Origin: Chloroflexota bacterium
GTDB lineage: Bacteria; Chloroflexota; Limnocylindria; Limnocylindrales; CSP1-4
Direction: 5' to 3'
NCBI GenBank assembly: GCA_004297395.1
Contig: SCUO01000036.1
Coordinates: forward strand, 1-64,000
Length of the DNA stretch: 64,000 bases
The stretch's first letter is position 1. The number at the start of each line of letters is the position of its first letter. The position numbers and the translations under genes are program-made. Below, piece after piece: positions 1-64,000 of this stretch. Below the pieces are notes generated by a model. It did not search any database. It was given only the letters and a program-made list of their open reading frames with translations, and had not been told where the DNA came from.

Positions 1-1623
1 GGCGTGGCCGTGGCGGGCGTCGAAGAGCGGCCGCTCGGACCGGATCTCCGGCAGGTGGTCGAAGTTGTACGGCGGCGGCGGCGACGAGGTCGCCCACTCG
101 AGGGTGTTCGCCTCCCACGGATCGTCCCCGGCGATCGCGCCGTTGCGGAGCGAGATGAAGACGTTCCAGAGGAACGGCAGGACCGATGCCGCGATGACGA
201 AGCCGCCGATCGTGGCGGCCAGGTTCCAGTCGTTCCAGCCGGCGTCGCCGGCGTAGTCGGCGATCCGCCGCGGCATGCCCTGGATGCCGAGCATGTGCAT
301 CGGGAAGAAGGTCAAGTTGAAGCCGACGAACATGAGGGCGAACTGGAGGTGGCCGAGGCCCTCGTTGAGCATCCGGCCGGTCATCTTCGGGAACCAGTAG
401 TAGATCCCGGCGAAGACCCCGAAGACCGACCCGCCGAACAGGACGTAGTGGATGTGGGCGACGACCCAGTACGTGTCATGCAGGGCGAAGTCCACCGGCA
501 CCGAGGCGCTGAAGGCTCCGTTGATGCCGCCGATGAGGAACATCGTGAGGAAGCCGAGGGCGAAGACGAGTGGCGTCGAGAACGTCAGCTGGCCCCGGAA
601 CAGGGTGAAGACCCAGTTGAACATCTTCACCCCGGTGGGCACCGCGATGAGGAAGGTCAGGAGGCTGAAGAACGGCAGGAAGACCGCTCCGGTGGTGAAC
701 ATGTGGTGGGCCCAGACCGAGAAGCCGAGGGCGCCGATGCCGGCCGTCGCGAAGATGAAGGCCTTGTAGCCGAACAGCGGCTTGCGGCTGAAGACGGGCA
801 GGACCTCGCTGATCACGCCCATCGCCGGCAGGATCATGACGTAGACCGCGGGGTGCGAGTAGAACCAGAAGATGTTCTGGTAGAGGACGGCGCTGCCGCC
901 CTGGAACGGGTCGAAGAAGTGGCCGCCGTAGTTGCGGTCGATGAACAGCATCACCAGGGCGCTGGTGATGACCGGCGTGGCCATGACCACCAGAACGCTG
1001 GTCACCAGGATCGTCCAGACCATGATCGGCATCCGGAAGAGGGTCATCCCGGGGGCCCGCATCTTGAAGATCGTCACCAGGAAGTTGATCCCGCCGAGGA
1101 TCGAGCTGGTGCCGATGAGGACGAGGGCCACGATCCAGAGGTCCTGGCCGGTGCCCGGCGAGTTCAGCGGTCCCTCGGCCGAGAGGGGCGGGTACGAGGT
1201 CCAGCCGGCCGCCGCGGACCCGCCGGTGAAGAAGCTCGAGATGAGGAGCAGGCCGCCCAGCGGCAGCATCCAGAACGACAGGGCGTTGATCCGGGGGAAG
1301 GCCATGTCCGGCGCCCCGATCATGAGCGGGACGGCGTAGTTGCCGAGGCCCGCCAGCATCGGGATCACGAACACGAAGATCATCAGCGTGGCGTGCATCG
1401 TGAACATCTGGTTGTACACGTGCTCGTCGGTCAGGAGCTGCAACGCGGGCGCGGCCAGCTCCGTCCTGACGACGAGGGCGAGGACCCCGCCGATCAGGAA
1501 GAAGACGAACGAGTTGATGACGTACATGATCCCGATCTTCTTGTGATCGGTGGTCGTCAGCCACTCGTACAGGCCACTTCGGTAGCCGGTAGCGGCGGCA
1601 GGGGTGAGGGCGTGGGTCGCCAA
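1..1623 (-). CDS. ctaD: Cytochrome c oxidase subunit I, C-terminal end cut by window edge
   Basis: Catalytic heme-copper subunit of an aa3-type terminal oxidase; it reduces oxygen and pumps protons in the cytoplasmic membrane. 541 codons are visible. The translation shows the low-spin heme ligand region (MFTMHATLMIF), the CuB region (FYSHPAVYVMILPAM), AHHMFTTG, and DTYWVVAHIHYVLFGG with the heme a3/a histidines. The visible end, LPEIRSERPLFD, matches the tail of actinobacterial/chloroflexal CtaD, so only a few residues are missing. The start is TTG at 1623 (MATHALTPAAATG), chosen because TAAGGAG lies just upstream and overlaps the coxB stop. The ORF track misses it because it lacks an ATG. 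It follows coxB by 11 bases, so the two are one operon. Confidence 0.95.
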   Translation of the reverse strand, partial: MATHALTPAAATGYRSGLYEWLTTTDHKKIGIMYVINSFVFFLIGGVLALVVRTELAAPALQLLTDEHVYNQMFTMHATLMIFVFVIPMLAGLGNYAVPLMIGAPDMAFPRINALSFWMLPLGGLLLISSFFTGGSAAAGWTSYPPLSAEGPLNSPGTGQDLWIVALVLIGTSSILGGINFLVTIFKMRAPGMTLFRMPIMVWTILVTSVLVVMATPVITSALVMLFIDRNYGGHFFDPFQGGSAVLYQNIFWFYSHPAVYVMILPAMGVISEVLPVFSRKPLFGYKAFIFATAGIGALGFSVWAHHMFTTGAVFLPFFSLLTFLIAVPTGVKMFNWVFTLFRGQLTFSTPLVFALGFLTMFLIGGINGAFSASVPVDFALHDTYWVVAHIHYVLFGGSVFGVFAGIYYWFPKMTGRMLNEGLGHLQFALMFVGFNLTFFPMHMLGIQGMPRRIADYAGDAGWNDWNLAATIGGFVIAASVLPFLWNVFISLRNGAIAGDDPWEANTLEWATSSPPPPYNFDHLPEIRSERPLFDARHGHA

Positions 1624-1634
1624 TTCCGCGCTCC

Positions 1635-2741
1635 TTACTTGGCCGTCAGGGTGCCGGTCATGTTGGCGTGGATCGAGCAGAAGAAGGTGTATGCCCCGGC
1701 GGCGAGGGGCGGGTAGCTGTAGTTCGCCGAGGTGCCGCCGGCGATGACCTCCTGGTCCGCCACGACCGCGCCGCCGCCGTCCTTGATGTCGATGTCGTGG
1801 CTGATGGCGGCGGGGTCCTCGTTCTTGAAGACGATCCCGAACGGCGCACCGGCCGCCACCTCGAGGGCCGCGGTGTCGAACTGGACACCGGACGCGGTGA
1901 CGTTCAGGGCGGTCCCGCTGGGCAGCGGCGCCGGGGTGGCGTTGCTCTTCTCGACGAGAGCGGCCAGCCAGGCGTCGTAGTCGGCCGGCGACAGGGCGAT
2001 GACGTTGAACAGCATCTGGCGGTGGCCGGTCCCGCACAGCTCCGCGCACTGGCCCCGGAAGACCTGCCCCGCCTCGTCCTCGTCGACGGTGAACTCGAAG
2101 CGGTTGGTCTGGCCGGGCACGACGTCGCGCTTGAACAGGAAGCGCGGGACGTAGAAGGCGTGGATGACGTCGGGGCTGTCGAGGGTCACCTGGATGGACC
2201 GCCCGACGGGCACGGCCATGCCCCCGGCGCCGGTCGCGGCGTCGTACGACGGGACGAGCTGGGTTGCCACCTTGGTACCGCTCTCGTCGAGGTACTCGAA
2301 CTGCCAGGCGAACTGGCCGGCGACCGCGTGGATCCGGACATCCGGCTGGTCGCTCACGGCGTCGACGTTGTTGAGGGTGTTCCAGGAGATCACGAACAGG
2401 AACAGGACGATGGCGGTGGGGATGACCGTCCAGATGACCTCGACGAGGTTGTTGCCGTGGGTCTGGACGGGGAGGTCGACGTCGGTCGGCCGGCGGCGGT
2501 AGCGCAGGACGCTCCAGACGATGAGCGCCTCGACGACGATGAAGATCGCCACGGCGAAGGCGAAGACGATGTCGTAGAGGCCCCGCACCTCGCGGCCCTG
2601 CTCGGTCGCGGCCTCGGGCGGATAGAGCGTGGCGCCGGCGCCGGTCATGAACACGGCGGCCACGAGCGCGACCAGGATGACGACCACGATGCCGGCCACG
2701 AGCGCGTCCGGGGCGGGTCGTTTCCTGGGGGTACTCGACAT
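1635..2741 (-). CDS. coxB: Cytochrome c oxidase subunit II with C-terminal cupredoxin domain
   Basis: Electron-entry subunit of the oxidase (CuA). About 368 residues: hydrophobic segments near 13-35, 55-77 and 98-118, then the COX2 domain with the CuA ligands (DVIHAF and GQCAELCGTGHRQM). After a short linker (SNATPAPLPSG) comes a second copper domain of about 95 residues. It has SHDIDI and ends FFCSIHANMTGTL, the Cys-His-Met pattern of a type 1 copper site. Family members that carry an extension usually have cytochrome c there (caa3 type), so a blue-copper donor is inferred. The start is the ATG at 2741 (MSSTPRKRP), preceded by GAGGA; the longer ORF-track start adds 30 unlikely residues. Confidence 0.94.
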   Translation of the reverse strand: MSSTPRKRPAPDALVAGIVVVILVALVAAVFMTGAGATLYPPEAATEQGREVRGLYDIVFAFAVAIFIVVEALIVWSVLRYRRRPTDVDLPVQTHGNNLVEVIWTVIPTAIVLFLFVISWNTLNNVDAVSDQPDVRIHAVAGQFAWQFEYLDESGTKVATQLVPSYDAATGAGGMAVPVGRSIQVTLDSPDVIHAFYVPRFLFKRDVVPGQTNRFEFTVDEDEAGQVFRGQCAELCGTGHRQMLFNVIALSPADYDAWLAALVEKSNATPAPLPSGTALNVTASGVQFDTAALEVAAGAPFGIVFKNEDPAAISHDIDIKDGGGAVVADQEVIAGGTSANYSYPPLAAGAYTFFCSIHANMTGTLTAK

Positions 2742-2969
2742 CGGCAGTCCTCGGGCGGGTCGGCGGGTGAGGTGACGAGGCCGGCGGAGCGGGGACGGAC
2801 CCTCCGGCGGGACGCGAACGCGGCCCGTCACGGGGACAGGCCGTTCGACATGATACCCGAGGGCCGTTTGTCACGGAGCGCGACTGCGAACGGTGAGACC
2901 GGCGGCGTCGCGGGTGCCATCGGAAGCCCGGGCCGGGCCCCGGCGCGGGCGCCGTGGGAGGATGCGCGC

Positions 2970-4106
2970 GTGCATCGGGATCGCCGCGGCCGGCCCGCCA
3001 TCCGAGGTCGCAGCCTGCCCTCGCCGACCGGGGGCCGGGCGTCGCTCGTGGTCGCCGCCGCGGCCTCGGTCGTGGCCGCGGGCGCTCTCGGCGCGCTCGC
3101 GCCGAGTCCGGTGGCCGCCCACGGCGCCGTTCCGCCCGACGCCCCGGACGCGCTGAACCTGCTCCTCGGCTGGAGCTTCGAGCCGATCCTCGTCTTGCCG
3201 CTGCTGGTCGCCGCGATCGCCTGGTGGCGGCTCCTGGGGGCGGCGAACCGGGCGCATCCCGACCGACCCGTCCCGGCCGTCCGCCGATGGTCCTTCCTGG
3301 CCGGACTGACCGCGATCGCCGTGGCGCTCCAATCGGGCGTGGAGCGGTACGACACGACGCTGTTCTCGATCCACATGGTCCAGCACATGCTCCTGACCCT
3401 CGTTGCGCCGGCCCTCCTTGCCCTGGGGGCGCCGGTGACCCAGCTCCTCCGTGCCGCGTCGCCGGCGGCTCGGGCGCGCTGGATCCTGCCGGTGCTCCGG
3501 TCCCGGGTCGTGCAGGTCGTCTCGCATCCGGTCGTGGCCTGGCTGGCCTTCACCGCGGTCATGTGGGCGGCCCACTTCTCGCCGCTCTTTGATCGGTCGC
3601 TGGAGGACCCGCTCGTCCACGACCTCGAGCACGGCCTCTTCCTGGGCGCCGGCCTCCTCTTCTGGTGGCCGGTGGTGGGCCTGGACCCCGCGCCCCGACG
3701 GATGCGTCACCCCGGGCGGATCCTGTACCTCTTCCTGCAGATGCCACAGAACTCGTTCCTGGCGATGGCGATCCTGTTCGCCGCCAGCCCCCTGTACCCG
3801 CACTACGCCAGCCTCGGCTCGCCCTACGGCATCGATGCCCTGGCCGACCAGCGGCTCGCCGCCGGGCTGATGTGGTTCGTCGGCGACGTGATCTTCCTGG
3901 CGGCGTTGCTGGCCGTCCTCGGCGGCTGGATGCGATCCGAGAATCGCGGCGAGGTCGCGGCGGAGCGTCGGGCCGACGTCGAGCGCGGCCGGATCCGCGA
4001 GCGAGAGGCGGCGCTCCAGCGGCGTCGCGCCGCGGGAGGCGGTGGCGAAGCCGAGGTGGATTCTCGGGCTCAGCCCGGCACGGGCGAGGCGAGCAGCTCG
4101 AGGTAG
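2970..4106 (+). CDS. CtaG-like cytochrome c oxidase assembly protein (Caa3_CtaG family)
   Basis: Polytopic membrane protein of 378 residues, resembling the caa3-type CtaG family that helps mature cytochrome oxidase, probably in copper delivery. A signal-like segment ends near PVAAHG. Family-type features follow: SIHMVQHMLLTLVAPALLALGAP, histidines in MWAAHFSPL and DLEHGLFLGAGLLFWWPV, and YLFLQMPQNSFLAMAI. The C-terminal 60 residues are charged and cytoplasmic. The start is GTG 2970, chosen because GGGAGG lies upstream. The ORF track joins it to a 430-residue shadow of coxB. It is divergent from coxB, and its 3' end overlaps the convergent dehydratase by 37 bases. Confidence 0.85.
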   Translation: MHRDRRGRPAIRGRSLPSPTGGRASLVVAAAASVVAAGALGALAPSPVAAHGAVPPDAPDALNLLLGWSFEPILVLPLLVAAIAWWRLLGAANRAHPDRPVPAVRRWSFLAGLTAIAVALQSGVERYDTTLFSIHMVQHMLLTLVAPALLALGAPVTQLLRAASPAARARWILPVLRSRVVQVVSHPVVAWLAFTAVMWAAHFSPLFDRSLEDPLVHDLEHGLFLGAGLLFWWPVVGLDPAPRRMRHPGRILYLFLQMPQNSFLAMAILFAASPLYPHYASLGSPYGIDALADQRLAAGLMWFVGDVIFLAALLAVLGGWMRSENRGEVAAERRADVERGRIREREAALQRRRAAGGGGEAEVDSRAQPGTGEASSSR

Positions 4107-5092
4107 CGGGCCGGGTCCACGTTGCCGCCACTGACGACGGCGACGACGGTGCCGCCGATGCCGTCCAGCCCGAGCTCGGCGCCATGGAACCGGGCGGCGG
4201 CGATCGTCAACGCCCCCGAGGGCTCCACGACGAGGCGGGACGCCTCCGCGGCCAGCCGGACCCCGGCCGCGATCTCCGGCTCGCTGACCGTGACGATCCC
4301 GTCCAGGAGTCGCGAGAGGTGGGCAAAGGGCCGCCGGCCGATCGCCTGGCTGCGCGTCCCGTCGGCGATCGTGCGCGACGTGCGTGCGGCGTCCCATCGG
4401 ACGATCCGCCCTTCGCGCAGCGATTCCGCCGCGTCGGCGGCCAACTCGGGCTCCACGCCGATCACCCGCGCCCCCGGGTGGAGGGCCTTGACCGCGACCG
4501 CGACGCCGCTGGCCAGTCCGCCGCCGCCGATCGGGACGAGGACCAGGTCCAGATCGGCGATGTCCTCGGCGATCTCGAGGCCGACCGTGCCCTGGCCGGC
4601 GATGATCCGATCGTCGTCGTAGGGCGGCACGAGGACCAGGCCCCGATCGGTTACGAGGCGGTCCGCCATCGCCTCGCGGGCGCCGCTCTCCACGCCGACA
4701 GTCACGATCTCCGCCCCGTCGGCCTGCACCCGGGCCCGCTTCACGGCGGGCGCGTCGGACGGCATGACGATGACGGCGTGGATGCCGGCAAGGCGCGCGG
4801 CCCTCGCCACGCCCTGGGCGTGGTTGCCAGACGAGTGGGTCACGACGCCCCGGCCCCGCTCGGCCTGGGTCAGCTGGGCGATCGCGTTCCAGGCGCCCCG
4901 GATCTTGAAGGCCCCGATCGACTGGAGGGATTCGGCCTTCAGCAGGACCGGTGGTGGCCCCGCGGCGAACGGGACGAGCGGGGTCCGGATGGAGGCGCCG
5001 CGGAGCCGCTCCGCGGCAGCCCGGATGTCCTCGAGGGTGACGAGCCCGCCGGCCTCGGCGGCGCCGTCCCTCACCGCGCCGCCCGGGCGCAT
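4070..5092 (-). CDS. Threonine dehydratase-like PLP enzyme
   Basis: Fold-type II PLP enzyme of the threonine/serine ammonia-lyase and serine racemase group; it deaminates threonine to 2-oxobutyrate or acts on serine. 340 residues. Visible motifs are the PLP lysine in SIGAFKIRGAWNAI, the substrate loop THSSGNHAQGVA, the phosphate-binding VPIGGGGLASG and the late VEPSGALTIAA. There is no C-terminal ACT domain, so it is the short catabolic-type form rather than biosynthetic IlvA. The start is uncertain: ATG at 5092, or GTG at 5074, which forms a GTGA overlap with the stop of the upstream DksA-like gene. Neither has a clear Shine-Dalgarno. Confidence 0.88.
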   Translation of the reverse strand: MRPGGAVRDGAAEAGGLVTLEDIRAAAERLRGASIRTPLVPFAAGPPPVLLKAESLQSIGAFKIRGAWNAIAQLTQAERGRGVVTHSSGNHAQGVARAARLAGIHAVIVMPSDAPAVKRARVQADGAEIVTVGVESGAREAMADRLVTDRGLVLVPPYDDDRIIAGQGTVGLEIAEDIADLDLVLVPIGGGGLASGVAVAVKALHPGARVIGVEPELAADAAESLREGRIVRWDAARTSRTIADGTRSQAIGRRPFAHLSRLLDGIVTVSEPEIAAGVRLAAEASRLVVEPSGALTIAAARFHGAELGLDGIGGTVVAVVSGGNVDPARYLELLASPVPG

Positions 5093-5406
5093 TCGATGCA
5101 GGTGGCGGCCCAGGGGATCGCGGCCAGGCGCTCCTCCGCGATCGGCTGCCCGCAGCTCCGGCAGGTCCCGAACGTCCCGGTCGCCAGTCGCTCGAGGGCC
5201 TCCTCTACCTGGCGCAGCTGGGCCCGTTCGCGATCGCGGAGCGCGAGATCCCGCTGCTGTTCGAAGACGTGAGTCGCCGCGGCGGCCTGGGAGCCATAGG
5301 TCATCTGCCCCGGCCCCTCGATCGGCTCGCCCAGCTCGGCCCGCAGCCGGATCGCCTCCGCCTGGAGCGTGGCACGCACGCCGTCGAGATCGCGAGGGTC
5401 GGTCAT
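5071..5406 (-). CDS. DksA/TraR family C4 zinc-finger protein
   Basis: 111-residue protein with a helical N-terminal half (LRDRERAQLRQVEEALERL) and a C-terminal C4 zinc finger, CRSC followed 17 residues later by CIEC. DksA/TraR proteins act in the RNA polymerase secondary channel and alter promoter response to ppGpp, but many short homologs are uncharacterised, and the DXXDXA tip acidic motif of DksA is not evident. No Shine-Dalgarno precedes the ATG. Instead TAGCAT lies 6 bases upstream, suggesting a leaderless transcript. Its end overlaps the dehydratase gene. Confidence 0.85.
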   Translation of the reverse strand: MTDPRDLDGVRATLQAEAIRLRAELGEPIEGPGQMTYGSQAAAATHVFEQQRDLALRDRERAQLRQVEEALERLATGTFGTCRSCGQPIAEERLAAIPWAATCIECARAAR

Positions 5407-5412
5407 GGCGGG

Positions 5413-5418
5413 ATGCTA
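5413..5418 (-). promoter_or_regulatory. Putative leaderless -10 (TAGCAT) for the dksA/traR-like gene
   Basis: TAGCAT on the minus strand, 6 bases from the ATG, with no Shine-Dalgarno between. This is one of the recurring TANNNT-N6-8-start cases; no convincing -35 is seen. Confidence 0.45.
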
Positions 5419-5488
5419 TCGCGCGCTCGGCGGACGCACCCCTGCCGGACGGCCCGACCGGACCGGGCCACGCGTGGGCATGACCGCG

Positions 5489-6292
5489 TCAGCGGGAAAG
5501 GGAGGCCGCTTCGCCGCCGGCGATCCGCTGGGCCAGCCAGACGGGGATGACGCTCAGCAGGACGAGGACGAGGGCAACGACGTTGACGACCGGCAGCTCG
5601 GTCGGCCGGCCGATCGCCTGGTAGATCCACATCGGGATCGTCTGCGTCCCGGGCCCGGCCGTGAAGATCGTGACGATGACCTCGTCGAAGGACAGGGCGA
5701 AGGCGAGGAGGCCGCCCGACAGGAGGGCCGTCCGCATCCCCGGCAGCGTGATCCGCCGGAAGGTCGTCGCCGCGTCGGCGCCGAGGTCGGCGGACGCTTC
5801 CTCCGGCGAGCGAGGCAGCCGCCGGAGCCGGGCGATGACGTTGTTGTAGACGATCACGACGCAGAACGTGGCGTGGCCGATGACGATCGTCATGAGCCCG
5901 AAGTCGACGCCGAATGTCGTGAACGTCGTCCGGAGGGCGATGCCGGTGACGACGCCTGGCAGGGCGATCGGCAGCACGAGCAGGAACGAGATCGACTCGC
6001 GCCCGAAGAACCGGTAGCGCTGGACGGCGTACGCGGCGAGCGTGCCGAGCACGAGGGCGATGCTCGTCGCCAGGGCGCCGGCAAGCAGCGAGTTGATCAC
6101 CGCCCGGATCACCGCCGGGTTCGCCGCCGCCTCGCCGAACCAGCCCAGGGTGAATCCGGTCGGTGGCCAGACGAGCAGGCGGCTCGGGTTGAAGGCGTAG
6201 ATGGCGAGGATCACCAGGGGCATGTACAGGAACGAGACGGCCAGCGCCGTCGCGATCCGGAGGGCGATCCGGACGGCCCGCGATTCAACCAT
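5489..6292 (-). CDS. potC: ABC transporter permease, spermidine/putrescine type (PotC-like)
   Basis: Inner-membrane permease of 267 residues with about six transmembrane helices and the BPD_transp_1 EAA loop (EEASADLGADAATTFRRITLP), which docks on the ATPase. Its sequence resembles PotC/YdcV proteins that import putrescine or spermidine. It is the last gene of the A-D-B-C operon and starts 12 bases after the potB-like gene. Exact substrate cannot be read from the permease. Confidence 0.9.
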   Translation of the reverse strand: MVESRAVRIALRIATALAVSFLYMPLVILAIYAFNPSRLLVWPPTGFTLGWFGEAAANPAVIRAVINSLLAGALATSIALVLGTLAAYAVQRYRFFGRESISFLLVLPIALPGVVTGIALRTTFTTFGVDFGLMTIVIGHATFCVVIVYNNVIARLRRLPRSPEEASADLGADAATTFRRITLPGMRTALLSGGLLAFALSFDEVIVTIFTAGPGTQTIPMWIYQAIGRPTELPVVNVVALVLVLLSVIPVWLAQRIAGGEAASLSR

Positions 6293-6304
6293 CGAACCAG
6301 CCCG

Positions 6305-7216
6305 TCACAGCGATTCGAACGCGCCGAGGCGTCGCGCCACGAGGAGGTAGACGATCATGATCGCGACGGGCAGGAGCGAGTACGCCGCCGCCAGCGGCAG
6401 GCTGCCGAGCGACGAATTGTCGTAGATCACGTTGCCGATGAACTTCGTGTCGGACACGAGGTCGGGCGTGATGTAGTCGCCGAGCGTCAGCGAGAAGGTG
6501 AAGATCGAGCCGGCCACGACGCCCGGGAAGGCGAGCGGCAGGATCACCCGCCGGAAGGTCGATCCGGCGCGGGCGCCGAGGTCCGAGGAGGCCTCGAGGA
6601 GCGAGCCCGGGATGCGCTCGAGGCTCGCGTAGATCGGCAGGATCATGTACGGCAGCCAGAGATAGGACAGGACGAGCCAGGTGTTCGCGATCTCGTCGAG
6701 GCCCGGACCGGCGATCCCGAATGGCGCGAGGACCCACTCGAGGGGGCCTTTGCCCTGGATGATCGTCCGCCAGGCGTAGACCTTCGCGAGGTATGCGGCC
6801 CAGAGGGGCATCAGGACGGCGATGACGAGCAGGCCGCGCGTCCGGGCGGAGGCGATGCGGGCCATGTAGTAGGCGATCGGAAACGCGATGAGCGCGTCGG
6901 TCGCGGTCACGAGGATGGCCATGACCACCGTCCGAATCGCGATCGTCCGGTAGACCTCGACCGTGATGAGGCTGTCGAAGGCGTCGAGCGTCCAGCTGAA
7001 CGGCTCGACCCGCCCGGTGAACGAGTCCTTCGTCCAGAAGGCGTTGAGGAGCAGGATCAGCAGGGCCCCGAGGTAGACCACGCCGAGCCAGCCGATGGGA
7101 CCGGCGAGCAGGAGGCGCAGCTGGAGCCCGCGTCGCGGGTGCAGCCAGGTCATGACGCGCCGAAGCAGGCCCGGACGACCCGGGCCGCCCGGTCTGCTCG
7201 CGGTCGGCAAGCTCAT
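6305..7216 (-). CDS. potB: ABC transporter permease, spermidine/putrescine type (PotB-like)
   Basis: 303-residue partner permease with about six membrane helices and an EAA loop (LLEASSDLGARAGSTFRRVILP). An N-terminal cytoplasmic tail of about 30 residues precedes the first helix. GGAGCCAC precedes the ATG. It lies between the binding-protein gene and the potC-like gene. A very stable hairpin separates it from potD, so permease expression is probably lower than that of the binding protein. Confidence 0.9.
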   Translation of the reverse strand: MSLPTASRPGGPGRPGLLRRVMTWLHPRRGLQLRLLLAGPIGWLGVVYLGALLILLLNAFWTKDSFTGRVEPFSWTLDAFDSLITVEVYRTIAIRTVVMAILVTATDALIAFPIAYYMARIASARTRGLLVIAVLMPLWAAYLAKVYAWRTIIQGKGPLEWVLAPFGIAGPGLDEIANTWLVLSYLWLPYMILPIYASLERIPGSLLEASSDLGARAGSTFRRVILPLAFPGVVAGSIFTFSLTLGDYITPDLVSDTKFIGNVIYDNSSLGSLPLAAAYSLLPVAIMIVYLLVARRLGAFESL

Positions 7217-7237
7217 GTGGCTCCGTGGGCGGGATCG

Positions 7238-7272
7238 CGAGAGGCTCCCCGGGCGACCCGGGGAGCCTCTCG
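7238..7272. terminator. 16-bp perfect hairpin between potD and potB
   Basis: CGAGAGGCTCCCCGGG and its exact complement are separated by a 3-base loop, 29 bases after the potD stop and 21 before the potB start. There is no U-tract, so it is more likely an intercistronic stabiliser or partial attenuator than a full terminator. Confidence 0.7.
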
Positions 7273-7301
7273 GCGAATGTCAGTTCGGCCGAGCCGGAGG
7301 C

Positions 7302-8477
7302 TCAGGAGCCGGTCAGGCTGGTCCAGGCCTCGGTCCAGGCGGCCTGGTCCTTGCAGGTCGTGGCGGCGTCGGTGTCCGCGCAGTCGGCCCTTGGCGTGGC
7401 CCAGTACCAGATCTTCGAGTAGTAGGCCTCGTCGGTGGCGTGCGTCAGGTCGCAGTGACCGGGCGAGAGGGTCTCGGCGTAGGTACACGCCTGCGGACTG
7501 GTCGGCGCCTCGCCGAACCAGACGGTGGCCTGGCCGTTGGCCTCGGCCGACATCATGTGATTCATCCAGAGGTACATGCAGTTCGGGTGGGCGGCATCCT
7601 TGTGGATCATCCATGTGTCCGACCAGCCGGTGGAGCCCTCATCGGGCAGGACGGCCTCAACCGGCTCGCCCTCCGCCTGGAGCAGGTTCACCTGGAACTG
7701 CCACGTCGTGCCGATGACGAGGTCGCCGGCCGCGAAGCCGCTGACCTGGTCGCTGTAGCTCGCCCAGTAGACCGCGCCGTTGTCGCGCTGCGCCTCGAGA
7801 AGGGCGACCGCGGCATCGAACTGCGCCTGGTTCAGCTGGTACGGGTTGGTGATCTTGAGGTCCGGGGTCGTCTCCATGAGGTGGATCGCCGCGTCGGCAA
7901 TGAAGTCGGAGTAGCCGTAGATGCTGATCTTGCCGGCGTACTCGGAGCCGCCTTCCCAGATCGGATCCCAGCTCGTCGGCGCCTCGGTGACGACCTCGGT
8001 GTTGTAGGCGAGGAGGTTCGGGCCACGGCCGTGGGGCACGCCGTAGGCCACGCCGTCCTTGGAGTTGTGAGCCTTGTTCTTGAGGCCCTCGAAGACGTTG
8101 GCGTAGTTCGACAGGAGCGAGACATTGACCGGTGCCACCGTCCCGGATGCCATGAGGCGATCCGTGGCGTTGCCCGAGAACGACCCGCCGTCGTACTGGC
8201 CGCTCTCCATGAGCTGGACGCCCTCGGCCGAGCTGCCCATGTCGGTGGTGTTGACCTTGCAGCCCGTCTCGGTCTCGAACGGCGTGACCCAGTCGTAGGC
8301 CGGATCAACCTCGCCGCGCTCGGCGTAGCCGGCCCAGATGATCAGGTTCAGCTCGTCCTCCGCCTCGCCGATCGAACTCGGCATGTCGAGCGAGGGCTTG
8401 GGGCTTGCGCCCGTGCCGCAGGCGGCTGCGACGAGCGCGACCGCCGCGAGCATGCCCAGGACTGTGCTTCGCTTCAT
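7302..8477 (-). CDS. potD: Polyamine-type ABC transporter substrate-binding lipoprotein (PotD-like)
   Basis: Extracytoplasmic solute-binding protein of 391 residues. The signal peptide ends in a lipobox with the lipidated cysteine at about residue 20 (VALVAAACGTG). The mature part resembles PotD/PotF: ELNLIIWAGYAERGE at the start, FETETGCKVN, and YGVPHGRGPNLLAYN. The start is ATG 8477, chosen because GGAGGAGG lies directly upstream; the longer ORF-track start adds 23 arginine-rich residues. It sits second in the operon, unlike potABCD where it is last. Confidence 0.92.
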   Translation of the reverse strand: MKRSTVLGMLAAVALVAAACGTGASPKPSLDMPSSIGEAEDELNLIIWAGYAERGEVDPAYDWVTPFETETGCKVNTTDMGSSAEGVQLMESGQYDGGSFSGNATDRLMASGTVAPVNVSLLSNYANVFEGLKNKAHNSKDGVAYGVPHGRGPNLLAYNTEVVTEAPTSWDPIWEGGSEYAGKISIYGYSDFIADAAIHLMETTPDLKITNPYQLNQAQFDAAVALLEAQRDNGAVYWASYSDQVSGFAAGDLVIGTTWQFQVNLLQAEGEPVEAVLPDEGSTGWSDTWMIHKDAAHPNCMYLWMNHMMSAEANGQATVWFGEAPTSPQACTYAETLSPGHCDLTHATDEAYYSKIWYWATPRADCADTDAATTCKDQAAWTEAWTSLTGS

Positions 8478-8548
8478 GCTCCTCCTCCGATCGACCCGGG
8501 GTCGATCAACGTTCCGCCCGCCGGTCCGTCCGGCGGGGCCCTCCACGG

Positions 8549-9736
8549 CTACCCGTCCCCGACGGGCAGGTTGTGCTGGCGCTTCCAGGTGAGGCGGACC
8601 ACCCGCCCCTTCGCTGCGAGCGCCTCCATCGACGAGGTCGCCAGGTTCTGCTGGGTGACGACGAGCTCCCCCCCGGCGTCGAGCGCCACGATATAGCGAG
8701 TGTCGGGCCCGAGGTAGACGACTTCGCGGATCGTCCCGGTGGCCGAGGCTTCGTCCGGCCCGGGCGTCGCGGCGGGATCGACCAGATGGATCTTCTCGGG
8801 CCGGACGGTGAACGTGCCGGCCGAGCCGATGATCGCCCTCGCCGAATCGCCGGTCAGCAGGTTGGACGTCCCGACGAACCCGGCCACGAACCGGGTCGCC
8901 GGCCGCTCGTAGACATCGGCCGGGGTCCCGAGCTGCTCGATCCGGCCGCGGTTGAAGACCGCAAGGCGGTCGCTCATCGTGAGCGCCTCCTCCTGGTCGT
9001 GGGTCACGTAGATGAAGGTGATGCCGACCGCCTGCTGGATGGCCTTGAGCTCGATCTGCATCTCCTCGCGGAGCTTGAGGTCGAGGGCCCCGAGCGGTTC
9101 GTCGAGCAGCAGGACGCGAGGCCGGTTCACGAGCGCCCGGGCGAGCGCGACCCGCTGTCGCTGGCCGCCCGAGAGCTGGCCCGGCCGGCGGCGCTCGTAG
9201 CCCTCCAGGCGGACCATCCTGAGGGCGTCCGCGACCCGGACCTCGCGCTCCGGACGCGGGACCTTCCGGACCATGAGGCCGTAGGCGACGTTCTCGCCGA
9301 CGCTCATGTGGGGGAAGAGGGCGTAGTCCTGGAAGACGGTGTTGACGTCGCGTTCGAAGGGCGGCAGGTCGGTCACGTCCCGGCCGTGCAGGACGATCCG
9401 CCCGGCCGTTGGACGCTCGAAGCCGGCGATCATCCGGAGGGTCGTCGTCTTGCCCGATCCGGACGGCCCGAGCATCGAGAAGAACTCGCCATCCACGATC
9501 TCGAGATCGATCCCGGCCACGGCGACGATCGCCTCGTTCTGGGCCGAACCGCCGGGGGAGCCGCCCGCGGCGCCGCCCACGCCGCCGCCCGCGGTGCCAC
9601 CGCCCGCCGGCGCGCGCCGACCCGGTTCACCACCGAAGTGCTTGACCAGCCCCTCGAGGCGGATCGCGGGCACGGCGACCCCCGGGCCAGCCTGGCCGGG
9701 TGTGGGCGCGAGATCGACGGACGCGGTGACGGCCAA
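8549..9736 (-). CDS. potA: Polyamine-type ABC transporter ATPase with glycine-rich insertion (PotA-like)
   Basis: ATPase that powers the importer. It has Walker [10 protein letters not shown]-loop [10 protein letters not shown], signature LSGGQRQR, Walker [12 protein letters not shown], switch histidine YVTHDQEEA and a C-terminal TOBE-like domain. Oddly, about 33 Gly/Ala/Pro-rich residues (from GGEPGRRAP to GGSAQNE) lie between the first strand ([12 protein letters not shown]) and AVAGIDLEI, where normal PotA has only a few residues. The start is placed at TTG 9736 because GAGGAG precedes it; GTG 9757 is the longer alternative without Shine-Dalgarno. Confidence 0.92.
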
Positions 9737-9907
9737 GCGGCTCCTCGTGCGTGTCACGTCAGGAATCGGGCTGACCTGGGCGGGATTTCGTGCAGCCGAG
9801 GCGCCCGGACCGCGCTCATCGCATCGCCGGGTCCCCCGGGTCGGCCCGCCTGCGGCTGGCGCGCACTATCCGGTGGTCCGGGGTCGGTGTCAAGCACGAT
9901 CCGCCCG

Positions 9908-9913
9908 TAGACT
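9908..9913 (+). promoter_or_regulatory. Putative leaderless -10 (TAGACT) for the cupredoxin lipoprotein gene
   Basis: TAGACT, then 8 bases, then ATG 9922, with no Shine-Dalgarno. No good -35 is seen. Confidence 0.45.
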
Positions 9914-9921
9914 GCGCCCCG

Positions 9922-10566
9922 ATGTGCTCCAGGCGACGCAGCCAGTCCACCTCCGTCCGTCGGCGCCCGGCCAGGGCCTTCGTCGTGGTCGCAGCCGCCG
10001 TTGCCATCATGGTCGTCGTTGCGGGCTGCGATCGCGGGCCGGCGGTGACGCCCAGGATCACGCCGGGGACCTCGACGAACCCGAGGGCAGTGGTGATCGT
10101 GGCCGCGGACTTCCAGTTCTCGCCGCCGGTCGTCGATCTCGTCCCGGGCGAGACGGTGGTGGTCCAGGTGGTCAACGGCGGCCTCGCGGTCCACGAGACG
10201 GTCATCGGCCCGATGCCGGTCCAGGACGCCTGGGAGGCTGCCGAGGCCGCGGTCGCCGGTGGGCCGCCCGGACCAACGCCGGTCGTGTCCGTGGGGCCCG
10301 GCCTCGAGGGCCTCCGGATCGTGGTCGCTTCCGGGGAGCGGAAGGACGTCGGCTGGACGGTCCCGGTCGCGCCGACGGGTGGCCCGGCGGCCACGGACGG
10401 CGGCTGGTTCGTGGGCTGCCACATCCCCGGCCACTGGGCCGAGGGGATGGTGGTCCCGGTCCGGTTCGTGGGGCCCGACGGAGTCCCCCTCGCCACGCTC
10501 GGCGCCGCCTCCGGTGATACCCTTCGGACGCCCGATCAGGATGGTGCGAGCGCAGCGTCGCGATAG
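9922..10566 (+). CDS. Cupredoxin-like lipoprotein
   Basis: 214-residue predicted lipoprotein: basic N terminus, hydrophobic segment and lipobox (IMVVVAGC), then one cupredoxin domain. ADFQFSPPVVDLVPGE is the typical first strand. VHETV carries the first histidine, and GCHIPGHWAEGM gives the Cys-x4-His-x4-Met arrangement of a type 1 copper site. An insertion of about 60 residues (AAEAAVAGGPPG to APTGG) separates the two halves. It probably carries electrons or copper outside the membrane. The start at ATG 9922 drops 44 residues of the ORF-track model. The stop overlaps the Shine-Dalgarno of the ferredoxin gene. Confidence 0.85.
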   Translation: MCSRRRSQSTSVRRRPARAFVVVAAAVAIMVVVAGCDRGPAVTPRITPGTSTNPRAVVIVAADFQFSPPVVDLVPGETVVVQVVNGGLAVHETVIGPMPVQDAWEAAEAAVAGGPPGPTPVVSVGPGLEGLRIVVASGERKDVGWTVPVAPTGGPAATDGGWFVGCHIPGHWAEGMVVPVRFVGPDGVPLATLGAASGDTLRTPDQDGASAASR

Positions 10567-10579
10567 GAGTCGAAGCCCA

Positions 10580-10867
10580 ATGACCTACGTCATCGCCGAG
10601 CCCTGCATTGACGTCCTGGACCTTGCCTGCGTCTCGGTGTGCCCGGTCGACTGCATCCACTACGAAGAGGGTGTTGACCGGAAGCTGTACATCGATCCCA
10701 ACGAGTGCATCGACTGCGGCGCGTGCGAGCCGGAATGCCCCGTCAACGCGATCTTCCCCGAGGACCAGACCCCGGGCGAGTGGGCGGGCTACATCCAGAT
10801 GGACGCCGTCTGGTATACGGATCGCGGGGCTGCCCGCGAGATGGTCGACGCCGCGAAACCGCGCTGA
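10580..10867 (+). CDS. fdxA: 7Fe ferredoxin (FdxA type)
   Basis: 95-residue ferredoxin. The N-terminal part MTYVIAEPCIDVLDLAC and CVSVCPVDC fit the [3Fe-4S]/[4Fe-4S] cluster spacing of mycobacterial and Thermus FdxA. ECIDCGACEPECP supplies the second cluster set. It is a low-potential carrier and a plausible partner of the KorAB 2-oxoacid oxidoreductase in this window, though that link is inferred. AGGAG precedes ATG 10580, 13 bases after the cupredoxin gene; the 202-residue ORF-track model is too long. Confidence 0.93.
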   Translation: MTYVIAEPCIDVLDLACVSVCPVDCIHYEEGVDRKLYIDPNECIDCGACEPECPVNAIFPEDQTPGEWAGYIQMDAVWYTDRGAAREMVDAAKPR

Positions 10868-10908
10868 CCGCGGCCGGCGACGGCGCGGCTGACGCGCTCC
10901 CCGGCTGG

Positions 10909-10914
10909 CATACT
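10909..10914 (+). promoter_or_regulatory. Putative leaderless -10 (CATACT) for proC
   Basis: CATACT, 6 bases, then ATG 10921, with no Shine-Dalgarno. It differs from TATACT at one position. Confidence 0.4.
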
Positions 10915-10920
10915 CGCCCG

Positions 10921-11781
10921 ATGTCTCCCCTCGCAGCGCGGACGATCGCGACCGTCGGCTCCGGCGTCATGGCCGAGGCAATCATTGCGGGCGTCCTGCG
11001 CGGCCGGCTCGTGGAGCCATCGCAGATCGTGGCCAGCCATCCGCGGGCAGAGCGGCGGGAGCAGCTCGCGAGCGCCCATGGGATCCGGACCGTGGCTGCC
11101 AACGGCGAGGCGGTCGACGGGGCTGATGTCGTCATCCTGGCGATCAAGCCCCAGATGCTCGGCCGCGTTGCGCGCGACATCCGGCCCCACCTGCGACCGG
11201 GGCAGCTGGTCCTGAGCGTCCTCGCCGGGGCGACGACCCGGGCACTCACCAGCGCGCTCGGCCACGACCAGGTCGTCCGGAGCATGCCCAACACGCCGGC
11301 CCGCCTCGGCAAGGGCATGACCGTCTGGTACGCGACGCCCGAGGCTACGGTCGAGCAGCGAGCCCAGGCCGCGGCCCTCCTCGGCGCCCTCGGCGCCCAG
11401 CTCGAGGTCGACGACGAGAAGCTGGTGGCGATGGCGACCGCGGTCTCCGGGACCGGCCCGACCTATGTCTTCCTGGTGATGGAGGCGCTCATCGATGCCG
11501 CCGTCCACCTGGGCTTCGCGCGCCACGTGGCCCACGATTTGGTGATCGAGACGCTCGAGGGCAGCACCCTCTTCGCCAAGCAGTCGGGGATGCACCCGGC
11601 CGAGCTCCGGAACATGGTCACCTCGCCGGGGGGCACGAGCGCCGCCGCCCTCCACGAGCTCGAGTCGGGACGCCTCCGGACCGTCCTGTCCGAGGCCGTC
11701 TGGGCCGCCTTCCGGCGGACGGTGGAGCTCGGCGACCAGCTCGAGGCGGCGCTCGCGCCGGAGGACGGCAAGCCCCGTTGA
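10921..11781 (+). CDS. proC: Pyrroline-5-carboxylate reductase
   Basis: Last step of proline synthesis: reduces pyrroline-5-carboxylate with NAD(P)H. 286 residues, the usual length. It has the Rossmann start IATVGSGVMAEAII, ILAIKPQML, VRSMPNTPARLGKGM, the conserved VSGTGPTYVF, and the C-terminal signature MVTSPGGTSAAALHELE. The start is ATG 10921; the ORF track adds 72 residues from the ferredoxin region. It lies directly before a proline dehydrogenase gene on the same strand. Confidence 0.96.
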   Translation: MSPLAARTIATVGSGVMAEAIIAGVLRGRLVEPSQIVASHPRAERREQLASAHGIRTVAANGEAVDGADVVILAIKPQMLGRVARDIRPHLRPGQLVLSVLAGATTRALTSALGHDQVVRSMPNTPARLGKGMTVWYATPEATVEQRAQAAALLGALGAQLEVDDEKLVAMATAVSGTGPTYVFLVMEALIDAAVHLGFARHVAHDLVIETLEGSTLFAKQSGMHPAELRNMVTSPGGTSAAALHELESGRLRTVLSEAVWAAFRRTVELGDQLEAALAPEDGKPR

Positions 11782-11848
11782 GACGCCCGCCGGCGGCGTC
11801 CCCCGCACGTTCCTGCCGCCGCGGCCGTGATCGCCGGGACGCCCGGCG

Positions 11849-12826
11849 GTGAGTCGCGTGCGCGGGGCCATCGGCGGCATCGTCGAGCGGGCGATGCGGG
11901 CGGTCCTGCTGTGGCTGTCGCGACGCCGGTCCATCGGCCGGTTCGCGAAGTGGATGCCGCTGAGCCGGCCGATCGTCGCCCGATTCGTGGCCGGCGAGAC
12001 CCTCGACGCCGCGCTGCCGGCCCTCGATCGCCTCCGCGCCGCGGGCTTCCGGACGAGCGTCGACATCCTCGGCGAGGCGGTCTCGTCCGAGCCCGCCGCC
12101 CGGGCTGCCGCCGCGGCCTACGTCGCCGCGATCCCGGTCCTTGAAGCCCGCGGCCTCGACATCAACGTCAGCATCAAGCTCAGCCAGATGGGCCTGGCCC
12201 TCGGGCCCGAGCTGGTCCGGGAGAACGTCGCCCGGGTCCTGACCGCGGCCTCGGCCGCCGGTGGCTTCGTCCGGATCGACATGGAGGACCACTCCACGAC
12301 GGACGCGACCCTCGCCATCTGGCGCGAGCTGCGGCCGCTCATGGCCGGCTCGGGTGACGTCGGGGTCGTCCTCCAGTCCGCGCTCCGGCGGACGGCCCGC
12401 GACGCCGAGGATCTCATCGCTGCCGGGGCCCGCGTCCGGCTGTGCAAGGGCGCGTACCGCGAGCCGGCGGCCGTGGCCTACCCGGACAAGACCGACGTCG
12501 ACGCCGCCTATGTGGCGATCATGAAGCGCCTCCTCGACGACGGCACGTTCCCGGCGATCGCCACCCACGACGACCGGATCGTGGACCAGGCCATCGCCTA
12601 CGCCCGGGAGCGCGGGATCGCGCCGGAGCGGTTCGAGTTCCAGATGCTGTTCGGCGTCCGGCGCGATCTCCAGGAGCGCCTCGTCCGGGACGGCTGGGGG
12701 GTCCGGGTCTACGTGCCCACCGGCTCGCAGTGGTACCCGTACTTCATGCGCCGCCTGGCCGAGCGGCCGGCGAACGTGGTGTTTCTCGCCGTCAGCGTCC
12801 TGCGGGAGCGCCGCGCCGGCCGCTGA
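11849..12826 (+). CDS. Proline dehydrogenase (PRODH)
   Basis: FAD enzyme oxidising proline to pyrroline-5-carboxylate, first step of proline breakdown. 325 residues, the monofunctional form without the P5C dehydrogenase domain. Motifs include DINVSIKLSQMGLAL, FVRIDMEDHS, RVRLCKGAYREP, ATHDDRIV, FEFQMLFGVR and the C-terminal YFMRRLAERPAN. The start is GTG 11849 without a strong Shine-Dalgarno. It follows proC by 67 bases, so enzymes running in opposite directions may be transcribed together. Confidence 0.94.
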   Translation: MSRVRGAIGGIVERAMRAVLLWLSRRRSIGRFAKWMPLSRPIVARFVAGETLDAALPALDRLRAAGFRTSVDILGEAVSSEPAARAAAAAYVAAIPVLEARGLDINVSIKLSQMGLALGPELVRENVARVLTAASAAGGFVRIDMEDHSTTDATLAIWRELRPLMAGSGDVGVVLQSALRRTARDAEDLIAAGARVRLCKGAYREPAAVAYPDKTDVDAAYVAIMKRLLDDGTFPAIATHDDRIVDQAIAYARERGIAPERFEFQMLFGVRRDLQERLVRDGWGVRVYVPTGSQWYPYFMRRLAERPANVVFLAVSVLRERRAGR

Positions 12827-13227
12827 TTGCCTGGGCATCGAGGCCACTCGCCGCGCACCCCCCGCCTCGTCCCCACCCGCCGCGTCCCCACTCGCCGCGC
12901 ACCTCTCGCCGCGTCCCACTCGCCTCGTCCCGTCTCGTCGCGCCAGGTCCCCCCCGCCGCATCCCCACTCGCCGCGCACTCGTGAGGCGAGTGGTAGTTG
13001 CCAGCGGATCGATGCCGACTCTCCTGGCCGGCTCACGTCGTGCTCGGCGCATCGTCGCCCGACGCTCGAATCGGCATCCGGCGGGCCGAGGGAGCAACTA
13101 CCACTCCCGGCGTGGGTGGGAGGCGGGAGCCGGCGGGACGAGGCGGAGCCGGCGGGACGAGGCGGAGCCGGCCGGACGAGGCGCGACCAGGCGGGACGAG
13201 GCGGGACGAGGCGGAGCCGGCCGCCGC
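12827..13227. repeat. Gene-free inverted-repeat island
   Basis: 401 bases without a supportable gene. The left part has degenerate C-rich units (ACTCGCCGCG, CGCCTCGTCCC); the right part has their complements (GGGACGAGGCG, GGAGCCGGC). Between them are exact 13-base arms, GAGTGGTAGTTGC at 12989-13001 and GCAACTACCACTC at 13094-13106, with a nested GATGCCGA/TCGGCATC pair inside. The stretch could fold into one large imperfect hairpin. It may be a non-autonomous element, an ncRNA or an expanded terminator; the sequence does not decide. Confidence 0.6.
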
Positions 13228-13779
13228 CTAAGCCGGTGAGTTGCCGCGGACACCCCGTCCCCGGCGCATCGCCGCAGCGATCGCGATCGCGACCCCGACG
13301 CCGATGAGCACGTCGCCCACGCTGAAGACGTTGGCCAGCGGGAGCCAGTCGGGGATGGCGTAGATGTCGGTCAGCGGCTCGAAGGCCGGATCATCGAGGA
13401 CGACGCTGTTCGTGTGCTCGCCGGCATCCTCGAAGCCCGCAAGCTCGAGCGCCCCCGCACTGGCCGGCATGTACCCGCCGTTTGCCGCGATCGCGATGAG
13501 GTTGCTGAAGGCCCCGAGCGCCACGATAGCCATGCCCGCCAGCCGGATGTTCCGAAGCACGGCGACCAGGACGGCGAGGGTCGAGGCGATGTAGATCGGC
13601 GGGACCAGCGCACCGCCCGCCAGCGCGCTGCCCACGGGCGTGAACAGCACGACCTGGACGAGCAGTCCGCCGACGGCCAGCCAGGGCCATCGGAAGTGGA
13701 GCTGGAGAAGGCCGTCGAGCCCGCCACGCAGGAGCCACCCGAGCGCGATCCCGATCGGGATCGCCCAGAGCATGAACAC
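13228..13779 (-). CDS. DUF5317-like membrane protein
   Basis: 183 residues with four or five hydrophobic segments. It begins MLWAIPIGIALGWLLRGG and contains AANGGYMPASAGAL and a late IYAIPDWLPLANVFSVGDVLIGVG, features I associate with the DUF5317 family of unknown function. The recorded start is GTG 13779; ATG 13773 is equally possible. It starts just after the stop of the DinB-like gene on the same strand, so the two are probably co-transcribed. Confidence 0.75.
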   Translation of the reverse strand: MFMLWAIPIGIALGWLLRGGLDGLLQLHFRWPWLAVGGLLVQVVLFTPVGSALAGGALVPPIYIASTLAVLVAVLRNIRLAGMAIVALGAFSNLIAIAANGGYMPASAGALELAGFEDAGEHTNSVVLDDPAFEPLTDIYAIPDWLPLANVFSVGDVLIGVGVAIAIAAAMRRGRGVRGNSPA

Positions 13780-13785
13780 CGGCGC

Positions 13786-14295
13786 TCAGGCCCCGCGCGT
13801 GGCGAGGATGTCCTCGAGCTGCCGGACGTGGTCCTCGAGGTGGCCGACCACGAACCGCTCGAAGAGGGCCTCCACCGTGAATGGGCCGCGGGTCTGGTGG
13901 GTGCCCGCCGCCGTCGCCTCCGCGGGCGAGATCATCCGCAGCCGGGCCGTGACCCGGGCACCCTCCGAGCCCAGCCGCGAGAAGAGCTCGCGGAGCGGCA
14001 TCTCGCGGTCGCGCCCGATGACCCCGATCCGAATCGGATCCTCGGCAGTTCGCCCGAAGGCGACGTCCGTTCCGGCACGCGCCCCATCGATGACCCGCTC
14101 GGCGTGCCCGAGCCAGTAGGGCAGCATCTCGTCGACATGCGCGAGCAGCTCCGGGGGTCCCCAGCTCGCCTCCGCCTCGGTCCCGTAGAGCTCCGCGAGG
14201 GGCCACGGTCCGGCGTCATCGACCCGTCCCTGCATCGCCAGCATCGCCGCCGTCGCCGCGTCCAGTCGCCTCGCCAGATCGTCAAGTGCCGCCAT
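13786..14295 (-). CDS. DinB-like four-helix protein
   Basis: 169 residues, mostly helical, resembling the DinB/YfiT-like metalloenzyme superfamily. The first helix (LDDLARRLDAATAAM) is followed by LLAHVDEMLPYWLGHAERV and ends VGHLEDHVRQLEDIL; histidines in these helices fit the usual three-His metal site. Function is unknown. The start is ATG 14295, with a CAGACT hexamer 6 bases upstream rather than a Shine-Dalgarno; the 366-residue ORF-track model runs back over the sigma-factor gene. Confidence 0.8.
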   Translation of the reverse strand: MAALDDLARRLDAATAAMLAMQGRVDDAGPWPLAELYGTEAEASWGPPELLAHVDEMLPYWLGHAERVIDGARAGTDVAFGRTAEDPIRIGVIGRDREMPLRELFSRLGSEGARVTARLRMISPAEATAAGTHQTRGPFTVEALFERFVVGHLEDHVRQLEDILATRGA

Positions 14296-14412
14296 GGCCG
14301 CAGTCTGGCACAGCCGCGTGGTTCTCGGCCCGCGGAGATTGAACCGCCGCCGACGATGCCGCGCCGTAGGGTGTAGGCGGCCAGATCGGTCGCCTCTGGA
14401 GAGGAGCGGGGC

Positions 14413-14970
14413 GTGCAGACGAAGCTCGTCGACGATGCGCGACACGGAGACCGCGAGGCCTTCGGCGTGCTCGCCGGCGCGTCCGTCGATCGGTTGTACG
14501 CGATCGCCCGGCTCATCCTCCGCGACACCGAACTCGCGGAGGATGCGACCCAGGATGCCCTGATTCGCGCCTGGCGCGACCTGCCCACGTTGCGCGACGT
14601 CGAGCGCTTCGACGCCTGGCTCTACCGGCTGCTCGTCCGCAGCTGCACCGACATCGCCCGGCGCCGCCGGAGGTGGCGGGCCGAGCTCACGATCGTGAGC
14701 CGCGAGCCGGCCGAGCCCGATCGCGCATCGGAGCTCGCCGATCGCGACGAGCTCGAACGCGGCCTCCGCCGCCTCAACGACGCCCAGCGATCGATCCTCG
14801 TCCTGAACTTCTACGTTGGCCTGCCTCCCAGCGAGGTGGCCGATGCCCTGGACATCCCTGTCGGGACCGCAAAGTCCCGGCTCCACTACGCCATCGAGGC
14901 GTTGCGGGCCGCCCTTGCGGCGGACGCGCGCTCGGTGGGCAACGCCGACCGAGAGGGGCGGACCGCATGA
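14413..14970 (+). CDS. ECF-type RNA polymerase sigma factor (copy A)
   Basis: 185 residues with sigma-70 region 2 (LYAIARLILRDTELAEDATQDALIRAWRD) and region 4 (NDAQRSILVLNFYVGLPPSEVADALDIPVGTAKSRLHYA). There is no region 3, so it is a group 4 (ECF) sigma factor. The start is GTG 14413 after GAGAGGAG. It overlaps the next gene by ATGA, which couples it to a membrane-anchored partner. It is a diverged member of the set of three such pairs in this window. Confidence 0.92.
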   Translation: MQTKLVDDARHGDREAFGVLAGASVDRLYAIARLILRDTELAEDATQDALIRAWRDLPTLRDVERFDAWLYRLLVRSCTDIARRRRRWRAELTIVSREPAEPDRASELADRDELERGLRRLNDAQRSILVLNFYVGLPPSEVADALDIPVGTAKSRLHYAIEALRAALAADARSVGNADREGRTA

Positions 14971-15764
14971 GCGACAACCGAGACCTCACGCGTCGGCTGG
15001 CCGACTTCTACGCCGGCGAGGCCCCCTCCCGAGCACCCGATTGGCTGCTTCGCGAGAGCCTCGCCGCCATCGAGACCACCAAGCAGCCGCGTCTCCTCAT
15101 CGGCGCGCGGCGGAGGATCTACCTGATGAGCACGAACCTGAAAGTGGCGGCCGCCGTGGTTGCGGTCGTCGCCCTCGGGGTGGTCGGGTGGCAGCTGCTT
15201 CCCGGCCCGGACGGAACGGGTGGCGAGCCGACCCCGACGCCGACGATCGCTCCGAGCCCGACGCCGACGCCGACCATCGCCCCGACTCCGACGCCGGCTC
15301 CCACGGCGCCGCCGCTGACCGGATTGCACACTTCCGAGTTGTTCGGCCTGACCGTGTCGTATCCGGCCGGGTGGACAGTCGTGGAGGCCACGGAACCCTG
15401 GACGACGCGGTCGGTGCCCAGCTTCATCGAGCCGTCCGCGGACACCATCCACGACCCGATCCTGCGGGACCACCTCTTCATGATCGTGGCATCCGAACCC
15501 CTGAACGGTGAATCGGGTCAGGCCTGGGCGGATGCGATCGCGGCCGAGCCCGATCCGGAGCCCTGCCCGACCTTCGACGCCGTCGTCGTCGGCGGCCTGG
15601 AGGGGCGGCTCCATAGCTGCAACCTTCCGGTGCGGGCGTTCTTCTGGAGCGAAGACCGTGGCTACCTCGTCGCGATGTATCGATCCGGTGACGAGGTCTG
15701 GCTCGAGGACGTCTATGACCTCGACTGGTTCAACGACGTTCTGGGAACTGTCCAGGTCCAATAG
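14967..15764 (+). CDS. Membrane-anchored anti-sigma-like protein with Pro/Thr linker (copy A)
   Basis: 265 residues: cytoplasmic N terminus of about 50 residues, one membrane helix (VAAAVVAVVALGVVGWQLL), a Pro/Thr repeat linker (PTPTPTIAPSPTPTP), then an extracytoplasmic domain resembling a lipid-anchored sensor/PsbP-like fold (LTVSYPAGWTVVEA). The position after an ECF gene with ATGA overlap argues for an anti-sigma role, though no zinc-binding HxxxCxxC motif is seen. The start is ATG 14967; the ORF-track version extends into the sigma gene. Confidence 0.75.
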   Translation: MSDNRDLTRRLADFYAGEAPSRAPDWLLRESLAAIETTKQPRLLIGARRRIYLMSTNLKVAAAVVAVVALGVVGWQLLPGPDGTGGEPTPTPTIAPSPTPTPTIAPTPTPAPTAPPLTGLHTSELFGLTVSYPAGWTVVEATEPWTTRSVPSFIEPSADTIHDPILRDHLFMIVASEPLNGESGQAWADAIAAEPDPEPCPTFDAVVVGGLEGRLHSCNLPVRAFFWSEDRGYLVAMYRSGDEVWLEDVYDLDWFNDVLGTVQVQ

Positions 15765-15890
15765 CCGCGCGAAGCCGGTGCTTGTCGGTCCGAGCGCCGG
15801 GCGCATCTGGACTGGGGCGTTGCTGGGGGAGCGGGACTACCATGGGTGGTCACTGCTCCTCCAGCCACGCACACGGAGGAATCGCGTCCT

Positions 15891-17060
15891 ATGACCGAGA
15901 CGCTGTCACGTGGGGCGGCCAACCAGGCCGGCGCCCACCTCAACAAGGACGCCTACGCCCAGGCGCAGGACTTCCTGCCCCTCAAGGGCCTCGACCATGT
16001 CGAGTTCTGGGTCGGCAATGCCCGCCAGGCCGCCCACTACTTCCGGGCCCTGTGGGGTTTCACGCCCATCGCCTATGCCGGCCTGGAGACGGGCATCCGC
16101 GATCGGACGAGCTACGTGATGCGCCAGAACGACATCACGATCGTCCTCACGGGAGCCCTCTCGCCCGAGGGCGAGATCGCCGAGCACGTCCATCGCCACG
16201 GTGACGGCGTCCACGACATCGCCTTCGCCGTCGACGACGTCCGGAGCGCCTGGGTGGAGACGACGAAGCGCGGCGCGCGCTCCTATCTCGAGTTTGCCGA
16301 GGCCGGCAGCGACGAGGACGGCACGCTGCGGCGGAGCGCGATCCACACCTACGGCGAGGTCATCCACTCGTTCATCGATCGGAGTGATTTCCACGGAGCC
16401 TTCGCGCCGGGGTTCCGGAAGGTCAAGAAGCCGGCCCGGGCAGCCGGCGGCCTGTCGCTCCTCGAGATCGACCACTGCGTCGGCAACGTCGCCCTCGGCG
16501 ACATGGACAAGTACGTTGACTACTACCGGGACGTCCTGGGCTTCGCCCAGCTCATCCATTACGACGACAAGGTCATCCACACCGAGTACTCGGCCCTCAT
16601 GTCGAAGGTCATGACCAACGGCAACGGGCGGGTCAAGTTCCCGATCAACGAGCCGGCACCGGCCAAGAAGAAGAGTCAGATCCAGGAGTTCCTCGACTAC
16701 TACCTCGACGCCGGGACGCAGCACATCGCCCTCCGGACCGAGGACATCGTCGGGACGGTCCGCGCGCTTCGCGAGAACGGGGTCGAGTTCCTGGGCATGC
16801 CCCACGCCTACTACGAGACGCTGGCCGACCGGGTCGGCGACGTCGGCGTGCCGATCGAGACGCTCGAGGAGCTGGGCATCGAGGCCGACCGCGACGAGGA
16901 GGGCTACCTCCTCCAGATCTTCACCCGGCCGATCCAGGACCGCCCGACCTTCTTCTTCGAGATCATCGAGCGGCACGGATCGCGCGGCTTCGGGGTCGGC
17001 AACTTCAAGGCCCTCTTCGAGGCCATCGAGATCGAACAGGCCCGGCGCGGGAACCTCTAG
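15891..17060 (+). CDS. hppD: 4-hydroxyphenylpyruvate dioxygenase
   Basis: Non-heme iron enzyme converting 4-hydroxyphenylpyruvate to homogentisate in tyrosine breakdown. 389 residues with two VOC modules. The iron ligands appear as DGVHDIAF, GTQHIALRT and FFFEIIERHG; the C-terminal GFGVGNFKALFEAIE is family-typical. The start is ATG 15891 (MTETLSRG) with GGAGG upstream; the ORF-track ATG at 15846 adds 15 residues. Homogentisate dioxygenase and fumarylacetoacetate hydrolase lie within 10 kb on the same strand but not in one operon. Confidence 0.96.
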   Translation: MTETLSRGAANQAGAHLNKDAYAQAQDFLPLKGLDHVEFWVGNARQAAHYFRALWGFTPIAYAGLETGIRDRTSYVMRQNDITIVLTGALSPEGEIAEHVHRHGDGVHDIAFAVDDVRSAWVETTKRGARSYLEFAEAGSDEDGTLRRSAIHTYGEVIHSFIDRSDFHGAFAPGFRKVKKPARAAGGLSLLEIDHCVGNVALGDMDKYVDYYRDVLGFAQLIHYDDKVIHTEYSALMSKVMTNGNGRVKFPINEPAPAKKKSQIQEFLDYYLDAGTQHIALRTEDIVGTVRALRENGVEFLGMPHAYYETLADRVGDVGVPIETLEELGIEADRDEEGYLLQIFTRPIQDRPTFFFEIIERHGSRGFGVGNFKALFEAIEIEQARRGNL

Positions 17061-17071
17061 AGATCTGGAGT

Positions 17072-17097
17072 GTGGGAGCCTCCGGAGAGGCTCCCAC
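17072..17097 (+). terminator. Hairpin after hppD
   Basis: GTGGGAGCCTC and its complement form an 11-bp stem with a 4-base loop, 12 bases past the hppD stop and just before the convergent cupin gene. There is no U-tract. Likely bidirectional. Confidence 0.7.
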
Positions 17098-17109
17098 GAG
17101 CGTTGCCGG

Positions 17110-17613
17110 TCAGCAGGCGGGTGCGGCAACTGGCTCGTCGATGCGCGGCGAGCTGCCCGTCGCGACGTCGAAGTAGGTGGCGTAGAGGACGAGGTTCTCG
17201 GTGCCACCGTTGAACGCGGTGTGGACGTGGCCCTGGCCGGGATCGACAAAGGCGGTTCCCGTCGGGTAGACCGTCTCGAAGCAGCCGCCGTGGTCCTCGC
17301 GAACGTACGTGAGGGCGCCGGCTTTCACGACCACGACGACGGGTCCCGGATGGCTGTGCCAGCCGGTGGTGCCACCCGGGGCGATCGTGATCTCCTGGAC
17401 GATCACCTCGCCCGCATCGGGCGCGTTCGAGACGACCGTGCCGTATGCGGTGTCGAACTTGATCTTGACGTCGACGTGGTCGCTGAAGTCGCCGCGCGCG
17501 AGGATCGGGGCCGAGATGACGCCGCTGGCCGGCGTGCCCAACGTCGCGGTGACGACGGTCAGGAGGAGCAGGAGCGCCGCGGCTGCGGCAAGCGTAATGC
17601 GGGAAGGACGCAT
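17110..17613 (-). CDS. Secreted cupin-domain protein
   Basis: 167 residues: signal peptide (LAAAAALLLLLTVVTATLG), then one cupin barrel with GWHSHPGPVVVVVKAG as motif 1 and PGQGHVHTAFNGG as motif 2, giving metal-binding histidines. The substrate is unknown; secreted single-domain cupins of this sort are common in Actinobacteria and Chloroflexota. GAGGAG precedes ATG 17613. It is convergent with hppD and downstream of the anti-sigma-like gene on the same strand. Confidence 0.82.
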   Translation of the reverse strand: MRPSRITLAAAAALLLLLTVVTATLGTPASGVISAPILARGDFSDHVDVKIKFDTAYGTVVSNAPDAGEVIVQEITIAPGGTTGWHSHPGPVVVVVKAGALTYVREDHGGCFETVYPTGTAFVDPGQGHVHTAFNGGTENLVLYATYFDVATGSSPRIDEPVAAPAC

Positions 17614-17664
17614 TGTGATGTTCTCCTCAAGAACTGAGCCAGGCTTGGGTCAAGGCGCTCGTGA

Positions 17665-18591
17665 TCAGGGCGTGATCACGAGCGAGTCGAGGATTCCCTG
17701 GGCGGTGCCGAGATCCTCGGCGGACGCCCCGGCGGACGAGATCAACACGGCGATCAGGCGGATGCCATCGACGTCCACGATCGACACCTGCGAATGGGTG
17801 GCGTCCCCCATGATGGAGAAGCCTGCTGATTCGGCCCCGCTGAACACGAAGCGACGGGTCTCTCCGCCGTCGGAGTCGCACTCCGAGATACCGGGCGAGA
17901 GCTCGAGATCCAGTTGCTTGCCTGGGAATCCGCCGAGCGTCACGTCGGTGGGGGTCGTGCTCTCGTAGGCTGTGCTCGCGGCCAGAGCCGAGGCGAGGTC
18001 GTCGACGGTCGGACCGACTTCGACGTCGCCCGGCTGGTTGTTCCTGCGGCTGCCGTCGAGATCCCAGTGGCAGGGATCGCCGAACAGGCCTTCCGCCGCG
18101 ACGAAGGCGATCGCGACGCCGTCTGGCGGCCCGATTTGGGTCGTCGCGATGATCCACGAGCCGTAGCCTTGCCAACCTTCGGGAACCACTGCGTCGATCG
18201 TGAGGCCGGCGGCGGTACTGGGAAGCGGCCGGAGTCGGTAGGTGCCGGTGGCGGTCACGTCGCCATTGGGGAGGGGCGGGATCGTCGTCGCCGTTGGCGA
18301 TGGCGACGCGATGGGCGTTGGAATCGGCGTTGGCGTGGGGTCGCCACCCGGTCCGGTCAACTTCGGCAGGCGGTTCCAGCCGACGGCGGCGATGACGAGG
18401 ACCGCGGCGACCGCGGCACCGAATTTCACGATTGGGCTCATTGGAAGCCTCCGAAGGAGACGCCACGAACGCCGCTGGCGCTGGCGGCTGATGCGATCCT
18501 CGATCACGTCGAGGACGTAGTCCGGCGCGGCTGCGCCGTCATCGGCCAGGAATTCGCGAAGCACGAGCTCGACGTCGGGAGCCCTGGTCAT
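17665..18591 (-). CDS. Membrane-anchored anti-sigma-like protein (copy B)
   Basis: 308 residues: cytoplasmic N terminus ending in SWRLLRRLPMSPIVKFG, a membrane helix (AAVAAVLVIAAVGW), a Pro/Thr linker, then an extracytoplasmic domain with two conserved cysteines (GDPCHWDLDG and SECDSDGG). It overlaps its sigma factor by ATGA. It is clearly paralogous to the product at 19308-20234, and the DNA around the membrane helix is almost identical in both. An anti-sigma role is inferred from position and topology. Confidence 0.75.
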   Translation of the reverse strand: MTRAPDVELVLREFLADDGAAAPDYVLDVIEDRISRQRQRRSWRLLRRLPMSPIVKFGAAVAAVLVIAAVGWNRLPKLTGPGGDPTPTPIPTPIASPSPTATTIPPLPNGDVTATGTYRLRPLPSTAAGLTIDAVVPEGWQGYGSWIIATTQIGPPDGVAIAFVAAEGLFGDPCHWDLDGSRRNNQPGDVEVGPTVDDLASALAASTAYESTTPTDVTLGGFPGKQLDLELSPGISECDSDGGETRRFVFSGAESAGFSIMGDATHSQVSIVDVDGIRLIAVLISSAGASAEDLGTAQGILDSLVITP

Positions 18592-19136
18592 GCCGACGAA
18601 CCTCCGACGGCGGCGCGCGCGTCCGCGTCGATTGCGGCGCGCATGGCGCGATGGGCGTGATGGAGACGGGAACGGATCGTGCCCCCCGACAGGCCGAGAA
18701 GCTCGGCGATGACGGCGGGCTCGTAGCCGAGGTAGTAGCGAAGGACGAGGACCGCGCGTTGCTCCGGGTTCAGCCGGCGGAACGCCCGGTCCACGACGTC
18801 ACGGTCGGCCACGCCGGCGAGCTCGTCGCTCGCAACGTGGTCGTGGATGGTGAGGACTTCGAGCCTGGCGTAGCGGCGCCGGTCCCGACGGGCATGCTCG
18901 ATGCACATGTTCGCGAGCACGCGCTGGATCCAGAAGTCGAACCGGTCCGGATCGCGGAGATCCGGCAGGTCGCGCCAGGCGATCACCAGCGCGTCCTGCA
19001 GGGCATCCTCGGCCCGGTCGACATCACGGAGGATCCGTCGGGCGATCCCGAACAGGCGGTCGAGGCGCGCGCGGACCAGGTCCATGAAGGCGACCTGATC
19101 GCCACGCTGCGCCGCGACCACGAGCTCTCGATCCAC
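18588..19136 (-). CDS. ECF-type RNA polymerase sigma factor (copy B)
   Basis: 182 residues with region 2 (LFGIARRILRDVDRAEDALQDALVIAWRD) and region 4 (LNPEQRAVLVLRYYLGYEPAVIAELLGLSGGTIRSRLHHAH). Very similar to the sigma factor at 20231-20782. It lies upstream of, and overlaps, its membrane partner. A 22-base block upstream (19155-19176) is shared with the other copy. Confidence 0.9.
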   Translation of the reverse strand: MDRELVVAAQRGDQVAFMDLVRARLDRLFGIARRILRDVDRAEDALQDALVIAWRDLPDLRDPDRFDFWIQRVLANMCIEHARRDRRRYARLEVLTIHDHVASDELAGVADRDVVDRAFRRLNPEQRAVLVLRYYLGYEPAVIAELLGLSGGTIRSRLHHAHRAMRAAIDADARAAVGGSSA

Positions 19137-19154
19137 CGCCGGTCACAGTACTGA

Positions 19155-19176
19155 CGTCCATCGGGGACGCCGTCCA
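19155..19176 (-). promoter_or_regulatory. Conserved block upstream of sigma copy B
   Basis: On the coding strand TGGACGGCGTCCCCGATGGACG; it matches the block before copy C at 20 of 22 positions. A candidate self-recognised ECF promoter, or simply residual homology from duplication. Confidence 0.4.
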
Positions 19177-19307
19177 GCTATTCAGGCGGATCGTGCACCC
19201 GTCAGCGTTGAAACATGGGTCGGCGCGGCATGAATCGAGCCGCCGCCGGCTGGTGCCGGCGGCGGGCGAATGTCTGTGTCGAGGCTTGCCGGGTCAGCCA
19301 AGCTGGA

Positions 19308-20234
19308 TCACGGCGTGATCTCGAACGACATGGCGATGGCCTCCGCGACCGCGAACTCGGCCTCGGAGGTTCCCTCGGCGATGCTGATCATGGTGATCAG
19401 TCGGGTCCCATCGATTTCGATGATGTGCAAGTGCCATCGGCTGTTCGGGCCCTGGGCATAGAAGCCGCCCGGGAACACGAAGTAGTCTCCCGTCGACTCC
19501 CCGGACCTCCGGTCGCAGGCCGAAATGACGTCGCCCCCCGGAAGATGGAGCTCCAGCGCACGGGCCTGGAATCCGCCGATGCTCGTCGGCTCGTGACCTG
19601 ACGTCGTGTACGACGTGTTGGCCTGCAGCGCGGAAACGAGGTCAGCGGCGCTCGGACCGACGACGACATCGCCTTGCTGGTCCGGTGACCCGGTGCCATC
19701 CAGATCCCAGTGGCATGCGTCGCTGAACAGGCGGTCGGCCTGCATGAACCCGATCAGAACCCCCTCGTTGCTCCCTGCCGGGCTGGTGAGCGCCGGGATC
19801 TCGGGATGGCCGACCCAGCCCTCGGGAATGTTCGCCACGATCGAGAGGCCCGGGTCGATGAACGACAGGTCCATGCGATACCGACCCGCCGACAGGATGC
19901 CGCTACGGAGGTCAACGGGTCCGCTAGCGACCGGGGAGCTGGTCGGGATCGCCGTCGGCGACGCGGTTGGCAGCGGCGTTGTCGGCCCCCCGACACCGCC
20001 CTGTCTGGGCAGCAGGTTGTAGCCGACGACGGCGACGACGAGGACCGCGGCAGCCGCGGTGCCGAGTTTCACGATTGGGTTCATGGGGAGCCTCCGAAGG
20101 AGGCGCCACGAACGCCGCTGGCGCTGGACGCTGATCCGGTCTGCGACGACGTCGATGATGCGGTCAGGCATCGTCGTGGGTCCGTCGTCCATCCAATGCC
20201 GGAGCAGGCGGTCGATGTCGGAGTGCTGGTTCAT
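19308..20234 (-). CDS. Membrane-anchored anti-sigma-like protein (copy C)
   Basis: 308 residues, the same length and plan as copy B: N-terminal segment with SWRLLRRLPMNPIVKLG, membrane helix (AAAAVLVVAVVGYNLL), Pro/Ser/Thr linker, then an extracytoplasmic domain with DACHWDLDG and SACDRRSGE. The domain has diverged more than the membrane region, suggesting different signals for the two systems. Coupled to its sigma factor by ATGA. Confidence 0.75.
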   Translation of the reverse strand: MNQHSDIDRLLRHWMDDGPTTMPDRIIDVVADRISVQRQRRSWRLLRRLPMNPIVKLGTAAAAVLVVAVVGYNLLPRQGGVGGPTTPLPTASPTAIPTSSPVASGPVDLRSGILSAGRYRMDLSFIDPGLSIVANIPEGWVGHPEIPALTSPAGSNEGVLIGFMQADRLFSDACHWDLDGTGSPDQQGDVVVGPSAADLVSALQANTSYTTSGHEPTSIGGFQARALELHLPGGDVISACDRRSGESTGDYFVFPGGFYAQGPNSRWHLHIIEIDGTRLITMISIAEGTSEAEFAVAEAIAMSFEITP

Positions 20235-20782
20235 GCCGAAGTCCCTCCGACGGCGGCCGTGCGGGCGTCCGCGTCGAGCGCGGCGCGCATGGCGCGATGG
20301 GCGTGATGAAGGCGGGAGCGAATCGTTCCCGCGGGAAGGCCAAGAAGGTCGGCGATCTCGCTGGGCTCGTAGCCGACGTAGTGACGGAGCACGAGGAGCG
20401 CGCGTTCGTCGGCGGAGAGCCGGCGAAACCCGCGGTCGAGCTGGTCGCGATCGGCCAGGGTCAGGAGATCGTCGGGTGCCGCCGGGTCGTCGAACGGGAG
20501 CACGTGGAGGTTCGCGATCCTCCGGCGCTCCCGCCCGGCCTCGGCGATGCAGACGTTGGTCAGGAGTCGGTGGGTCCAGGCGTCGAAGCGGTCCGGATCG
20601 CGGAGGTCCGGCAGGTCACGCCAGGCGATCACCAGCGCGTCCTGCAGGGCATCCTCGGCCCGATCGACATCCCGGAGGATCCGGTACGCGATCGCGAAGA
20701 GGCGATCGCCCCGCGACCGGACCAGGTCGACGAACGCCGCCTGGTCTCCTCGCTGGGCCGCCTCGACGAGGTCGCGATCCAC
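20231..20782 (-). CDS. ECF-type RNA polymerase sigma factor (copy C)
   Basis: 183 residues; region 2 LFAIAYRILRDVDRAEDALQDALVIAWRD and region 4 LSADERALLVLRHYVGYEPSEIADLLGLPAGTIRSRLHHAHRAM. The RILRDVDRAEDALQDALVIAWRDLPDLRDPDRFD stretch is identical to copy B, evidence of a recent duplication of the two-gene cassette. It is upstream in its operon and overlaps the anti-sigma-like gene. Confidence 0.9.
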   Translation of the reverse strand: MDRDLVEAAQRGDQAAFVDLVRSRGDRLFAIAYRILRDVDRAEDALQDALVIAWRDLPDLRDPDRFDAWTHRLLTNVCIAEAGRERRRIANLHVLPFDDPAAPDDLLTLADRDQLDRGFRRLSADERALLVLRHYVGYEPSEIADLLGLPAGTIRSRLHHAHRAMRAALDADARTAAVGGTSA

Positions 20783-20800
20783 CGGCGTCTCCCGGTCGGG

Positions 20801-20822
20801 CGTCCATTGGGGACGCTGTCCA
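20801..20822 (-). promoter_or_regulatory. Conserved block upstream of sigma copy C
   Basis: Coding-strand TGGACAGCGTCCCCAATGGACG, 20/22 identical to the block before copy B and at a similar distance from the start codon. Confidence 0.4.
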
Positions 20823-20900
20823 CCAGTATCGGTTGATCCGATGCCCCCGGCGTTGGAAATCGAGAGGTGGTCCCTCGCCGAAATCCATCATGTGCAGGCC

Positions 20901-20928
20901 TTGACATCCGGCCGTTCGTTCTTATATT
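20901..20928 (+). promoter_or_regulatory. Sigma-70-type promoter of the tetR operon
   Basis: Perfect -35 TTGACA at 20901-20906, 16-base spacer, -10 TATATT at 20923-20928. It is one of the few AT-rich spots in the window and overlaps the palindrome that follows. Confidence 0.8.
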
Positions 20929-20948
20929 GACTGCCATCGTCAGTCAAT
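20926..20948. promoter_or_regulatory. Palindromic operator over the tetR promoter start site
   Basis: ATTGACTG-N7-CAGTCAAT, an exact 8-base inverted repeat covering the end of the -10 and the expected +1. The position fits autorepression by the TetR protein. Confidence 0.75.
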
Positions 20949-20966
20949 GAAATGGAGTGCGTCCCG

Positions 20967-21116
20967 ATGATGGCAGCGCTTCGCTGTGGCCTCGTGCGGC
21001 ACACTCGATTGCGAGTCGTGGCTGGAGCACTGGGGATCGCGGATGCGCATCGCGGCGGCCCGGCCGCGATGCCAGGCCGCGCGCCGCTCGCCGACGACCG
21101 CGTGCAGAGGGCCTGA
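20967..21116 (+). CDS. Possible 49-residue leader ORF before tetR
   Basis: Short ORF (MMAALRCGLVRHTRLRVV...) with GGAG 9 bases before its ATG, directly downstream of the operator. It ends 7 bases before the tetR start, and AAGG for tetR follows its stop. It has no recognisable domain and may only couple translation of tetR, or be chance. Confidence 0.3.
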   Translation: MMAALRCGLVRHTRLRVVAGALGIADAHRGGPAAMPGRAPLADDRVQRA

Positions 21117-21123
21117 AGGTCAG

Positions 21124-21768
21124 ATGGCCCCGCGCAGCTACGACCTTGGCCGCCGGGCGACGACGACAGCCGCGACCCGCCGCCGGATCATCGAAGCGGC
21201 GACGACGCTGTACCGAGAACGAGGCGTGGCCGGCACGTCGCTCGCCGCCGTGGCCGAGCGGGCCGACGTCGCCCGGGGCACGATCGTCAACCACTTCGGG
21301 AGCGCCGACCTGCTCCTCGGAGCCGTGGTCGACGAGATTCTCGTCGCGATCGAGGTTCCCGACGAGCGGATCCTCAACGGCGCGACCTCGACCGAGGAGC
21401 GGGTCCGCCGGTTCGTGGATGCGATGGTCCGCTTCAACGATCGAAGCCGGTCGTGGTGGGAGGTCTTCCGGCGCGACATGGACAGCCCCGTCCTCAGGGC
21501 GCGGGAGGCGGGCTACTGGGCGTCGTTCGAGCGCCTCCGGCGCGCCACGATGGGCGACGCCGGCACCGATCGAGTCGCCGTGGCGACGGTCGGAGCACTC
21601 GTGCACCCGGGGACCCTGTGGACGTTCACCGAGGCCGGCCTGAGCCTCGACGAGACGATCGAGGCCATCACGGCCCTGGTCGTGGGCCTCATCAGGCGGA
21701 CCGAAGCCAACGGGCCCACAAGCGGTCCCGTGGCAGGGCATGATCCGGGGGACAGGAGGGTTCGGTGA
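21124..21768 (+). CDS. TetR family transcriptional regulator
   Basis: 214 residues. The N-terminal HTH has the TetR pattern RRRIIEAATTLYRERGVAGTSLAAVAERADVARGTIVNHFGSADLL; the ligand-binding C-terminal half is unique to each family. The start is ATG 21124 with AAGG upstream; the ORF-track start at 20986 lies inside a different-frame leader. The stop overlaps the next gene by GTGA, so it probably controls the two downstream membrane proteins and itself. Confidence 0.9.
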   Translation: MAPRSYDLGRRATTTAATRRRIIEAATTLYRERGVAGTSLAAVAERADVARGTIVNHFGSADLLLGAVVDEILVAIEVPDERILNGATSTEERVRRFVDAMVRFNDRSRSWWEVFRRDMDSPVLRAREAGYWASFERLRRATMGDAGTDRVAVATVGALVHPGTLWTFTEAGLSLDETIEAITALVVGLIRRTEANGPTSGPVAGHDPGDRRVR

Positions 21769-22163
21769 TCCTGCGGCAGGTCCATGCCTGGCTCGCCTGG
21801 GCATTGGTGGCAACGATCGTCGCCCAGGTCTTCCTGGCCGGCACGGCGATGGCGAACCTCGGTGGGTCGGGCGACTTCTCGACCCACATCGAGTTCGGCT
21901 ACACGGTCGTCGGGATCGCCTCCCTGGCTCTCGTCCTGTCGGCCATCGCGGCCCGGCGGGGCCGGCGGGAGGTCGGAATCGCGGCCGGCCTGCTGGTCCT
22001 GTACGTCGTCCAGACGGTGCTGCCGTCGGCGCGCTCGGCGTACCCGATCCTCGCGGCGCTCCATCCCCTGAACGCCATGCTCCTGTTCGGGCTGGCGATC
22101 TGGTACGCCCGCCGGGCCTGGACGGCACGGACGAGTGGCCCGGCCGGTCCCGGCGGGGCCTGA
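21765..22163 (+). CDS. Small membrane protein, DUF6220-like
   Basis: 132 residues with four hydrophobic helices, starting ILRQVHAWLAWALVATIVAQVFLAGTAM and containing STHIEFGYTVVGIASLALVLSAIAARRG and LHPLNAMLLFGLAIWYARRA. Histidines in helices 1, 2 and 4 could bind heme, but this is speculation. Resembles DUF6220 proteins; function unknown. GTG start overlapping the tetR stop. Confidence 0.7.
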   Translation: MILRQVHAWLAWALVATIVAQVFLAGTAMANLGGSGDFSTHIEFGYTVVGIASLALVLSAIAARRGRREVGIAAGLLVLYVVQTVLPSARSAYPILAALHPLNAMLLFGLAIWYARRAWTARTSGPAGPGGA

Positions 22164-22196
22164 CCGATCTCGGCGTCGATATCTGGAGGGATTGGC

Positions 22197-22691
22197 GTGG
22201 ATCTCTACGGCTGGATCGTCTTCGCCCACATCGTGACGGTCATCCTGGCCTTCGCCGCACACGGGGTCTCGGCCTGGGCGATCTTCAGGGTTAGCGCCGA
22301 GCGGGATCGAACGCGGCTGTCGGCGATCCTCGACCTGTCGTCGAGCGCCCTGACCGCGGCGGGGATCCTGCTCCTCATCACGGTCGTGCTCGGCCTCGCC
22401 GCGGCCGTCATGGGTGGCCACTTCGCGAAGTTCTGGCCGTGGGCCGCGATCATCGTCCTGGTCATCGCCTTCGGCTCGATGACGCCGTTTGCCGCGATCC
22501 CGCTGAACAAGGTCCGGGCCGTCCTCGCCGTCGCCAAGCCCGGCGACATCAGCGGCCGGCCGGTCGGGGCGAGCGGGACGGACGAGGAGCTGGCGGTGGC
22601 GTTGGCGGCCATCCGGCCGGAGGTCCCGGCCGTCATCGGCGTCGCCGCGATCCTCATCCTCGCCTGGCTCATGCGGGCGAAACCCTTCTGA
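22197..22691 (+). CDS. Four-helix membrane protein of unknown function
   Basis: 164 residues. Helices near 5-30, 47-73, 82-105 and 143-160, with a cytoplasmic loop (KVRAVLAVAKPGDISGRP). A histidine-bearing first helix (IVFAHIVTVILAFAAHG) resembles DUF2269-like proteins, but I cannot assign it firmly. GTG start after TGGAGGG. Third gene of the tetR operon. Confidence 0.7.
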   Translation: MDLYGWIVFAHIVTVILAFAAHGVSAWAIFRVSAERDRTRLSAILDLSSSALTAAGILLLITVVLGLAAAVMGGHFAKFWPWAAIIVLVIAFGSMTPFAAIPLNKVRAVLAVAKPGDISGRPVGASGTDEELAVALAAIRPEVPAVIGVAAILILAWLMRAKPF

Positions 22692-22767
22692 TCGCTGGGC
22701 GGTGACGGCGCGGCGCGCTATCCTCGGCCTACCTCGCCCCGATCGAGGCGTCCCCGAAGGAGCGACC

Positions 22768-23193
22768 ATGGCGCCGAAGGACCCAAAGCTCGATCTGCTG
22801 AAGTCGATCCCGATCTTCGAGGGCCTCGGCGAGCACCAGCTCGAGCAGATCGCCCAGCTCGTCGATGAGGCCGATGTCCCAGCGGGGAAGGTCCTGATGC
22901 GGCAGGGCGAGCCGGGCGACGAGATGTTCATCGTGGTCCATGGCAACTTCACCATCGACCGTGACGGGAACGTGATCCGCGACTGCAGCGCCGGGCACGC
23001 GCTCGGCGAGCTGAACCTCCTCTCGCAAGGGCTTCGCTCCGCAACGGTCACGGCCAACGAGCCGAGCCGTGTCCTGGTCGTCGGGCATCGCGAGTTCCAT
23101 GCGCTCCTGGAGGTGGCCCCGGAGATTGCGAGGCACATGCTCGTCAATCTGGCCCGGCAGCTCCGAGCCCTCGACGAGGACGCCGTCGCCTAG
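22768..23193 (+). CDS. Stand-alone cyclic-nucleotide-binding domain protein
   Basis: 141 residues made of one cNMP-binding barrel: LKSIPIFEGLGEHQLEQIAQL, PAGKVLMRQGEPGDEMFIVVHG and the phosphate-binding cassette LGELNLLSQGLRSATVTA with the Glu and Arg needed for cAMP. No DNA-binding or enzymatic domain is attached, so it may act by protein contact. The start is ATG 22768 with AAGGAG upstream. One of three cNMP proteins in the window. Confidence 0.88.
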   Translation: MAPKDPKLDLLKSIPIFEGLGEHQLEQIAQLVDEADVPAGKVLMRQGEPGDEMFIVVHGNFTIDRDGNVIRDCSAGHALGELNLLSQGLRSATVTANEPSRVLVVGHREFHALLEVAPEIARHMLVNLARQLRALDEDAVA

Positions 23194-23237
23194 GCACCGC
23201 TGATTGCGAGACCGCCCGGACCGATCTCCGAACTCCC

Positions 23238-23243
23238 TACACT
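23238..23243 (+). promoter_or_regulatory. Putative leaderless -10 (TACACT) for the fah-like gene
   Basis: TACACT, 6 bases, ATG 23250. No Shine-Dalgarno is present. Confidence 0.5.
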
Positions 23244-23249
23244 CAGCCG

Positions 23250-24314
23250 ATGCGGATCGCCCACGTTCGAGAGCGGAATGCCCCGGCTGGCGCACCCTGG
23301 CGCCTGGCCGCGGCGCTCGACCGTCCCGCCGCGACCAACCCCGAGCCGCAGCGCTGGCTGGACCTCGAGGTGGCCCGACGCCGACTCGTCGCTCGAGATG
23401 CCCGGCTGGCCCACAACAGCGTCCTCTTCCGCCTTCCGATCCTGACCCTCGACGACCACCTCGCCCGCGGGCTGCGGGTGGCGGCGCTGGCCGATATCGT
23501 CGAAGGCGTGGCCGGTGCGAGCGGGCCCGGGCCAGGTCCGGACGACGACGCCGTGCTGGACGCGGCGGATCTTCGGTTCGGGCCGCCGATCCTCCGGCCG
23601 CCGGCGTTCCGCGACTTCTACGCCTTCGAACGCCACGTCCAGTCCATGTGGGACCGGCGCGGCGGCGAGATCCCGGAGCCGTGGTTCCGGATCCCCGTCT
23701 TCTACTTCTCGAACACCTCGGAGATCCGGGGCCCCCACGAGCCGGTCTGGGCGCCGAGCGGCTGCCAGGAGCTCGACTTCGAGCTCGAGGTCGGGGCCCT
23801 CGTCGACACGCCGGCCATCGACCTCGATGCCGGCGACGCGGAGGCGGTCATCGGTGGCTTCTTCGTCCTCAGCGACTGGTCGGCCCGTGATCTCCAGCGG
23901 GACGAGATGCCGGTCCGGATGGGACCCGCCAAGGCCAAGGACTTCGCGACCTCGATCGGGCCCTGGCTGGTCACGCCCGACGAGCTCGCCGATGCGCGCG
24001 TACCCGGTGCGACCGGGCCGGACCTGGCGATGACGAGCGTGGTTCGCGCCGCCGACGGCCGCGAGATGCCGATCTCGTCCGGGACCTGGGCGTCGTGCCA
24101 CTACTCATTCGGTCAGATGCTCGGCCGGGCCTCGGCCGACGTCCACCTCCGGGCCGGCGAGATCCTGGGCTCCGGCACGGTCGGCAGCGGCTGCCTGCTG
24201 GAGGTCAAGGACGCGACCCTAGGACGCTGGCTCGAGCCGGGCGACGAGCTCTCGCTCACGATCGAGCGTCTCGGGACGCTCCGGACGCCGATCGTGGCTC
24301 GCCCGGCGCGGTGA
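23250..24314 (+). CDS. Fumarylacetoacetate hydrolase family protein
   Basis: 354 residues. The FAH-type metal site is visible in FYFSNTSEIRGPHEPVW, CQELDFELEVGALV and SDWSARDLQRDEM, and the C-terminal GEILGSGTVGSGC fits the family. It would split fumarylacetoacetate into fumarate and acetoacetate, the last step of the homogentisate route. Other FAH-fold reactions are possible, but HmgA lies 1.6 kb away and HppD about 6 kb. The stop overlaps the acetyltransferase start by GTGA. Confidence 0.88.
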   Translation: MRIAHVRERNAPAGAPWRLAAALDRPAATNPEPQRWLDLEVARRRLVARDARLAHNSVLFRLPILTLDDHLARGLRVAALADIVEGVAGASGPGPGPDDDAVLDAADLRFGPPILRPPAFRDFYAFERHVQSMWDRRGGEIPEPWFRIPVFYFSNTSEIRGPHEPVWAPSGCQELDFELEVGALVDTPAIDLDAGDAEAVIGGFFVLSDWSARDLQRDEMPVRMGPAKAKDFATSIGPWLVTPDELADARVPGATGPDLAMTSVVRAADGREMPISSGTWASCHYSFGQMLGRASADVHLRAGEILGSGTVGSGCLLEVKDATLGRWLEPGDELSLTIERLGTLRTPIVARPAR

Positions 24315-24844
24315 GCGAGGCGGCCCAGGTGGGCGACGCGACGCCGCGATCGGCGGTGGTCGTCGTCGCGATGACCGCGGCCCACGCCCCGCGGGTCCTC
24401 GAGATCTACGGCGAGGGCATCGCGACCGGCGACGCGACCTTCGAATCGGTCGTCCCCGACTGGGCCAGCTTCGACGCCGGGCACCTCCCGGAGGCGCGCC
24501 TCGTGGCCGTGGTCGGCGGCCAGGTCGGGGGTTGGGTGGCCCTGTCGCCGTATTCGTCGCGCGCGGTCTACCGCGGCGTCGCCTGGGAGAGCGTCTATGT
24601 CGCGGCCGCGTCGCGCGGCCGGGGCATCGGGCTGATCCTCCTCGAGGCGGCCATCGTTGCGGCCCAGGCAGCCGGCTTCTGGACGCTCCTCGCCGGCATC
24701 GAGATCGAGAACCGGGCCTCGCTTGCCCTGCACAGGCGCGCGGGATTCCGGGAGCTTGGCACCCACGAGCGACTCGGGCGGGATCCGGCCGGGCGCTGGC
24801 GCGACGTCGCCATCCTCGAGTGGCGGGCTCCGGAGCCCGCCTGA
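24311..24844 (+). CDS. GNAT acetyltransferase, phosphinothricin-acetyltransferase-like
   Basis: 177 residues of GNAT fold. IYGEGIATGDATFESVVPDW, LSPYSSRAVYRGVAWESVYVA and the acetyl-CoA loop RGRGIGLILLEAAI match the PAT/YncA-type group acting on phosphinothricin or methionine derivatives. Real substrate unknown. The start is GTG 24311, coupled to the fah-like gene; the ORF track begins 216 bases earlier inside that gene. ATG at MTAAHAPRV is a possible alternative. Confidence 0.85.
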   Translation: MSEAAQVGDATPRSAVVVVAMTAAHAPRVLEIYGEGIATGDATFESVVPDWASFDAGHLPEARLVAVVGGQVGGWVALSPYSSRAVYRGVAWESVYVAAASRGRGIGLILLEAAIVAAQAAGFWTLLAGIEIENRASLALHRRAGFRELGTHERLGRDPAGRWRDVAILEWRAPEPA

Positions 24845-24896
24845 CCGCAATCGGCGCCGGGAGGTTGGGGAGCCCGGCGGTTGGGGAGCCCGGCGG

Positions 24897-25448
24897 TCAG
24901 TCTTCCTGGTCGGGGTGGTGCTTCTTCATCGACGCGTATTCCGGCGGGAAGGCTCGCATCAGGCGGCGCAGCAGCCCGTGGAGGATCTCCTTCTCGTCGT
25001 TCGACAGGGCCGAGGCGATGAGGGCCTCGCGCTGTGCCTGGGCGCCGGTGCAGCGCTCCCAGGCGGCGTGGCCGGCGTCGGTCGGCTCGATGAGCGTGCC
25101 GCGGCGGTCGTTGGGGTCGGGCAGCCGGCGGATCAGGCCGGCCTCCTCGAGGCGATCCAGGCGGGCCGTCATCGCGCCGCTCGAGAGGTGCATCGATTCG
25201 CCGAGCTGGCCAGGCGACATCCGGTACGGCGCGCCGAGGTAGCGCAGGTCCCCGATCAGGGCGTAGGCCCGCCGGTCCATCCCGAACTCGGCGAGGGTCT
25301 CGTCCATCGACCGGTCGAAGTAGCGAGCCAGGGTCTGGATCCGCTGGACGATCGCCTCGGTGGCGACATCGAGGGACGGGATCTCCCGCTTCCAGACCTC
25401 CAGCTTCGCGTCCAGGCGATCCAGCTGTTCGTCGGCGGCCGTCTTCAT
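24897..25448 (-). CDS. MarR family transcriptional regulator
   Basis: 183 residues with a winged helix (MSPGQLGESMHLSSGAMTARLDRLEEAGLIRRLPDPNDRRGTLIEPTDAG) and flanking dimerisation helices. It faces a divergent palindromic promoter region, and its own -10 (AATACT) ends only 6 bases before the ATG. The mRNA is therefore probably leaderless. Likely targets are itself, the 93-residue protein and perhaps hmgA; the ligand may be an aromatic acid, by analogy with other MarR regulators, which is inference. Confidence 0.9.
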   Translation of the reverse strand: MKTAADEQLDRLDAKLEVWKREIPSLDVATEAIVQRIQTLARYFDRSMDETLAEFGMDRRAYALIGDLRYLGAPYRMSPGQLGESMHLSSGAMTARLDRLEEAGLIRRLPDPNDRRGTLIEPTDAGHAAWERCTGAQAQREALIASALSNDEKEILHGLLRRLMRAFPPEYASMKKHHPDQED

Positions 25449-25454
25449 GTAAAG

Positions 25455-25517
25455 AGTATTTAACGGAAGACGCTTGATGTCAAGTCTCTTGACATCAAGC
25501 AACATAGGGGATACAGT
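25455..25517. promoter_or_regulatory. Divergent promoters sharing one perfect operator palindrome
   Basis: GCTTGATGTCAAG-TCT-CTTGACATCAAGC (25472-25500) is an exact 13-base inverted repeat. Each arm contains TTGACA. Rightward: TTGACA 25489-25494, 17 bases, TACAGT 25512-25517. Leftward: TTGACA (complement of 25478-25483), 17 bases, AATACT (complement of 25455-25460). A dimer bound at the palindrome would cover both -35 boxes. Confidence 0.85.
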
Positions 25518-25593
25518 ACCCCCAGATAGTTCGGGATCAAGAGTCTTTGGATCGAAGCAGATACCCGAATCGAGAGAAGGGAGGCCGCCGGAT

Positions 25594-25875
25594 ATGAGCG
25601 AGCTGATGAACCCTCGGGTCCCCGGGCTCGGACTGGCGCCGGCCCTCGCGTCCCGCGACATGCAGTCCGGCCAGCGTGCCGTCCGCACGCTCGACATGTT
25701 CCTGGCCGACCGGGCGGCGAATCGCCCCGCCATGGCGGCCGCGACCGTCGGCGCGGCCAACGCCGTCATGCGGCTGCCTCGCCGCGTCGGCGGCGACGGC
25801 GGCTTCGGCACGAACCGAGCCGCGGCGACGTCCATCATCGAGCGCCGCCCCGGCCAGCCCGCCCCGCAGGTCTGA
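25594..25875 (+). CDS. Small protein of unknown function under the MarR promoter
   Basis: 93 residues (MSELMNPRVPGLGLAPALASRD...). No signal peptide, helix or known domain is evident; it is rich in Ala, Arg and Gly, with a central AVRTLDMFLADRAANRPAMAAATVGAANAVMRLP. GGGAGG precedes ATG 25594, and the strong rightward promoter lies 77 bases upstream. The ORF-track start at 25474 would sit inside the promoter and is rejected. Its stop is 31 bases before the hairpin in front of hmgA. Confidence 0.6.
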   Translation: MSELMNPRVPGLGLAPALASRDMQSGQRAVRTLDMFLADRAANRPAMAAATVGAANAVMRLPRRVGGDGGFGTNRAAATSIIERRPGQPAPQV

Positions 25876-25906
25876 ACCGGCGGCCGGCAACGGCCACGCG
25901 TCACTA

Positions 25907-25936
25907 GACTGGCCTCCTCAACCGAGGAGGCCAGTC
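25907..25936 (+). promoter_or_regulatory. Hairpin that buries the hmgA ribosome binding site
   Basis: GACTGGCCTCCTC and its exact complement form a 13-bp stem with an AACC loop. The 3' arm is the only Shine-Dalgarno (GAGGAGG 25924-25930) of hmgA, whose ATG is 11 bases further on. It could act as a translational switch or as a terminator for the preceding gene. Confidence 0.7.
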
Positions 25937-25941
25937 GTTCC

Positions 25942-27165
25942 ATGTACTACGTCCGCCATGGAAGCGTCCCGCCCCAGCGCCACACCCAGCATCGCCGGCC
26001 CGATGGCGGGCTCCATGCCGAGGAGCTGTTCGGCGTCGAGGGCTTCTCGGGCCGCAGCTCGCTGCTCTATCACCTCGTCCCGCCGACCCAGACCCACAGG
26101 ATCGAGCCGGTCCGCGAGGTCCGCCTGGAGGCGGCCCACGAAACGGCCCATCGCCACCACCTGACCAAGACCGGCGACGTGCCGGTCCGCGGTGATGCGA
26201 TCTCGGGCCGGATTCCGCTGTACTTCAACAATGACGTCGTCTTCGGCGTGGTCCGGCCCGCGGAGGCCATGCCCGAGGGCCAGTTCTACCGGAACGGCGT
26301 GGCCGACGAGATGCTCTTCATCCACGAGGGCACGGGCGTGTGCGACACGATCTTCGGGCCCTTGCGCTACGGGCCGGGCGACTACCTCGTCCTGCCCATC
26401 GGCACGACCTGGCGCCTCGATCCGGACGAGGGATCAGAACAGCGGCTGCTGTACCTCGAGGCGCCGTCCGAGATCGAGCCGCCGAAGCGCTATCGCAACG
26501 ACTACGGACAACTCCTGGAGCACTCGCCATACAGCCAGCGGGATCTCCACGCGCCCGAGGACGTCCGCCCCCGTGACGAGCACGGCGACTTCGTGATCCA
26601 CGTTCGATCGACGGACCTCGTGACGGCCTACCACTACCGCCACCACCCCTTCGACCTCGTCGGCTGGGATGGCTACCTGTGGCCGTTCCGGTTCAACATC
26701 GCCGACTTCCAGCCGATCACCGGGCGGGTCCACCAGCCGCCGCCGGTCCACCAGACGTTCCAGGCTCGCAACTTCGTCGTCTGCTCGTTCGTGCCCCGGA
26801 AGTTCGACTACCACCCGCTGGCGATCCCGGCGCCGTACAACCACTCGAACATCAACAGCGACGAGGTCATCTACTACGTCGCCGGCAACTTCATGAGCCG
26901 GCGCGGCGTGGAGATCGCCTCGTTCACCCTCCACCCGGCGGGCATCCCGCACGGGCCGCACCCGGGCACGGTCGAGGCCTCGATCGGCAAGGAGGGGACC
27001 GAGGAGCTGGCGGTCATGGTCGACACCTTCCACCCCCTCAAGCTCACGAAGGCCGCCCTGGATCTCGACGACGACCGCTACCCGTACTCGTGGCTGCCGC
27101 CCGAGGACGCGGAGGGCCACGCATCCGAGCTCGCGGCGCGAGGGCCGGAGGCGTTCCCGGACTGA
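25942..27165 (+). CDS. hmgA: Homogentisate 1,2-dioxygenase
   Basis: Fe(II) ring-cleaving enzyme making maleylacetoacetate from homogentisate. 407 residues, close to the bacterial Gram-positive form. It opens MYYVRHGSVPPQRHTQHR; the C-terminal cupin has APYNHSNINSDEVIYYVAGNFMSRRG and HPAGIPHGPHPG with the iron-binding His and Glu residues. It is the central enzyme of the tyrosine route, with HppD and FAH nearby. Translation may be limited by the hairpin covering its ribosome binding site. Confidence 0.95.
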   Translation: MYYVRHGSVPPQRHTQHRRPDGGLHAEELFGVEGFSGRSSLLYHLVPPTQTHRIEPVREVRLEAAHETAHRHHLTKTGDVPVRGDAISGRIPLYFNNDVVFGVVRPAEAMPEGQFYRNGVADEMLFIHEGTGVCDTIFGPLRYGPGDYLVLPIGTTWRLDPDEGSEQRLLYLEAPSEIEPPKRYRNDYGQLLEHSPYSQRDLHAPEDVRPRDEHGDFVIHVRSTDLVTAYHYRHHPFDLVGWDGYLWPFRFNIADFQPITGRVHQPPPVHQTFQARNFVVCSFVPRKFDYHPLAIPAPYNHSNINSDEVIYYVAGNFMSRRGVEIASFTLHPAGIPHGPHPGTVEASIGKEGTEELAVMVDTFHPLKLTKAALDLDDDRYPYSWLPPEDAEGHASELAARGPEAFPD

Positions 27166-27247
27166 GGTTCACGAAGGTGCCCGCCGCGCCGGCCCGTCAG
27201 GGGTTACGACGTGCGGCGCACCGCGCGGGCCGCGCATGATAGGCGGC

Positions 27248-28027
27248 ATGACCGAGACGCCCCGCGACACGATTCGCCGCCGGATCCTCGCCGGCGAGAC
27301 CCTCTTCGGCGCATGGGCCGACGTCGGCTCGCCGTTGGCCACCGAGATCGCCGCGAGCGCGGGGTACGACTGGTGCGTCATCGACATGGAGCACGGCTCG
27401 GCCACCGAGGCCGACGTGCTCGCCCTGCTCCTGGCCATCGAGGCCGGCGGGGCGGCGGCGCTCGTCAGACCGCCATCGGGCGAGCGCCTCCGGATTGGAC
27501 GGGCCCTGGATCTCGGCGCGGCCGGCGTGGTCGTGCCCCAGCTCCACAGCGCCGCCGAGGCCGCCGAGGCGGTGACCTTCCTGCGCTATCCACCGGACGG
27601 GCGCCGGGGCGTCGCCCTGCGGACCCGCGGTGGTCGGCTCGGGACGCTGGGCCACACGGAGATCCGGTCGGTCAACGAGAAGCTCGTGGGGATCGTCCAG
27701 ATCGAGTCGCCGGGTGCGCTTCGCGAGGTCGATGCGATCGCCGCGACCGACGGCGTGGACGTCCTGTTCGTCGGCCCGGCCGACCTGTCGCACTCGCTCG
27801 GGATCCCCGGCCAGTTCTCGAACCCGGAGTACCTGGCCGCGCTCGATGCGGTCGTGGCCGCGTGCAGGCGCCACGGCAAGGCGCCCGGAATCCTCCTGTA
27901 CGACCACGCCGCGTTCGGGCCGCACCTCGAGCGCGGCTTCCGGTTCGTCGGGGTCGGGTCGGAATCGAACTTCGTGGCCGTGGGCGCCCGGGCGGCGCTC
28001 GAGGCGGGGCGGACCGCGGCGGGATAG
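27248..28027 (+). CDS. HpcH/HpaI family aldolase
   Basis: 259 residues of the class II, pyruvate-dependent HpcH/HpaI aldolase family (2-oxo-3-deoxy acids, 4-hydroxy-2-oxoheptanedioate). Motifs: FGAWADVGSPLATEIAASAGYDWCVIDMEHG, VPQLHSAAEAAEAV, IVQIESPGAL and VLFVGPADLSHSLG with the metal ligands Glu and Asp. It probably cleaves a hydroxy-oxo acid to pyruvate and an aldehyde; the substrate is unknown. ATG 27248 is chosen because CATGAT lies 7 bases upstream in the leaderless arrangement; the ORF track uses ATG 27236. Confidence 0.9.
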   Translation: MTETPRDTIRRRILAGETLFGAWADVGSPLATEIAASAGYDWCVIDMEHGSATEADVLALLLAIEAGGAAALVRPPSGERLRIGRALDLGAAGVVVPQLHSAAEAAEAVTFLRYPPDGRRGVALRTRGGRLGTLGHTEIRSVNEKLVGIVQIESPGALREVDAIAATDGVDVLFVGPADLSHSLGIPGQFSNPEYLAALDAVVAACRRHGKAPGILLYDHAAFGPHLERGFRFVGVGSESNFVAVGARAALEAGRTAAG

Positions 28028-28075
28028 GACGGGGACGGTCCCGCTCGATCGCCCTCGGCGGGTCGATCGCCGCCG

Positions 28076-29041
28076 CTACTCGTCCGCCAGGCGGAGGCGC
28101 GGTCCGGTCGGCCGCGCCGGCCCGGTCTGGGCGATCACCACGCCGAGCAGGATCAGCCCGCCACCCACGAGCTGGAGCGGGCCTAGGAGCTCGCCGAACA
28201 GCAGGTTCGCCAGGACGATCGTCCAGATCGGCTCGACCGTGCTCACGATCGACGCTCGGGCCGCCCCGATCCGATGGGTGCCGGCGTAGAACGCCAGGAT
28301 CGCGATGAACGTCGAAACGGCGCCGACGCCGAGGATCCCGCCCCACGCCTCTGCCGGGATCGCGGCCGGCAGGAGCGGTCGATCGAGCGCGAGGCCAGCC
28401 AGCCAGTAGGTCGCGGCGGTCGCCGACATCATCACCGCCCCAGCCGCGATCGGATCGATCGCCCCGACGCCGGCGTCGCGGCCGACGCCTTCGCGATCCT
28501 CGCCCGTCAGCCGGGCGGCGAGGACGATCCAGACCGAGTAGATGACCGGCGACGCGATCATCAAGAGCAGCCCGCCGAGCGGCGGCGCGGTGGCGACGTC
28601 GATCGCCCCGACGGCGAGCGCAACGCCGACCGTCGCCAGGCCGAGGGCGCCCCAGGCCCGCCGACCCTCGAGCCGCCGCCCGACCCGCAGCGACAGGACG
28701 GCGACGAGGGCCGGGTAGACGTACACGATGAGCGCACCCAGCGACGCCGAGACCGTCTCGAGGGCGGCGAAGTACGTGCCCGAGTTGCCGGTGTACAGGA
28801 CGCCGAGCAGCACCGAGACGAGGATCGCCCGGCGGTCCATCCCTCGAAGCGCCGCCCGGCTGCCCGGCCGGGACAGGACCCAGGCCCAGGCCAGCGCCGC
28901 ACCGATCAGGAACCGCCATGCCATGAGCGTGTGCCAGCCGACGTCGGCCGCATAGACGGGCTTGGCGAACAGCGCGCCGGACCCGAACGAGAATGCCGAG
29001 ACGACCGTCAACCCCACGCCGACGGCAACTGACCGGGACAT
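28076..29041 (-). CDS. EamA/DMT family transporter
   Basis: 321 residues with about ten membrane helices in two EamA repeats (VSAFSFGSGALFAKPVY and AYAGTHRIG-type second-half region GAVSTFIAILAFYAGTHRIG, then TVEPIWTIVLANLLFGE). Such transporters export amino acids or other small metabolites; the substrate is unknown. It is convergent with the aldolase gene. TAGCCT sits 7 bases before the ATG and no Shine-Dalgarno is seen. Confidence 0.9.
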   Translation of the reverse strand: MSRSVAVGVGLTVVSAFSFGSGALFAKPVYAADVGWHTLMAWRFLIGAALAWAWVLSRPGSRAALRGMDRRAILVSVLLGVLYTGNSGTYFAALETVSASLGALIVYVYPALVAVLSLRVGRRLEGRRAWGALGLATVGVALAVGAIDVATAPPLGGLLLMIASPVIYSVWIVLAARLTGEDREGVGRDAGVGAIDPIAAGAVMMSATAATYWLAGLALDRPLLPAAIPAEAWGGILGVGAVSTFIAILAFYAGTHRIGAARASIVSTVEPIWTIVLANLLFGELLGPLQLVGGGLILLGVVIAQTGPARPTGPRLRLADE

Positions 29042-29048
29042 GCCGGCG

Positions 29049-29054
29049 AGGCTA
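29049..29054 (-). promoter_or_regulatory. Putative leaderless -10 (TAGCCT) for the eamA-like gene
   Basis: TAGCCT on the minus strand, 7 bases, ATG 29041. No Shine-Dalgarno. Confidence 0.4.
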
Positions 29055-29108
29055 TCCGGTCGCGAGCCCCGCCGCTTGGTGATCGGCGGCTAAGCGGTAG
29101 GCGGGAAG

Positions 29109-29870
29109 ATGTCCGGCATGGACCTTGTCCGGCTCGGCCGCACCGTTCGAGCCCTTCGGCATCGCCTCGGCTGGCGCCAGACGGATCTCGGAGCGCGGGC
29201 GGGCGTTCGCCAGCAGGTCGTTTCGGACATCGAGTGCGGTCGGGCGGCGTCTGTGGCTCTCCCACGACTCGCCGCCGTCGTGGCCGCGCTCGACGCCGAT
29301 CTCGACCTGTTCGTCCGCTGGCGCGGCGGCGCGCTTGACCGACTCCTCGATGAGCGGCACGCGGCCCTGTGTGGCGATCTCGCCGACCGTCTGGTCCGCC
29401 TGGGCTGGGAGGTCCACAGCGAAGTCTCGTACGCCTACTACGCGGAGCGCGGCTCGATCGATGTCCTTGGCTGGCACCCGGGAGCTCGGGCCATCCTGAT
29501 CGGCGAGGTCAAGACCGAGCTCACGTCGACGGAGTCGACGTCGCGGAAGCACGACGAGAAAGTCCGGCTCGGGCCGCGCATCGCACGTGACCGCCTTGGT
29601 GTGTCGGCCCGGTTCGGGATCAGGTTGCTGGTCCTGCCGGACCACTCCACGGAGCGTCGCCGGGTCGCCCGCCACGAGGCGATCCTCGGTCGGGCCTACC
29701 CAATCCGCGGTCGAGCAGCCTGGGCCACCCTTGCCAGACCCACGAGTGCTGCTTCCGCGCTGGTGTTCCTGTCACCTACCCATGACAGCGGTGCTAGGCG
29801 GGGTCCTGTCACGAGGATCCGTGCTCGAACACGGACGCTGAACGGGGACCCTACCTCGATCAACAGCTGA
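29109..29870 (+). CDS. XRE-type HTH protein with nuclease-like C-terminal domain
   Basis: 253 residues. Residues about 8-60 form an XRE HTH (GWRQTDLGARAGVRQQVVSDIECGRA). Residues about 95-170 contain GSIDVLGWHPGARAILIGEVKTEL, with Asp, then Glu-x-Lys, the spacing of a PD-(D/E)XK nuclease-like fold, followed by basic helices. The last 50 residues look disordered. It could be a DNA-targeting defence or mobile-element protein, or a regulator with an inactive nuclease fold. No partner gene is adjacent. Confidence 0.75.
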   Translation: MSGMDLVRLGRTVRALRHRLGWRQTDLGARAGVRQQVVSDIECGRAASVALPRLAAVVAALDADLDLFVRWRGGALDRLLDERHAALCGDLADRLVRLGWEVHSEVSYAYYAERGSIDVLGWHPGARAILIGEVKTELTSTESTSRKHDEKVRLGPRIARDRLGVSARFGIRLLVLPDHSTERRRVARHEAILGRAYPIRGRAAWATLARPTSAASALVFLSPTHDSGARRGPVTRIRARTRTLNGDPTSINS

Positions 29871-29889
29871 GTCGCCCTTGAACAATGCC

Positions 29890-29990
29890 AATCGCCGGAT
29901 ACCACCGGCCAGAAGCGTAAGTGGCGCGTCGAGGGCCGCTCCTGCCGGATAGCACCGCCCGGTGGAGTAGGTGGCGGACGGAGCGGCGGC
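29890..29990. repeat. Degenerate 50-bp tandem duplication
   Basis: GCCGGATA-CACCG occurs at 29894 and 29944, and GTA-GTGGCG follows at the same offset in both, so two units of about 50 bases stand in tandem. The rest of the gap 29871-30166 holds a few short GC-rich hairpins and no gene. Confidence 0.45.
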
Positions 29991-30152
29991 GGAGCGAGGG
30001 GCGAGTGAGGGCGACTCGCCGGCGAGCAAAGGACGCCTGGTGGGCATGCACCAGGGAACAAGCCGGGCAGGCCGCCCTCGGGGGCGCGCCGGGCCGGACG
30101 GCCCCTCGAAGTTCTGCCGATCGGCCCGAGGGTCCCATCCGGGGGAACCCTC

Positions 30153-30158
30153 TACACT
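30153..30158 (+). promoter_or_regulatory. Putative leaderless -10 (TACACT) for the CBS-korAB operon
   Basis: TACACT, 8 bases, GTG 30167; no Shine-Dalgarno. Confidence 0.45.
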
Positions 30159-30166
30159 TCCCTCTC

Positions 30167-30667
30167 GTGACCGAACTCACAGAACGCGCCGTGGCGTCCC
30201 GCGTGCCATCGCTCGCCGACGAGCGCCTCCAGGTGATCGCCCGCCGCGATCCCGTGACGGTCCGCGAGGGCACCAGCCTCGCTGAGTGCATCGACCGAAT
30301 CCGGGAGACCGGGACCGGCGATTCCGTGTTCGTCACCGACGCCGAGGGCAAGCTCTGCGGGGTCTTGACCGAGCGCGACATCTTCGCCCGCCTCGTCGGC
30401 CACGACGTCGACCTTGGCCAGCCCGTCGAGCGGCTCATGAACGCGCATCCCTGGACGCTCCACCTGGACCAGCTCGTCCGCCACGCCATCGACCTGATGC
30501 AGACCGGGCGCTACCGGAACGTGCCGCTGGTCGATGACGCGGACCACCTCGTCGGGGTCATCCGCCCGGTCGACATCCTCAAGTACCTCGCGGAGGCGTT
30601 CCCCGAGGAGCTCCTGAACCTGCCGCCGCGGCCCCACCAGCGCATGAAGTCGACGGAGGGCGCGTGA
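30167..30667 (+). CDS. Two-CBS-domain protein, first gene of the korAB operon
   Basis: 166 residues forming a CBS pair: VIARRDPVTVREGTSLAECIDRIRETGTGDSVFVTDAEGKLCGVLTERDIF and the second repeat ending RNVPLVDDADHLVGVIRPVDILKYLAE. CBS pairs bind adenine nucleotides, so an energy-sensing role is likely. The start is GTG 30167; the ORF track adds 82 residues from the GC-rich gap. The stop overlaps korA by GTGA, which ties its expression to the oxidoreductase. Confidence 0.88.
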   Translation: MTELTERAVASRVPSLADERLQVIARRDPVTVREGTSLAECIDRIRETGTGDSVFVTDAEGKLCGVLTERDIFARLVGHDVDLGQPVERLMNAHPWTLHLDQLVRHAIDLMQTGRYRNVPLVDDADHLVGVIRPVDILKYLAEAFPEELLNLPPRPHQRMKSTEGA

Positions 30668-32532
30668 CGACCGTCAAGGAGCCTCCCGCCGGGACCCGTC
30701 AGCTCGAGCGGGTCACGATCCGGTTCGCCGGCGACTCGGGCGACGGCATGCAGCTGACCGGGTCGCAGTTCACCCGGACCGCCGCGGTCTTCGGCAACGA
30801 CATCAGCACCTACCCCGACTTCCCGGCCGAGATCCGGGCGCCCGCGGGAAGCCTGCCGGGCGTCTCGGGCTTCCAGCTCAGCTTCGCCTCGACGAGGATC
30901 CACACCCCCGGCGACCAGCCCGACGTCCTCGTTGCGATGAACCCGGCGGCCCTCAAGTCGAACCTCGGCGACCTGCTGCCCGGAGGGGCGCTCGTCGTCA
31001 ACGAGGACGCCTTCACCCCGGTCAACCTCAACAAGGTGGGCTACGCCAGCAACCCCCTGACCGACGGCTCCCTGTCGGCCTACAACCTCTTCACGGTCCC
31101 GATCTCGACGCTCAATGCCCGGGCATCGGAGGGCCTCGAGCTCACCAACAAGCAGATCGACCTGACCAAGAACTTCTTCGCCCTGGGCCTGATGTTCTGG
31201 CTCTACGACCGGAGCATGGAGCCCACGATCCGCTGGATCGACGAGAAGTTCTCGAAGCGGCCGGTCATCGCCGAGGGCAACAAGCGCGCCCTCCGGGCCG
31301 GCTACAACTTCGGCGAAACGACCGAGATCTTCCACGAACGCTACGTCGTACCGCCGGCCCGCCTGGCGCCCGGGCGGTACCGCAACATCACCGGCAACGA
31401 GGCGACCGCGCTCGGCTTCGTGGCCGCGTCCCAGCTCGCCGAGCGGACCCTGTTCTACGGCTCCTACCCGATCACGCCGGCCTCGGACATCCTCCACAGC
31501 CTGGCGGCCTACAAGAACTTCGGGGTCAAGACCTACCAGGCCGAGGACGAGATCGCGGCCATCGGAGCGGCCATCGGGGCGTCCTACGGCGGCGCCCTCG
31601 GGATCACGGGGACGTCCGGGCCCGGCCTGGCCCTCAAGAGCGAGGCCCTCGGCCTGGCCGTCATGGTCGAGCTGCCGCTCGTCGTCATCGATGTCCAGCG
31701 GGGTGGCCCGTCCACGGGCCTGCCGACCAAGACCGAGCAGGGCGACCTGCTCCAGTCGATGTTCGGCCGCAACTCGGATTCGCCCGTCGCGATCATCGCC
31801 CCGGCGACGCCGGCGGAGTGCTTCGACATGGCCATCGAGGCCTGGCGCATCGCCCTCAAGTACATGACCCCGGTGGTCTTCCTCAGCGACGCCTTCCTGG
31901 CCAACGGCGCCGAGCCGTGGGCCATCCCGGACCCGGGCGACCTGCCCCACATCGCTGTCCCCAACCGAACCGAGAAGGAAGGCTTCTACCCGTACTCGCG
32001 GGACCCGGTCACGCTGGCCCGGCCATGGGCCGTCCCCGGGACGCCCGGCCTCGAGCACCGGATCGGCGGCCTCGAGAAGTCGGACGTGATCGGCAACGTC
32101 AGCTACGACCCGGACAACCACCACCGGATGACGGTCCTGCGCCAGGACAAGATCGCCGGCATCGCCCGGGACATCCCGCCGCTCGACGTCTTCGGCGCCC
32201 CCGAAGGTGACCTGCTCATTCTCGGCTGGGGCTCCACCTACGGCGCGATCCGGAGCGCCGTCGAGCGGCTGCGCGAGCGTGGCCTGGCCGTCTCGCACGC
32301 CCACCTCCGCCACCTGAATCCGCTGCCGGCGAACACCGAGACGGTCCTACGCTCGTTCGGTCGCGTCCTCGTCCCGGAGCTCAACCTGGGCCACCTCCTG
32401 ATGCTCATCCGGGCGCGCTACCTCATCGACGCGATCGGCTACAACCGGGTCCGCGGCAAGCCCTTCCGGATCGCCGAGATCGAGGTCGAGGCGGAGCGGA
32501 TCCTCGAGGCGATGAAGGTGGCAGCGCGATGA
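30664..32532 (+). CDS. korA: 2-oxoacid:ferredoxin oxidoreductase subunit alpha (gamma-alpha fusion)
   Basis: 622 residues. The N-terminal gamma-type domain (FAGDSGDGMQLTGSQF, then FPAEIRAPAGSLPGVSGFQL) is followed by the pyrimidine-binding alpha domain (GNEATALGFVAASQLAERTLFYGSYPITPASDILHSLA and EDEIAAIGAAIGASYGG). With korB it decarboxylates 2-oxoglutarate or a similar 2-oxoacid to the CoA thioester while reducing ferredoxin; the IRAPAGSLPG motif is typical of 2-oxoglutarate enzymes. GTG start overlapping the CBS gene; ATGA overlap with korB. Confidence 0.94.
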   Translation: MTTVKEPPAGTRQLERVTIRFAGDSGDGMQLTGSQFTRTAAVFGNDISTYPDFPAEIRAPAGSLPGVSGFQLSFASTRIHTPGDQPDVLVAMNPAALKSNLGDLLPGGALVVNEDAFTPVNLNKVGYASNPLTDGSLSAYNLFTVPISTLNARASEGLELTNKQIDLTKNFFALGLMFWLYDRSMEPTIRWIDEKFSKRPVIAEGNKRALRAGYNFGETTEIFHERYVVPPARLAPGRYRNITGNEATALGFVAASQLAERTLFYGSYPITPASDILHSLAAYKNFGVKTYQAEDEIAAIGAAIGASYGGALGITGTSGPGLALKSEALGLAVMVELPLVVIDVQRGGPSTGLPTKTEQGDLLQSMFGRNSDSPVAIIAPATPAECFDMAIEAWRIALKYMTPVVFLSDAFLANGAEPWAIPDPGDLPHIAVPNRTEKEGFYPYSRDPVTLARPWAVPGTPGLEHRIGGLEKSDVIGNVSYDPDNHHRMTVLRQDKIAGIARDIPPLDVFGAPEGDLLILGWGSTYGAIRSAVERLRERGLAVSHAHLRHLNPLPANTETVLRSFGRVLVPELNLGHLLMLIRARYLIDAIGYNRVRGKPFRIAEIEVEAERILEAMKVAAR

Positions 32533-33575
32533 CCGACGAGAAGAACAGCGTCGCGGCGACCCTGCCGGTGCTGACCCGCAAGGACTTCGTGTCCGACCAG
32601 GAGGTCCGCTGGTGCCCGGGCTGCGGCGACTACTCGATCCTGGCCCAGACCCAGAAGGTGATGCCGGACTTCGGCTACCCGCGCGAGAACATCGTCTTCA
32701 TCAGCGGCATCGGCTGCTCGGGGCGGCTGCCGTACTACATGAACACCTACGGCTTCCACTCGATCCACGGCCGCGCCCCGGCGATCGCGACGGGCCTCAA
32801 GGCCGCCCGGCCCGACCTCATGGTCTGGGTCATCACCGGTGACGGCGACGCCCTCTCGATCGGCGGCAACCACCTCATCCACTCGCTCCGTCGGAACGTC
32901 GACCTCCGGATCATCATGTTCAACAACCGGATCTACGGGCTCACCAAGGGCCAGGCCAGCCCGACCTCCGAGTTCGGCAAGATCACCAAGTCGTCGCCGT
33001 ACGGGACGGTCGACTACCCGGTCAGCCCGCTGGCGATCGCCCTGGCCGCCGAGGCGAGCTTCATCGCCCGGACCGTCGACACCCACACCGAGCACATCCA
33101 GCAGACCCTCGAGGGCGCCGGGCGGCATCACGGCTCGGCCTTCGTCGAGGTCCTCCAGAACTGCAACATCTTCAACGACGGCGCCCACCGCGAGTTCACC
33201 GATCGGGAGGTCCGCGACGACCGGATGCTCGTCCTGGAGCACGGTAAGCCGATGCTCTTCGGCAAGGACCGCAGCAAGGGCATCCGGCTCCACGGCCACC
33301 AGCCCGAGATCGTGACGATCGGCGAGAACGGGATCACGGAGGCCGACATCCTCGTCCACGACGAGACCGATCCCCTCATCGCCTTCATGCTCGCCCACAT
33401 CTACTGGCCGGAGTTCCCGGTGCCGGTCGGCGTCGTCCGGCGGATCAGCCGGCCGACCCACGACGAGCTCATGACGAACCAGATCGAGCAGGCGATCGCG
33501 GGGCGGGGCAAGGGCGACCTGGCCCGGCTGCTTGCCTCGGGCGAGACCTGGACGGTCGAAGGCGACGAGGCATGA
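32529..33575 (+). CDS. korB: 2-oxoacid:ferredoxin oxidoreductase subunit beta
   Basis: 348 residues, TPP-binding subunit. RWCPGCGDYSILAQ and SGIGCSGRLPYYMNTYGFHSIHGR supply cluster-binding cysteines, and GDGDALSIGGNHLIHSLRRNVDLRIIMFNNRIYGLTKGQ is the TPP/Mg motif. Electrons leave to ferredoxin. It is coupled on both sides (ATGA with korA, ATGA with the downstream CBS gene). Confidence 0.94.
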   Translation: MTDEKNSVAATLPVLTRKDFVSDQEVRWCPGCGDYSILAQTQKVMPDFGYPRENIVFISGIGCSGRLPYYMNTYGFHSIHGRAPAIATGLKAARPDLMVWVITGDGDALSIGGNHLIHSLRRNVDLRIIMFNNRIYGLTKGQASPTSEFGKITKSSPYGTVDYPVSPLAIALAAEASFIARTVDTHTEHIQQTLEGAGRHHGSAFVEVLQNCNIFNDGAHREFTDREVRDDRMLVLEHGKPMLFGKDRSKGIRLHGHQPEIVTIGENGITEADILVHDETDPLIAFMLAHIYWPEFPVPVGVVRRISRPTHDELMTNQIEQAIAGRGKGDLARLLASGETWTVEGDEA

Positions 33576-34072
33576 CCTGCCCGGTCTGCCAGTGGCAGAA
33601 CTTCGAGGGCGACGACCTGTGCGAGAACTGCGGGGCGGACCTGCGGGCCTCGGACACGCCCGAGCCGGCGACGGGCTTCAAGGGCCCGCTCCTGGGCGTC
33701 CATCTCGACGAGCTCGGGGCACCCGAGCCCGAGACCGTGGACGGCTCGGCGGATGTCGCCGAGGTCATCGAGCGGATGCACCGGGACGGCATCGACTGCG
33801 TCCTCGTGACCGAGGACGGCAAGCTGGCCGGCATCTTCACCGACCGGGACGCGCTGCTGAAGCTCGCCGGTCGCGGTCCGGAGCACCGACCCATCCGCGA
33901 GCTCATGACGCGCGACCCGGTCGTCCTCCGCCACGACGACACGATCGCGGTCGCGATCAACAAGATGGCCGTCGGCGGCTTTCGCCACGTCCCGATCGTC
34001 GATGGCGCCCGACCGACGGCGGTCGTCTCCGCCCGCGACGTCTTCCGGCACATCTCGGCGCGCCTCGGCTGA
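33572..34072 (+). CDS. Zinc-ribbon plus CBS-pair protein
   Basis: 166 residues. The N-terminal zinc ribbon (CPVCQWQNFEGDDLCENCG) is followed by two CBS repeats (DGIDCVLVTEDGKLAGIFTDRDALLKLAG and GGFRHVPIVDGARPTAVVSARDVFRHISA). It is the fourth gene of the run, overlapping korB by ATGA. A second CBS pair in one operon with KorAB suggests that adenylate levels are read at this enzyme, but no direct evidence exists. Confidence 0.88.
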   Translation: MTCPVCQWQNFEGDDLCENCGADLRASDTPEPATGFKGPLLGVHLDELGAPEPETVDGSADVAEVIERMHRDGIDCVLVTEDGKLAGIFTDRDALLKLAGRGPEHRPIRELMTRDPVVLRHDDTIAVAINKMAVGGFRHVPIVDGARPTAVVSARDVFRHISARLG

Positions 34073-34100
34073 GGCCGGGCCTTCGAGCGGCCGCCCTTCC

Positions 34101-35264
34101 GTGAACGCCCCGCGCCCCGTCATCCCCGATGCCCGCTACGGCGAGCGTCTGGCAAGGACCCAGGCCCTGCTTCACGAGCGCGGCATCGCGGCGCTCCTGG
34201 TCGGTGTCGGGGCCGATCTTCGGTACCTCGCCGGCTATGTCGCCATGCCGCTCGAGCGGCTCACCATGCTCGTCCTGCCGGCCGGCAGTCGGCCCTCGCT
34301 CGTGGCGCCCCGCCTCGAGGCGATGGCCGCGGCCGCAACGCCCCTGGTCCGGACCGGCCTCGTCGACCTCGTCGCCTGGGACGAGACCGACGATGCCCAC
34401 GCCATCGTCGCCGGGCTGCTTGCTGCCGCCCCGGAACCGTCGAACCAGCGCGTCCTCGTCAGCGACCGGCTCTGGGCGATGCACGTCCTGGGCCTCGAGC
34501 GGGTCCTGCCCGGCCGTGGACTGGGGCTGGCCAGCGAGATCCTGGGCGAGCTCCGGATGGTCAAGGATCCCGACGAGTTGGCCCTGCTCCGCCTGGCCGC
34601 TCACGCCGCCGACCGGGTCGTGGCGCAGATCGCCGCCGGACGGCTCATCGGCCGGACCGAGCTCGACGTCAGCCGCGAGGTCCGCGAGCGGCTGGTGGCC
34701 GAGGGCCACGAGTCGGCCGAGTTCGCGATCGTCGCATCCGGGCCGAACTCGGCGTCACCTCACCATGACGCATCCGATCGCGTGATCGGGGCCGGCGAGC
34801 CGATCGTCCTCGATATCGGCGGCGCGCTCGGCGGCTACTGCTCCGACACGACCCGGACGCTGTGGGTCACCGGCAGCAACCCTGGCGCCGGGCCGACGCC
34901 GGAGTTCCGGGCGCTGTTCGACTGCCTCCGCGAGGCCCAGGCGGAGGCGTGCACGGCAGTTCGACCGGGGGTCGCCTGTGATGCGATCGACGCCGTGGCC
35001 CGGGGGCGGATCACGGCCGACGGCCACGGCCCCGGGTTCATCCACCGCACCGGCCACGGCATCGGACTCGAGACCCACGAGGATCCGTACATCGTCGCCG
35101 GCAACGGCGAGCCGCTCCGGCCGGGGATGACCTTCAGCGTGGAGCCCGGGATCTACGTCGCGGGCCACCACGGGGCGCGGATCGAGGACATCGTCGTCTG
35201 CGGTCGTGATGGGCCGGACCTCCTCAACGAGTCGAGCCGCGATCTCTGGGTCGTCGCCGGATAG
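34101..35264 (+). CDS. M24 family metallopeptidase, Xaa-Pro dipeptidase-like
   Basis: 387 residues: N-terminal creatinase-like domain (YLAGYVAMPLERLTMLVLPAG) and C-terminal pita-bread domain with the metal ligands in VLDIGGALGGYCSDTTRT, TGHGIGLETHEDPY, FSVEPGIYVAGHHGARIEDIVV. Probably cleaves Xaa-Pro dipeptides. The start is GTG 34101 (VNAPRPVIP); the ORF-track start lies within the CBS gene. It follows that gene by 28 bases and may be read through from the kor operon. Confidence 0.93.
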   Translation: MNAPRPVIPDARYGERLARTQALLHERGIAALLVGVGADLRYLAGYVAMPLERLTMLVLPAGSRPSLVAPRLEAMAAAATPLVRTGLVDLVAWDETDDAHAIVAGLLAAAPEPSNQRVLVSDRLWAMHVLGLERVLPGRGLGLASEILGELRMVKDPDELALLRLAAHAADRVVAQIAAGRLIGRTELDVSREVRERLVAEGHESAEFAIVASGPNSASPHHDASDRVIGAGEPIVLDIGGALGGYCSDTTRTLWVTGSNPGAGPTPEFRALFDCLREAQAEACTAVRPGVACDAIDAVARGRITADGHGPGFIHRTGHGIGLETHEDPYIVAGNGEPLRPGMTFSVEPGIYVAGHHGARIEDIVVCGRDGPDLLNESSRDLWVVAG

Positions 35265-35376
35265 GGACGGGCCACCCGGCTCGGAGGTAGTTCCGGGTCC
35301 TCCCGGACCGGTCTCGTGGCGGTCGGCTATCATCGGTCGACGGGCAGTCCGCCCGGCGCCACCTCGACGCGAGCCC

Positions 35377-35427
35377 ATGAACCTGATCAAGATGCGGCGC
35401 TCCGGCGCCGCCGCCCACGGCCGATGA
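35377..35427 (+). CDS. Possible 16-residue leader peptide
   Basis: MNLIKMRRSGAAAHGR, ending in a TGA that overlaps the next ATG (ATGA). There is no clear Shine-Dalgarno; TATCAT lies at 35328-35333. May be a coupling leader or chance. Confidence 0.25.
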   Translation: MNLIKMRRSGAAAHGR

Positions 35428-36221
35428 GCCGCCGATCCCACCACCCCGCGCGTCGCCATGGCCGGGGCCACCCGGAGGTCCGCGGCCCGCGACCGGCTTC
35501 GCCCGCCGGCGACGCACCACTCGCGGCCGGTCCCGAGCCGCGGCCTGCCGACGCCGACGCCGGCGCCGGCGCCGCCCCCGCCCGCCGGCTCGCGATGCCG
35601 ACCGCCACCGCTGCCTCGCAGATCCAGGACCCCGTTCCGTCGTCGTCGTCGCCGGCCGTCCCCGCACCGGACGAGCCGATGTTCGCCGCTCCCTCGACGG
35701 CGGACGCAGCCACGCTGCCGCGGTCCGAACGGGAGGCGCCGCCCGATTCCGTGCCACGCGGCGAAGCTGATGCCCGGCCGGCCCCGGCGAGACGCGACCA
35801 GCCCTCGGCCGGGGCGCCCCCTCGCGTCGCTGCGCCTCGCGTCGCTGCGCCTCGCGTCGGGACCACGCCCCCGGCCCGTCCGGCCGATGGCCCGGTCGCC
35901 GTGCCGTCCTTCCAGCCTGGTGCCACCGACGCCGACCGGAACGGCTGCACCGCCCCGCAGCTCCGGCGGTTCATCAAGAGCCGGGCCTACGTCCCGATGC
36001 ACGAGCTCCGGCGCCGCTTCGCGATCGAGGGGGGCGACGACGACGTCACGCCGGTCGAGATGGACCGCGGCGTGCGGGTGTTCGTGGGCCTGCCGAACCG
36101 GGAGGGCCGGCTCCTCGGCGACCTCCTCCGGTCGGGCGACATCGGCTACGAGCTGTCATTCGACCCGATCGCACCGATCGTGGTGGGCGTCTTTCCGATG
36201 CGGCCGGTGCCGCGAGCCTGA
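35424..36221 (+). CDS. Uncharacterised protein with low-complexity N terminus
   Basis: 265 residues. The first 165 are Pro/Ala/Arg-rich and probably disordered, with an exact repeat (RVAAPRVAAPRVG). The last 90 residues look folded: TAPQLRRFIKSRAYVPMHELRRRFAIEGG then VFVGLPNREGRLLGDLLRSGDIGYELSFD. I do not recognise this domain. ATG 35424 is chosen because of the ATGA overlap with the leader; the ORF track starts 36 codons earlier. The codon use of the N-terminal part is still GC3-rich, so it may be real coding. Confidence 0.5.
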   Translation: MSRRSHHPARRHGRGHPEVRGPRPASPAGDAPLAAGPEPRPADADAGAGAAPARRLAMPTATAASQIQDPVPSSSSPAVPAPDEPMFAAPSTADAATLPRSEREAPPDSVPRGEADARPAPARRDQPSAGAPPRVAAPRVAAPRVGTTPPARPADGPVAVPSFQPGATDADRNGCTAPQLRRFIKSRAYVPMHELRRRFAIEGGDDDVTPVEMDRGVRVFVGLPNREGRLLGDLLRSGDIGYELSFDPIAPIVVGVFPMRPVPRA

Positions 36222-36354
36222 GCCCGGCACCGCCGGCCCGGGGCCGGCGCCGAGCGCGGCGAACCGCCGCGATCCAGGCCCTGTCGCATACGCGACTGTT
36301 GCGTAGACGCAACGTTGACCTTGCAATCGTCGGTCGCCACCTTGACCCATCCCC

Positions 36355-36383
36355 TTGACAGGCCGCATCCTTCCTTGATAGCC
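36355..36383 (+). promoter_or_regulatory. Weak promoter candidate before the secreted protein gene
   Basis: TTGACA at 36355-36360 with a poor -10 (GATAGC or ATAGCC) 16-17 bases on. The gap 36222-36466 also has GTTGCG-TAGA-CGCAAC, a short inverted repeat, near 36300. The -10 is weak. Confidence 0.3.
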
Positions 36384-36466
36384 CGAATGGCAGTCGTGGC
36401 GCAGGACCATCGTCCCAGGGGCTACGAGAGCAGAACCGGTCCAGACAGCGGCCCAGGAGGTCATCC

Positions 36467-37432
36467 GTGATTCGTCGACCCACACATCGGAGGGTCAGCT
36501 ACCTCGCCACCATCTCGCTCGTCGCGCTTGCCCTCCTGGTTCCGGCTGGCGCCAGCGCCGCGACACCGGACCTGAGTCCGATCCAGTACGGCGCACCGGC
36601 TACGGTCTCCGTTGACTCGACGCAGGGCGCCGTGGTCCTCGGCGTTCGAAACGACGGCAAGAGCACCGTCTCCCAGCTCTTCCTCGTCGAGGTCACAATC
36701 CTCGGCGGCTCCATCACGGCGATGTACCCGTCGCAGCCCAGCTGTGCCGAGGACTTCTCGTCGTGCACCCTCGGCCAGCTCAAGCCGAAGAAGGAGGCGA
36801 CGGTCATCGTCGTCTTCGACTTTGACGCAGGCTCGACGTCGGCGACCGTATCGGGCACGTTCAACACGACCGGCACGGCAGGCGACAACGACCAGAGCCA
36901 CGGCGACTCTTGGCAGGTCTCGGCCACCGTGACCCAGTCCGCGGACGCCCAGGACTTCGCCGGTCGCTTCATCGACCTCGACGGCAACCCGCTCGTCGCG
37001 AACGACCAGGTCATCAACGACGACACCAACCCGCATGCGACCAAGGTCATCGCCCCGCAGACCCTCATCGGCGTGACCGTCGAGGACGGCGCCGTCGTTG
37101 CCCAGCCATGCGACCCGACGAAGGTGGCGTGCGCGAAGCTATTCGGCGAGACCTCCAGCATCAGCGTCGCCCTGGGCGGGACGTTCGCCGGCGGCTTCCA
37201 GATCGTGATCGGCTTCGACGGCTCGGAGCTGCCGGGGGGCGTCAACGCCAATTCGATCAAGATCTACCACACGTACACGGGTGGCTCCGAGGTCATCAGC
37301 CAGAAGTGCCAGTTCGCCCCGAACTCGACGACCCCGAAGAGCATGCCGTGCCTCACCGCGAGCAAGGACGGACCGGACCTCTGGGTCACGATCTGGACGA
37401 CCCACAACGGGGTCATGCGCGGGCTCGGCTGA
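36467..37432 (+). CDS. Secreted protein of unknown function
   Basis: 321 residues: signal peptide (YLATISLVALALLVPAGASA), then beta-rich repeats. The first module (TVSVDSTQGAVVLGVRNDGKSTVSQLFLVEV) resembles DUF11/CARDB-like adhesive folds, and VIVVFDFDAGSTSATVSGTFNTTG follows. Paired cysteines (PSCAEDFSSC, QPCDPTKVAC, KCQFAPN...MPC) suggest disulfides. No anchor is seen. A perfect AGGAGG precedes GTG 36467. Confidence 0.75.
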   Translation: MIRRPTHRRVSYLATISLVALALLVPAGASAATPDLSPIQYGAPATVSVDSTQGAVVLGVRNDGKSTVSQLFLVEVTILGGSITAMYPSQPSCAEDFSSCTLGQLKPKKEATVIVVFDFDAGSTSATVSGTFNTTGTAGDNDQSHGDSWQVSATVTQSADAQDFAGRFIDLDGNPLVANDQVINDDTNPHATKVIAPQTLIGVTVEDGAVVAQPCDPTKVACAKLFGETSSISVALGGTFAGGFQIVIGFDGSELPGGVNANSIKIYHTYTGGSEVISQKCQFAPNSTTPKSMPCLTASKDGPDLWVTIWTTHNGVMRGLG

Positions 37433-37438
37433 GCCCGG

Positions 37439-40400
37439 TCAGGACGCGGGAACGCCTTCGAGCAGGCTTCTGACCCGCTCGGCGGAGACCCGGTCTCCCT
37501 TCCGCTCGTACAGCTCCAGGGCCTCCCGCAAGGGGGGCCCTGACGATTCGAGGTCGCCCACCAGGCGCAGGACGATCGCGAGGTCGGCGAGCGTGTCGGC
37601 CTGCTGGTCGATGTCGAGCGTCGCGCCCGCGATCCTGACCGCCTCCGTCGCCGTCGCGATGGCCGTCTCCGACTCGCCGGCCCGCGCCTGGAGCTTGGCC
37701 CGGGTCGCCCGCCAGGCCGCCTGACTGTAGGCGTCGTCGACGTCGGCCAGCTCGGCCGCGAGGCCGGTGTAGCGGTCGGCCTCCTCGAGCTGGTCGCGCT
37801 CGTACAGGATGGCGCCGAGCAGGGCCGCCACGGTCGACCGGAAATACCGCTCGCCGAGCGCGTCGAGGGCGGCGAAGTCGGCCCGCAGGCCCGCCTCTGC
37901 CGCCGCCAGGTCGTCGGCCAGCAGCTCGACCCGCGACCAGTCCACCGAGGTCGAGGCGGCGGTGACGCTCGGGCCCAGGTCCAGCAGCATCTCCCGGCCG
38001 CGACCGTACAGCCCGCGGGCGCGGTCGAAGTCGCCTTCCATGGCGTGGAGGACCGAGAGGACGCCGGAGATGATCGCCTCGGCCTTGCGGTCGCCGCGGA
38101 CCTCCTCGGACAGCTCTTCGCAACGGCGGATCGCGTCAGCGACGGCGGTCGGGCCGTGGAGGGCGGTGGCCGCATAGCCCATCGCCCCGAGCCCGACGAG
38201 CCGCTGGTCGCCGGCGGCGTGGGCGTGGTCGGCGACCTTCGCGGCGGCCTCCGCGGCCAGGTCGTAGCGGCCGCTCGTCCCGTGGATGAACATGAGCAGC
38301 CGCCAGGCCCGGGCCATGTTCGCCGAATCGGCCAGCTCGGTCAGCAGGTCGAGCGCACCCTGGACCGTGGCGAGCGCGCCCTCGGCGTCGGCCGATTCGG
38401 CGGTGTAGAGATCGAGGGCGACCCGGGCGAGGGTGGTCCGGGCCGCGGCGCGGGCGTCAGCCAGCGATTCGGCCAGGGCCCGGGACTGCTCGATGACCGC
38501 CTTCGCTTCGTCGAACGAGCCGTTCTCGGTGAGCGCCTCGGCCAGCTCGGGCAGGAGCTCAACCCGGAGCGGGTCCGTCTCATCGAGGAGTGCCACTGCG
38601 CGCCGGAGGAGCGTGCAGGCCGCCGGGGTGTCGCCGCGCGCGAAGGCCCGCCGCCCGGCCGCGGACAGCTTGGCCGCCCCGCGTCGCCCGATCTCGCGGC
38701 CCTCCTCGTCGACCCGCCCCAGGTCCGTCCGGTAGCGGTAGGCCTGCTCGAGGTGATAGCCGAGGATCTCCTCGAACTCCTGCTCCCGGCCGCGCTCCTT
38801 GTTGACCCGCTCGGCCCAGGCCACGAATCGCTCGTGGAGGGTCGCCCGCGCGCGCTTCAGCAGGGCGCCGTACGCGGTGTCACGGATCAGCAGGTTCGAG
38901 AACCGGTAGGCGCCCTCGTCGTCGGTCGCGTCGGGCCGGACGAAGCGTTTCCGGGCGAGGGTCATGAGGTGCCCACCGACGGCGCTGCGCAGGACGTCCG
39001 GGGCGAGCTCGGTGACGGCGGCGGTCGCGAAGACAAGGCCGATGACCGACGCCGGCTCGATGACCGCCCGCTCCTCGCGGGCGAGGTGGTCCAGCCGAGC
39101 GGCAAGGAGGGCGTTGATCGACGGTGGCACCGCGAGCTCCGCGGCATCCTCGCTCGAGACCCAGCGTTCGCCATCCCGCCGGAGCGTGCCGGCGTCGACG
39201 AGCATCGACACGACCTGCTCGATGAACAGCGGGTTGCCCTCGGCCGCTGCGACGATCCGGGCCCGGACCGCGGCCTCGACCTCGCCGCCGCTGAGCAGGG
39301 CCTGCATGACCCGCCCGCTGTCCTCCTCGCCGAGGGGCCGGAGCTGGATGCGGTTCGCGGCCTGGGCGTCCCACCACTCGGGGTGGGACTCCTGGAGTTC
39401 GAGGCGGGCCGAGGCGACCACCAGGATCGGGGCGCCACGCACGGATTCGACGAGGTGGTCCAGGAGCTCCAGGAAGGTCGGCTCGGCGGAGTGGATGTCG
39501 TCGATCGCGAGGACGAGCGGCTTCGTTCGGGCAAGGCCCTCGAGGAACTTGCGAGCGCCCCAGAAGAGCTCGGCCACCGGGAACTGGCCTGCCGCCAGGC
39601 CCACCGCGGCCGCAACCCGCTCGACAATCCCGGGGCCCTCGCCATCCTCGGGGCCCTCCGTCCCCATGAGCGCGGCGATCTTGTCGATGGCCTGGGCCGG
39701 CGAGTCCTCCGGGTCGATCGAGGCGGCCTCGCGAACGATCTCCACGAGTGGCCAGAAGGTGATCCCGTCGCCATACGGGAGGCACCGGCCGCGGAGGATC
39801 CGGGCCCGATCCCCGACCCGGAGGCGGAACTCGCGGACGACCCGCGACTTGCCCACCCCGGCATCGCCGACGAGGAGCCGAATCCGGCAGGCGCTGAACT
39901 CCTCGGCCTCCTCGAGCGCCTCGCCCAGGCGGGCCAGCTCCCCGGTCCGGCCGACGAACGGCGTCGGGGCGCCCCGGCCGCCGCCCTCCTCGAGGGCCCC
40001 GCTGGCCGGTGCCCGCACGTCCACCAGCCGGTAGGCCGGCACGCGCTCAGCCTTGCCCTTGAGCTCGAGCGGTTCGACCGATTCGACGACGACCTCGTCC
40101 CGGACGAGCTGGTAGGTCAGCTCGCCGATGAGGACCTCCTGGGCCGGGGCCGACTGCTCGAGGCGGGCAGCGACGTTGACCGTGTCGCCGGTCACGATCT
40201 GCTGGTTGGCGTTGGGGTCCGAGTTGGCCACGACCGGGCCGGTATTGACGCCGGTCCGGTTGGCGAGCGTCACCCCGTACTCGCGCTCGAGCTCGACGTT
40301 CAGGGCTGCCAGGGCGCGCTGCATCCCGTGGGCCGCCCGCACGGCCCGCAGGGCGTCGTCCTCGCGGACCCGGGGGAAGCCGAAGACGGCCATGATCGCG

Positions 40401-40669
40401 TCGCCGATGTACTTCTCGAGCGTGCCGCCGTGGGCCAGCAGCGGCGCCCGCATCGCCTCGAAGTAGCGGGCCTCGACCTCCCGGACGGCCTCCGGGTCCA
40501 GGCTCTCGCCGAGCGAGGTGGAGCCCTTGAGGTCCGAGAAGACGATCGTGACGACCTTGCGCAGCTCCTGGGCCGGCAGCTCCGCGACGAGCGACGTCCC
40601 GCAGTAGCCGCACAGCCGGAACTTGGCGGGGTTCTCCTCGCCACAGCTCGGACAGACGACGACCTGCAT
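37439..40669 (-). CDS. Class III nucleotidyl cyclase with AAA-type NTPase and TPR region
   Basis: 1076 residues. Zinc ribbon (Cys 6, 9, 20, 23), class III cyclase domain about 38-215 with both metal aspartates (FSDLKGST D46, EKYIGDAIM D90) and the transition-state pair in GDTVNVAARLE (N165, R169), AAA_16-type NTPase with Walker A GDAGVGKS at about 268-275, then TPR-like helices to the end. Catalytic residues are intact, so it should make cAMP or cGMP. ATG 40669 is chosen for the TAGACT 7 bases upstream; the ORF track adds 95 arginine-rich residues. It is divergent from a Crp-type regulator. Confidence 0.92.
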   Translation of the reverse strand: MQVVVCPSCGEENPAKFRLCGYCGTSLVAELPAQELRKVVTIVFSDLKGSTSLGESLDPEAVREVEARYFEAMRAPLLAHGGTLEKYIGDAIMAVFGFPRVREDDALRAVRAAHGMQRALAALNVELEREYGVTLANRTGVNTGPVVANSDPNANQQIVTGDTVNVAARLEQSAPAQEVLIGELTYQLVRDEVVVESVEPLELKGKAERVPAYRLVDVRAPASGALEEGGGRGAPTPFVGRTGELARLGEALEEAEEFSACRIRLLVGDAGVGKSRVVREFRLRVGDRARILRGRCLPYGDGITFWPLVEIVREAASIDPEDSPAQAIDKIAALMGTEGPEDGEGPGIVERVAAAVGLAAGQFPVAELFWGARKFLEGLARTKPLVLAIDDIHSAEPTFLELLDHLVESVRGAPILVVASARLELQESHPEWWDAQAANRIQLRPLGEEDSGRVMQALLSGGEVEAAVRARIVAAAEGNPLFIEQVVSMLVDAGTLRRDGERWVSSEDAAELAVPPSINALLAARLDHLAREERAVIEPASVIGLVFATAAVTELAPDVLRSAVGGHLMTLARKRFVRPDATDDEGAYRFSNLLIRDTAYGALLKRARATLHERFVAWAERVNKERGREQEFEEILGYHLEQAYRYRTDLGRVDEEGREIGRRGAAKLSAAGRRAFARGDTPAACTLLRRAVALLDETDPLRVELLPELAEALTENGSFDEAKAVIEQSRALAESLADARAAARTTLARVALDLYTAESADAEGALATVQGALDLLTELADSANMARAWRLLMFIHGTSGRYDLAAEAAAKVADHAHAAGDQRLVGLGAMGYAATALHGPTAVADAIRRCEELSEEVRGDRKAEAIISGVLSVLHAMEGDFDRARGLYGRGREMLLDLGPSVTAASTSVDWSRVELLADDLAAAEAGLRADFAALDALGERYFRSTVAALLGAILYERDQLEEADRYTGLAAELADVDDAYSQAAWRATRAKLQARAGESETAIATATEAVRIAGATLDIDQQADTLADLAIVLRLVGDLESSGPPLREALELYERKGDRVSAERVRSLLEGVPAS

Positions 40670-40676
40670 GCTCCGG

Positions 40677-40682
40677 AGTCTA
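40677..40682 (-). promoter_or_regulatory. Putative leaderless -10 (TAGACT) for the cyclase gene
   Basis: TAGACT on the minus strand, 7 bases, ATG 40669. GGAG lies too close to the ATG to act as a normal Shine-Dalgarno. Confidence 0.45.
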
Positions 40683-40746
40683 GCGGCGCTTTCCTCGGCT
40701 ACGATGCGGCCGACGGGGGTTGTCCGCGCACGCCAGGGAGAACTGC

Positions 40747-41454
40747 ATGGCCGACGGCCCCGGGAGCTCGGTCGGGCTGGAAGCGCTGCGGCGCTGCCGC
40801 CTCTTCGCACGCCTTGACGAGGGTCGGCTGGCGCCGCTCGCGGCCTCGCTCCGGGCGCGGCGCTACCGCTCGGGCGAGACGATCTTCCACCAGGACGACC
40901 CGGGCGACGCCCTCCACGTCGTGACGGCCGGAGCGGTGAAGATCGTCCTGCCATCGGCCGAGGACGAGGAGCCGGCGATCATCGCGACCCTCCGGCCGGG
41001 CGACTTCTTCGGTGAGCTGGCCCTGTTCGACGACGCGCCCCGCTCCGCGACCGCGGTCGCCCTCGGCCCGACCGAGACGCTCGTCCTGCGACGCGAGGCG
41101 TTCCTCGCGCTGATCGACGACGACCGGTCGATGCGCCATGCCCTCCTGTCGTCGCTGGCCGACGAGATCCGGTCGATCACGGCCCACGTCCAGGATCTCC
41201 ACTTCCTGGACCTGCCGGGCCGGCTGAGCCGGCGCATCCTGCGCGAGGCGGAGAAGGTCGCGGCCGAGCCGGATGGCTCCTTCCGCCTCGCCTGGCCCTA
41301 CACCCAGGCCGAGCTGGCCGGGATGATCGGCGGCTCGCGCCAGTCGGTGAACCGCCTCCTCGCGGATCTCGTCGCCCGCGGCCTCATCCGGGTCGAGCGC
41401 GATGTCCTCGTCATCCCCGACCGGGTGGCGCTGGAGCGCTCAATCCGGCGCTGA
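40747..41454 (+). CDS. Crp/Fnr family transcriptional regulator
   Basis: 235 residues: cNMP domain with the cassette FFGELALFDDAPRSATAV (Glu and Arg present, so cAMP binding is plausible), a long dimer helix, and the winged helix YTQAELAGMIGGSRQSVNRLLADLVARGLIRVE. The start is ATG 40747 with AGGGAG; the ORF-track TTG at 40720 is upstream of that Shine-Dalgarno. It lies 77 bases from the divergent cyclase gene, a likely source of its ligand. Confidence 0.92.
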   Translation: MADGPGSSVGLEALRRCRLFARLDEGRLAPLAASLRARRYRSGETIFHQDDPGDALHVVTAGAVKIVLPSAEDEEPAIIATLRPGDFFGELALFDDAPRSATAVALGPTETLVLRREAFLALIDDDRSMRHALLSSLADEIRSITAHVQDLHFLDLPGRLSRRILREAEKVAAEPDGSFRLAWPYTQAELAGMIGGSRQSVNRLLADLVARGLIRVERDVLVIPDRVALERSIRR

Positions 41455-41479
41455 CCACGCGCTGACCTCGCGCGCCCGC

Positions 41480-41529
41480 GTCGACCGGGTCGACCGGGTC
41501 GACCGGTCGCCCGCGGGTCCGCGACCCGC
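41480..41529. terminator. Repeat and hairpin between convergent crp-like and MFS genes
   Basis: Three copies of GTCGACCGG (41480-41506) followed by GCGGGTC-CGC-GACCCGC (41513-41529), a 7-bp stem. They lie between two convergent stops and probably act as a bidirectional terminator. Confidence 0.5.
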
Positions 41530-41535
41530 CCGCCT

Positions 41536-43383
41536 TCAGCTCCCGCTGCTCGCCTCCGAGTAGGTCTTCGGCAGGGCCTGGGCGCGCGGCCGCCGGCGCA
41601 GGTCCTTCAGGTCGCGCTGGTCGAGCCCGGCCAGGCGGACGAGATCGGCGTTCGCCGTCCGGGTCAGCCGCTCCCGGAGCTTCGAGCTGATGAGCGAGTT
41701 CATGGCCGGGACCTCCATGAGGCTCTTCAGCGTCGCCGCCGGGACCTCGAGCAGGTCGGTCGATTCATCGGCCACGACGTTGGCCGTCCGGGTGCTGCCG
41801 GTCAGGGCCGCGATCTCGCCGAAGAAGTCGCCCGGTCCCATCGACGAGAGCGAGCGGAACTCCTCGCCTTCGGCCGGGATGCCGGCGACGACCCGGCCGC
41901 CCAGGACGAAGAACGCGGCATCGCTCGCGTCGCCGGCCCGGACGACGACGAATCCGGGCGGGGCCGTGGCGACGGTTGCGCCCGCGAGGAACTCGTTGCG
42001 GCGCTCCATCGCCAGGGCCTTGAGCTCCGGCAGGACGTCGATGAGGCGATCGAGGTCGAGCATGTTCGCCGGCCGACCGGCACCGACCGTCGGCGCCGTG
42101 GGCGTCGTCCGGAGCAGCTGGAGCGTCCGCCGCCACTCGGTCGCGGGACGGCCGAGGCCGGGCATGAACTGGGTCCAGACACCGGCCCCGGCGAGCACGA
42201 GCGAGGCGACCACGACGAGCTCCCGGACCGGGAAGACGTCGGCCAGGCCGGCGCCGGCCATGCCCACCAGGAACAGCACGTCGCGGGACACGAAGAACGC
42301 CGAGAAGACGCGGCCCCGCATGTCCCGCGGGATGTGGCGCTGCAGCAGCAGCCGCCGGGCGATCGACATGGGTGCGTTGAGGAAGCCCGTGATCATCACG
42401 AGGACGATGGCGATGTTCATCGTCGGGGCCAGGCCGTAGAGCACGCCGAAGATGCCCATGGCTGCGGTGGCCACGACGAGCCACGAGCCTTCGTTGAGGC
42501 GGTCGCCGAAGCGGGCCATGAGGAAGCTGCCGATGACGAAGCCGACCGAGGTCAGGCCCTCCTGGAGCCCGTACTCGAACTCCGTCCCGCCCAGCTCGCG
42601 AATGGCCATCGGCAGGAGCAGGACGTTCCACAGCCCGAACGACAGAAAGACGGGGGCACCGACGATGAAGATCGACCGCAGGATCGGGGTGCTCCAGAGG
42701 TAGCTCGCGCCGCTCTTCAGGTTGTCGACGACCACCCCGATGGACGTGGGCTCAGGCGCCCCGCCCTTCGGCACGCGGACGACGATGAGCAGGGCGAACG
42801 CCGCGAAGTAGGTCAGCGCGTCGATGAAGAACGGCAGCAGGATGTTCGACGAGGCAAGAAAGCCGGCGGCCGCGAAGCCGACCGCGGTCGAGCCGAACGA
42901 GCTCACTGCCAGGAACGAGTTGGCCTGGGTCAGCTCCTCTTCGGTCGCGATCTCGGGGAGCACCGCCTCCCAGGCCGGATCGAAGAACTGGCGGACCGTG
43001 GCCGAGACGAAGACCAGGCCGTACAGCGCGGCCACGAACGCCTCCGGCCGCTCCTCCGAGAAGAGCGTCATGTAGGCGAGCGGGATCCCGAGGACGATGA
43101 AGCCCCGGAGCAGGTTCGCCAGGAGCAGGATCCGCTTCTTGTCGTAGCGATCGACGAAGACGCCGGCGAACAGCCCGAAGACGAGCGTCGGGATCGCGGT
43201 GACCATCAGCACGGCGCCGACCGCGAAGGCCGAGCCCGTGATCCGGAAGATGAGGATCGCGGCCGCGAGATCCGTGAGCGCCTCGCCGATCGTGGAGATG
43301 AGCTGGGCCGACCACATCAGCGTGAAGTCGCGCTTGCCGAAGATCGCGAACATCGACCTCGAGGCGGGGGCCGGCTGGGTCAT
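41536..43383 (-). CDS. MFS transporter with C-terminal cyclic-nucleotide-binding domain
   Basis: 615 residues. Residues 1 to about 410 form a 12-helix MFS transporter of the enterobactin/macrolide-exporter type (FTLMWSAQLISTIGEALTDLAAAILIF, FAGVFVDRYDKKRILLLAN). Residues about 465-590 form a cNMP barrel with GDFFGEIAALTGSTRTANVVA, keeping the Glu and Arg of cAMP binders. The tail is basic. Ligand-gated export is inferred. It is convergent with the Crp-type gene and near the cyclase. Confidence 0.9.
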   Translation of the reverse strand: MTQPAPASRSMFAIFGKRDFTLMWSAQLISTIGEALTDLAAAILIFRITGSAFAVGAVLMVTAIPTLVFGLFAGVFVDRYDKKRILLLANLLRGFIVLGIPLAYMTLFSEERPEAFVAALYGLVFVSATVRQFFDPAWEAVLPEIATEEELTQANSFLAVSSFGSTAVGFAAAGFLASSNILLPFFIDALTYFAAFALLIVVRVPKGGAPEPTSIGVVVDNLKSGASYLWSTPILRSIFIVGAPVFLSFGLWNVLLLPMAIRELGGTEFEYGLQEGLTSVGFVIGSFLMARFGDRLNEGSWLVVATAAMGIFGVLYGLAPTMNIAIVLVMITGFLNAPMSIARRLLLQRHIPRDMRGRVFSAFFVSRDVLFLVGMAGAGLADVFPVRELVVVASLVLAGAGVWTQFMPGLGRPATEWRRTLQLLRTTPTAPTVGAGRPANMLDLDRLIDVLPELKALAMERRNEFLAGATVATAPPGFVVVRAGDASDAAFFVLGGRVVAGIPAEGEEFRSLSSMGPGDFFGEIAALTGSTRTANVVADESTDLLEVPAATLKSLMEVPAMNSLISSKLRERLTRTANADLVRLAGLDQRDLKDLRRRPRAQALPKTYSEASSGS

Positions 43384-43464
43384 GGATCGGACGCTCCCTC
43401 GCTCGCCGATCGAGACGCGGCAGCCGGCGGGGGTCCGGCACCGGGCGCGGCGATGGCGGCGAGT

Positions 43465-44070
43465 CTATCGTCCGCGGCCGCCCCGTGGGAGGCTTCTGGG
43501 CAGATGGACGCCCTCGGCGGCCAGGAGCGAGGACTTGAGCTCGAGGAGCCGCTCGTGGTCGCCCCACCAGCCGCCGCCGTAGCCGCCGAGGGTGCCGTCG
43601 CCGGCGACCACCCGATGGCATGGCACCAGCATCGCCACGGGGTTGCGACCGACCGCGCCACCCACCGCCCGGGCGGCGCCGGGACGGTCGACCGCCCGGG
43701 CGATGTCGCCGTAGCTCCGGGTCTCGCCGCGCGGGATGGCCCGGACCGCGGCGAGGACCTCGCGATCGAAGGCCGGCCGATCTGACAGGTCGAGGGGCAG
43801 CGCGTCCAGGCCGGCCGAGTCATCGCCGGCCAGGGCTTCGGCCAGCACCGTCGCGGCCCGATCGAGGAGCGCCGGCCGAGCCTCGCCCCCGCCGATCCAA
43901 CGGACCGGGCGACGAAGGCGGGCCTCCAGGCCGGCCTCGAACGCCTCTCGCGTGGTGGTCAGCCCGACGGCCACGACGCCGCGGTCCGAAACCGCGACAT
44001 GAACCGGCCCCCACGGCGCGGCGACCGCCGTCGCAACGAGCCGGTCATCGGGGCGCTGGTCGGCTGCCAT
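43465..44070 (-). CDS. ogt: Methylated-DNA-protein-cysteine methyltransferase
   Basis: 201 residues. The suicide DNA-repair domain has FDREVLAAVRAIPRGETRSYGDIA, the helix RAVGGAVGRNPVAMLVPCHRVV with the acceptor Cys, and GGYGGGWWGDHERLLELK. Removes O6-alkyl groups from guanine. An N-terminal ribonuclease-H-like part precedes it. Divergent from the thioesterase gene. Confidence 0.94.
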   Translation of the reverse strand: MAADQRPDDRLVATAVAAPWGPVHVAVSDRGVVAVGLTTTREAFEAGLEARLRRPVRWIGGGEARPALLDRAATVLAEALAGDDSAGLDALPLDLSDRPAFDREVLAAVRAIPRGETRSYGDIARAVDRPGAARAVGGAVGRNPVAMLVPCHRVVAGDGTLGGYGGGWWGDHERLLELKSSLLAAEGVHLPRSLPRGGRGR

Positions 44071-44103
44071 GACCGGTCGATCGTCTCACGCTCGGCCCGG
44101 CCG

Positions 44104-44109
44104 TACACT
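44104..44109 (+). promoter_or_regulatory. Putative leaderless -10 (TACACT) for the thioesterase gene
   Basis: TACACT, 7 bases, GTG 44117; no Shine-Dalgarno. Confidence 0.45.
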
Positions 44110-44116
44110 CCGCCAC

Positions 44117-44632
44117 GTGCCAGTACCTGTCCAGCCCGCGTCGCGCAGCCGGATCGACGTCCCGACCGACTCCCGTGACATCGCCGGCGACTTCGCCCAC
44201 CTCCATCGGATCGAGGTTCGCTTCGCCGACACCGACGCGATGGGCCACGTCAACAACGCCTCATACCTCACGTACGCCGAGATCGCCCGTGTCGCCTACT
44301 ACGAGGCCGTGTCGGGCGAGCCCCTGCCGCTGGCCACCCACGGGGCGGAGGAGGGGATGATCCTGGCCCAGATCGCGATCTCGTACCGTAGCCCGGCCTT
44401 CTTCGGCGAGACCCTGGCCGTGGAGACGAGGGTCGATCGGATCGGCCGGACCAGCTTCTCGATGGTCCACCGCCTCACCGCGCCCGAGAGTCGCTACGGC
44501 CCGAGCCGCCTCATCGCGGTCGCCGATTCGGTCCTCGTGACGTACGACTACGGGAGCGACCGGGCGATCGACGTGCCCGCCGAGCTGGCCGTCGCGATCG
44601 AGAGCTTCGAGGGCCGCGCCCTCCGCGGCTGA
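44117..44632 (+). CDS. Acyl-CoA thioesterase, 4HBT/YbgC type
   Basis: 171 residues, hot-dog fold. IEVRFADTDAMGHVNNASYLTYAEIARVAYYEAV holds the catalytic Asp region of 4-hydroxybenzoyl-CoA thioesterase-like enzymes, and QIAISYRSPAFFGETLAVETRV is the second strand pair. Substrate unknown. The start is GTG 44117, 16 codons inside the ORF-track model, chosen for the leaderless -10. Confidence 0.88.
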   Translation: MPVPVQPASRSRIDVPTDSRDIAGDFAHLHRIEVRFADTDAMGHVNNASYLTYAEIARVAYYEAVSGEPLPLATHGAEEGMILAQIAISYRSPAFFGETLAVETRVDRIGRTSFSMVHRLTAPESRYGPSRLIAVADSVLVTYDYGSDRAIDVPAELAVAIESFEGRALRG

Positions 44633-45153
44633 TCGGGGCCCGCGGCCGCCCGGCGCCCCCGCCGCCCGCGACCGCCCGGCGCCGCCCGGCGCCGCCCGGC
44701 CCCGTTCCGCTGTCGTCCCGGCCCGATGCCCCGCTCCGCTGTCGCGACCCGGCGCCGCTCCATTCTCGCGGGCCGCCCGAAGCACCGCTCCAAATGCTCC
44801 GCCCGGATGAGGCTCGATCGGCTGCGGCCGAGCCAGTCCTGTCTTGCATCGGGCGCACGGCTCCGACGTCCGGTTGCACAAGATGCATGTAACCGCCCGG
44901 GAGGCGTCCCGCCGGCGCGGTTGGCCGGCAACTGACTGCGACGCGTGCGCCGAAGCCGTCGTCGAAGGCCGATTGCTTGCGCCACCTGCACGATGTCGAC
45001 GAGTGAGGCGCGCGTGCCATCCGCGGGGCGTCGGTTACATGCGCCTGGTGCAAGCGAGGCGATCAGGCCCTGAGCTGGACGACGGCGAGCCCAGCGACCT
45101 CCGAGAGGACGGGCGGCGCCAGCGCCCGCGGCGGGGCCTGAGCCCAGACCCGA
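44633..45153. repeat. Gene-free stretch with long inverted repeat and GC-rich tandem repeats
   Basis: 521 bases without a supportable gene. 44650-44700 has tandem CGCCGCCCGG-like units. TTGCACAAGATGCATGTAACCG (44874-44895) and the complement of 45032-45053 agree at 19 of 22 bases, bounding a 180-base segment. Small ORFs here on both strands encode arginine-rich peptides without homology. It could be a non-autonomous element or decayed DNA. Confidence 0.5.
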
Positions 45154-46422
45154 TCAGGCCTCGAAGCGCCGGAAGACCGCGACCGCGTTCTGGCCGCCGA
45201 AACCGAAGCCGTTGATCATCGCCGTGTCGACCCGCAGCTGACGCTTCACGTTCGGGGTGTAGTCGAGATCACACTCCGGGTCCGGCTCGCGGTAGTTGAT
45301 GGTCGGCGGGATCCAGCCGTCCTTGATGGCTCCGACCGCGGCGATGCCGGCGACCGCTCCGGCCGCGCCGAGCATGTGCCCGACCATCGACTTCGGCGAG
45401 GAGATCGCCAGGCTGGCCGCCCGGTCGCCGAAGGCCCGTTTGATCGCCTTCGTCTCGGTCACGTCGTTGAGCGGGGTCGAGGTGCCGTGGGCGACGAGGT
45501 AGTCGACGTCGGTCGGCCCGATGCCGGCATGGCGCATCGCCCCGGCCATCGCCATGGCTGCGCCGCGGCCCGTGGGCTCCGGCGCCGAGATGTGGAAGGC
45601 ATCGGCCGTCAGGGCCGCCCCGATGAGCTCGGCCAGGATCGGCGCGCCGCGAGCCAGGGCATGCTCCGCGGATTCGATGACCATGACCCCGGCCCCCTCG
45701 CCGAAGACGAAGCCGTCGCGGGTCCGATCGAACGGCCGGGAGGCGCCCTCGGGATCATCGTTGCGCTTCGAGAGGGCGCCCATGTTCGACAGGGCGGCGA
45801 AGGCCATGGCCAGGAGCGGCGCCTCCGAGCCGCCGGCGATGACCACGTCGCACTCGCCGCCGGCGATGAGCCGGAGGGCGTCCTGGAAGGCGATGACGCC
45901 CGAGGCGCAGGCGGCGACCTGGGTGATGACCGGCCCGGTGAGCCCGTAGCGCATCGATACCTGGGCCGCGGCCATGCTGCCCGAGAGGGCCGGGATGGCG
46001 AACGGGCTGACCTGCCCGGGGCCCCGGTCGCGAATCGTGTTGGCGCCCTCGATGACCTGCTCCATGCCGCCGCCGCCGGTGTTCAGGACGACCGCGGCCC
46101 GATCGCGCTGCTCCGGGGTCCAGGTCGAGAAGTCCAGCCCCGCCCGCCCGACCGCCTCGGTCGCGGCCGCCATCCCGAAGTGGATGAAGCGGCTCATCCG
46201 ACGGGCCATCTTGCGGTCCATCGCGACGTTGGGGTCGAAGCCCTTGACCTCGGCCGCGATCTTGACGTCGTGGCCCGTCGTGTCGAACGTCGTGATCGGT
46301 CCGCCGCCCGGCTTGCCGGCGAGGAGATTCGTCCAGAACGTCTCGGCGTCATTGCCGATCGGGGTGACGGCCCCCATCCCGGTCACGACGGCCCGGCGCG
46401 CTGGATCCTGGCTAGGCGGCAC
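45154..46422 (-). CDS. fabF: Beta-ketoacyl-ACP synthase II (first KAS II gene)
   Basis: 422 residues. Condenses malonyl-ACP with acyl-ACP in fatty acid elongation. The catalytic triad is complete: Cys in VAACASGVIAFQDAL, His in LVAHGTSTPLND, and Lys/His in SPKSMVGHMLGAAG. GTG start with GAGGAG upstream. It is third after fabD and a second KAS II gene, separated from the latter by 173 bases that hold no gene. Confidence 0.95.
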   Translation of the reverse strand: MPPSQDPARRAVVTGMGAVTPIGNDAETFWTNLLAGKPGGGPITTFDTTGHDVKIAAEVKGFDPNVAMDRKMARRMSRFIHFGMAAATEAVGRAGLDFSTWTPEQRDRAAVVLNTGGGGMEQVIEGANTIRDRGPGQVSPFAIPALSGSMAAAQVSMRYGLTGPVITQVAACASGVIAFQDALRLIAGGECDVVIAGGSEAPLLAMAFAALSNMGALSKRNDDPEGASRPFDRTRDGFVFGEGAGVMVIESAEHALARGAPILAELIGAALTADAFHISAPEPTGRGAAMAMAGAMRHAGIGPTDVDYLVAHGTSTPLNDVTETKAIKRAFGDRAASLAISSPKSMVGHMLGAAGAVAGIAAVGAIKDGWIPPTINYREPDPECDLDYTPNVKRQLRVDTAMINGFGFGGQNAVAVFRRFEA

Positions 46423-46595
46423 GGGCTGCTCCTCTGGGTCGGGTCATCGCGGGCGATTGTAGCCGCGCCGACCCTGACGGCCGCTCAGGTGCGTTCGGCG
46501 CAAGGCGGCCCGGAGCAGGCGAAGCGAGCGCACTCCAACGTGCGTGAGCGAGTCGCGCACGGGCCAACGCGGCGCCGGACGCGCATCAGCGGCCG

Positions 46596-47870
46596 TCAAT
46601 CGCCGTCGTAGCGCTTGAAGATCACCGCGCCGTTGTGCCCACCGAGGCCGATGTTGTTCGAGAGGGCGTAGCGGATCGGCATTCGGACCGTTTCGTCGAC
46701 GACCCAGAGGTCGCACTCGGGATCCGGGTCGCGGTAGTTGAGGGTCCCGGGCACGGTCTGCTCGGCGACCGACATGACCGTGGCGAAGGCCTCGAAGGCC
46801 CCGGCTGCGCCCATCATGTGGCCGGTCATCGACTTCGTGGCGCTGATGGCGAGCGAGCGCCGGTCCCCGGCCGCCCGATCCCCGAAGACCGCCCAGATGG
46901 CCTCGGCCTCGCGGGCGTCGCCGACCGGGGTCGAGGTGCCGTGCGGGTTGATGAGGTCGACCTCATCGGCCGGGACGCCGCGGCGGTCGAGGGCCATCCT
47001 CATCGCCCGCGACGAGCCCGTCCCGTGCTCGATCGGCTGGATCATGTCCCAGCCGTCGGCGGCCGACCCGTAGCCGACCACCTCGGCGTAGATCCGGGCT
47101 CCGCGGGCCTTGGCCAGCTCGAGGTCCTCCAGGAACAGCCCGCCCGCGCCCTCGCCCAGGACGAAGCCGTTGCGCGTCGCGTCGAACGGTCGTGAGACCG
47201 TCTGGAGGGGCTCGCCGGGCCGGGGCGAGCCGAGGCCGCGCATGTTGCCGAACCCGGCGTGGGCGACCTCGATGAGTGGCGCTTCGGTCGACCCGCTGAT
47301 GACCGCGATGCAGTCGCCGCGACGGATGACCTCGGCCGCCTCGGCCACGTTGTGGGTCCCGGTGGCGCAGGCCGAGACCATGCACACGTTGTGGCCGATC
47401 GCGCCGGTCTCGATGGCGATCATGCCCGACGTCGAGTCGACGAGGGCGTTGGCGATGAACGTCGGCGGGACGCGGTTGGGGCCCTTGTCGTGGAGCGTCT
47501 TGTAGCTCTCGATCATTAGGCGCTGCCCGCCGGCGCCGGAGCCGAAGACGACGCCCACGTCGGTCCGGTTGGCGTCGCTGATCTCGAAGCCCGAGTCGGC
47601 CAGGGCCTGCTTGGCCGCGGCGACGCCGAAGTGCATCTCGCTCTCGCTGCGGCGCACCGCCTTGGCGTCCATCCAGGCGGTCGCCTCGAAGTCGCGGACC
47701 TCGCCGGCCGCCTTCTGCTCGTAGCCGGAGACATCGAACCTGGTGATCTCGCCCAGGCCGGACACGCCGTTGACGAGGTTGGACCAGGCGGTCGACACGT
47801 CGTTGCCGACCGGGCTGATGACGCCAAGGCCGGTCACGACGACGCGGCGGTTGTAGTCGGGTCTGCGCAC
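46596..47870 (-). CDS. fabF: Beta-ketoacyl-ACP synthase II (second KAS II gene)
   Basis: 424 residues. Cys in VSACATGTHNVAEAA, His in LINPHGTSTPVGDAREAEA, and Lys/His in ATKSMTGHMMGAAG are all present, so it is active rather than a chain-length factor. The start is GTG 47870 (VRRPDYNRRVVVTGLG) with AAGGAG upstream; the ORF track adds 17 residues across that Shine-Dalgarno. It follows fabD by 22 bases. The paired KAS genes recall kasA-kasB of mycobacteria. Confidence 0.95.
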   Translation of the reverse strand: MRRPDYNRRVVVTGLGVISPVGNDVSTAWSNLVNGVSGLGEITRFDVSGYEQKAAGEVRDFEATAWMDAKAVRRSESEMHFGVAAAKQALADSGFEISDANRTDVGVVFGSGAGGQRLMIESYKTLHDKGPNRVPPTFIANALVDSTSGMIAIETGAIGHNVCMVSACATGTHNVAEAAEVIRRGDCIAVISGSTEAPLIEVAHAGFGNMRGLGSPRPGEPLQTVSRPFDATRNGFVLGEGAGGLFLEDLELAKARGARIYAEVVGYGSAADGWDMIQPIEHGTGSSRAMRMALDRRGVPADEVDLINPHGTSTPVGDAREAEAIWAVFGDRAAGDRRSLAISATKSMTGHMMGAAGAFEAFATVMSVAEQTVPGTLNYRDPDPECDLWVVDETVRMPIRYALSNNIGLGGHNGAVIFKRYDGD

Positions 47871-47892
47871 TTGGGGCGGCTCCTTCGGGTGG

Positions 47893-48867
47893 TCAGGCGT
47901 CGCCCGGGGACGGGGCGGCAAAGGGCAGGGCTAGTCGGTCGGGGGCGGCCGGGTCATCCACGGCGACGACCTCGACTCCGGTCGCGATGCGCTTGATCAG
48001 GCCGGTGAGGACGCGGCCGGGGCCGATCTCGATGAACGTGTCGACGCCGGCCGCGACCATCGTTTCGACGGCCCGGACCCAGTCGACACCCGTGGTGAGG
48101 TGCTCGACGAGCTCGGCTCGGCAGGCGTCGCCAGTCGTGAGCCGCCGCGCATCGGCGTTGCCGAGGAGGGGCGTGGACGGGTCCGCGAAGTCGACCGTCG
48201 CCAGCACCTCGCGCATCGCAAAGGCGGCCTCGGCCATGAGGGGCGAATGGGCGGCGACGCTCACCGGGAGCACGATCGCGCGCCGCGCGCCGAGCTCCTT
48301 CGCGATCTCGGCGCCGGCCTCGATGGCGGCCCGCTCGCCGGACGCCACGACCTGGCCCGGGGCGTTCCGGTTGGCGACGACGAACGTCCCTGCGGCGCCG
48401 GCACGGGCCACGAGCTCGGGGAGGTGGACGTCGTCGAGGCCGATGATCGCGGCCATCGCGCCCTCGTGATCCTCGCCCGAGGTCTGCATCAGCCGGCCGC
48501 GTTCGCGGACGAGGCGAATCCCGTCGGCCAGCGAGAGCACGCCGGTCGCCACCATCGCCGAGTACTGACCCATGGAGTGGCCGGCGGCGAACGCGGGCGT
48601 CGGGGCTGCGATCCCGGCGGCACCCCAGCGCTCGTTGATCGCGGCGAGGTACGCGATCGAGGTTGCGAGGAGGGCGGGCTGGGCGTTCTCGGTCAGGTTG
48701 AGGACGTCCTCCGGGCCACCCCAGGCAAGCGCGCTGATCGGCTCGTCGAGGGCGGCATCGGCGGCCTCGAAGACCGAGGCCGCGGCCGGCGAGGCGGCGG
48801 CGAGGGCCTGGCCCATGCCGACCGCATGGGAACCCTGGCCGGGGAAGATGAATGCGACGCTTGCCAT
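47893..48867 (-). CDS. fabD: Malonyl-CoA:ACP transacylase
   Basis: 324 residues. Loads malonyl groups onto ACP. VAFIFPGQGSHAVGMG is the oxyanion segment, AAGHSMGQYSAMVA holds the catalytic Ser, and VSVAAHSPLMAEAA the catalytic His. The start is ATG 48867 with AGGAG upstream; the ORF track adds 45 residues. First gene of the fab operon and divergent from a MarR-type gene. No acpP or fabG is seen with it. Confidence 0.95.
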   Translation of the reverse strand: MASVAFIFPGQGSHAVGMGQALAAASPAAASVFEAADAALDEPISALAWGGPEDVLNLTENAQPALLATSIAYLAAINERWGAAGIAAPTPAFAAGHSMGQYSAMVATGVLSLADGIRLVRERGRLMQTSGEDHEGAMAAIIGLDDVHLPELVARAGAAGTFVVANRNAPGQVVASGERAAIEAGAEIAKELGARRAIVLPVSVAAHSPLMAEAAFAMREVLATVDFADPSTPLLGNADARRLTTGDACRAELVEHLTTGVDWVRAVETMVAAGVDTFIEIGPGRVLTGLIKRIATGVEVVAVDDPAAPDRLALPFAAPSPGDA

Positions 48868-49036
48868 TGGCTCCTGGGTTGGTGTCGGGGCGCGGACGAA
48901 GGCACGCGCGTGGTCTGCGGGGGAGGGCGCCCCACGGGACGCGCCCCGAATGGTGCCTCGTCGGCAGCCGCCCGAGCGTGGAATCCGTGCGCTCGTGCAC
49001 ACGATCGGCGCTCAGTGCGGTACGCTGCCGCGCGTC

Positions 49037-49621
49037 ATGGCCCTGCCCGCCCAGCCTCGTCCGCGCCGGCCCCGGGCCGCCACCGTCCGGGCCATCGCCC
49101 GGCGCTTCGAATCCGACCTCTCGGCATCGGTCATGGCGGCCGGCCCGCGGGTTCCCAACGTCCGCCAGATCTCGGAGCGGGTGGCGATGGGCCGGGCGCT
49201 CTGGCGCGAGCTCGTCATCGGGTTCGCCTCGCAGCTGGCCGATCTCCGGCTCGGGTTCACCCAGCTCGCGGCCCTCTACGTCCTGGCCGACGGCAGCACC
49301 ACGACGATCGGCGAGCTGGCCGAGTCGCTGGGCCGTTCGCCGTCGGCCACGAGCCGGCTGGTCGACGGGCTCGTCCGGCGCAGGCTCGTGGAGCGCCACG
49401 AGGAGCCGGAGGATCGACGCCAGCGCTCGGTGGCGCTGACGCAGCGCGGCCAGGCAATCCTCCGGGGGGTCGATCGGGCCCGGGCCGACCAGTTCCTGAC
49501 CGCGGTCCGGCCGCTGCCCACGCCCGAGCGAGCCCTCGTGGCCATGGGCGTCGCGGCTCTCGCGACCCGGGCGTTCTCGCGCAAGGGCCGGGTCGTTCGC
49601 GGGGACCCCGAGCGCCACTGA
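49037..49621 (+). CDS. MarR family transcriptional regulator
   Basis: 194 residues with an extended N terminus of about 55 residues and a winged helix (STTTIGELAESLGRSPSATSRLVDGLVRRRLVERHEEPEDRRQRSVALTQRG). Divergent from fabD with 169 bases between, so control of the fab operon is possible but unproven. The ORF-track model starts 155 codons earlier inside fabD. Confidence 0.88.
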   Translation: MALPAQPRPRRPRAATVRAIARRFESDLSASVMAAGPRVPNVRQISERVAMGRALWRELVIGFASQLADLRLGFTQLAALYVLADGSTTTIGELAESLGRSPSATSRLVDGLVRRRLVERHEEPEDRRQRSVALTQRGQAILRGVDRARADQFLTAVRPLPTPERALVAMGVAALATRAFSRKGRVVRGDPERH

Positions 49622-49671
49622 CGGCGGCGGCTGCCCTCGGGTCGTTGGCCCGCCAAGCCCCGGAACGGCGC

Positions 49672-50478
49672 TCAGCCTCCCGCGCCGCGGCGGCGCCGGG
49701 CGAGGACCATGCCACCGACGAGCCCGAGCGCGAGGAGTCCGGCGATGACGACCGCGAGGCCGCCTGGTCCGCCGCCCGACGCTCCCGACTCGTCGCCGGC
49801 GGGTCGTGCAGTGGCGTCGGCCGACGGCGACGACGACGGTGAAGACGAGGGCGAGTTGCCCGGCTCGTCCGAGGCCGTCCCCGAGGGCTGGGTCGTCGCG
49901 GGCGACGCGTCCGGCGACCGCGTCGTGGCCTCGGTCGGGCCGGCCGTGGCGACGACCGCCGGCGTGGGTGCCGGTGTTGGACGGGGCGTGGGACGGGGCG
50001 TCGGGGCGGGGGTCGGCGTCTTGGTGGGGGCGGGAGTCGGAGCCGGGGTCGCGGCGGAGAGGACGGTGACCGAGCCGCTCATCTGCTCCGGATGGATCTC
50101 GCAGAAGTATGGGAACGTCCCGATCGATGGGAACGTCGTCGTGAACGAATCGCCATCGAGCAGCAGGCCCCCCGAGGCCGGGCTGTCCGCGAACCGGTCG
50201 TCGATCGCCCCGGGCGCCCCGCTGGTGACGCTGTGGGGCTCGCCCGATGCATGCCATGTGACCTGGTCGCCGACGGTGACCGTCAGGCTCGACCCCCCGC
50301 CGGCTGCCACGTAGCGGTAGTTGATCGCCTGAACGATGTGCCCGGCGGCCAGTCCCGGGTCCGCCTCGATGAGCAGCCCCAGCGCTACGGCAAGCGCAAT
50401 CGCGAGGGTTGCAGTCCGAGATGCCGCGTGGCGAATCGCCCGCGCCCGGCTATGCCGCGGCGGGCTCCATGCGTCCAT
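49672..50478 (-). CDS. Membrane-anchored cupredoxin
   Basis: 268 residues: signal peptide (TLAIALAVALGLLIEADPGLAAG), cupredoxin domain with TWHASGEPHSVTSG and YFCEIHPEQMSG (Cys, His, Met of a type 1 copper site), a Pro/Thr/Ser-rich linker of about 85 residues (TPAPTPRPTPRPTP), and a C-terminal membrane helix followed by RRRRGAGG. It should present a blue-copper protein on the outer face of the membrane. Convergent with the MarR gene and divergent from the CHRD gene. Confidence 0.88.
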   Translation of the reverse strand: MDAWSPPRHSRARAIRHAASRTATLAIALAVALGLLIEADPGLAAGHIVQAINYRYVAAGGGSSLTVTVGDQVTWHASGEPHSVTSGAPGAIDDRFADSPASGGLLLDGDSFTTTFPSIGTFPYFCEIHPEQMSGSVTVLSAATPAPTPAPTKTPTPAPTPRPTPRPTPAPTPAVVATAGPTEATTRSPDASPATTQPSGTASDEPGNSPSSSPSSSPSADATARPAGDESGASGGGPGGLAVVIAGLLALGLVGGMVLARRRRGAGG

Positions 50479-50485
50479 GGCCCGT

Positions 50486-50542
50486 ATACGAGTGCCGCGG
50501 CCGGGCGGATCTCGGAGATCCGATCCGGGACGCCGCTCGTAT
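50486..50542. promoter_or_regulatory. 57-base interrupted palindrome between divergent copper-cluster genes
   Basis: ATACGAG-N13-CGGATCTC-G-GAGATCCG-N13-CTCGTAT, with all four arms symmetric about base 50514. It lies between the divergent cupredoxin and CHRD genes, so it may be a shared operator. Confidence 0.6.
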
Positions 50543-50606
50543 GCCCTCCCATCGGACCGGCGGCGCGCCCAGACGCGCCGGCCCGCCGGCGATAGTGGAG
50601 GAAGGC

Positions 50607-51644
50607 ATGCGCCCGCGAATCCTGACCCTGCTCGTGATCGGGCTGCTCGCGATCACGGCACCCACGGCCTACGCCGTGGACCCACCGACGGCTGCATTCG
50701 GGGGGCCGCTCACCGGCGCCCAGGAGGTCCCGCCCGTCGCAACCGCCGCGACCGGTGAGGCGACCGTGGTGCTCTCGCCGGACGATTCGACGATCTGGTA
50801 CATCGTCGACTACAGCGGCCTGTCGGGCGCCCTGGTCGCGGCCCACATCCACACCGGAGCCGCCGGCGTGAACGGTGGCGTCATCCTGCCGCTGACCGCC
50901 TCCGCGAGCCCGATGGTCGGGACGCTCACCTCGGCCAACTTCACGGCCAGCGGGGCGATCACGACCTTCGCCCAGGCCGTCGCCGCGATCAAGGCCGGCG
51001 CCACCTACATCAACCTCCATACGGCCGCCAATCCCGGTGGCGAGATCCGCGGCCAGGTCGTCGCCAAGGGCAATGCCCACTTCGTGGCCCTCTCCGGTGC
51101 CCAGGAGGTGCCGGCCGTCACGACTGCCGCAACCGGCAGCGGCTGGGTCGTGATCAGCACCGACGGCTCGACGATCACCTACTACGTCGCGTACAGCGGC
51201 CTCTCGGGCGCGGCGGCTGCGGCCCACATCCACCTCGGTGCCGCCGGTGCCAACGGCGGGGTCCTGCTGCCGTTGACCGCGACCGCGAGCCCGATGCTCG
51301 GCACGCTGACGTCGGCCAACCTCACGCCGACCGGCTCGGTCACCGACTTCGCCGGCGCGGTCGCGGCGATCGCGGCCGGCAACACGTACGTCAACATTCA
51401 CACGGCCGCCAACCCGGGCGGCGAGATCCGCGGCCAGATCGGCGGGCTGCCCGCCCCCGCGCCAACCGCGAACCCGACCACGCCGCCGACCTCGACGGCA
51501 ATGCCGCCCACTCAGGCGTCCGGGAGCGATGCCTGGCTGGTCCTCCTCGCGCTTGGCGCTGCGATCGGCGCGCTCTACCTGCCCCTCCGCCGGCGCGAGG
51601 TCCGAGAACGAGCCACTGGGGGTGTTCGACCGGACCGCCGCTGA
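50607..51644 (+). CDS. Membrane-anchored protein with two CHRD domains
   Basis: 345 residues: signal peptide (LTLLVIGLLAITAPTAYA), two tandem CHRD domains (each with GAQEVPPV.. / GAQEVPAV.., AAHIHTGAAGVNGGVILPL / AAHIHLGAAGANGGVLLPL and INLHTAANPGGEIRGQ / VNIHTAANPGGEIRGQ), a Pro/Thr linker and a C-terminal membrane helix with RRREVRER. CHRD domains are extracellular and conserved histidines may bind metal. GGAGGAAGG precedes ATG 50607. Its place beside multicopper oxidases suggests a related role. Confidence 0.9.
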   Translation: MRPRILTLLVIGLLAITAPTAYAVDPPTAAFGGPLTGAQEVPPVATAATGEATVVLSPDDSTIWYIVDYSGLSGALVAAHIHTGAAGVNGGVILPLTASASPMVGTLTSANFTASGAITTFAQAVAAIKAGATYINLHTAANPGGEIRGQVVAKGNAHFVALSGAQEVPAVTTAATGSGWVVISTDGSTITYYVAYSGLSGAAAAAHIHLGAAGANGGVLLPLTATASPMLGTLTSANLTPTGSVTDFAGAVAAIAAGNTYVNIHTAANPGGEIRGQIGGLPAPAPTANPTTPPTSTAMPPTQASGSDAWLVLLALGAAIGALYLPLRRREVRERATGGVRPDRR

Positions 51645-51760
51645 TCGGCGACGGGCCTGGGGCCGGGGTCGGTTGCCGCGGGAGACCGCGACACCGGCCC
51701 CGCGCCGATTGCAGGACCGGGTCGTCCGGGGCGAGCCCGACCGAGCCTGAGGGGTGCGGA

Positions 51761-51794
51761 ACCGGTCCTCGGCAGGGGGAAGCCGAGGACCGGT
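51761..51794. terminator. Bidirectional hairpin between CHRD and MCO1 genes
   Basis: ACCGGTCCTCGGC and its exact complement give a 13-bp stem with an 8-base loop, between convergent stops. Confidence 0.75.
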
Positions 51795-51845
51795 CGCGAA
51801 GGGACTGCGGGTTCGTGACGCGCGAGCGAACCGACGCGCCGAGGG

Positions 51846-53450
51846 CTACATCTCGCCCATGCCGCCATCGCCCATGATGTGCCAGACGCCCATCATCCCG
51901 ATGTCCTCGTGCTCGATGATGTGGCAATGGATCATTGCCATCCCGGCGTAGTCCATGACCGGCATGAGGAGCTCGATCTTGCCCATACGGGGCACGATCG
52001 TGACGTCCTTCCAGGCCGGGATCGTGGTGTAGAGGCTCGCGTAGCCGGCGTCTCCACCCGTGATCGAGAGGACCTGGGCCGAGTTCGTGTGGTGGTGGAA
52101 GGGGTGATCCATCCCACTCGAGTTGACGATCTCCCAGATCTCCCAGGTGCCCACGTCGGACATCGTCATGTAGCAGTCTTCGTGGCTGAGGTACGTGCGG
52201 CCGTCGATGCCGACCGCGCCCATGCCCATCGTGAGGGTCATCCGTTTTCGCTGGGCCACCATCGAGAGATCCGTCACCCGCACGGCCGACGGGTCGACGG
52301 CCGACGGGATCGCCTGGTTCTGCTTCGCTCCTCCGTACGTGAGCGTCATCAGCGTGATCTGCTGCTGCGCGCTCATGCCGCCGCGGCCGTAGGGCAGTGA
52401 CAGCCACTTGTAGGAGCCCGACTTCAGGGTGGCCCTGACCAGGACGTCGATTCGCTCGCCCGGGGACAGAAGGATCTCGCCGATGGGGTACGGCTTGTCG
52501 AGGAGGCCGCCGTCCGTCCCGACGAGGTACATCGTGTGGTTCTGCAGGCTTAGCCGGAAGAATCGGGCGGTGCAGGCATTGACGACACGCCAGCGCTGCA
52601 CCTGGCCCGGGGCGATCGCCAGGCGCGGATTCACCTGGCCGTTGACCATCACGGTGTTGCCCTCGACACCGTGCATGTAGTCCATCTGCGAGTCGTGCGG
52701 CGCCGGCACGGATCCGGCCAGGGTGATGTCCTTGAGGACGAGCACCTTCTCGGCGAACGGCTTCAGCGCATCGACCCCGTCCTCGACGACGAGCGGTGCC
52801 GACATGCCGCCCCACATCTGGTCGGTGACGCTGCCGTGGATGTGGGGGTGGTAGAAGTTCAGGTTGCCGGCCGGATGGTTCGAGAGGTCGTACTCGTACT
52901 CGAGGCTGTCGCCCGGGTCGGCCATCGCCAGCATGCAGTCGCCGAAGGTGCCGTTGGCGTTGGCGTCGGGCGTGACGTGCAGACCGTGGGTGTGGATATT
53001 CGTCATTCGCGTCGAGTGGCCGAGGAAGTTGGTCTGGCCGTCATTCGGCAGCGCGTTCCGAAAATGGAGCTTCAGGAGCTGGTCTCGACGGACGCGGATC
53101 ATCGGCCCCGGAAACTGGCCGTTGTACGTGACCAGGTTGGCGACCGTGCCGTTGACATCGACCAGTGCTTGCCGCGCCTCGATCTCGACCTCGACAACCG
53201 CCGGATCGATCGACATGTTCGTAGCGAGCGTCGGCAGCCGGAGCGCCGCTCCGACGGGCGGATCGATGACGGCAACGCCACCGCCCCCCATTCCGCCTCC
53301 GCCGCCGCCGCCGCCCCCTGGGCCCATGCCACCCCCGCCCATGCCGTTGCCCGGTCCCGCGCGGACGACGGATACGAGCGGCGACACGTACAGCGCGGTA
53401 CCCGCGAGTGCAGCGCCTTGAATGAACTGGCGCCTCGTGATGCGCTTCAT
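51846..53450 (-). CDS. Tat-exported multicopper oxidase (MCO1)
   Basis: 534 residues. Tat signal (RRQFIQGAALAGTALYVSPL), then a Gly/Met-rich stretch (MGPGGGGGGGGGMGGGG), then a three-domain laccase/bilirubin-oxidase-like fold. All copper motifs are present: HTHGLH near 153, HPHIHG near 200, HPFHHH near 448 and HCHIIEHEDIGM near 510, giving T1 and T2/T3 sites. It reduces oxygen while oxidising a phenol or metal ion; the substrate is unknown. Downstream of MCO2 by 94 bases, so probably co-transcribed. Confidence 0.93.
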   Translation of the reverse strand: MKRITRRQFIQGAALAGTALYVSPLVSVVRAGPGNGMGGGGMGPGGGGGGGGGMGGGGVAVIDPPVGAALRLPTLATNMSIDPAVVEVEIEARQALVDVNGTVANLVTYNGQFPGPMIRVRRDQLLKLHFRNALPNDGQTNFLGHSTRMTNIHTHGLHVTPDANANGTFGDCMLAMADPGDSLEYEYDLSNHPAGNLNFYHPHIHGSVTDQMWGGMSAPLVVEDGVDALKPFAEKVLVLKDITLAGSVPAPHDSQMDYMHGVEGNTVMVNGQVNPRLAIAPGQVQRWRVVNACTARFFRLSLQNHTMYLVGTDGGLLDKPYPIGEILLSPGERIDVLVRATLKSGSYKWLSLPYGRGGMSAQQQITLMTLTYGGAKQNQAIPSAVDPSAVRVTDLSMVAQRKRMTLTMGMGAVGIDGRTYLSHEDCYMTMSDVGTWEIWEIVNSSGMDHPFHHHTNSAQVLSITGGDAGYASLYTTIPAWKDVTIVPRMGKIELLMPVMDYAGMAMIHCHIIEHEDIGMMGVWHIMGDGGMGEM

Positions 53451-53544
53451 TGTCGATACCCCTTTGGAGCCGGCAGTGGATCCCAGTCCTCAGGTCCTGT
53501 CCGCCTTCTGCGCTCGTCGGGGACGCTCGACGGGATGTCCGCGA

Positions 53545-55629
53545 TTAGGCCCCCGGCTCGCCGGACTGGACCGGGCCGATGCGGTAGGGCCGCATCATCT
53601 CGTTGTCTTCATGCTCGACGATGTGGCAGTGCCAGACGAACTGGCCTGGCTTGTCGAACTTGACTCTCAGGCGCGTGACTTCACCCGGATACGCGATGAC
53701 CGTGTCCTTGAAGCCGCTTTCCCAGGCTTCGGGCGCGCGAGGATCACCAACGAGCTCAGCCGGCTGCGTGGCCTCACCGTCCTCGACTGCCAACGCCTGC
53801 CGATTGACAACTTCGAAGGTCACCTCGTGCACGTGCATGGGATGGGCGTCGGCGGTGAAGTTGAAGAACTCCCAGACCTCGGTGTCCCCGACGTTCGGGT
53901 TCTCGGTGACCGGATCGGCCCACATCTTCTCGTGTGCCTTCCCGTCATCATCCACAATGCCCAGCACGGCTTCGGACGGCCCATCGTGGACCTCCGACAT
54001 CATCTCGATGAGAGCCAGGGGCCGCGTGAACGTCTCGGCCGGAAGCGGCGTGATCGCCGGCAGCCGGAGGAACTCGGGGGGCGTCGTCGGGTCGGCCCCA
54101 ACTGCGGGGACGACCCGGAGCTGCAGAACCTGGCCCGTAGTGTCGCCGTCAGCGATCGGGAAGTCATCGCCGGGAACGCCGCCGCCGAACGGTTCGTCAG
54201 GACCCACGTTGCCGAGGACATAGTTGCCGACGGGCACGTTGGTGAAGTCGACGATCATGTCGGCACGTTCGGCGAGACCCATGAGAAGCCGGTTGTCGTG
54301 ATCGGCCGTGATGTTGACCGGCGCGGCGAGGAAGCCGCCCTCATTGCCGATCTGCCAGACCTCGACACCCGGGATGGCGTTGAAGTCGAGGATCAGGAAT
54401 CGCGACTGGCAGCCGTTCAGGAAGCGGAAGCGATATCGCCGCTTCTCGACCTGCTGGAACGGCCACGTGTTGCCGTTGACCATGATCGTGTTGCCGAAGA
54501 ATTCGGGGTTCCAGATCGGCGACACGTTACTGTCGGGGATGTAGGGTCCCGTGAACTCGTCGAAGAACGCCCGGGTGTCGGGGTAGAAGAGCGAGCCGTC
54601 CGCATTGAAGCTGCGGTCCTGGATGGCGATCGGGATCTCGTAGTAGGTCTTGTTGGGCGGGAACATGTCGCCGGCCTGTGGCGCCGGGCCGGGCAGCACG
54701 GCTGGGGTCGCCTTCCGGAAGCGAGTGTCAAGGACGGCCCTGTCGCCGGCCGGGCCGCCGCGGACGATGTAGAAGCCGGCAGGACCGGCGTAGACATTCA
54801 GCCGGGTCATGCCGAGGGCATGGTCGTGGTACCAGAGCGTCGAGGCCCTGTTGTCGTTGGGGTACTGGAAGACGGCGAAGCCCGCCCCCCAGTCGGCGCC
54901 ATATGCGGTCTCGGCCTTGCCCCTGAAGAAGTCGTACCACGTTCCTTCAGTGGCGTATCCGGCCGGGATGGTGTCGGTGTCTGGCAGGTACCAGGCCTCG
55001 GCGTAGCCGTCGCTGTCGTCGGCGACGCCGACCGCGCCGTGAACGTGGGTGACCAACGGGACCGGGCCTGTGTACGAATCCGGAGTCGATTCGAACACCG
55101 GTCGGGAGTCGCGTGGACCGTACCCGTAGGCGTCGTCGTTGCCCTGTGGCGGATTCGCCCAGTGGAGCGTCGGGTCGACTGGCAGCAGGTGCGGTAGGAA
55201 GGTGCCGTTCTCGTCGACGAGGTCGTTGATCCACTTGACCTGGACCGGGCGCTTCCATTGCGCCTCGATCGTCAGCGACGGCGCGTTGTGGATCAGGAGC
55301 GGGTTCTTGCCCGCCCCGGTCACGGCGCCGTAGCCCCAGACGGTCGTCTCTGGCATGCCGACTGGCAGGATCTGCTCAGGGAACTGCCGGACCGAGATCT
55401 CGTAGAGATCGCCCGGCTTGCCGCCCATCATCGGCTTCGTCCCGGCCCGGGGCATGACCGGCGGGATGAGGAGGGGCGTCTGGTACTTGGGAATGCCGAG
55501 CGGGTCGAGCGTGCCGCCCGGGATCGACACTGCCACGACAACACGCCGTCCGTCGATGAAGGTCGACAGGAAGAGCGCGGTCCCGGCGCAGGCCGAGCCG
55601 TACAGGAACTGACGTCTCGAGAGTGTCAT
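53545..55629 (-). CDS. Tat-exported multicopper oxidase (MCO2), CotA/bilirubin-oxidase type
   Basis: 694 residues. Tat signal (SRRQFLYGSACAGTALFLS), then motifs THVHG near 193, WYHDHALGMTRLNVYAG near 268, HPMHVH near 594 and WHCHIVEHEDNEMM near 670. The second half has the CotA-like NGCQSRFLILDFN. The copper sites are complete. The start is ATG 55629; the ORF track adds 70 residues. The 12-base GTGGATCCCAGT lies upstream of both MCO2 and MCO1. Confidence 0.93.
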   Translation of the reverse strand: MTLSRRQFLYGSACAGTALFLSTFIDGRRVVVAVSIPGGTLDPLGIPKYQTPLLIPPVMPRAGTKPMMGGKPGDLYEISVRQFPEQILPVGMPETTVWGYGAVTGAGKNPLLIHNAPSLTIEAQWKRPVQVKWINDLVDENGTFLPHLLPVDPTLHWANPPQGNDDAYGYGPRDSRPVFESTPDSYTGPVPLVTHVHGAVGVADDSDGYAEAWYLPDTDTIPAGYATEGTWYDFFRGKAETAYGADWGAGFAVFQYPNDNRASTLWYHDHALGMTRLNVYAGPAGFYIVRGGPAGDRAVLDTRFRKATPAVLPGPAPQAGDMFPPNKTYYEIPIAIQDRSFNADGSLFYPDTRAFFDEFTGPYIPDSNVSPIWNPEFFGNTIMVNGNTWPFQQVEKRRYRFRFLNGCQSRFLILDFNAIPGVEVWQIGNEGGFLAAPVNITADHDNRLLMGLAERADMIVDFTNVPVGNYVLGNVGPDEPFGGGVPGDDFPIADGDTTGQVLQLRVVPAVGADPTTPPEFLRLPAITPLPAETFTRPLALIEMMSEVHDGPSEAVLGIVDDDGKAHEKMWADPVTENPNVGDTEVWEFFNFTADAHPMHVHEVTFEVVNRQALAVEDGEATQPAELVGDPRAPEAWESGFKDTVIAYPGEVTRLRVKFDKPGQFVWHCHIVEHEDNEMMRPYRIGPVQSGEPGA

Positions 55630-55686
55630 CCGAGGTTCTCCCAGTGCGTCGCGAAATTCGGAAGGACGCTCGTGGATCCCAGTGGC

Positions 55687-55721
55687 GACGGGGGCCGCCC
55701 CAAGGTGGGAAAGCCCCCGTC
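55687..55721. other. 9-bp hairpin between MCO3 and MCO2
   Basis: GACGGGGGC (55687-55695) pairs with GCCCCCGTC (55713-55721). It lies in the leader of MCO2, after the stronger MCO3 hairpin. Confidence 0.45.
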
Positions 55722-55759
55722 TGTCGCTCGTGTTTCGCTTGAAGGATGCCGTCCTCGAG

Positions 55760-55788
55760 GCCGGCGCCGACCGGGGGTCGGCGCCGGC
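55760..55788 (-). terminator. Hairpin after MCO3
   Basis: GCCGGCGCCGACC and its exact complement, a 13-bp stem with a 3-base loop, 8 bases beyond the MCO3 stop. It probably separates MCO3 from the MCO2-MCO1 transcript. Confidence 0.75.
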
Positions 55789-55796
55789 TCGCGTGA

Positions 55797-58700
55797 CTAG
55801 GGGTTCGTGATGATCGGGAAGGGGGTCGCGTTGACCCATGCGGACGAGCCGACACCGTTGTTGGCCCGGATCCGGAAGTAGTAGGTGGTCGCCTTGCTGA
55901 GGTTGCCGATGGTGGCCGTGACCGCATTGGACGCGACCGAGGTGTTCACGACGCCGGTGGTGAAGGTCGGGTTCGTCGCCCGCTGGATCGTGAAGCCGGT
56001 CTCGTTCGTCGCGTTGTCGGTCCAGGTGAGGGCGACTGCGCGCTTGTTGCCCTGATTCGCGCCGTTGACCGCCGTCAGGTTGGACGGGGCCGCCGGGAGC
56101 GGATCTGAAGCCGCCGTGCTGGCGACCAGCGAGTAGGCGGACAGCGTTGGAACTCCGCCGAACAGGTTGACGGCCGCGACTCGATACTCGTACTGGGTCG
56201 CGGGCTGGATGGTCGTGTCGGTGAACGTGACATTGCCGGTGTTGGTCCGGAGCGGTGCCACCGCAATCCGGGCGAACTCCCCGACGCCGAGGACGCGTCG
56301 TTCGATGACGAAGCCGCCCTCGTCGGTGGCGTTGTCACGCCACGTCAGTCGGGCCTGGGGGCCAGCCTGCAGCGTGGCGGTGAGGAGGCTCGGTGCCAGC
56401 GGCGCCGCCGTCGGCGGCGGCCCGACCGGGGCCGGATCCGAGAAGGACCGGGCTGTGACACTCGGGTACGCGCCACCGTAACCCACGGTGTTCTGCGCCA
56501 CGACGCGGTACAGGTACGCCGTGTTCACGTTCGAGCCACCGTCGCGAAGACTGCGCGGCTCATGGAGATTGGGCGCCGTCAACGGCGACTGGAGCGTCCC
56601 CGCATTCGTCCAGGTAAGGCCGTTCGTGGTCCGCTGCAGGAGGAACGACGTCTCGGTGATCGAGTTGTCGCTCCAGGCAATGACGAACCGTTGGTTGTTG
56701 CCCACTCCGGTGATCGTGGCCGACAGTCCGTCCGCCTCGAGCGGCGGGACCGCGACCAGCACCGGCCGCATCATGTCCATCTCTTCGTGGCTCAGGATGT
56801 GGCAGTGATACACGTACTCCCAACCGAAGTTGACGAGTGCGTTCAGGATCGTGGTCTCGGTCCCGTCAGGAGCCATGATCAGCCCCATCGGATCGAGGTT
56901 CGCGTTGTCGGGCATCATCGGGCTCAGGTTCCGGACACTGTTCGGCACCTCGAACGGCAGGGTCGGGATGATCGGTCGCAGGGCGACGTAGGTGTCCTGC
57001 AGCGGGTTCATCCGGACCGTGTCCTTCCAGCCGAGCTCGTTCGGCTCGGTCGGGCTGATGATGTTGTCCCAGGCCACCCGGTTGAGGACCTGGACGTCGT
57101 ACAGGTGGAAGTGGATCGGGTGGGTATCCACGCCGTTGTGGGTGATCTTCCAGATCTGCGTCCCGTCGCTGCCATCCGAGATGGCGGTGACGTTGAGGTC
57201 GCCCTCCGGCAGGTTCGTGGCGTCGATCACCTCGGTGGGTGGCGCGACGTACGGGTAGAGGTAGATGTTCTGCAGGGCGGGCGTCGCCGGCACGGCCTCG
57301 AGACCGAGGTTGGCCGTCATCCGTCCGAACTCGTCGAAGGCGGACGAGTTCATCTCGTCGTGGATGGCCTTCGGCTGGAGTGGGATCTTCAGCTGCGGGT
57401 TGCTCGCCAGCAGGTTGTCGAACCTGAACAGATCACCGCCCTGCTGGTTGATCCGCGCCATGCCGTCGCACCGGTTGGTGCCGTTCGGATCGGAGCAGTC
57501 ACTGGCTGCGCTGAACGACGTGCCGTAGGCCGAGTTGTAGGCAGCCTGACCGACGATGATCGGGTGCTGCCCTTCCTCGAACACGCCACTGCCGTCCGCG
57601 TGGTGCCTGAACGCCGCATTGAGCGCCGACAGGTTGAATGCGGGAGCGGCCGTCACGTCGGCGACCCTGACCTGCATGATGGTCCGGGTGTTCGGGCCGT
57701 AGCCGGGCAGGGTCAGCCCGTCCGGTCCGCCGGTGTAGTAGTCGTACTGCGGAACCCGGGCGGGGAACGCCGCGGGAGCGTCGTTGTAGAGGATCAGCGT
57801 CTTGCCCGCGAACTTCGAGAAGTCGACGATCACGTCCGCCCGCTCGGCGGGCGCGAGGAGCAGCGAGTGCTTGTCCACGTTGCCGACGTCGAATCGCGTC
57901 GGGTCGGTGATCCAGGTCGTGACCTGCTGGCCGTCGATGACGACCGGGGCGGGTAGGAACCCACCCTCCGTACCGATCTGGACCCAGTCCGGACCGGCCG
58001 GGCTCTGCGTCGTGTCGACCGTCGGGAAGACAACCGGGTCGGTTTGCGCGGCGGCTACTTCGGCCGCATTGAGCGCGACCTCGGTGTCGTCCGTTGGGTC
58101 AGATGGCGTTCCATTGTCGTCGGCGATGTACCACTGGAGATTCCAGAAACGGTCATTCGCGGCGTTGAGGACCCGGAACCGGTACGACTGCGGCTGCAGC
58201 GAGGTGGTCGGGTACGCCGTGCCGTTGACGATCGGCGTGTCGTTGAACTGCTCCATCCCGGCCGAGATGTTCGGCGTGCCCGGGATCTGGGCCGGCTCGC
58301 AGAACGGGTCTTCCTGGTACTGCCACGTCGCGGGGTCGTCCAGGTCACACGCAGGGTCGTAGTACGGGTTGGCGATCGGCGGGAATTGGGGCGTGGCCGG
58401 CGGCCAGAAGAACGGGCCGTACATCCAGCGGCCGTAGGCGCTCATCCCGGACGGGTCGCCCGGGTTCTGCGCCGGCATGTAGACGTGGTGGTACCAGAGG
58501 TTGCCCTCGCCGCCCCAGCGACCGGTATCCCATGTCGGGTCCTGCTCGAGAAGCTGGCCCGTCGACGGGACGAACGTCCGGTCCTGGATGATGAGCGGGA
58601 TCTGGTCGGCCGGGATGGTCCCGTTGGCAACCAGCTTCTGCTCGGTCGGGTCGGTGATCAGGTAGCCGGCAGCCTCGCCGGCGTAGACGTTGAGGCGGGT

Positions 58701-61040
58701 GATCCCCCACGCATGGTCGTGGTAGAACATCAGCCGCGCCGACTGCTGGTTCGTGTAGTAGAAGGTCTGGCACCCGTCACCGGCGGCCGAGCAGTCCGGC
58801 ACGTTCGCCGGCCTGCCCCCGCCGATCATGTCGGGCACGTTCTGGACCGCGACCCCCTGCGGCCACGGCGTGTTCTCGTTGGCGGGCGTGATCCACTGGT
58901 GCGGCGTGCCGTCGCTGATCCACGGCGTCACTCCACCGTGGAGGTGGAGCGTCGCCCGGTTGTCCTTGAAGCACCCGATCGGCTTCGGGTACTCGGTGCA
59001 TTCCGGATTTCGGATCTCGTCGGTGACGGTGCCCTCATCCATCGGCATGTCCATGGCCATGGGGCCCATGCCCGAGCCCATGATGGTCGAGTCGACCGGC
59101 AGGAACAGGTCGCCCGCGGCGCCTGTCGGGAGCAGGTTGTAGAAGACGATCCGGACCGCCTTGTCCTTCGTCGCGACGATCGTCGGGCCGAGGTAGTGCG
59201 GCGCAGTGACGCCCATGGCCTGCGTGCCATCGGGCATCAGCGCCGGGACGGATGTGCCGTCCAGCAGGTCATTGCTGAGGGCCACGCCGCTGCCGTCGGT
59301 GGTCAGCTGCACGTACTCACGGAGCAGCGTACCGGCGGCGGGCAGGCTCGAGCTCATCCGCTCCCGGTGCTGGATCACCGCGATGACGTAGTAGTCGGCG
59401 TTCGCGAAGGTCGTCGTGTCGGGCACGGCGACGGGGATGTACTGGCCGAGGTTGTTCGCGTTGCCCGCGCCGAGACCGGGCAGCGTGTCCTGGAACTTCT
59501 TGATGCCGCCAGGGGTCAGGTAGCCTGAGCCGCCGGTCAGCAGGTTCAGCTGGGTGATCGCGCCGACATCGGTCGTGGCCGTCGCCGTCGCGCCGGTCCC
59601 ACCGCCGCCGAACGTGATATCGGGGGCCGAGGTGTAGCCCGCCCCGAAGGTGTCGAGGATGACCGCCTGGACCTTGAGGGTCGCCGTGCCCTCCGCTGCG
59701 GTGAACGGATCGAGGCCGTGCGCGACCGGGTCGAACTGCGACCCGTCGCGGATGACCACGGCGGGGGCCGTCGCGTACCCGGAGCCCGGGGAGTCAACGA
59801 CGACGCCGGTGACGGTCAGGAAGTCCGTGTCAGCGGTCAGGTTGCAGTCCGGATACGGGGCAGCACAGACAGCGTGGCCCGTCGCCTTGACACCGCTCGG
59901 GTCGTCCGGCAGGTCGAAGTCGACGGTCGGGAACTTGTAGCCGGTCCCTTCGGCCACGATGCTGACCGCGTCCACGCCACCGAGGACGTGCGCGGTCGCG
60001 TCAGTGGTCGCTCCGCCCCCGCTGATCGTGACGGTCGGGGCCGTGTAGCCACCGCCCTCCGCCGTGACGTCGACAGAGGTGACGGCACCGGATGCCTGGA
60101 CGAACGCCTCTGCGGTCGCCCCGTCGGCGGCCGGGTTGGAGCTCGAGATGGTCACCGACGGCTGCGACGTGTAGCCGCTGCCGGGATCGGTGATCGTCAG
60201 GCCGGTCACCGCACCGTTGGCCCCGACCGTGGCCGTAGCGGTGGCCCCGCCGCCCGCTGGCGTGCCGGGGGGGAGGATGGTCGCCGCGAACGAATAGGTT
60301 CGTGGGCCGGCAAGGACGGGGAACTCGGTCCCACCGACGACGAACGTCCCGGTCGTGGGCGGAGCCGCCGGCGACGGGTAGTACACGCCATCCGTCCCGG
60401 CGTTGATGTCGAGCGGGATACCCTGGCCGTAGAAGGCGATGAGATCGCCCGCCAGCACGTCGACGGGTGCCGCCGGAATCCAGACCTCGACCTGGTCGAC
60501 GCCGGCGACGGCCGGCGGCGGGACGGTCAGGAGGCCACTGTCGAAGACGACCTCGTACTCATTCGTGGTCGCGGTCGCCCGCAGGACGTAGGCGTGGAAC
60601 TGGTTGCCCTCCGACACGAGCGCCGGATTGCCGACGGTCTGGTTCCATGTCCGGAAGTCCTGCAGCGTCCCGGCGACCAACGGCGTCGGGAGGACGACGA
60701 GCACCTGGCCCAGGCCCGGATTGCCGGATCCCGTGGTAACGAAGGTGTCGTCGCTCGCATACGTTCTGGCCTGGAGCGGGTTGCCGATCGTGACCGACGC
60801 GATCGGCGCCGGATCGATCGTGACGCTGACGTCGGGGAGCGTCTGCGGGCTGTTCGCCCAGTTCGGGTATGGCCCGAAGTAGTGGGGGACCTTGGTCTCG
60901 TCGGTCGCGCTGATTGGCGCCGACGCGACGATTGGCGCGGCGACCGAGTTGCCAGCGGGCCGGCTCAGTGCGATTGCGGGGGCCGCGGCGGCCTGGCAGA
61001 TGGCCAGGGCCATCAGCAGCGCCCCCAGTCTCCTTGTCAT
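55797..61040 (-). CDS. Giant secreted multicopper oxidase with GSGY repeats and FN3 domains (MCO3)
   Basis: 1747 residues. Signal peptide; a unique N-terminal part; GSGY-type repeats about 285-510 (GSGYTSQPSVTIS, GGGYTAPTVTISG, GSGYATAPAVVI, GAGYTSAPDITF); a large multicopper oxidase region with LHLHGG near 700, FYHDHAWG near 771, HPIHFH near 1306 and YHCHILSHEEMDMM near 1413; then about three fibronectin type III domains to the end. Copper sites are complete. The layout recalls the very large MCOs tied to manganese or iron oxidation, but the substrate is unproven. ATG 61040 has GAGGAA upstream; the ORF track adds 149 residues. Confidence 0.92.
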   Translation of the reverse strand: MTRRLGALLMALAICQAAAAPAIALSRPAGNSVAAPIVASAPISATDETKVPHYFGPYPNWANSPQTLPDVSVTIDPAPIASVTIGNPLQARTYASDDTFVTTGSGNPGLGQVLVVLPTPLVAGTLQDFRTWNQTVGNPALVSEGNQFHAYVLRATATTNEYEVVFDSGLLTVPPPAVAGVDQVEVWIPAAPVDVLAGDLIAFYGQGIPLDINAGTDGVYYPSPAAPPTTGTFVVGGTEFPVLAGPRTYSFAATILPPGTPAGGGATATATVGANGAVTGLTITDPGSGYTSQPSVTISSSNPAADGATAEAFVQASGAVTSVDVTAEGGGYTAPTVTISGGGATTDATAHVLGGVDAVSIVAEGTGYKFPTVDFDLPDDPSGVKATGHAVCAAPYPDCNLTADTDFLTVTGVVVDSPGSGYATAPAVVIRDGSQFDPVAHGLDPFTAAEGTATLKVQAVILDTFGAGYTSAPDITFGGGGTGATATATTDVGAITQLNLLTGGSGYLTPGGIKKFQDTLPGLGAGNANNLGQYIPVAVPDTTTFANADYYVIAVIQHRERMSSSLPAAGTLLREYVQLTTDGSGVALSNDLLDGTSVPALMPDGTQAMGVTAPHYLGPTIVATKDKAVRIVFYNLLPTGAAGDLFLPVDSTIMGSGMGPMAMDMPMDEGTVTDEIRNPECTEYPKPIGCFKDNRATLHLHGGVTPWISDGTPHQWITPANENTPWPQGVAVQNVPDMIGGGRPANVPDCSAAGDGCQTFYYTNQQSARLMFYHDHAWGITRLNVYAGEAAGYLITDPTEQKLVANGTIPADQIPLIIQDRTFVPSTGQLLEQDPTWDTGRWGGEGNLWYHHVYMPAQNPGDPSGMSAYGRWMYGPFFWPPATPQFPPIANPYYDPACDLDDPATWQYQEDPFCEPAQIPGTPNISAGMEQFNDTPIVNGTAYPTTSLQPQSYRFRVLNAANDRFWNLQWYIADDNGTPSDPTDDTEVALNAAEVAAAQTDPVVFPTVDTTQSPAGPDWVQIGTEGGFLPAPVVIDGQQVTTWITDPTRFDVGNVDKHSLLLAPAERADVIVDFSKFAGKTLILYNDAPAAFPARVPQYDYYTGGPDGLTLPGYGPNTRTIMQVRVADVTAAPAFNLSALNAAFRHHADGSGVFEEGQHPIIVGQAAYNSAYGTSFSAASDCSDPNGTNRCDGMARINQQGGDLFRFDNLLASNPQLKIPLQPKAIHDEMNSSAFDEFGRMTANLGLEAVPATPALQNIYLYPYVAPPTEVIDATNLPEGDLNVTAISDGSDGTQIWKITHNGVDTHPIHFHLYDVQVLNRVAWDNIISPTEPNELGWKDTVRMNPLQDTYVALRPIIPTLPFEVPNSVRNLSPMMPDNANLDPMGLIMAPDGTETTILNALVNFGWEYVYHCHILSHEEMDMMRPVLVAVPPLEADGLSATITGVGNNQRFVIAWSDNSITETSFLLQRTTNGLTWTNAGTLQSPLTAPNLHEPRSLRDGGSNVNTAYLYRVVAQNTVGYGGAYPSVTARSFSDPAPVGPPPTAAPLAPSLLTATLQAGPQARLTWRDNATDEGGFVIERRVLGVGEFARIAVAPLRTNTGNVTFTDTTIQPATQYEYRVAAVNLFGGVPTLSAYSLVASTAASDPLPAAPSNLTAVNGANQGNKRAVALTWTDNATNETGFTIQRATNPTFTTGVVNTSVASNAVTATIGNLSKATTYYFRIRANNGVGSSAWVNATPFPIITNP

Positions 61041-61293
61041 TTCCTCGCTCCCCTTCATGGGTTCGGCTGGGCACCTGCGCGACACCCCCTGGGGCGGCGG
61101 GTCGCAACGACAGGCACACGTGCCCGTTGTCCCGGACCCTAGGGATGCCGGCTTTCGCGGCCATCGGGGGGATGCCCCGACGTCATCACGGAACCCGGTC
61201 CGCGGAGGATCACGGAGGGCGCGGCGAAACGGCACCCTCGAATCCGTACCTCGGTCCGTACCGGGCTCGGTCATCGGACGCGGCACCTGCGCA

Positions 61294-61299
61294 TACCAT
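61294..61299 (+). promoter_or_regulatory. Putative leaderless -10 (TACCAT) for the PH-like gene
   Basis: TACCAT, 6 bases, ATG 61306; no Shine-Dalgarno. The gap 61041-61305 otherwise shows only GGCAC-AC-GTGCC. Confidence 0.4.
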
Positions 61300-61305
61300 C
61301 CGTCC

Positions 61306-61821
61306 ATGCACAAGCCGGAACCCCGTACCGGCCGCCAGGTCGCGCGCGTGCCAGGCTCCCTCGACGACCCCGACTCGGATGTCCAGGACGGGTTCGACCG
61401 GCTCGACACCGACGAGGCTGCCGCAGCCGACGTCCGCGTGCGGTATCGCGAGCACGGCCTCGAGCCGATCGCGCCAGGCGATTGCATCGCCGCACGGCTG
61501 GACGAGGATGAGCACCTCCTGGCCGTCGTGCCCGCGGTGGTGATGGTTCGGCGGCTGGCCAGGCCCGGCGAGGACGAGCAGCTTCGCGGCGATCTCTACG
61601 TCACGTCGAGGCGCCTGCTGCACGTGAGCCTGTTCAACCGGACGATCGAGCTCGACGAGATCGAGGACGCGGCCCTCTCGGGCACGAACGTCCTGCTGTT
61701 GCTTCGAGGCGGGCTCGGGGTGGTCCTCCGCACGTCGAGCCCGAGGCTGGTCCGGGCGAGGATCGCCGTCGCCAGGGCAGCCCGCGGTGCGCCGGCCGGC
61801 GAGGACGTGAGGGCGCCCTGA
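61306..61821 (+). CDS. Small PH/GRAM-like domain protein
   Basis: 171 residues. The first 60 are acidic and probably flexible (DDPDSDVQDGFDRLDTDEAAAAD). GDLYVTSRRLLHVSLFNRTIELDEIEDAALSGTNVLLLLRGGLGVVLRTSS has the strand pattern of a bacterial PH or GRAM domain, which binds lipid or protein. No membrane helix. The start is ATG 61306; the ORF track begins in the MCO3 leader. Convergent with the response regulator. Confidence 0.7.
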   Translation: MHKPEPRTGRQVARVPGSLDDPDSDVQDGFDRLDTDEAAAADVRVRYREHGLEPIAPGDCIAARLDEDEHLLAVVPAVVMVRRLARPGEDEQLRGDLYVTSRRLLHVSLFNRTIELDEIEDAALSGTNVLLLLRGGLGVVLRTSSPRLVRARIAVARAARGAPAGEDVRAP

Positions 61822-61848
61822 CGAGCTGGGATTCGGGCCCGCCCCCGA

Positions 61849-62526
61849 TCAGGTGAACGAGCGGTAGAGCCTGCCGGCCTCGCGGCGATTGTCGACGTTC
61901 AGCTTCCGGAGCACGTTGCTGACGTGCGTCTCCACGGTCCGCTGGGACAGGGTCAGTCGCTTCGCGATCTCGCGATCCGTGTAGCCCTCGGCGACGAGCC
62001 GGAGGACCTCGGTCTCACGCGGGCTGATCTCGTTGCCGGCGGCCCCGATCGGGGTCGGAGCCCGCCGCGACCGCTCGGCCAGGTTGCGGACGAGGCGAGC
62101 CGCCATCTGGCGGGGCACGACGAGGTCGCCACGGTGGGCGCCTCGGACGGCTCGCACGAGGGCCTCCGGGGCGACATCCTTCGTCAGGAACCCGGCGGCG
62201 CCATTGCCGACGGCATCGGCGACGTCGGCATCGTCCGTCGAGACCGTGAGCATGACGATGCGGGTCGCCGGGATCCTCGGCGCGAGCTCCCTGACAAGAT
62301 CGACGCCATTCATGCCGGGCAGGCCGATGTCGACGAGCATGACATCCGGACGCAGCTGCGGCGCAAGGCTGAGCGCATCCTCCGCGGTGGCCGCCTCGCC
62401 CACGACCTCGATGCCGGGCTTGCCGAGAGCCTGCCGGATCGCGAGCCGGACGAGCGAATGATCGTCAACGAGCATGACCCGGATCGGGCCCGTGGGCGCC
62501 CCGGCGATCGGCTGACGAGACTGCAT
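61849..62526 (-). CDS. NarL/FixJ-type response regulator
   Basis: 225 residues: receiver domain (VMLVDDHSLVRLAIRQAL, phospho-acceptor in DVMLVDIGLPGMNG, Lys in GFLTKD) and a LuxR HTH (SPRETEVLRLVAEGYTDREIAKRLTLSQRTVETHVSNVLRKL). The start is ATG 62526, right after the kinase stop, giving a two-gene operon. Target genes are unknown; the adjacent copper cluster is one possibility. Confidence 0.94.
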   Translation of the reverse strand: MQSRQPIAGAPTGPIRVMLVDDHSLVRLAIRQALGKPGIEVVGEAATAEDALSLAPQLRPDVMLVDIGLPGMNGVDLVRELAPRIPATRIVMLTVSTDDADVADAVGNGAAGFLTKDVAPEALVRAVRGAHRGDLVVPRQMAARLVRNLAERSRRAPTPIGAAGNEISPRETEVLRLVAEGYTDREIAKRLTLSQRTVETHVSNVLRKLNVDNRREAGRLYRSFT

Positions 62527-62527
62527 G

Positions 62528-64000
62528 TCAGGCTCGGCCGCCCACCGGCGAAGCTGGGTTGGCTGCACCGCCGATCGGGGCAACGACGAGGATCTCCGTT
62601 CCGTGGCCGGGAACGGAGTTGATCGTGAGCCGACCACCGACGAGGGCCGCTCGCTCCCGCATGGCCGACAGTCCGAAGCCGGCGTCCGCGACAGAAGCCG
62701 GGTCGAAGCCGATGCCATCGTCGGCCACCGTGAGGAGCACCTCACCGCGGTAATGCTCAACCCGGACGGTGACACTCGACGCGCCGGCGTGGCGACGGAC
62801 GTTGGCCAATGCCTCCTGGGCGATCCGCAGGAGCTCGGCCTGCGTCCGGGCCGGCAGGGCGGGCAGATCCGGCCGACAGTCGAACTCCACCCGGAGCCCG
62901 AACCGATCGGCGTGGTCTTCCAGATAGCGACTGAGGAGCGGCCCGAAGTGGGGCGACGTGTCAGCCGAGATCCGGATCGCGAGCACCGCCTGTCGAGCCT
63001 CGCTGAGCCCGAGCTCGACGGCCTCCGTCGCCTCTCGGGCGAGTGCCTGGGCATCCGCGGACAGGTGGCTCTCGGCCGTCAGCCTGGCCAGCTTGAGCTT
63101 GGCCAGCCACAGCGCCTGGGCGAGCCCGTCGTGCAACTCCCGTGACAGCCTGGTGCGCTCGTCGATCGCTGCCCGATCGACCTCGGCCGCGCGCATGGCC
63201 TCGAGGGCCACGTTCGCTCCCCGGAGGGCCCGCATGATCGCCGAGGCCTCGGCCTCGATGGCGAGGAGCAGCACGATGTCGAACCCGAGCCGGAGGACGT
63301 CGGCGCTCGTGACCGGCCCGGGATGGGTTCCGGGGAAGACGGCGGCGTGGAGCTGGGCGAATGCCGCGAGGATGAGCCCAAACGCGATGTAGCGATCGCC
63401 GATCGAGCCGTCCCGGCGCCAGAGCAGTCGGGTGAGCCAGGCCCCAATCCCGTACAGGACGGCCCCGAGGAGGTGCAGGCCAACCCCGAAGGGCGTCATG
63501 CGTGGCGCGACCTGGTCGCCGGTCGGGCCGTCGACGAGCGCAGGCAGCGGAGCATTGGCCTCGACGAGGAAGATGAGGGCCAGGACCGCGAGCCCCACCA
63601 CCAGCACGAGCGTGCGGGGATGCGCCGGCGACCGACCTCGCAGCGAGGCGACGCCGCCGGCCACGATCAGGGCCCCGCCCAGGAGACGCGCCCAGGCGAA
63701 GATGTGGAGATGCTCCGGGCCGGGCTCGACCGTGGACAGCGTGGAGTCGCCATGGGTGACGATCGTCCCCACGACGCCGCCCAGGTTGCCCAGGGCGATC
63801 GCGAGGAACGCGGCGGCTTGATACACCGCGAACGCATCGTGACGCTCGCGGAAGCGGATCCATGCCAAGCCGGCGACCGTCATGGTGACCACCATCGCGA
63901 TCGTGTCGAGCGTCAGGTCCAGCGCGGGAGCCACGACCCGGAGCGCCGGATTCGGCGGGGCGAACGCCATGATCGACAGCGCCGTAAGGCCCAGGGTGGT
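62528..64000 (-). CDS. Sensor histidine kinase, 5' end beyond the window
   Basis: At least 491 residues. An N-terminal membrane region of about seven helices serves as sensor (no periplasmic domain), followed by the HisKA_3 dimerisation helix with the phospho-accepting His (RLSRELHDGLAQALWLAKLKLARL) and a HATPase domain (ADDGIGFDPA and GFGLSAMRERAALVGG). It pairs with the downstream NarL-type regulator. The frame stays open to the window edge, and the residues before ATG 63970 (TTLGLTALSI) continue a helix, so the true start is probably outside. Confidence 0.9.
   Translation of the reverse strand, partial: TTLGLTALSIMAFAPPNPALRVVAPALDLTLDTIAMVVTMTVAGLAWIRFRERHDAFAVYQAAAFLAIALGNLGGVVGTIVTHGDSTLSTVEPGPEHLHIFAWARLLGGALIVAGGVASLRGRSPAHPRTLVLVVGLAVLALIFLVEANAPLPALVDGPTGDQVAPRMTPFGVGLHLLGAVLYGIGAWLTRLLWRRDGSIGDRYIAFGLILAAFAQLHAAVFPGTHPGPVTSADVLRLGFDIVLLLAIEAEASAIMRALRGANVALEAMRAAEVDRAAIDERTRLSRELHDGLAQALWLAKLKLARLTAESHLSADAQALAREATEAVELGLSEARQAVLAIRISADTSPHFGPLLSRYLEDHADRFGLRVEFDCRPDLPALPARTQAELLRIAQEALANVRRHAGASSVTVRVEHYRGEVLLTVADDGIGFDPASVADAGFGLSAMRERAALVGGRLTINSVPGHGTEILVVAPIGGAANPASPVGGRA

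Follow-up and report, generated by a model that had tools for sequence, protein, structure and literature searches.

A class III cyclase, a Crp-type regulator and a cNMP-domain MFS transporter in a Chloroflexota genome: a putative signalling and export locus related to larger, peptide-containing loci

Introduction

Partnerships between class III nucleotide cyclases and cAMP-responsive CRP regulators are well established. The cyclase and regulator described here resemble CyaB/Vfr of Pseudomonas aeruginosa and CRP of Mycobacterium tuberculosis in their catalytic residues, Crp fold and nucleotide-binding cassette. Unlike in CyaB/Vfr-type pairs, however, the cyclase bears a fused AAA-TPR region, is encoded divergently from the crp gene and carries Ile at the second purine-selecting position, and a neighbouring transporter is a likely additional target of the signal.

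Mycobacterial Rv3239c and Rv3728 are presumably to be counted among the transporters of the major facilitator superfamily (MFS) that possess a cyclic-nucleotide-binding (cNMP) domain. The fusion of the two domains has already been documented among regulatory-domain fusions (PMC10710835). Known MFS-cNMP fusions share with our transporter an MFS core followed by a C-terminal cytosolic cNMP domain, but the transporter studied here is flanked by a cyclase and a Crp protein, and the loci of its relatives add a peptide, a subtilase and a GAF-domain protein.

The third group of comparable systems comprises the ribosomal peptide (RiPP) loci of the cyanobactin PatA/PatG and QhpE types. The loci of relatives likewise contain repeated peptide units next to an exporter and an S8 protease that lacks a signal peptide, but the S8 proteins do not reach the PatA or QhpE cut-offs, and among the neighbouring genes, which were annotated in part, no modifying enzyme was recognized; moreover, in contrast to RiPP loci with cytosolic subtilases, the peptide and protease part is missing from the stretch of DNA described here. 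Two NCBIfam families connect components of this kind to peptide natural-product loci: TIGR03896, for a cNMP protein found in transport loci of the bacteriocin type, and TIGR03903, a TOMM kinase/cyclase fusion that links a cyclase and an ATPase/TPR region to such loci. Against TIGR03896 (cyc_nuc_ocin; cut-off 161 bits) our Crp and MFS proteins score 31.5 and 23.3 bits, both far below the cut-off, and against TIGR03903 (TOMM_kin_cyc) the cyclase reaches 212.8 of 705.75 bits, also below the cut-off, in a match that begins at profile position 316.

Results

Three intact genes in the window

The window, that is, the whole stretch of 64,000 nucleotides of contig SCUO01000036.1 that was analysed, belongs to a draft genome of 3.08 Mb and 85% completeness, in which 9 matches to cNMP domains and 10 to cyclase domains were counted. 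Each of the three genes is at the place given in the first-pass annotation and is full length and intact (Table 1). The cyclase indeed faces the Crp-type regulator, the two genes being divergent and 77 bp apart, while the regulator and the transporter are convergent. Inspection by eye of the side-by-side regions revealed no evident CRP box in the 77-bp gap.

Table 1. Features of the cyclase-Crp-transporter locus (positions in the window)
Feature	Coordinates	Strand	Description
Class III nucleotide cyclase	37439..40669	-	1076 aa; Zn ribbon, AAA ATPase and TPR regions; Pfam
Cyclase catalytic domain, aa 38-208	40046..40558	-	PF00211; Asp, Lys, Asp, Asn, Arg kept; purine position Ile
Crp-type transcription regulator	40747..41454	+	235 aa; cNMP_binding and HTH_Crp_2
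Crp cNMP domain	40858..41121	+	PF00027; cassette FGELALFDDAPRSA with Glu and Arg
Gap between Crp and MFS-cNMP, 81 bp	41455..41535	.	In most relatives (locus L156 of same-genus G064; other genera), DVEGH-repeat peptide, subtilase and GAF protein genes
MFS transporter with C-terminal cNMP domain	41536..43383	-	615 aa; MFS_1/MFS_3 and cNMP_binding; AlphaFold; MFS fold matches
Transporter cNMP domain, aa 475-557	41713..41961	-	Gly522, Glu523, Arg532 invariant in 38 homologues
ogt-type methylguanine methyltransferase	43465..44070	-	Pfam; adjoins MFS-cNMP in most relatives

The start of the cyclase was set at its N-terminal zinc ribbon (MQVVVCPSCGEENP) and not at a longer frame; behind it Pfam recognizes Guanylate_cyc (E-value 1e-20), AAA_16 (3e-21) and TPR_12 (3e-10). 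In the regulator it identifies cNMP (1e-26) and HTH_Crp_2 (5e-14) domains, and in the transporter MFS_1 (3e-33) and, as had been claimed, cNMP (2e-15). The cyclase had also been described as active-looking, a description that its sequence upholds: PF00211 scores above its cut-off, and the class III site retains both metal Asp residues, the Lys, the Asn and the Arg. Its nearest solved structures are CyaB, a cyanobacterial adenylate cyclase and other bacterial adenylate cyclases. The second purine-selecting position is occupied by Ile, as opposed to the Asp/Thr of the adenine-selecting pair (the Lys is kept), so that the substrate may be ATP or GTP and the enzyme may form cGMP.

For the transporter, AlphaFold gives a model (mean pLDDT 88) with 12 membrane helices and then a cNMP domain of normal build, with β-roll, cassette helix and C-helix; together with the Pfam assignments, it places the protein within the MFS-cNMP architecture, with the cNMP domain C-terminal and on the cytosolic side. 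Its fold neighbours are MFS efflux and other MFS transporters, NorA and MdfA among them, and in NCBIfam it comes closest to the H+ antiporter subfamily TIGR00900, EntS and efflux proteins of the Mef type. Named relatives that possess this transporter are nearly all Chloroflexota, including UBA5189 and, in addition, a Ca. Limnocylindrales genome. Such fusions had been considered uncommon, which does not apply to this lineage: a second MFS-cNMP protein is encoded on the same contig about 25 kb away (L047, 3693-5351), and the family possesses at least three MFS-cNMP subfamilies. Given these subfamilies and the two copies in the window genome, we discarded the rarity of the fusion as an argument. 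The ogt-type gene next to the transporter is probably a case of mere synteny.

Conservation of the nucleotide sites and of gene linkage

Both the regulator and the transporter keep the Glu and Arg of the cNMP cassette (FGELALFDDAPRSA and FGEIAALTGSTRTA, respectively), in agreement with the first-pass annotation. Both residues are also kept in 6 of the 8 cNMP domains inspected in the window genome, so their presence in the locus cassettes is in itself weak evidence. Comparison with homologues is more informative about the transporter. Gly522, Glu523 and Arg532 are invariant in all 38 MFS-cNMP proteins, the others being 20-67% identical to that of the window, and constitute three of only 17 invariant columns. 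By contrast, the 52 scored relatives of the Crp protein display Glu/Arg (31 proteins), Glu/His (19) or Ala/Arg (2); the same-genus genome G064 has Ala in place of the Glu. Judged by this cassette, which is unchanged in 38 of 38 transporters whereas the Arg is replaced by His in 19 of 52 Crp proteins, the nucleotide site is under stronger constraint in the transporter than in Crp. The window Crp itself matches, by sequence, the cAMP-binding members of the Crp/Fnr family, having the cassette Glu and Arg as well as a Crp-type HTH, and its nearest solved relatives are M. tuberculosis CRP and a Crp-family regulator of Corynebacterium glutamicum. In orthologues, His frequently takes the place of the cassette Arg, which makes cAMP control less certain for transcription than for the transporter.

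The window-type MFS-cNMP gene was found in 19 of 61 genomes of the same family. Of these 19, 11 have a class III cyclase gene next to it or a few genes away and 6 a Crp orthologue, with a probable seventh case spanning a contig end; four genomes have the transporter with neither cyclase nor Crp nearby. The linkage is kept across genera at about 50% identity, but the compact arrangement, with nothing between the three genes, occurs in only 2 of the 61 sampled genomes, that of the window and G003. Thus the proposed conservation of the three-gene order stands as a linkage across genera and falls as a fixed trio, the cyclase being optional. The genes for fabF, a thioesterase, ogt and an M24 peptidase around the transporter are conserved in the region as well, and part of the linkage is therefore inherited gene order; linkage alone is no proof of shared function.

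Taken to its extreme, this observation leads to a reading in which the cNMP domains have a structural role or detect another ligand, and the genes stay together solely by inherited gene order. The conserved bystander genes and the frequent replacement of the Arg in the Crp cassette would be compatible with it, but the Glu and Arg of the MFS domain are invariant over 38 divergent proteins, and the linkage survives changes of order and orientation. We give this reading little probability.

A wider locus in related genomes

In most cases, a close orthologue of the Crp is followed by a GAF-domain protein, a subtilase devoid of a signal peptide and then an MFS-cNMP protein; the latter, lying beyond the subtilase, often belongs to a second subfamily that is only 21-24% identical to the transporter of the window. 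Among the 33 family genomes with the subtilase, 29 have the Crp gene at most 1.7 kb from it and 23 an MFS-cNMP gene at most 2.4 kb away, the exceptions being mostly due to contig edges or to genes located elsewhere. In some genera (five loci), MFS-cNMP and Crp are consecutive on the same strand, with 4 to about 130 bases between them. A sister family provides complete sets, all on one strand: MFS-cNMP, Crp, peptide, GAF and subtilase in L160, L161 and L162, and Crp, peptide, GAF, subtilase and MFS-cNMP in L159. These five-gene sets look operon-like. The nearest models of the subtilase are mycosin, QhpE and PatA, with scores below all cut-offs, and strict Asp, His and Ser motifs are present in 51 of 64 copies.

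The wider conserved unit has five members, namely Crp, the GAF protein, the subtilase, a repeat peptide and MFS-cNMP. The cyclase is an optional neighbour of this unit, and the self-contained module envisaged in the first-pass annotation gives way to it. The trio as an isolated module was rejected on account of the GAF, subtilase and peptide genes that surround the Crp orthologues.

The peptides are encoded by small ORFs between or beside the locus genes and are built of D-[VT]-E-G-H repeats, such as RKPEGTFRATPDDKDDTEGHSF, which recurs in L082, and, in L159, GVRKGLTDDDDVEGHGFRKGISDDDDVEGH. Up to 3.5 kb from the subtilase, the [DE][VT]EGH motif has 17 times the density seen elsewhere (119 occurrences in 388 kb as compared with 20 in 1094 kb), and it is present in 37 of 61 subtilase loci. 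A second form of the peptide, located directly upstream of Crp, has an added conserved charged tail (e.g. LLGEQLARVRERDIQRNLKN in L082). Searches of both forms against Pfam and NCBIfam yielded only chance or low-complexity matches, and a literature search for DVEGH returned unrelated matches only. By gene content, the complete loci of relatives combine a putative precursor peptide, a putative processing protease and an exporter, as RiPP-type loci do. The repeats, the cytosolic subtilase and the exporter look like a ribosomal peptide pathway, one in whose partly annotated neighbourhood no modifying enzyme was recognized, and the ancestral cargo of the MFS exporter was probably the processed repeat peptide.

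Across 350 Chloroflexota genomes, MFS-cNMP proteins of these subfamilies were detected in 22 of the 36 genomes with the subtilase and in 14 of the 314 without it (Fisher test, 2e-16, relatedness being ignored). This strong co-occurrence bears on an alternative in which the transporter is a cNMP-regulated efflux pump for a small molecule (drug, siderophore or lipid), and the peptide and protease of relatives use another route within the same regulated neighbourhood. Its efflux-type NCBIfam matches, NorA and MdfA among its fold neighbours and its retention in genomes that lack the subtilase all speak for such a pump, but the operon-like run of the sister family joins the transporter to the peptide, GAF and subtilase genes, and, with the co-occurrence, makes this alternative rather unlikely, though still one to be taken seriously.

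Gene loss in the window genome

The genome of G064, from the same genus, has identical synteny, with the GAF, subtilase and DVEGH peptide genes between Crp and MFS-cNMP. All three are absent from the window locus. No orthologous subtilase was found elsewhere in the window genome at an E-value of 1e-8 (the genome being 85% complete), and none of its six DVEGH motif matches elsewhere falls in a peptide-type ORF; no RiPP-type pairing of repeat peptide and orthologous subtilase was found, either at the locus or in the genome. The compact form of G003, which belongs to another genus, is likewise devoid of a subtilase match, and in other members of the window genus the Crp-GAF-subtilase set lies at a separate place (two loci, and a third in part). 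A transporter 82% identical to that of the window (L116) also resides in a locus without the subtilase; the dN/dS of this pair is 0.25. Compared with its relatives, the window genome appears to have lost the GAF, subtilase and peptide genes, and its locus to be the remainder of a larger Chloroflexota locus. The peptide cargo is not directly applicable to the window strain, because the subtilase gene appears to be absent from its genome.

The retained genes have dN/dS values of about 0.25-0.39 (transporter), 0.19 (Crp) and 0.25 (cyclase), which indicate purifying selection on all three, much of which may predate the loss of the GAF, subtilase and peptide genes. The locus might also be regarded as a decaying remnant, its cargo, protease and GAF genes gone and the rest on its way out, in keeping with the missing genes and the failure to find an orthologous subtilase in the genome. 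Full-length genes with intact active-site and cassette residues, dN/dS values well below 1 and the recurrence of the same compact form in another genus leave only a slim chance for such decay.

Discussion

Upon the observed anatomy, catalytic and cassette residues, conserved linkage and gene absences we place a model for which we see about even chances: the window locus would be a cyclic-nucleotide signalling and export module, reduced from a larger locus that included a peptide cargo. The cyclase would produce a cyclic nucleotide, most likely cAMP, which would bind the cytosolic C-terminal cNMP domain of the MFS transporter and gate or modulate export, while Crp would adjust transcription in response to that signal or to a related one. 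Where the locus is complete, the ribosomal D-[VT]-E-G-H peptide, as the probable cargo, would be trimmed in the cytosol by the subtilase with the assistance of the GAF protein; the exporter of the window strain presumably handles a different cargo. The identity of the nucleotide, its binding, the gating and the cargo we infer from sequence comparisons.

More tentatively, and with somewhat less than even confidence, we propose that the window locus derives from a peptide-secretion class of Chloroflexota that has gone undescribed, in which a GAF-partnered cytosolic subtilase would cut D-[VT]-E-G-H peptides and an MFS transporter under direct gating by a cyclic nucleotide would export them, the window strain and G003 having kept the signalling and export half. 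In the literature searched, Chloroflexi loci included, no description of the Crp, GAF, subtilase, DVEGH peptide and MFS-cNMP association was found, and the single paper found that places cNMP proteins at a biosynthetic locus deals with geosmin. Judged by the libraries and literature covered, the locus that joins peptide and subtilase is apparently undescribed; it spans several Chloroflexota families.

MFS transporters with cyclic-nucleotide domains have long been visible in genomes; the locus described here offers a candidate source of the signal beside its sensor. In the full loci of related Chloroflexota, a candidate cargo and protease are present in the same operon-like run, making both the gating and the cargo of these transporters directly testable.

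Tandem cyclase domains and cassette variation

Paired tandem cyclase domains adjoin the MFS transporter carrying a C-terminal cNMP domain (MFS-cNMP) in five loci. The losses in the two domains are complementary: domain 1 possesses both metal Asp residues and has lost the Asn and Arg, while domain 2 possesses the Asn and Arg and has lost the first metal Asp. Judged from these residues, the tandem domains appear to form an obligate C1/C2-type heterodimer, an arrangement known from mammalian adenylate cyclases.

The nucleotide-site motif (cassette) of the Crp regulator is variable: its Arg is replaced by His in 19 of the 52 Crp relatives and its Glu by Ala in 2 of the 52. In contrast, the cassette of the MFS protein encoded next door to these regulators is invariant. 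The substitutions (exemplified by the orthologues in L072, L073, L082, L084 and L156) suggest that some altered Crp proteins may sense a different ligand.

Other cNMP-domain proteins of the genome

A second MFS-cNMP (552 aa), a member of a third MFS-cNMP subfamily, is encoded on the window contig about 25 kb past the locus; its cassette Glu and Arg are present, and neither Crp nor a cyclase adjoins it. A third cNMP-domain frame of the window (228 aa, domain C-terminal) also has both residues and matches no Pfam domain besides cNMP. On contig C115, an AAA-type cyclase is adjoined by two small cNMP-domain frames, a further pairing of cyclase with cNMP in this genome; the Arg is lost in one of the two cassettes. 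Finally, a 443-aa frame on contig C32 ends in a cNMP domain whose cassette has neither Glu nor Arg, and no Pfam family was matched by its first 300 residues.

Features and their coordinates (local to each locus for L-numbers)
Feature	Locus	Position
Tandem cyclase-domain gene	L052	3109-7002
Tandem cyclase-domain gene	L053	9138-13058
Tandem cyclase-domain gene	L059	412-1974
Tandem cyclase-domain gene	L116	7100-11014
Tandem cyclase-domain gene	L120	9822-13586
Additional MFS-cNMP	L047	3693-5351
AAA-type cyclase and cNMP frames	L048	1778-5626
443-aa cNMP frame	L049	52-1380
228-aa cNMP frame	window	22507-23190 (+)
D-[VT]-E-G-H repeat ORF	L159	5939-6484
D-[VT]-E-G-H repeat ORF	L160	5581-6102
D-[VT]-E-G-H repeat ORF	L161	8688-9005
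D-[VT]-E-G-H repeat ORF	L163	8360-8680
D-[VT]-E-G-H repeat ORF	L172	8357-8920
Crp-upstream peptide	L081	6203-6403
Crp-upstream peptide	L082	6595-6834
Crp-upstream peptide	L087	3-284
Crp-upstream peptide	L085	7943-8266

Repeat peptides and the GAF-subtilase pair

Small ORFs made up of tandem D-[VT]-E-G-H repeats adjoin the GAF and subtilase genes in the five loci tabulated and in about 30 more; they show no match to a known family and are candidate precursor peptides. Another peptide form, found in four loci immediately upstream of Crp, consists of at least one DVEGH unit followed by a charged conserved tail, which is probably helical. In three loci from other classes (L175, L176 and L181), the MFS transporter adjoining the GAF-subtilase pair is devoid of a cNMP domain, indicating that the pair also occurs without cyclic-nucleotide parts.
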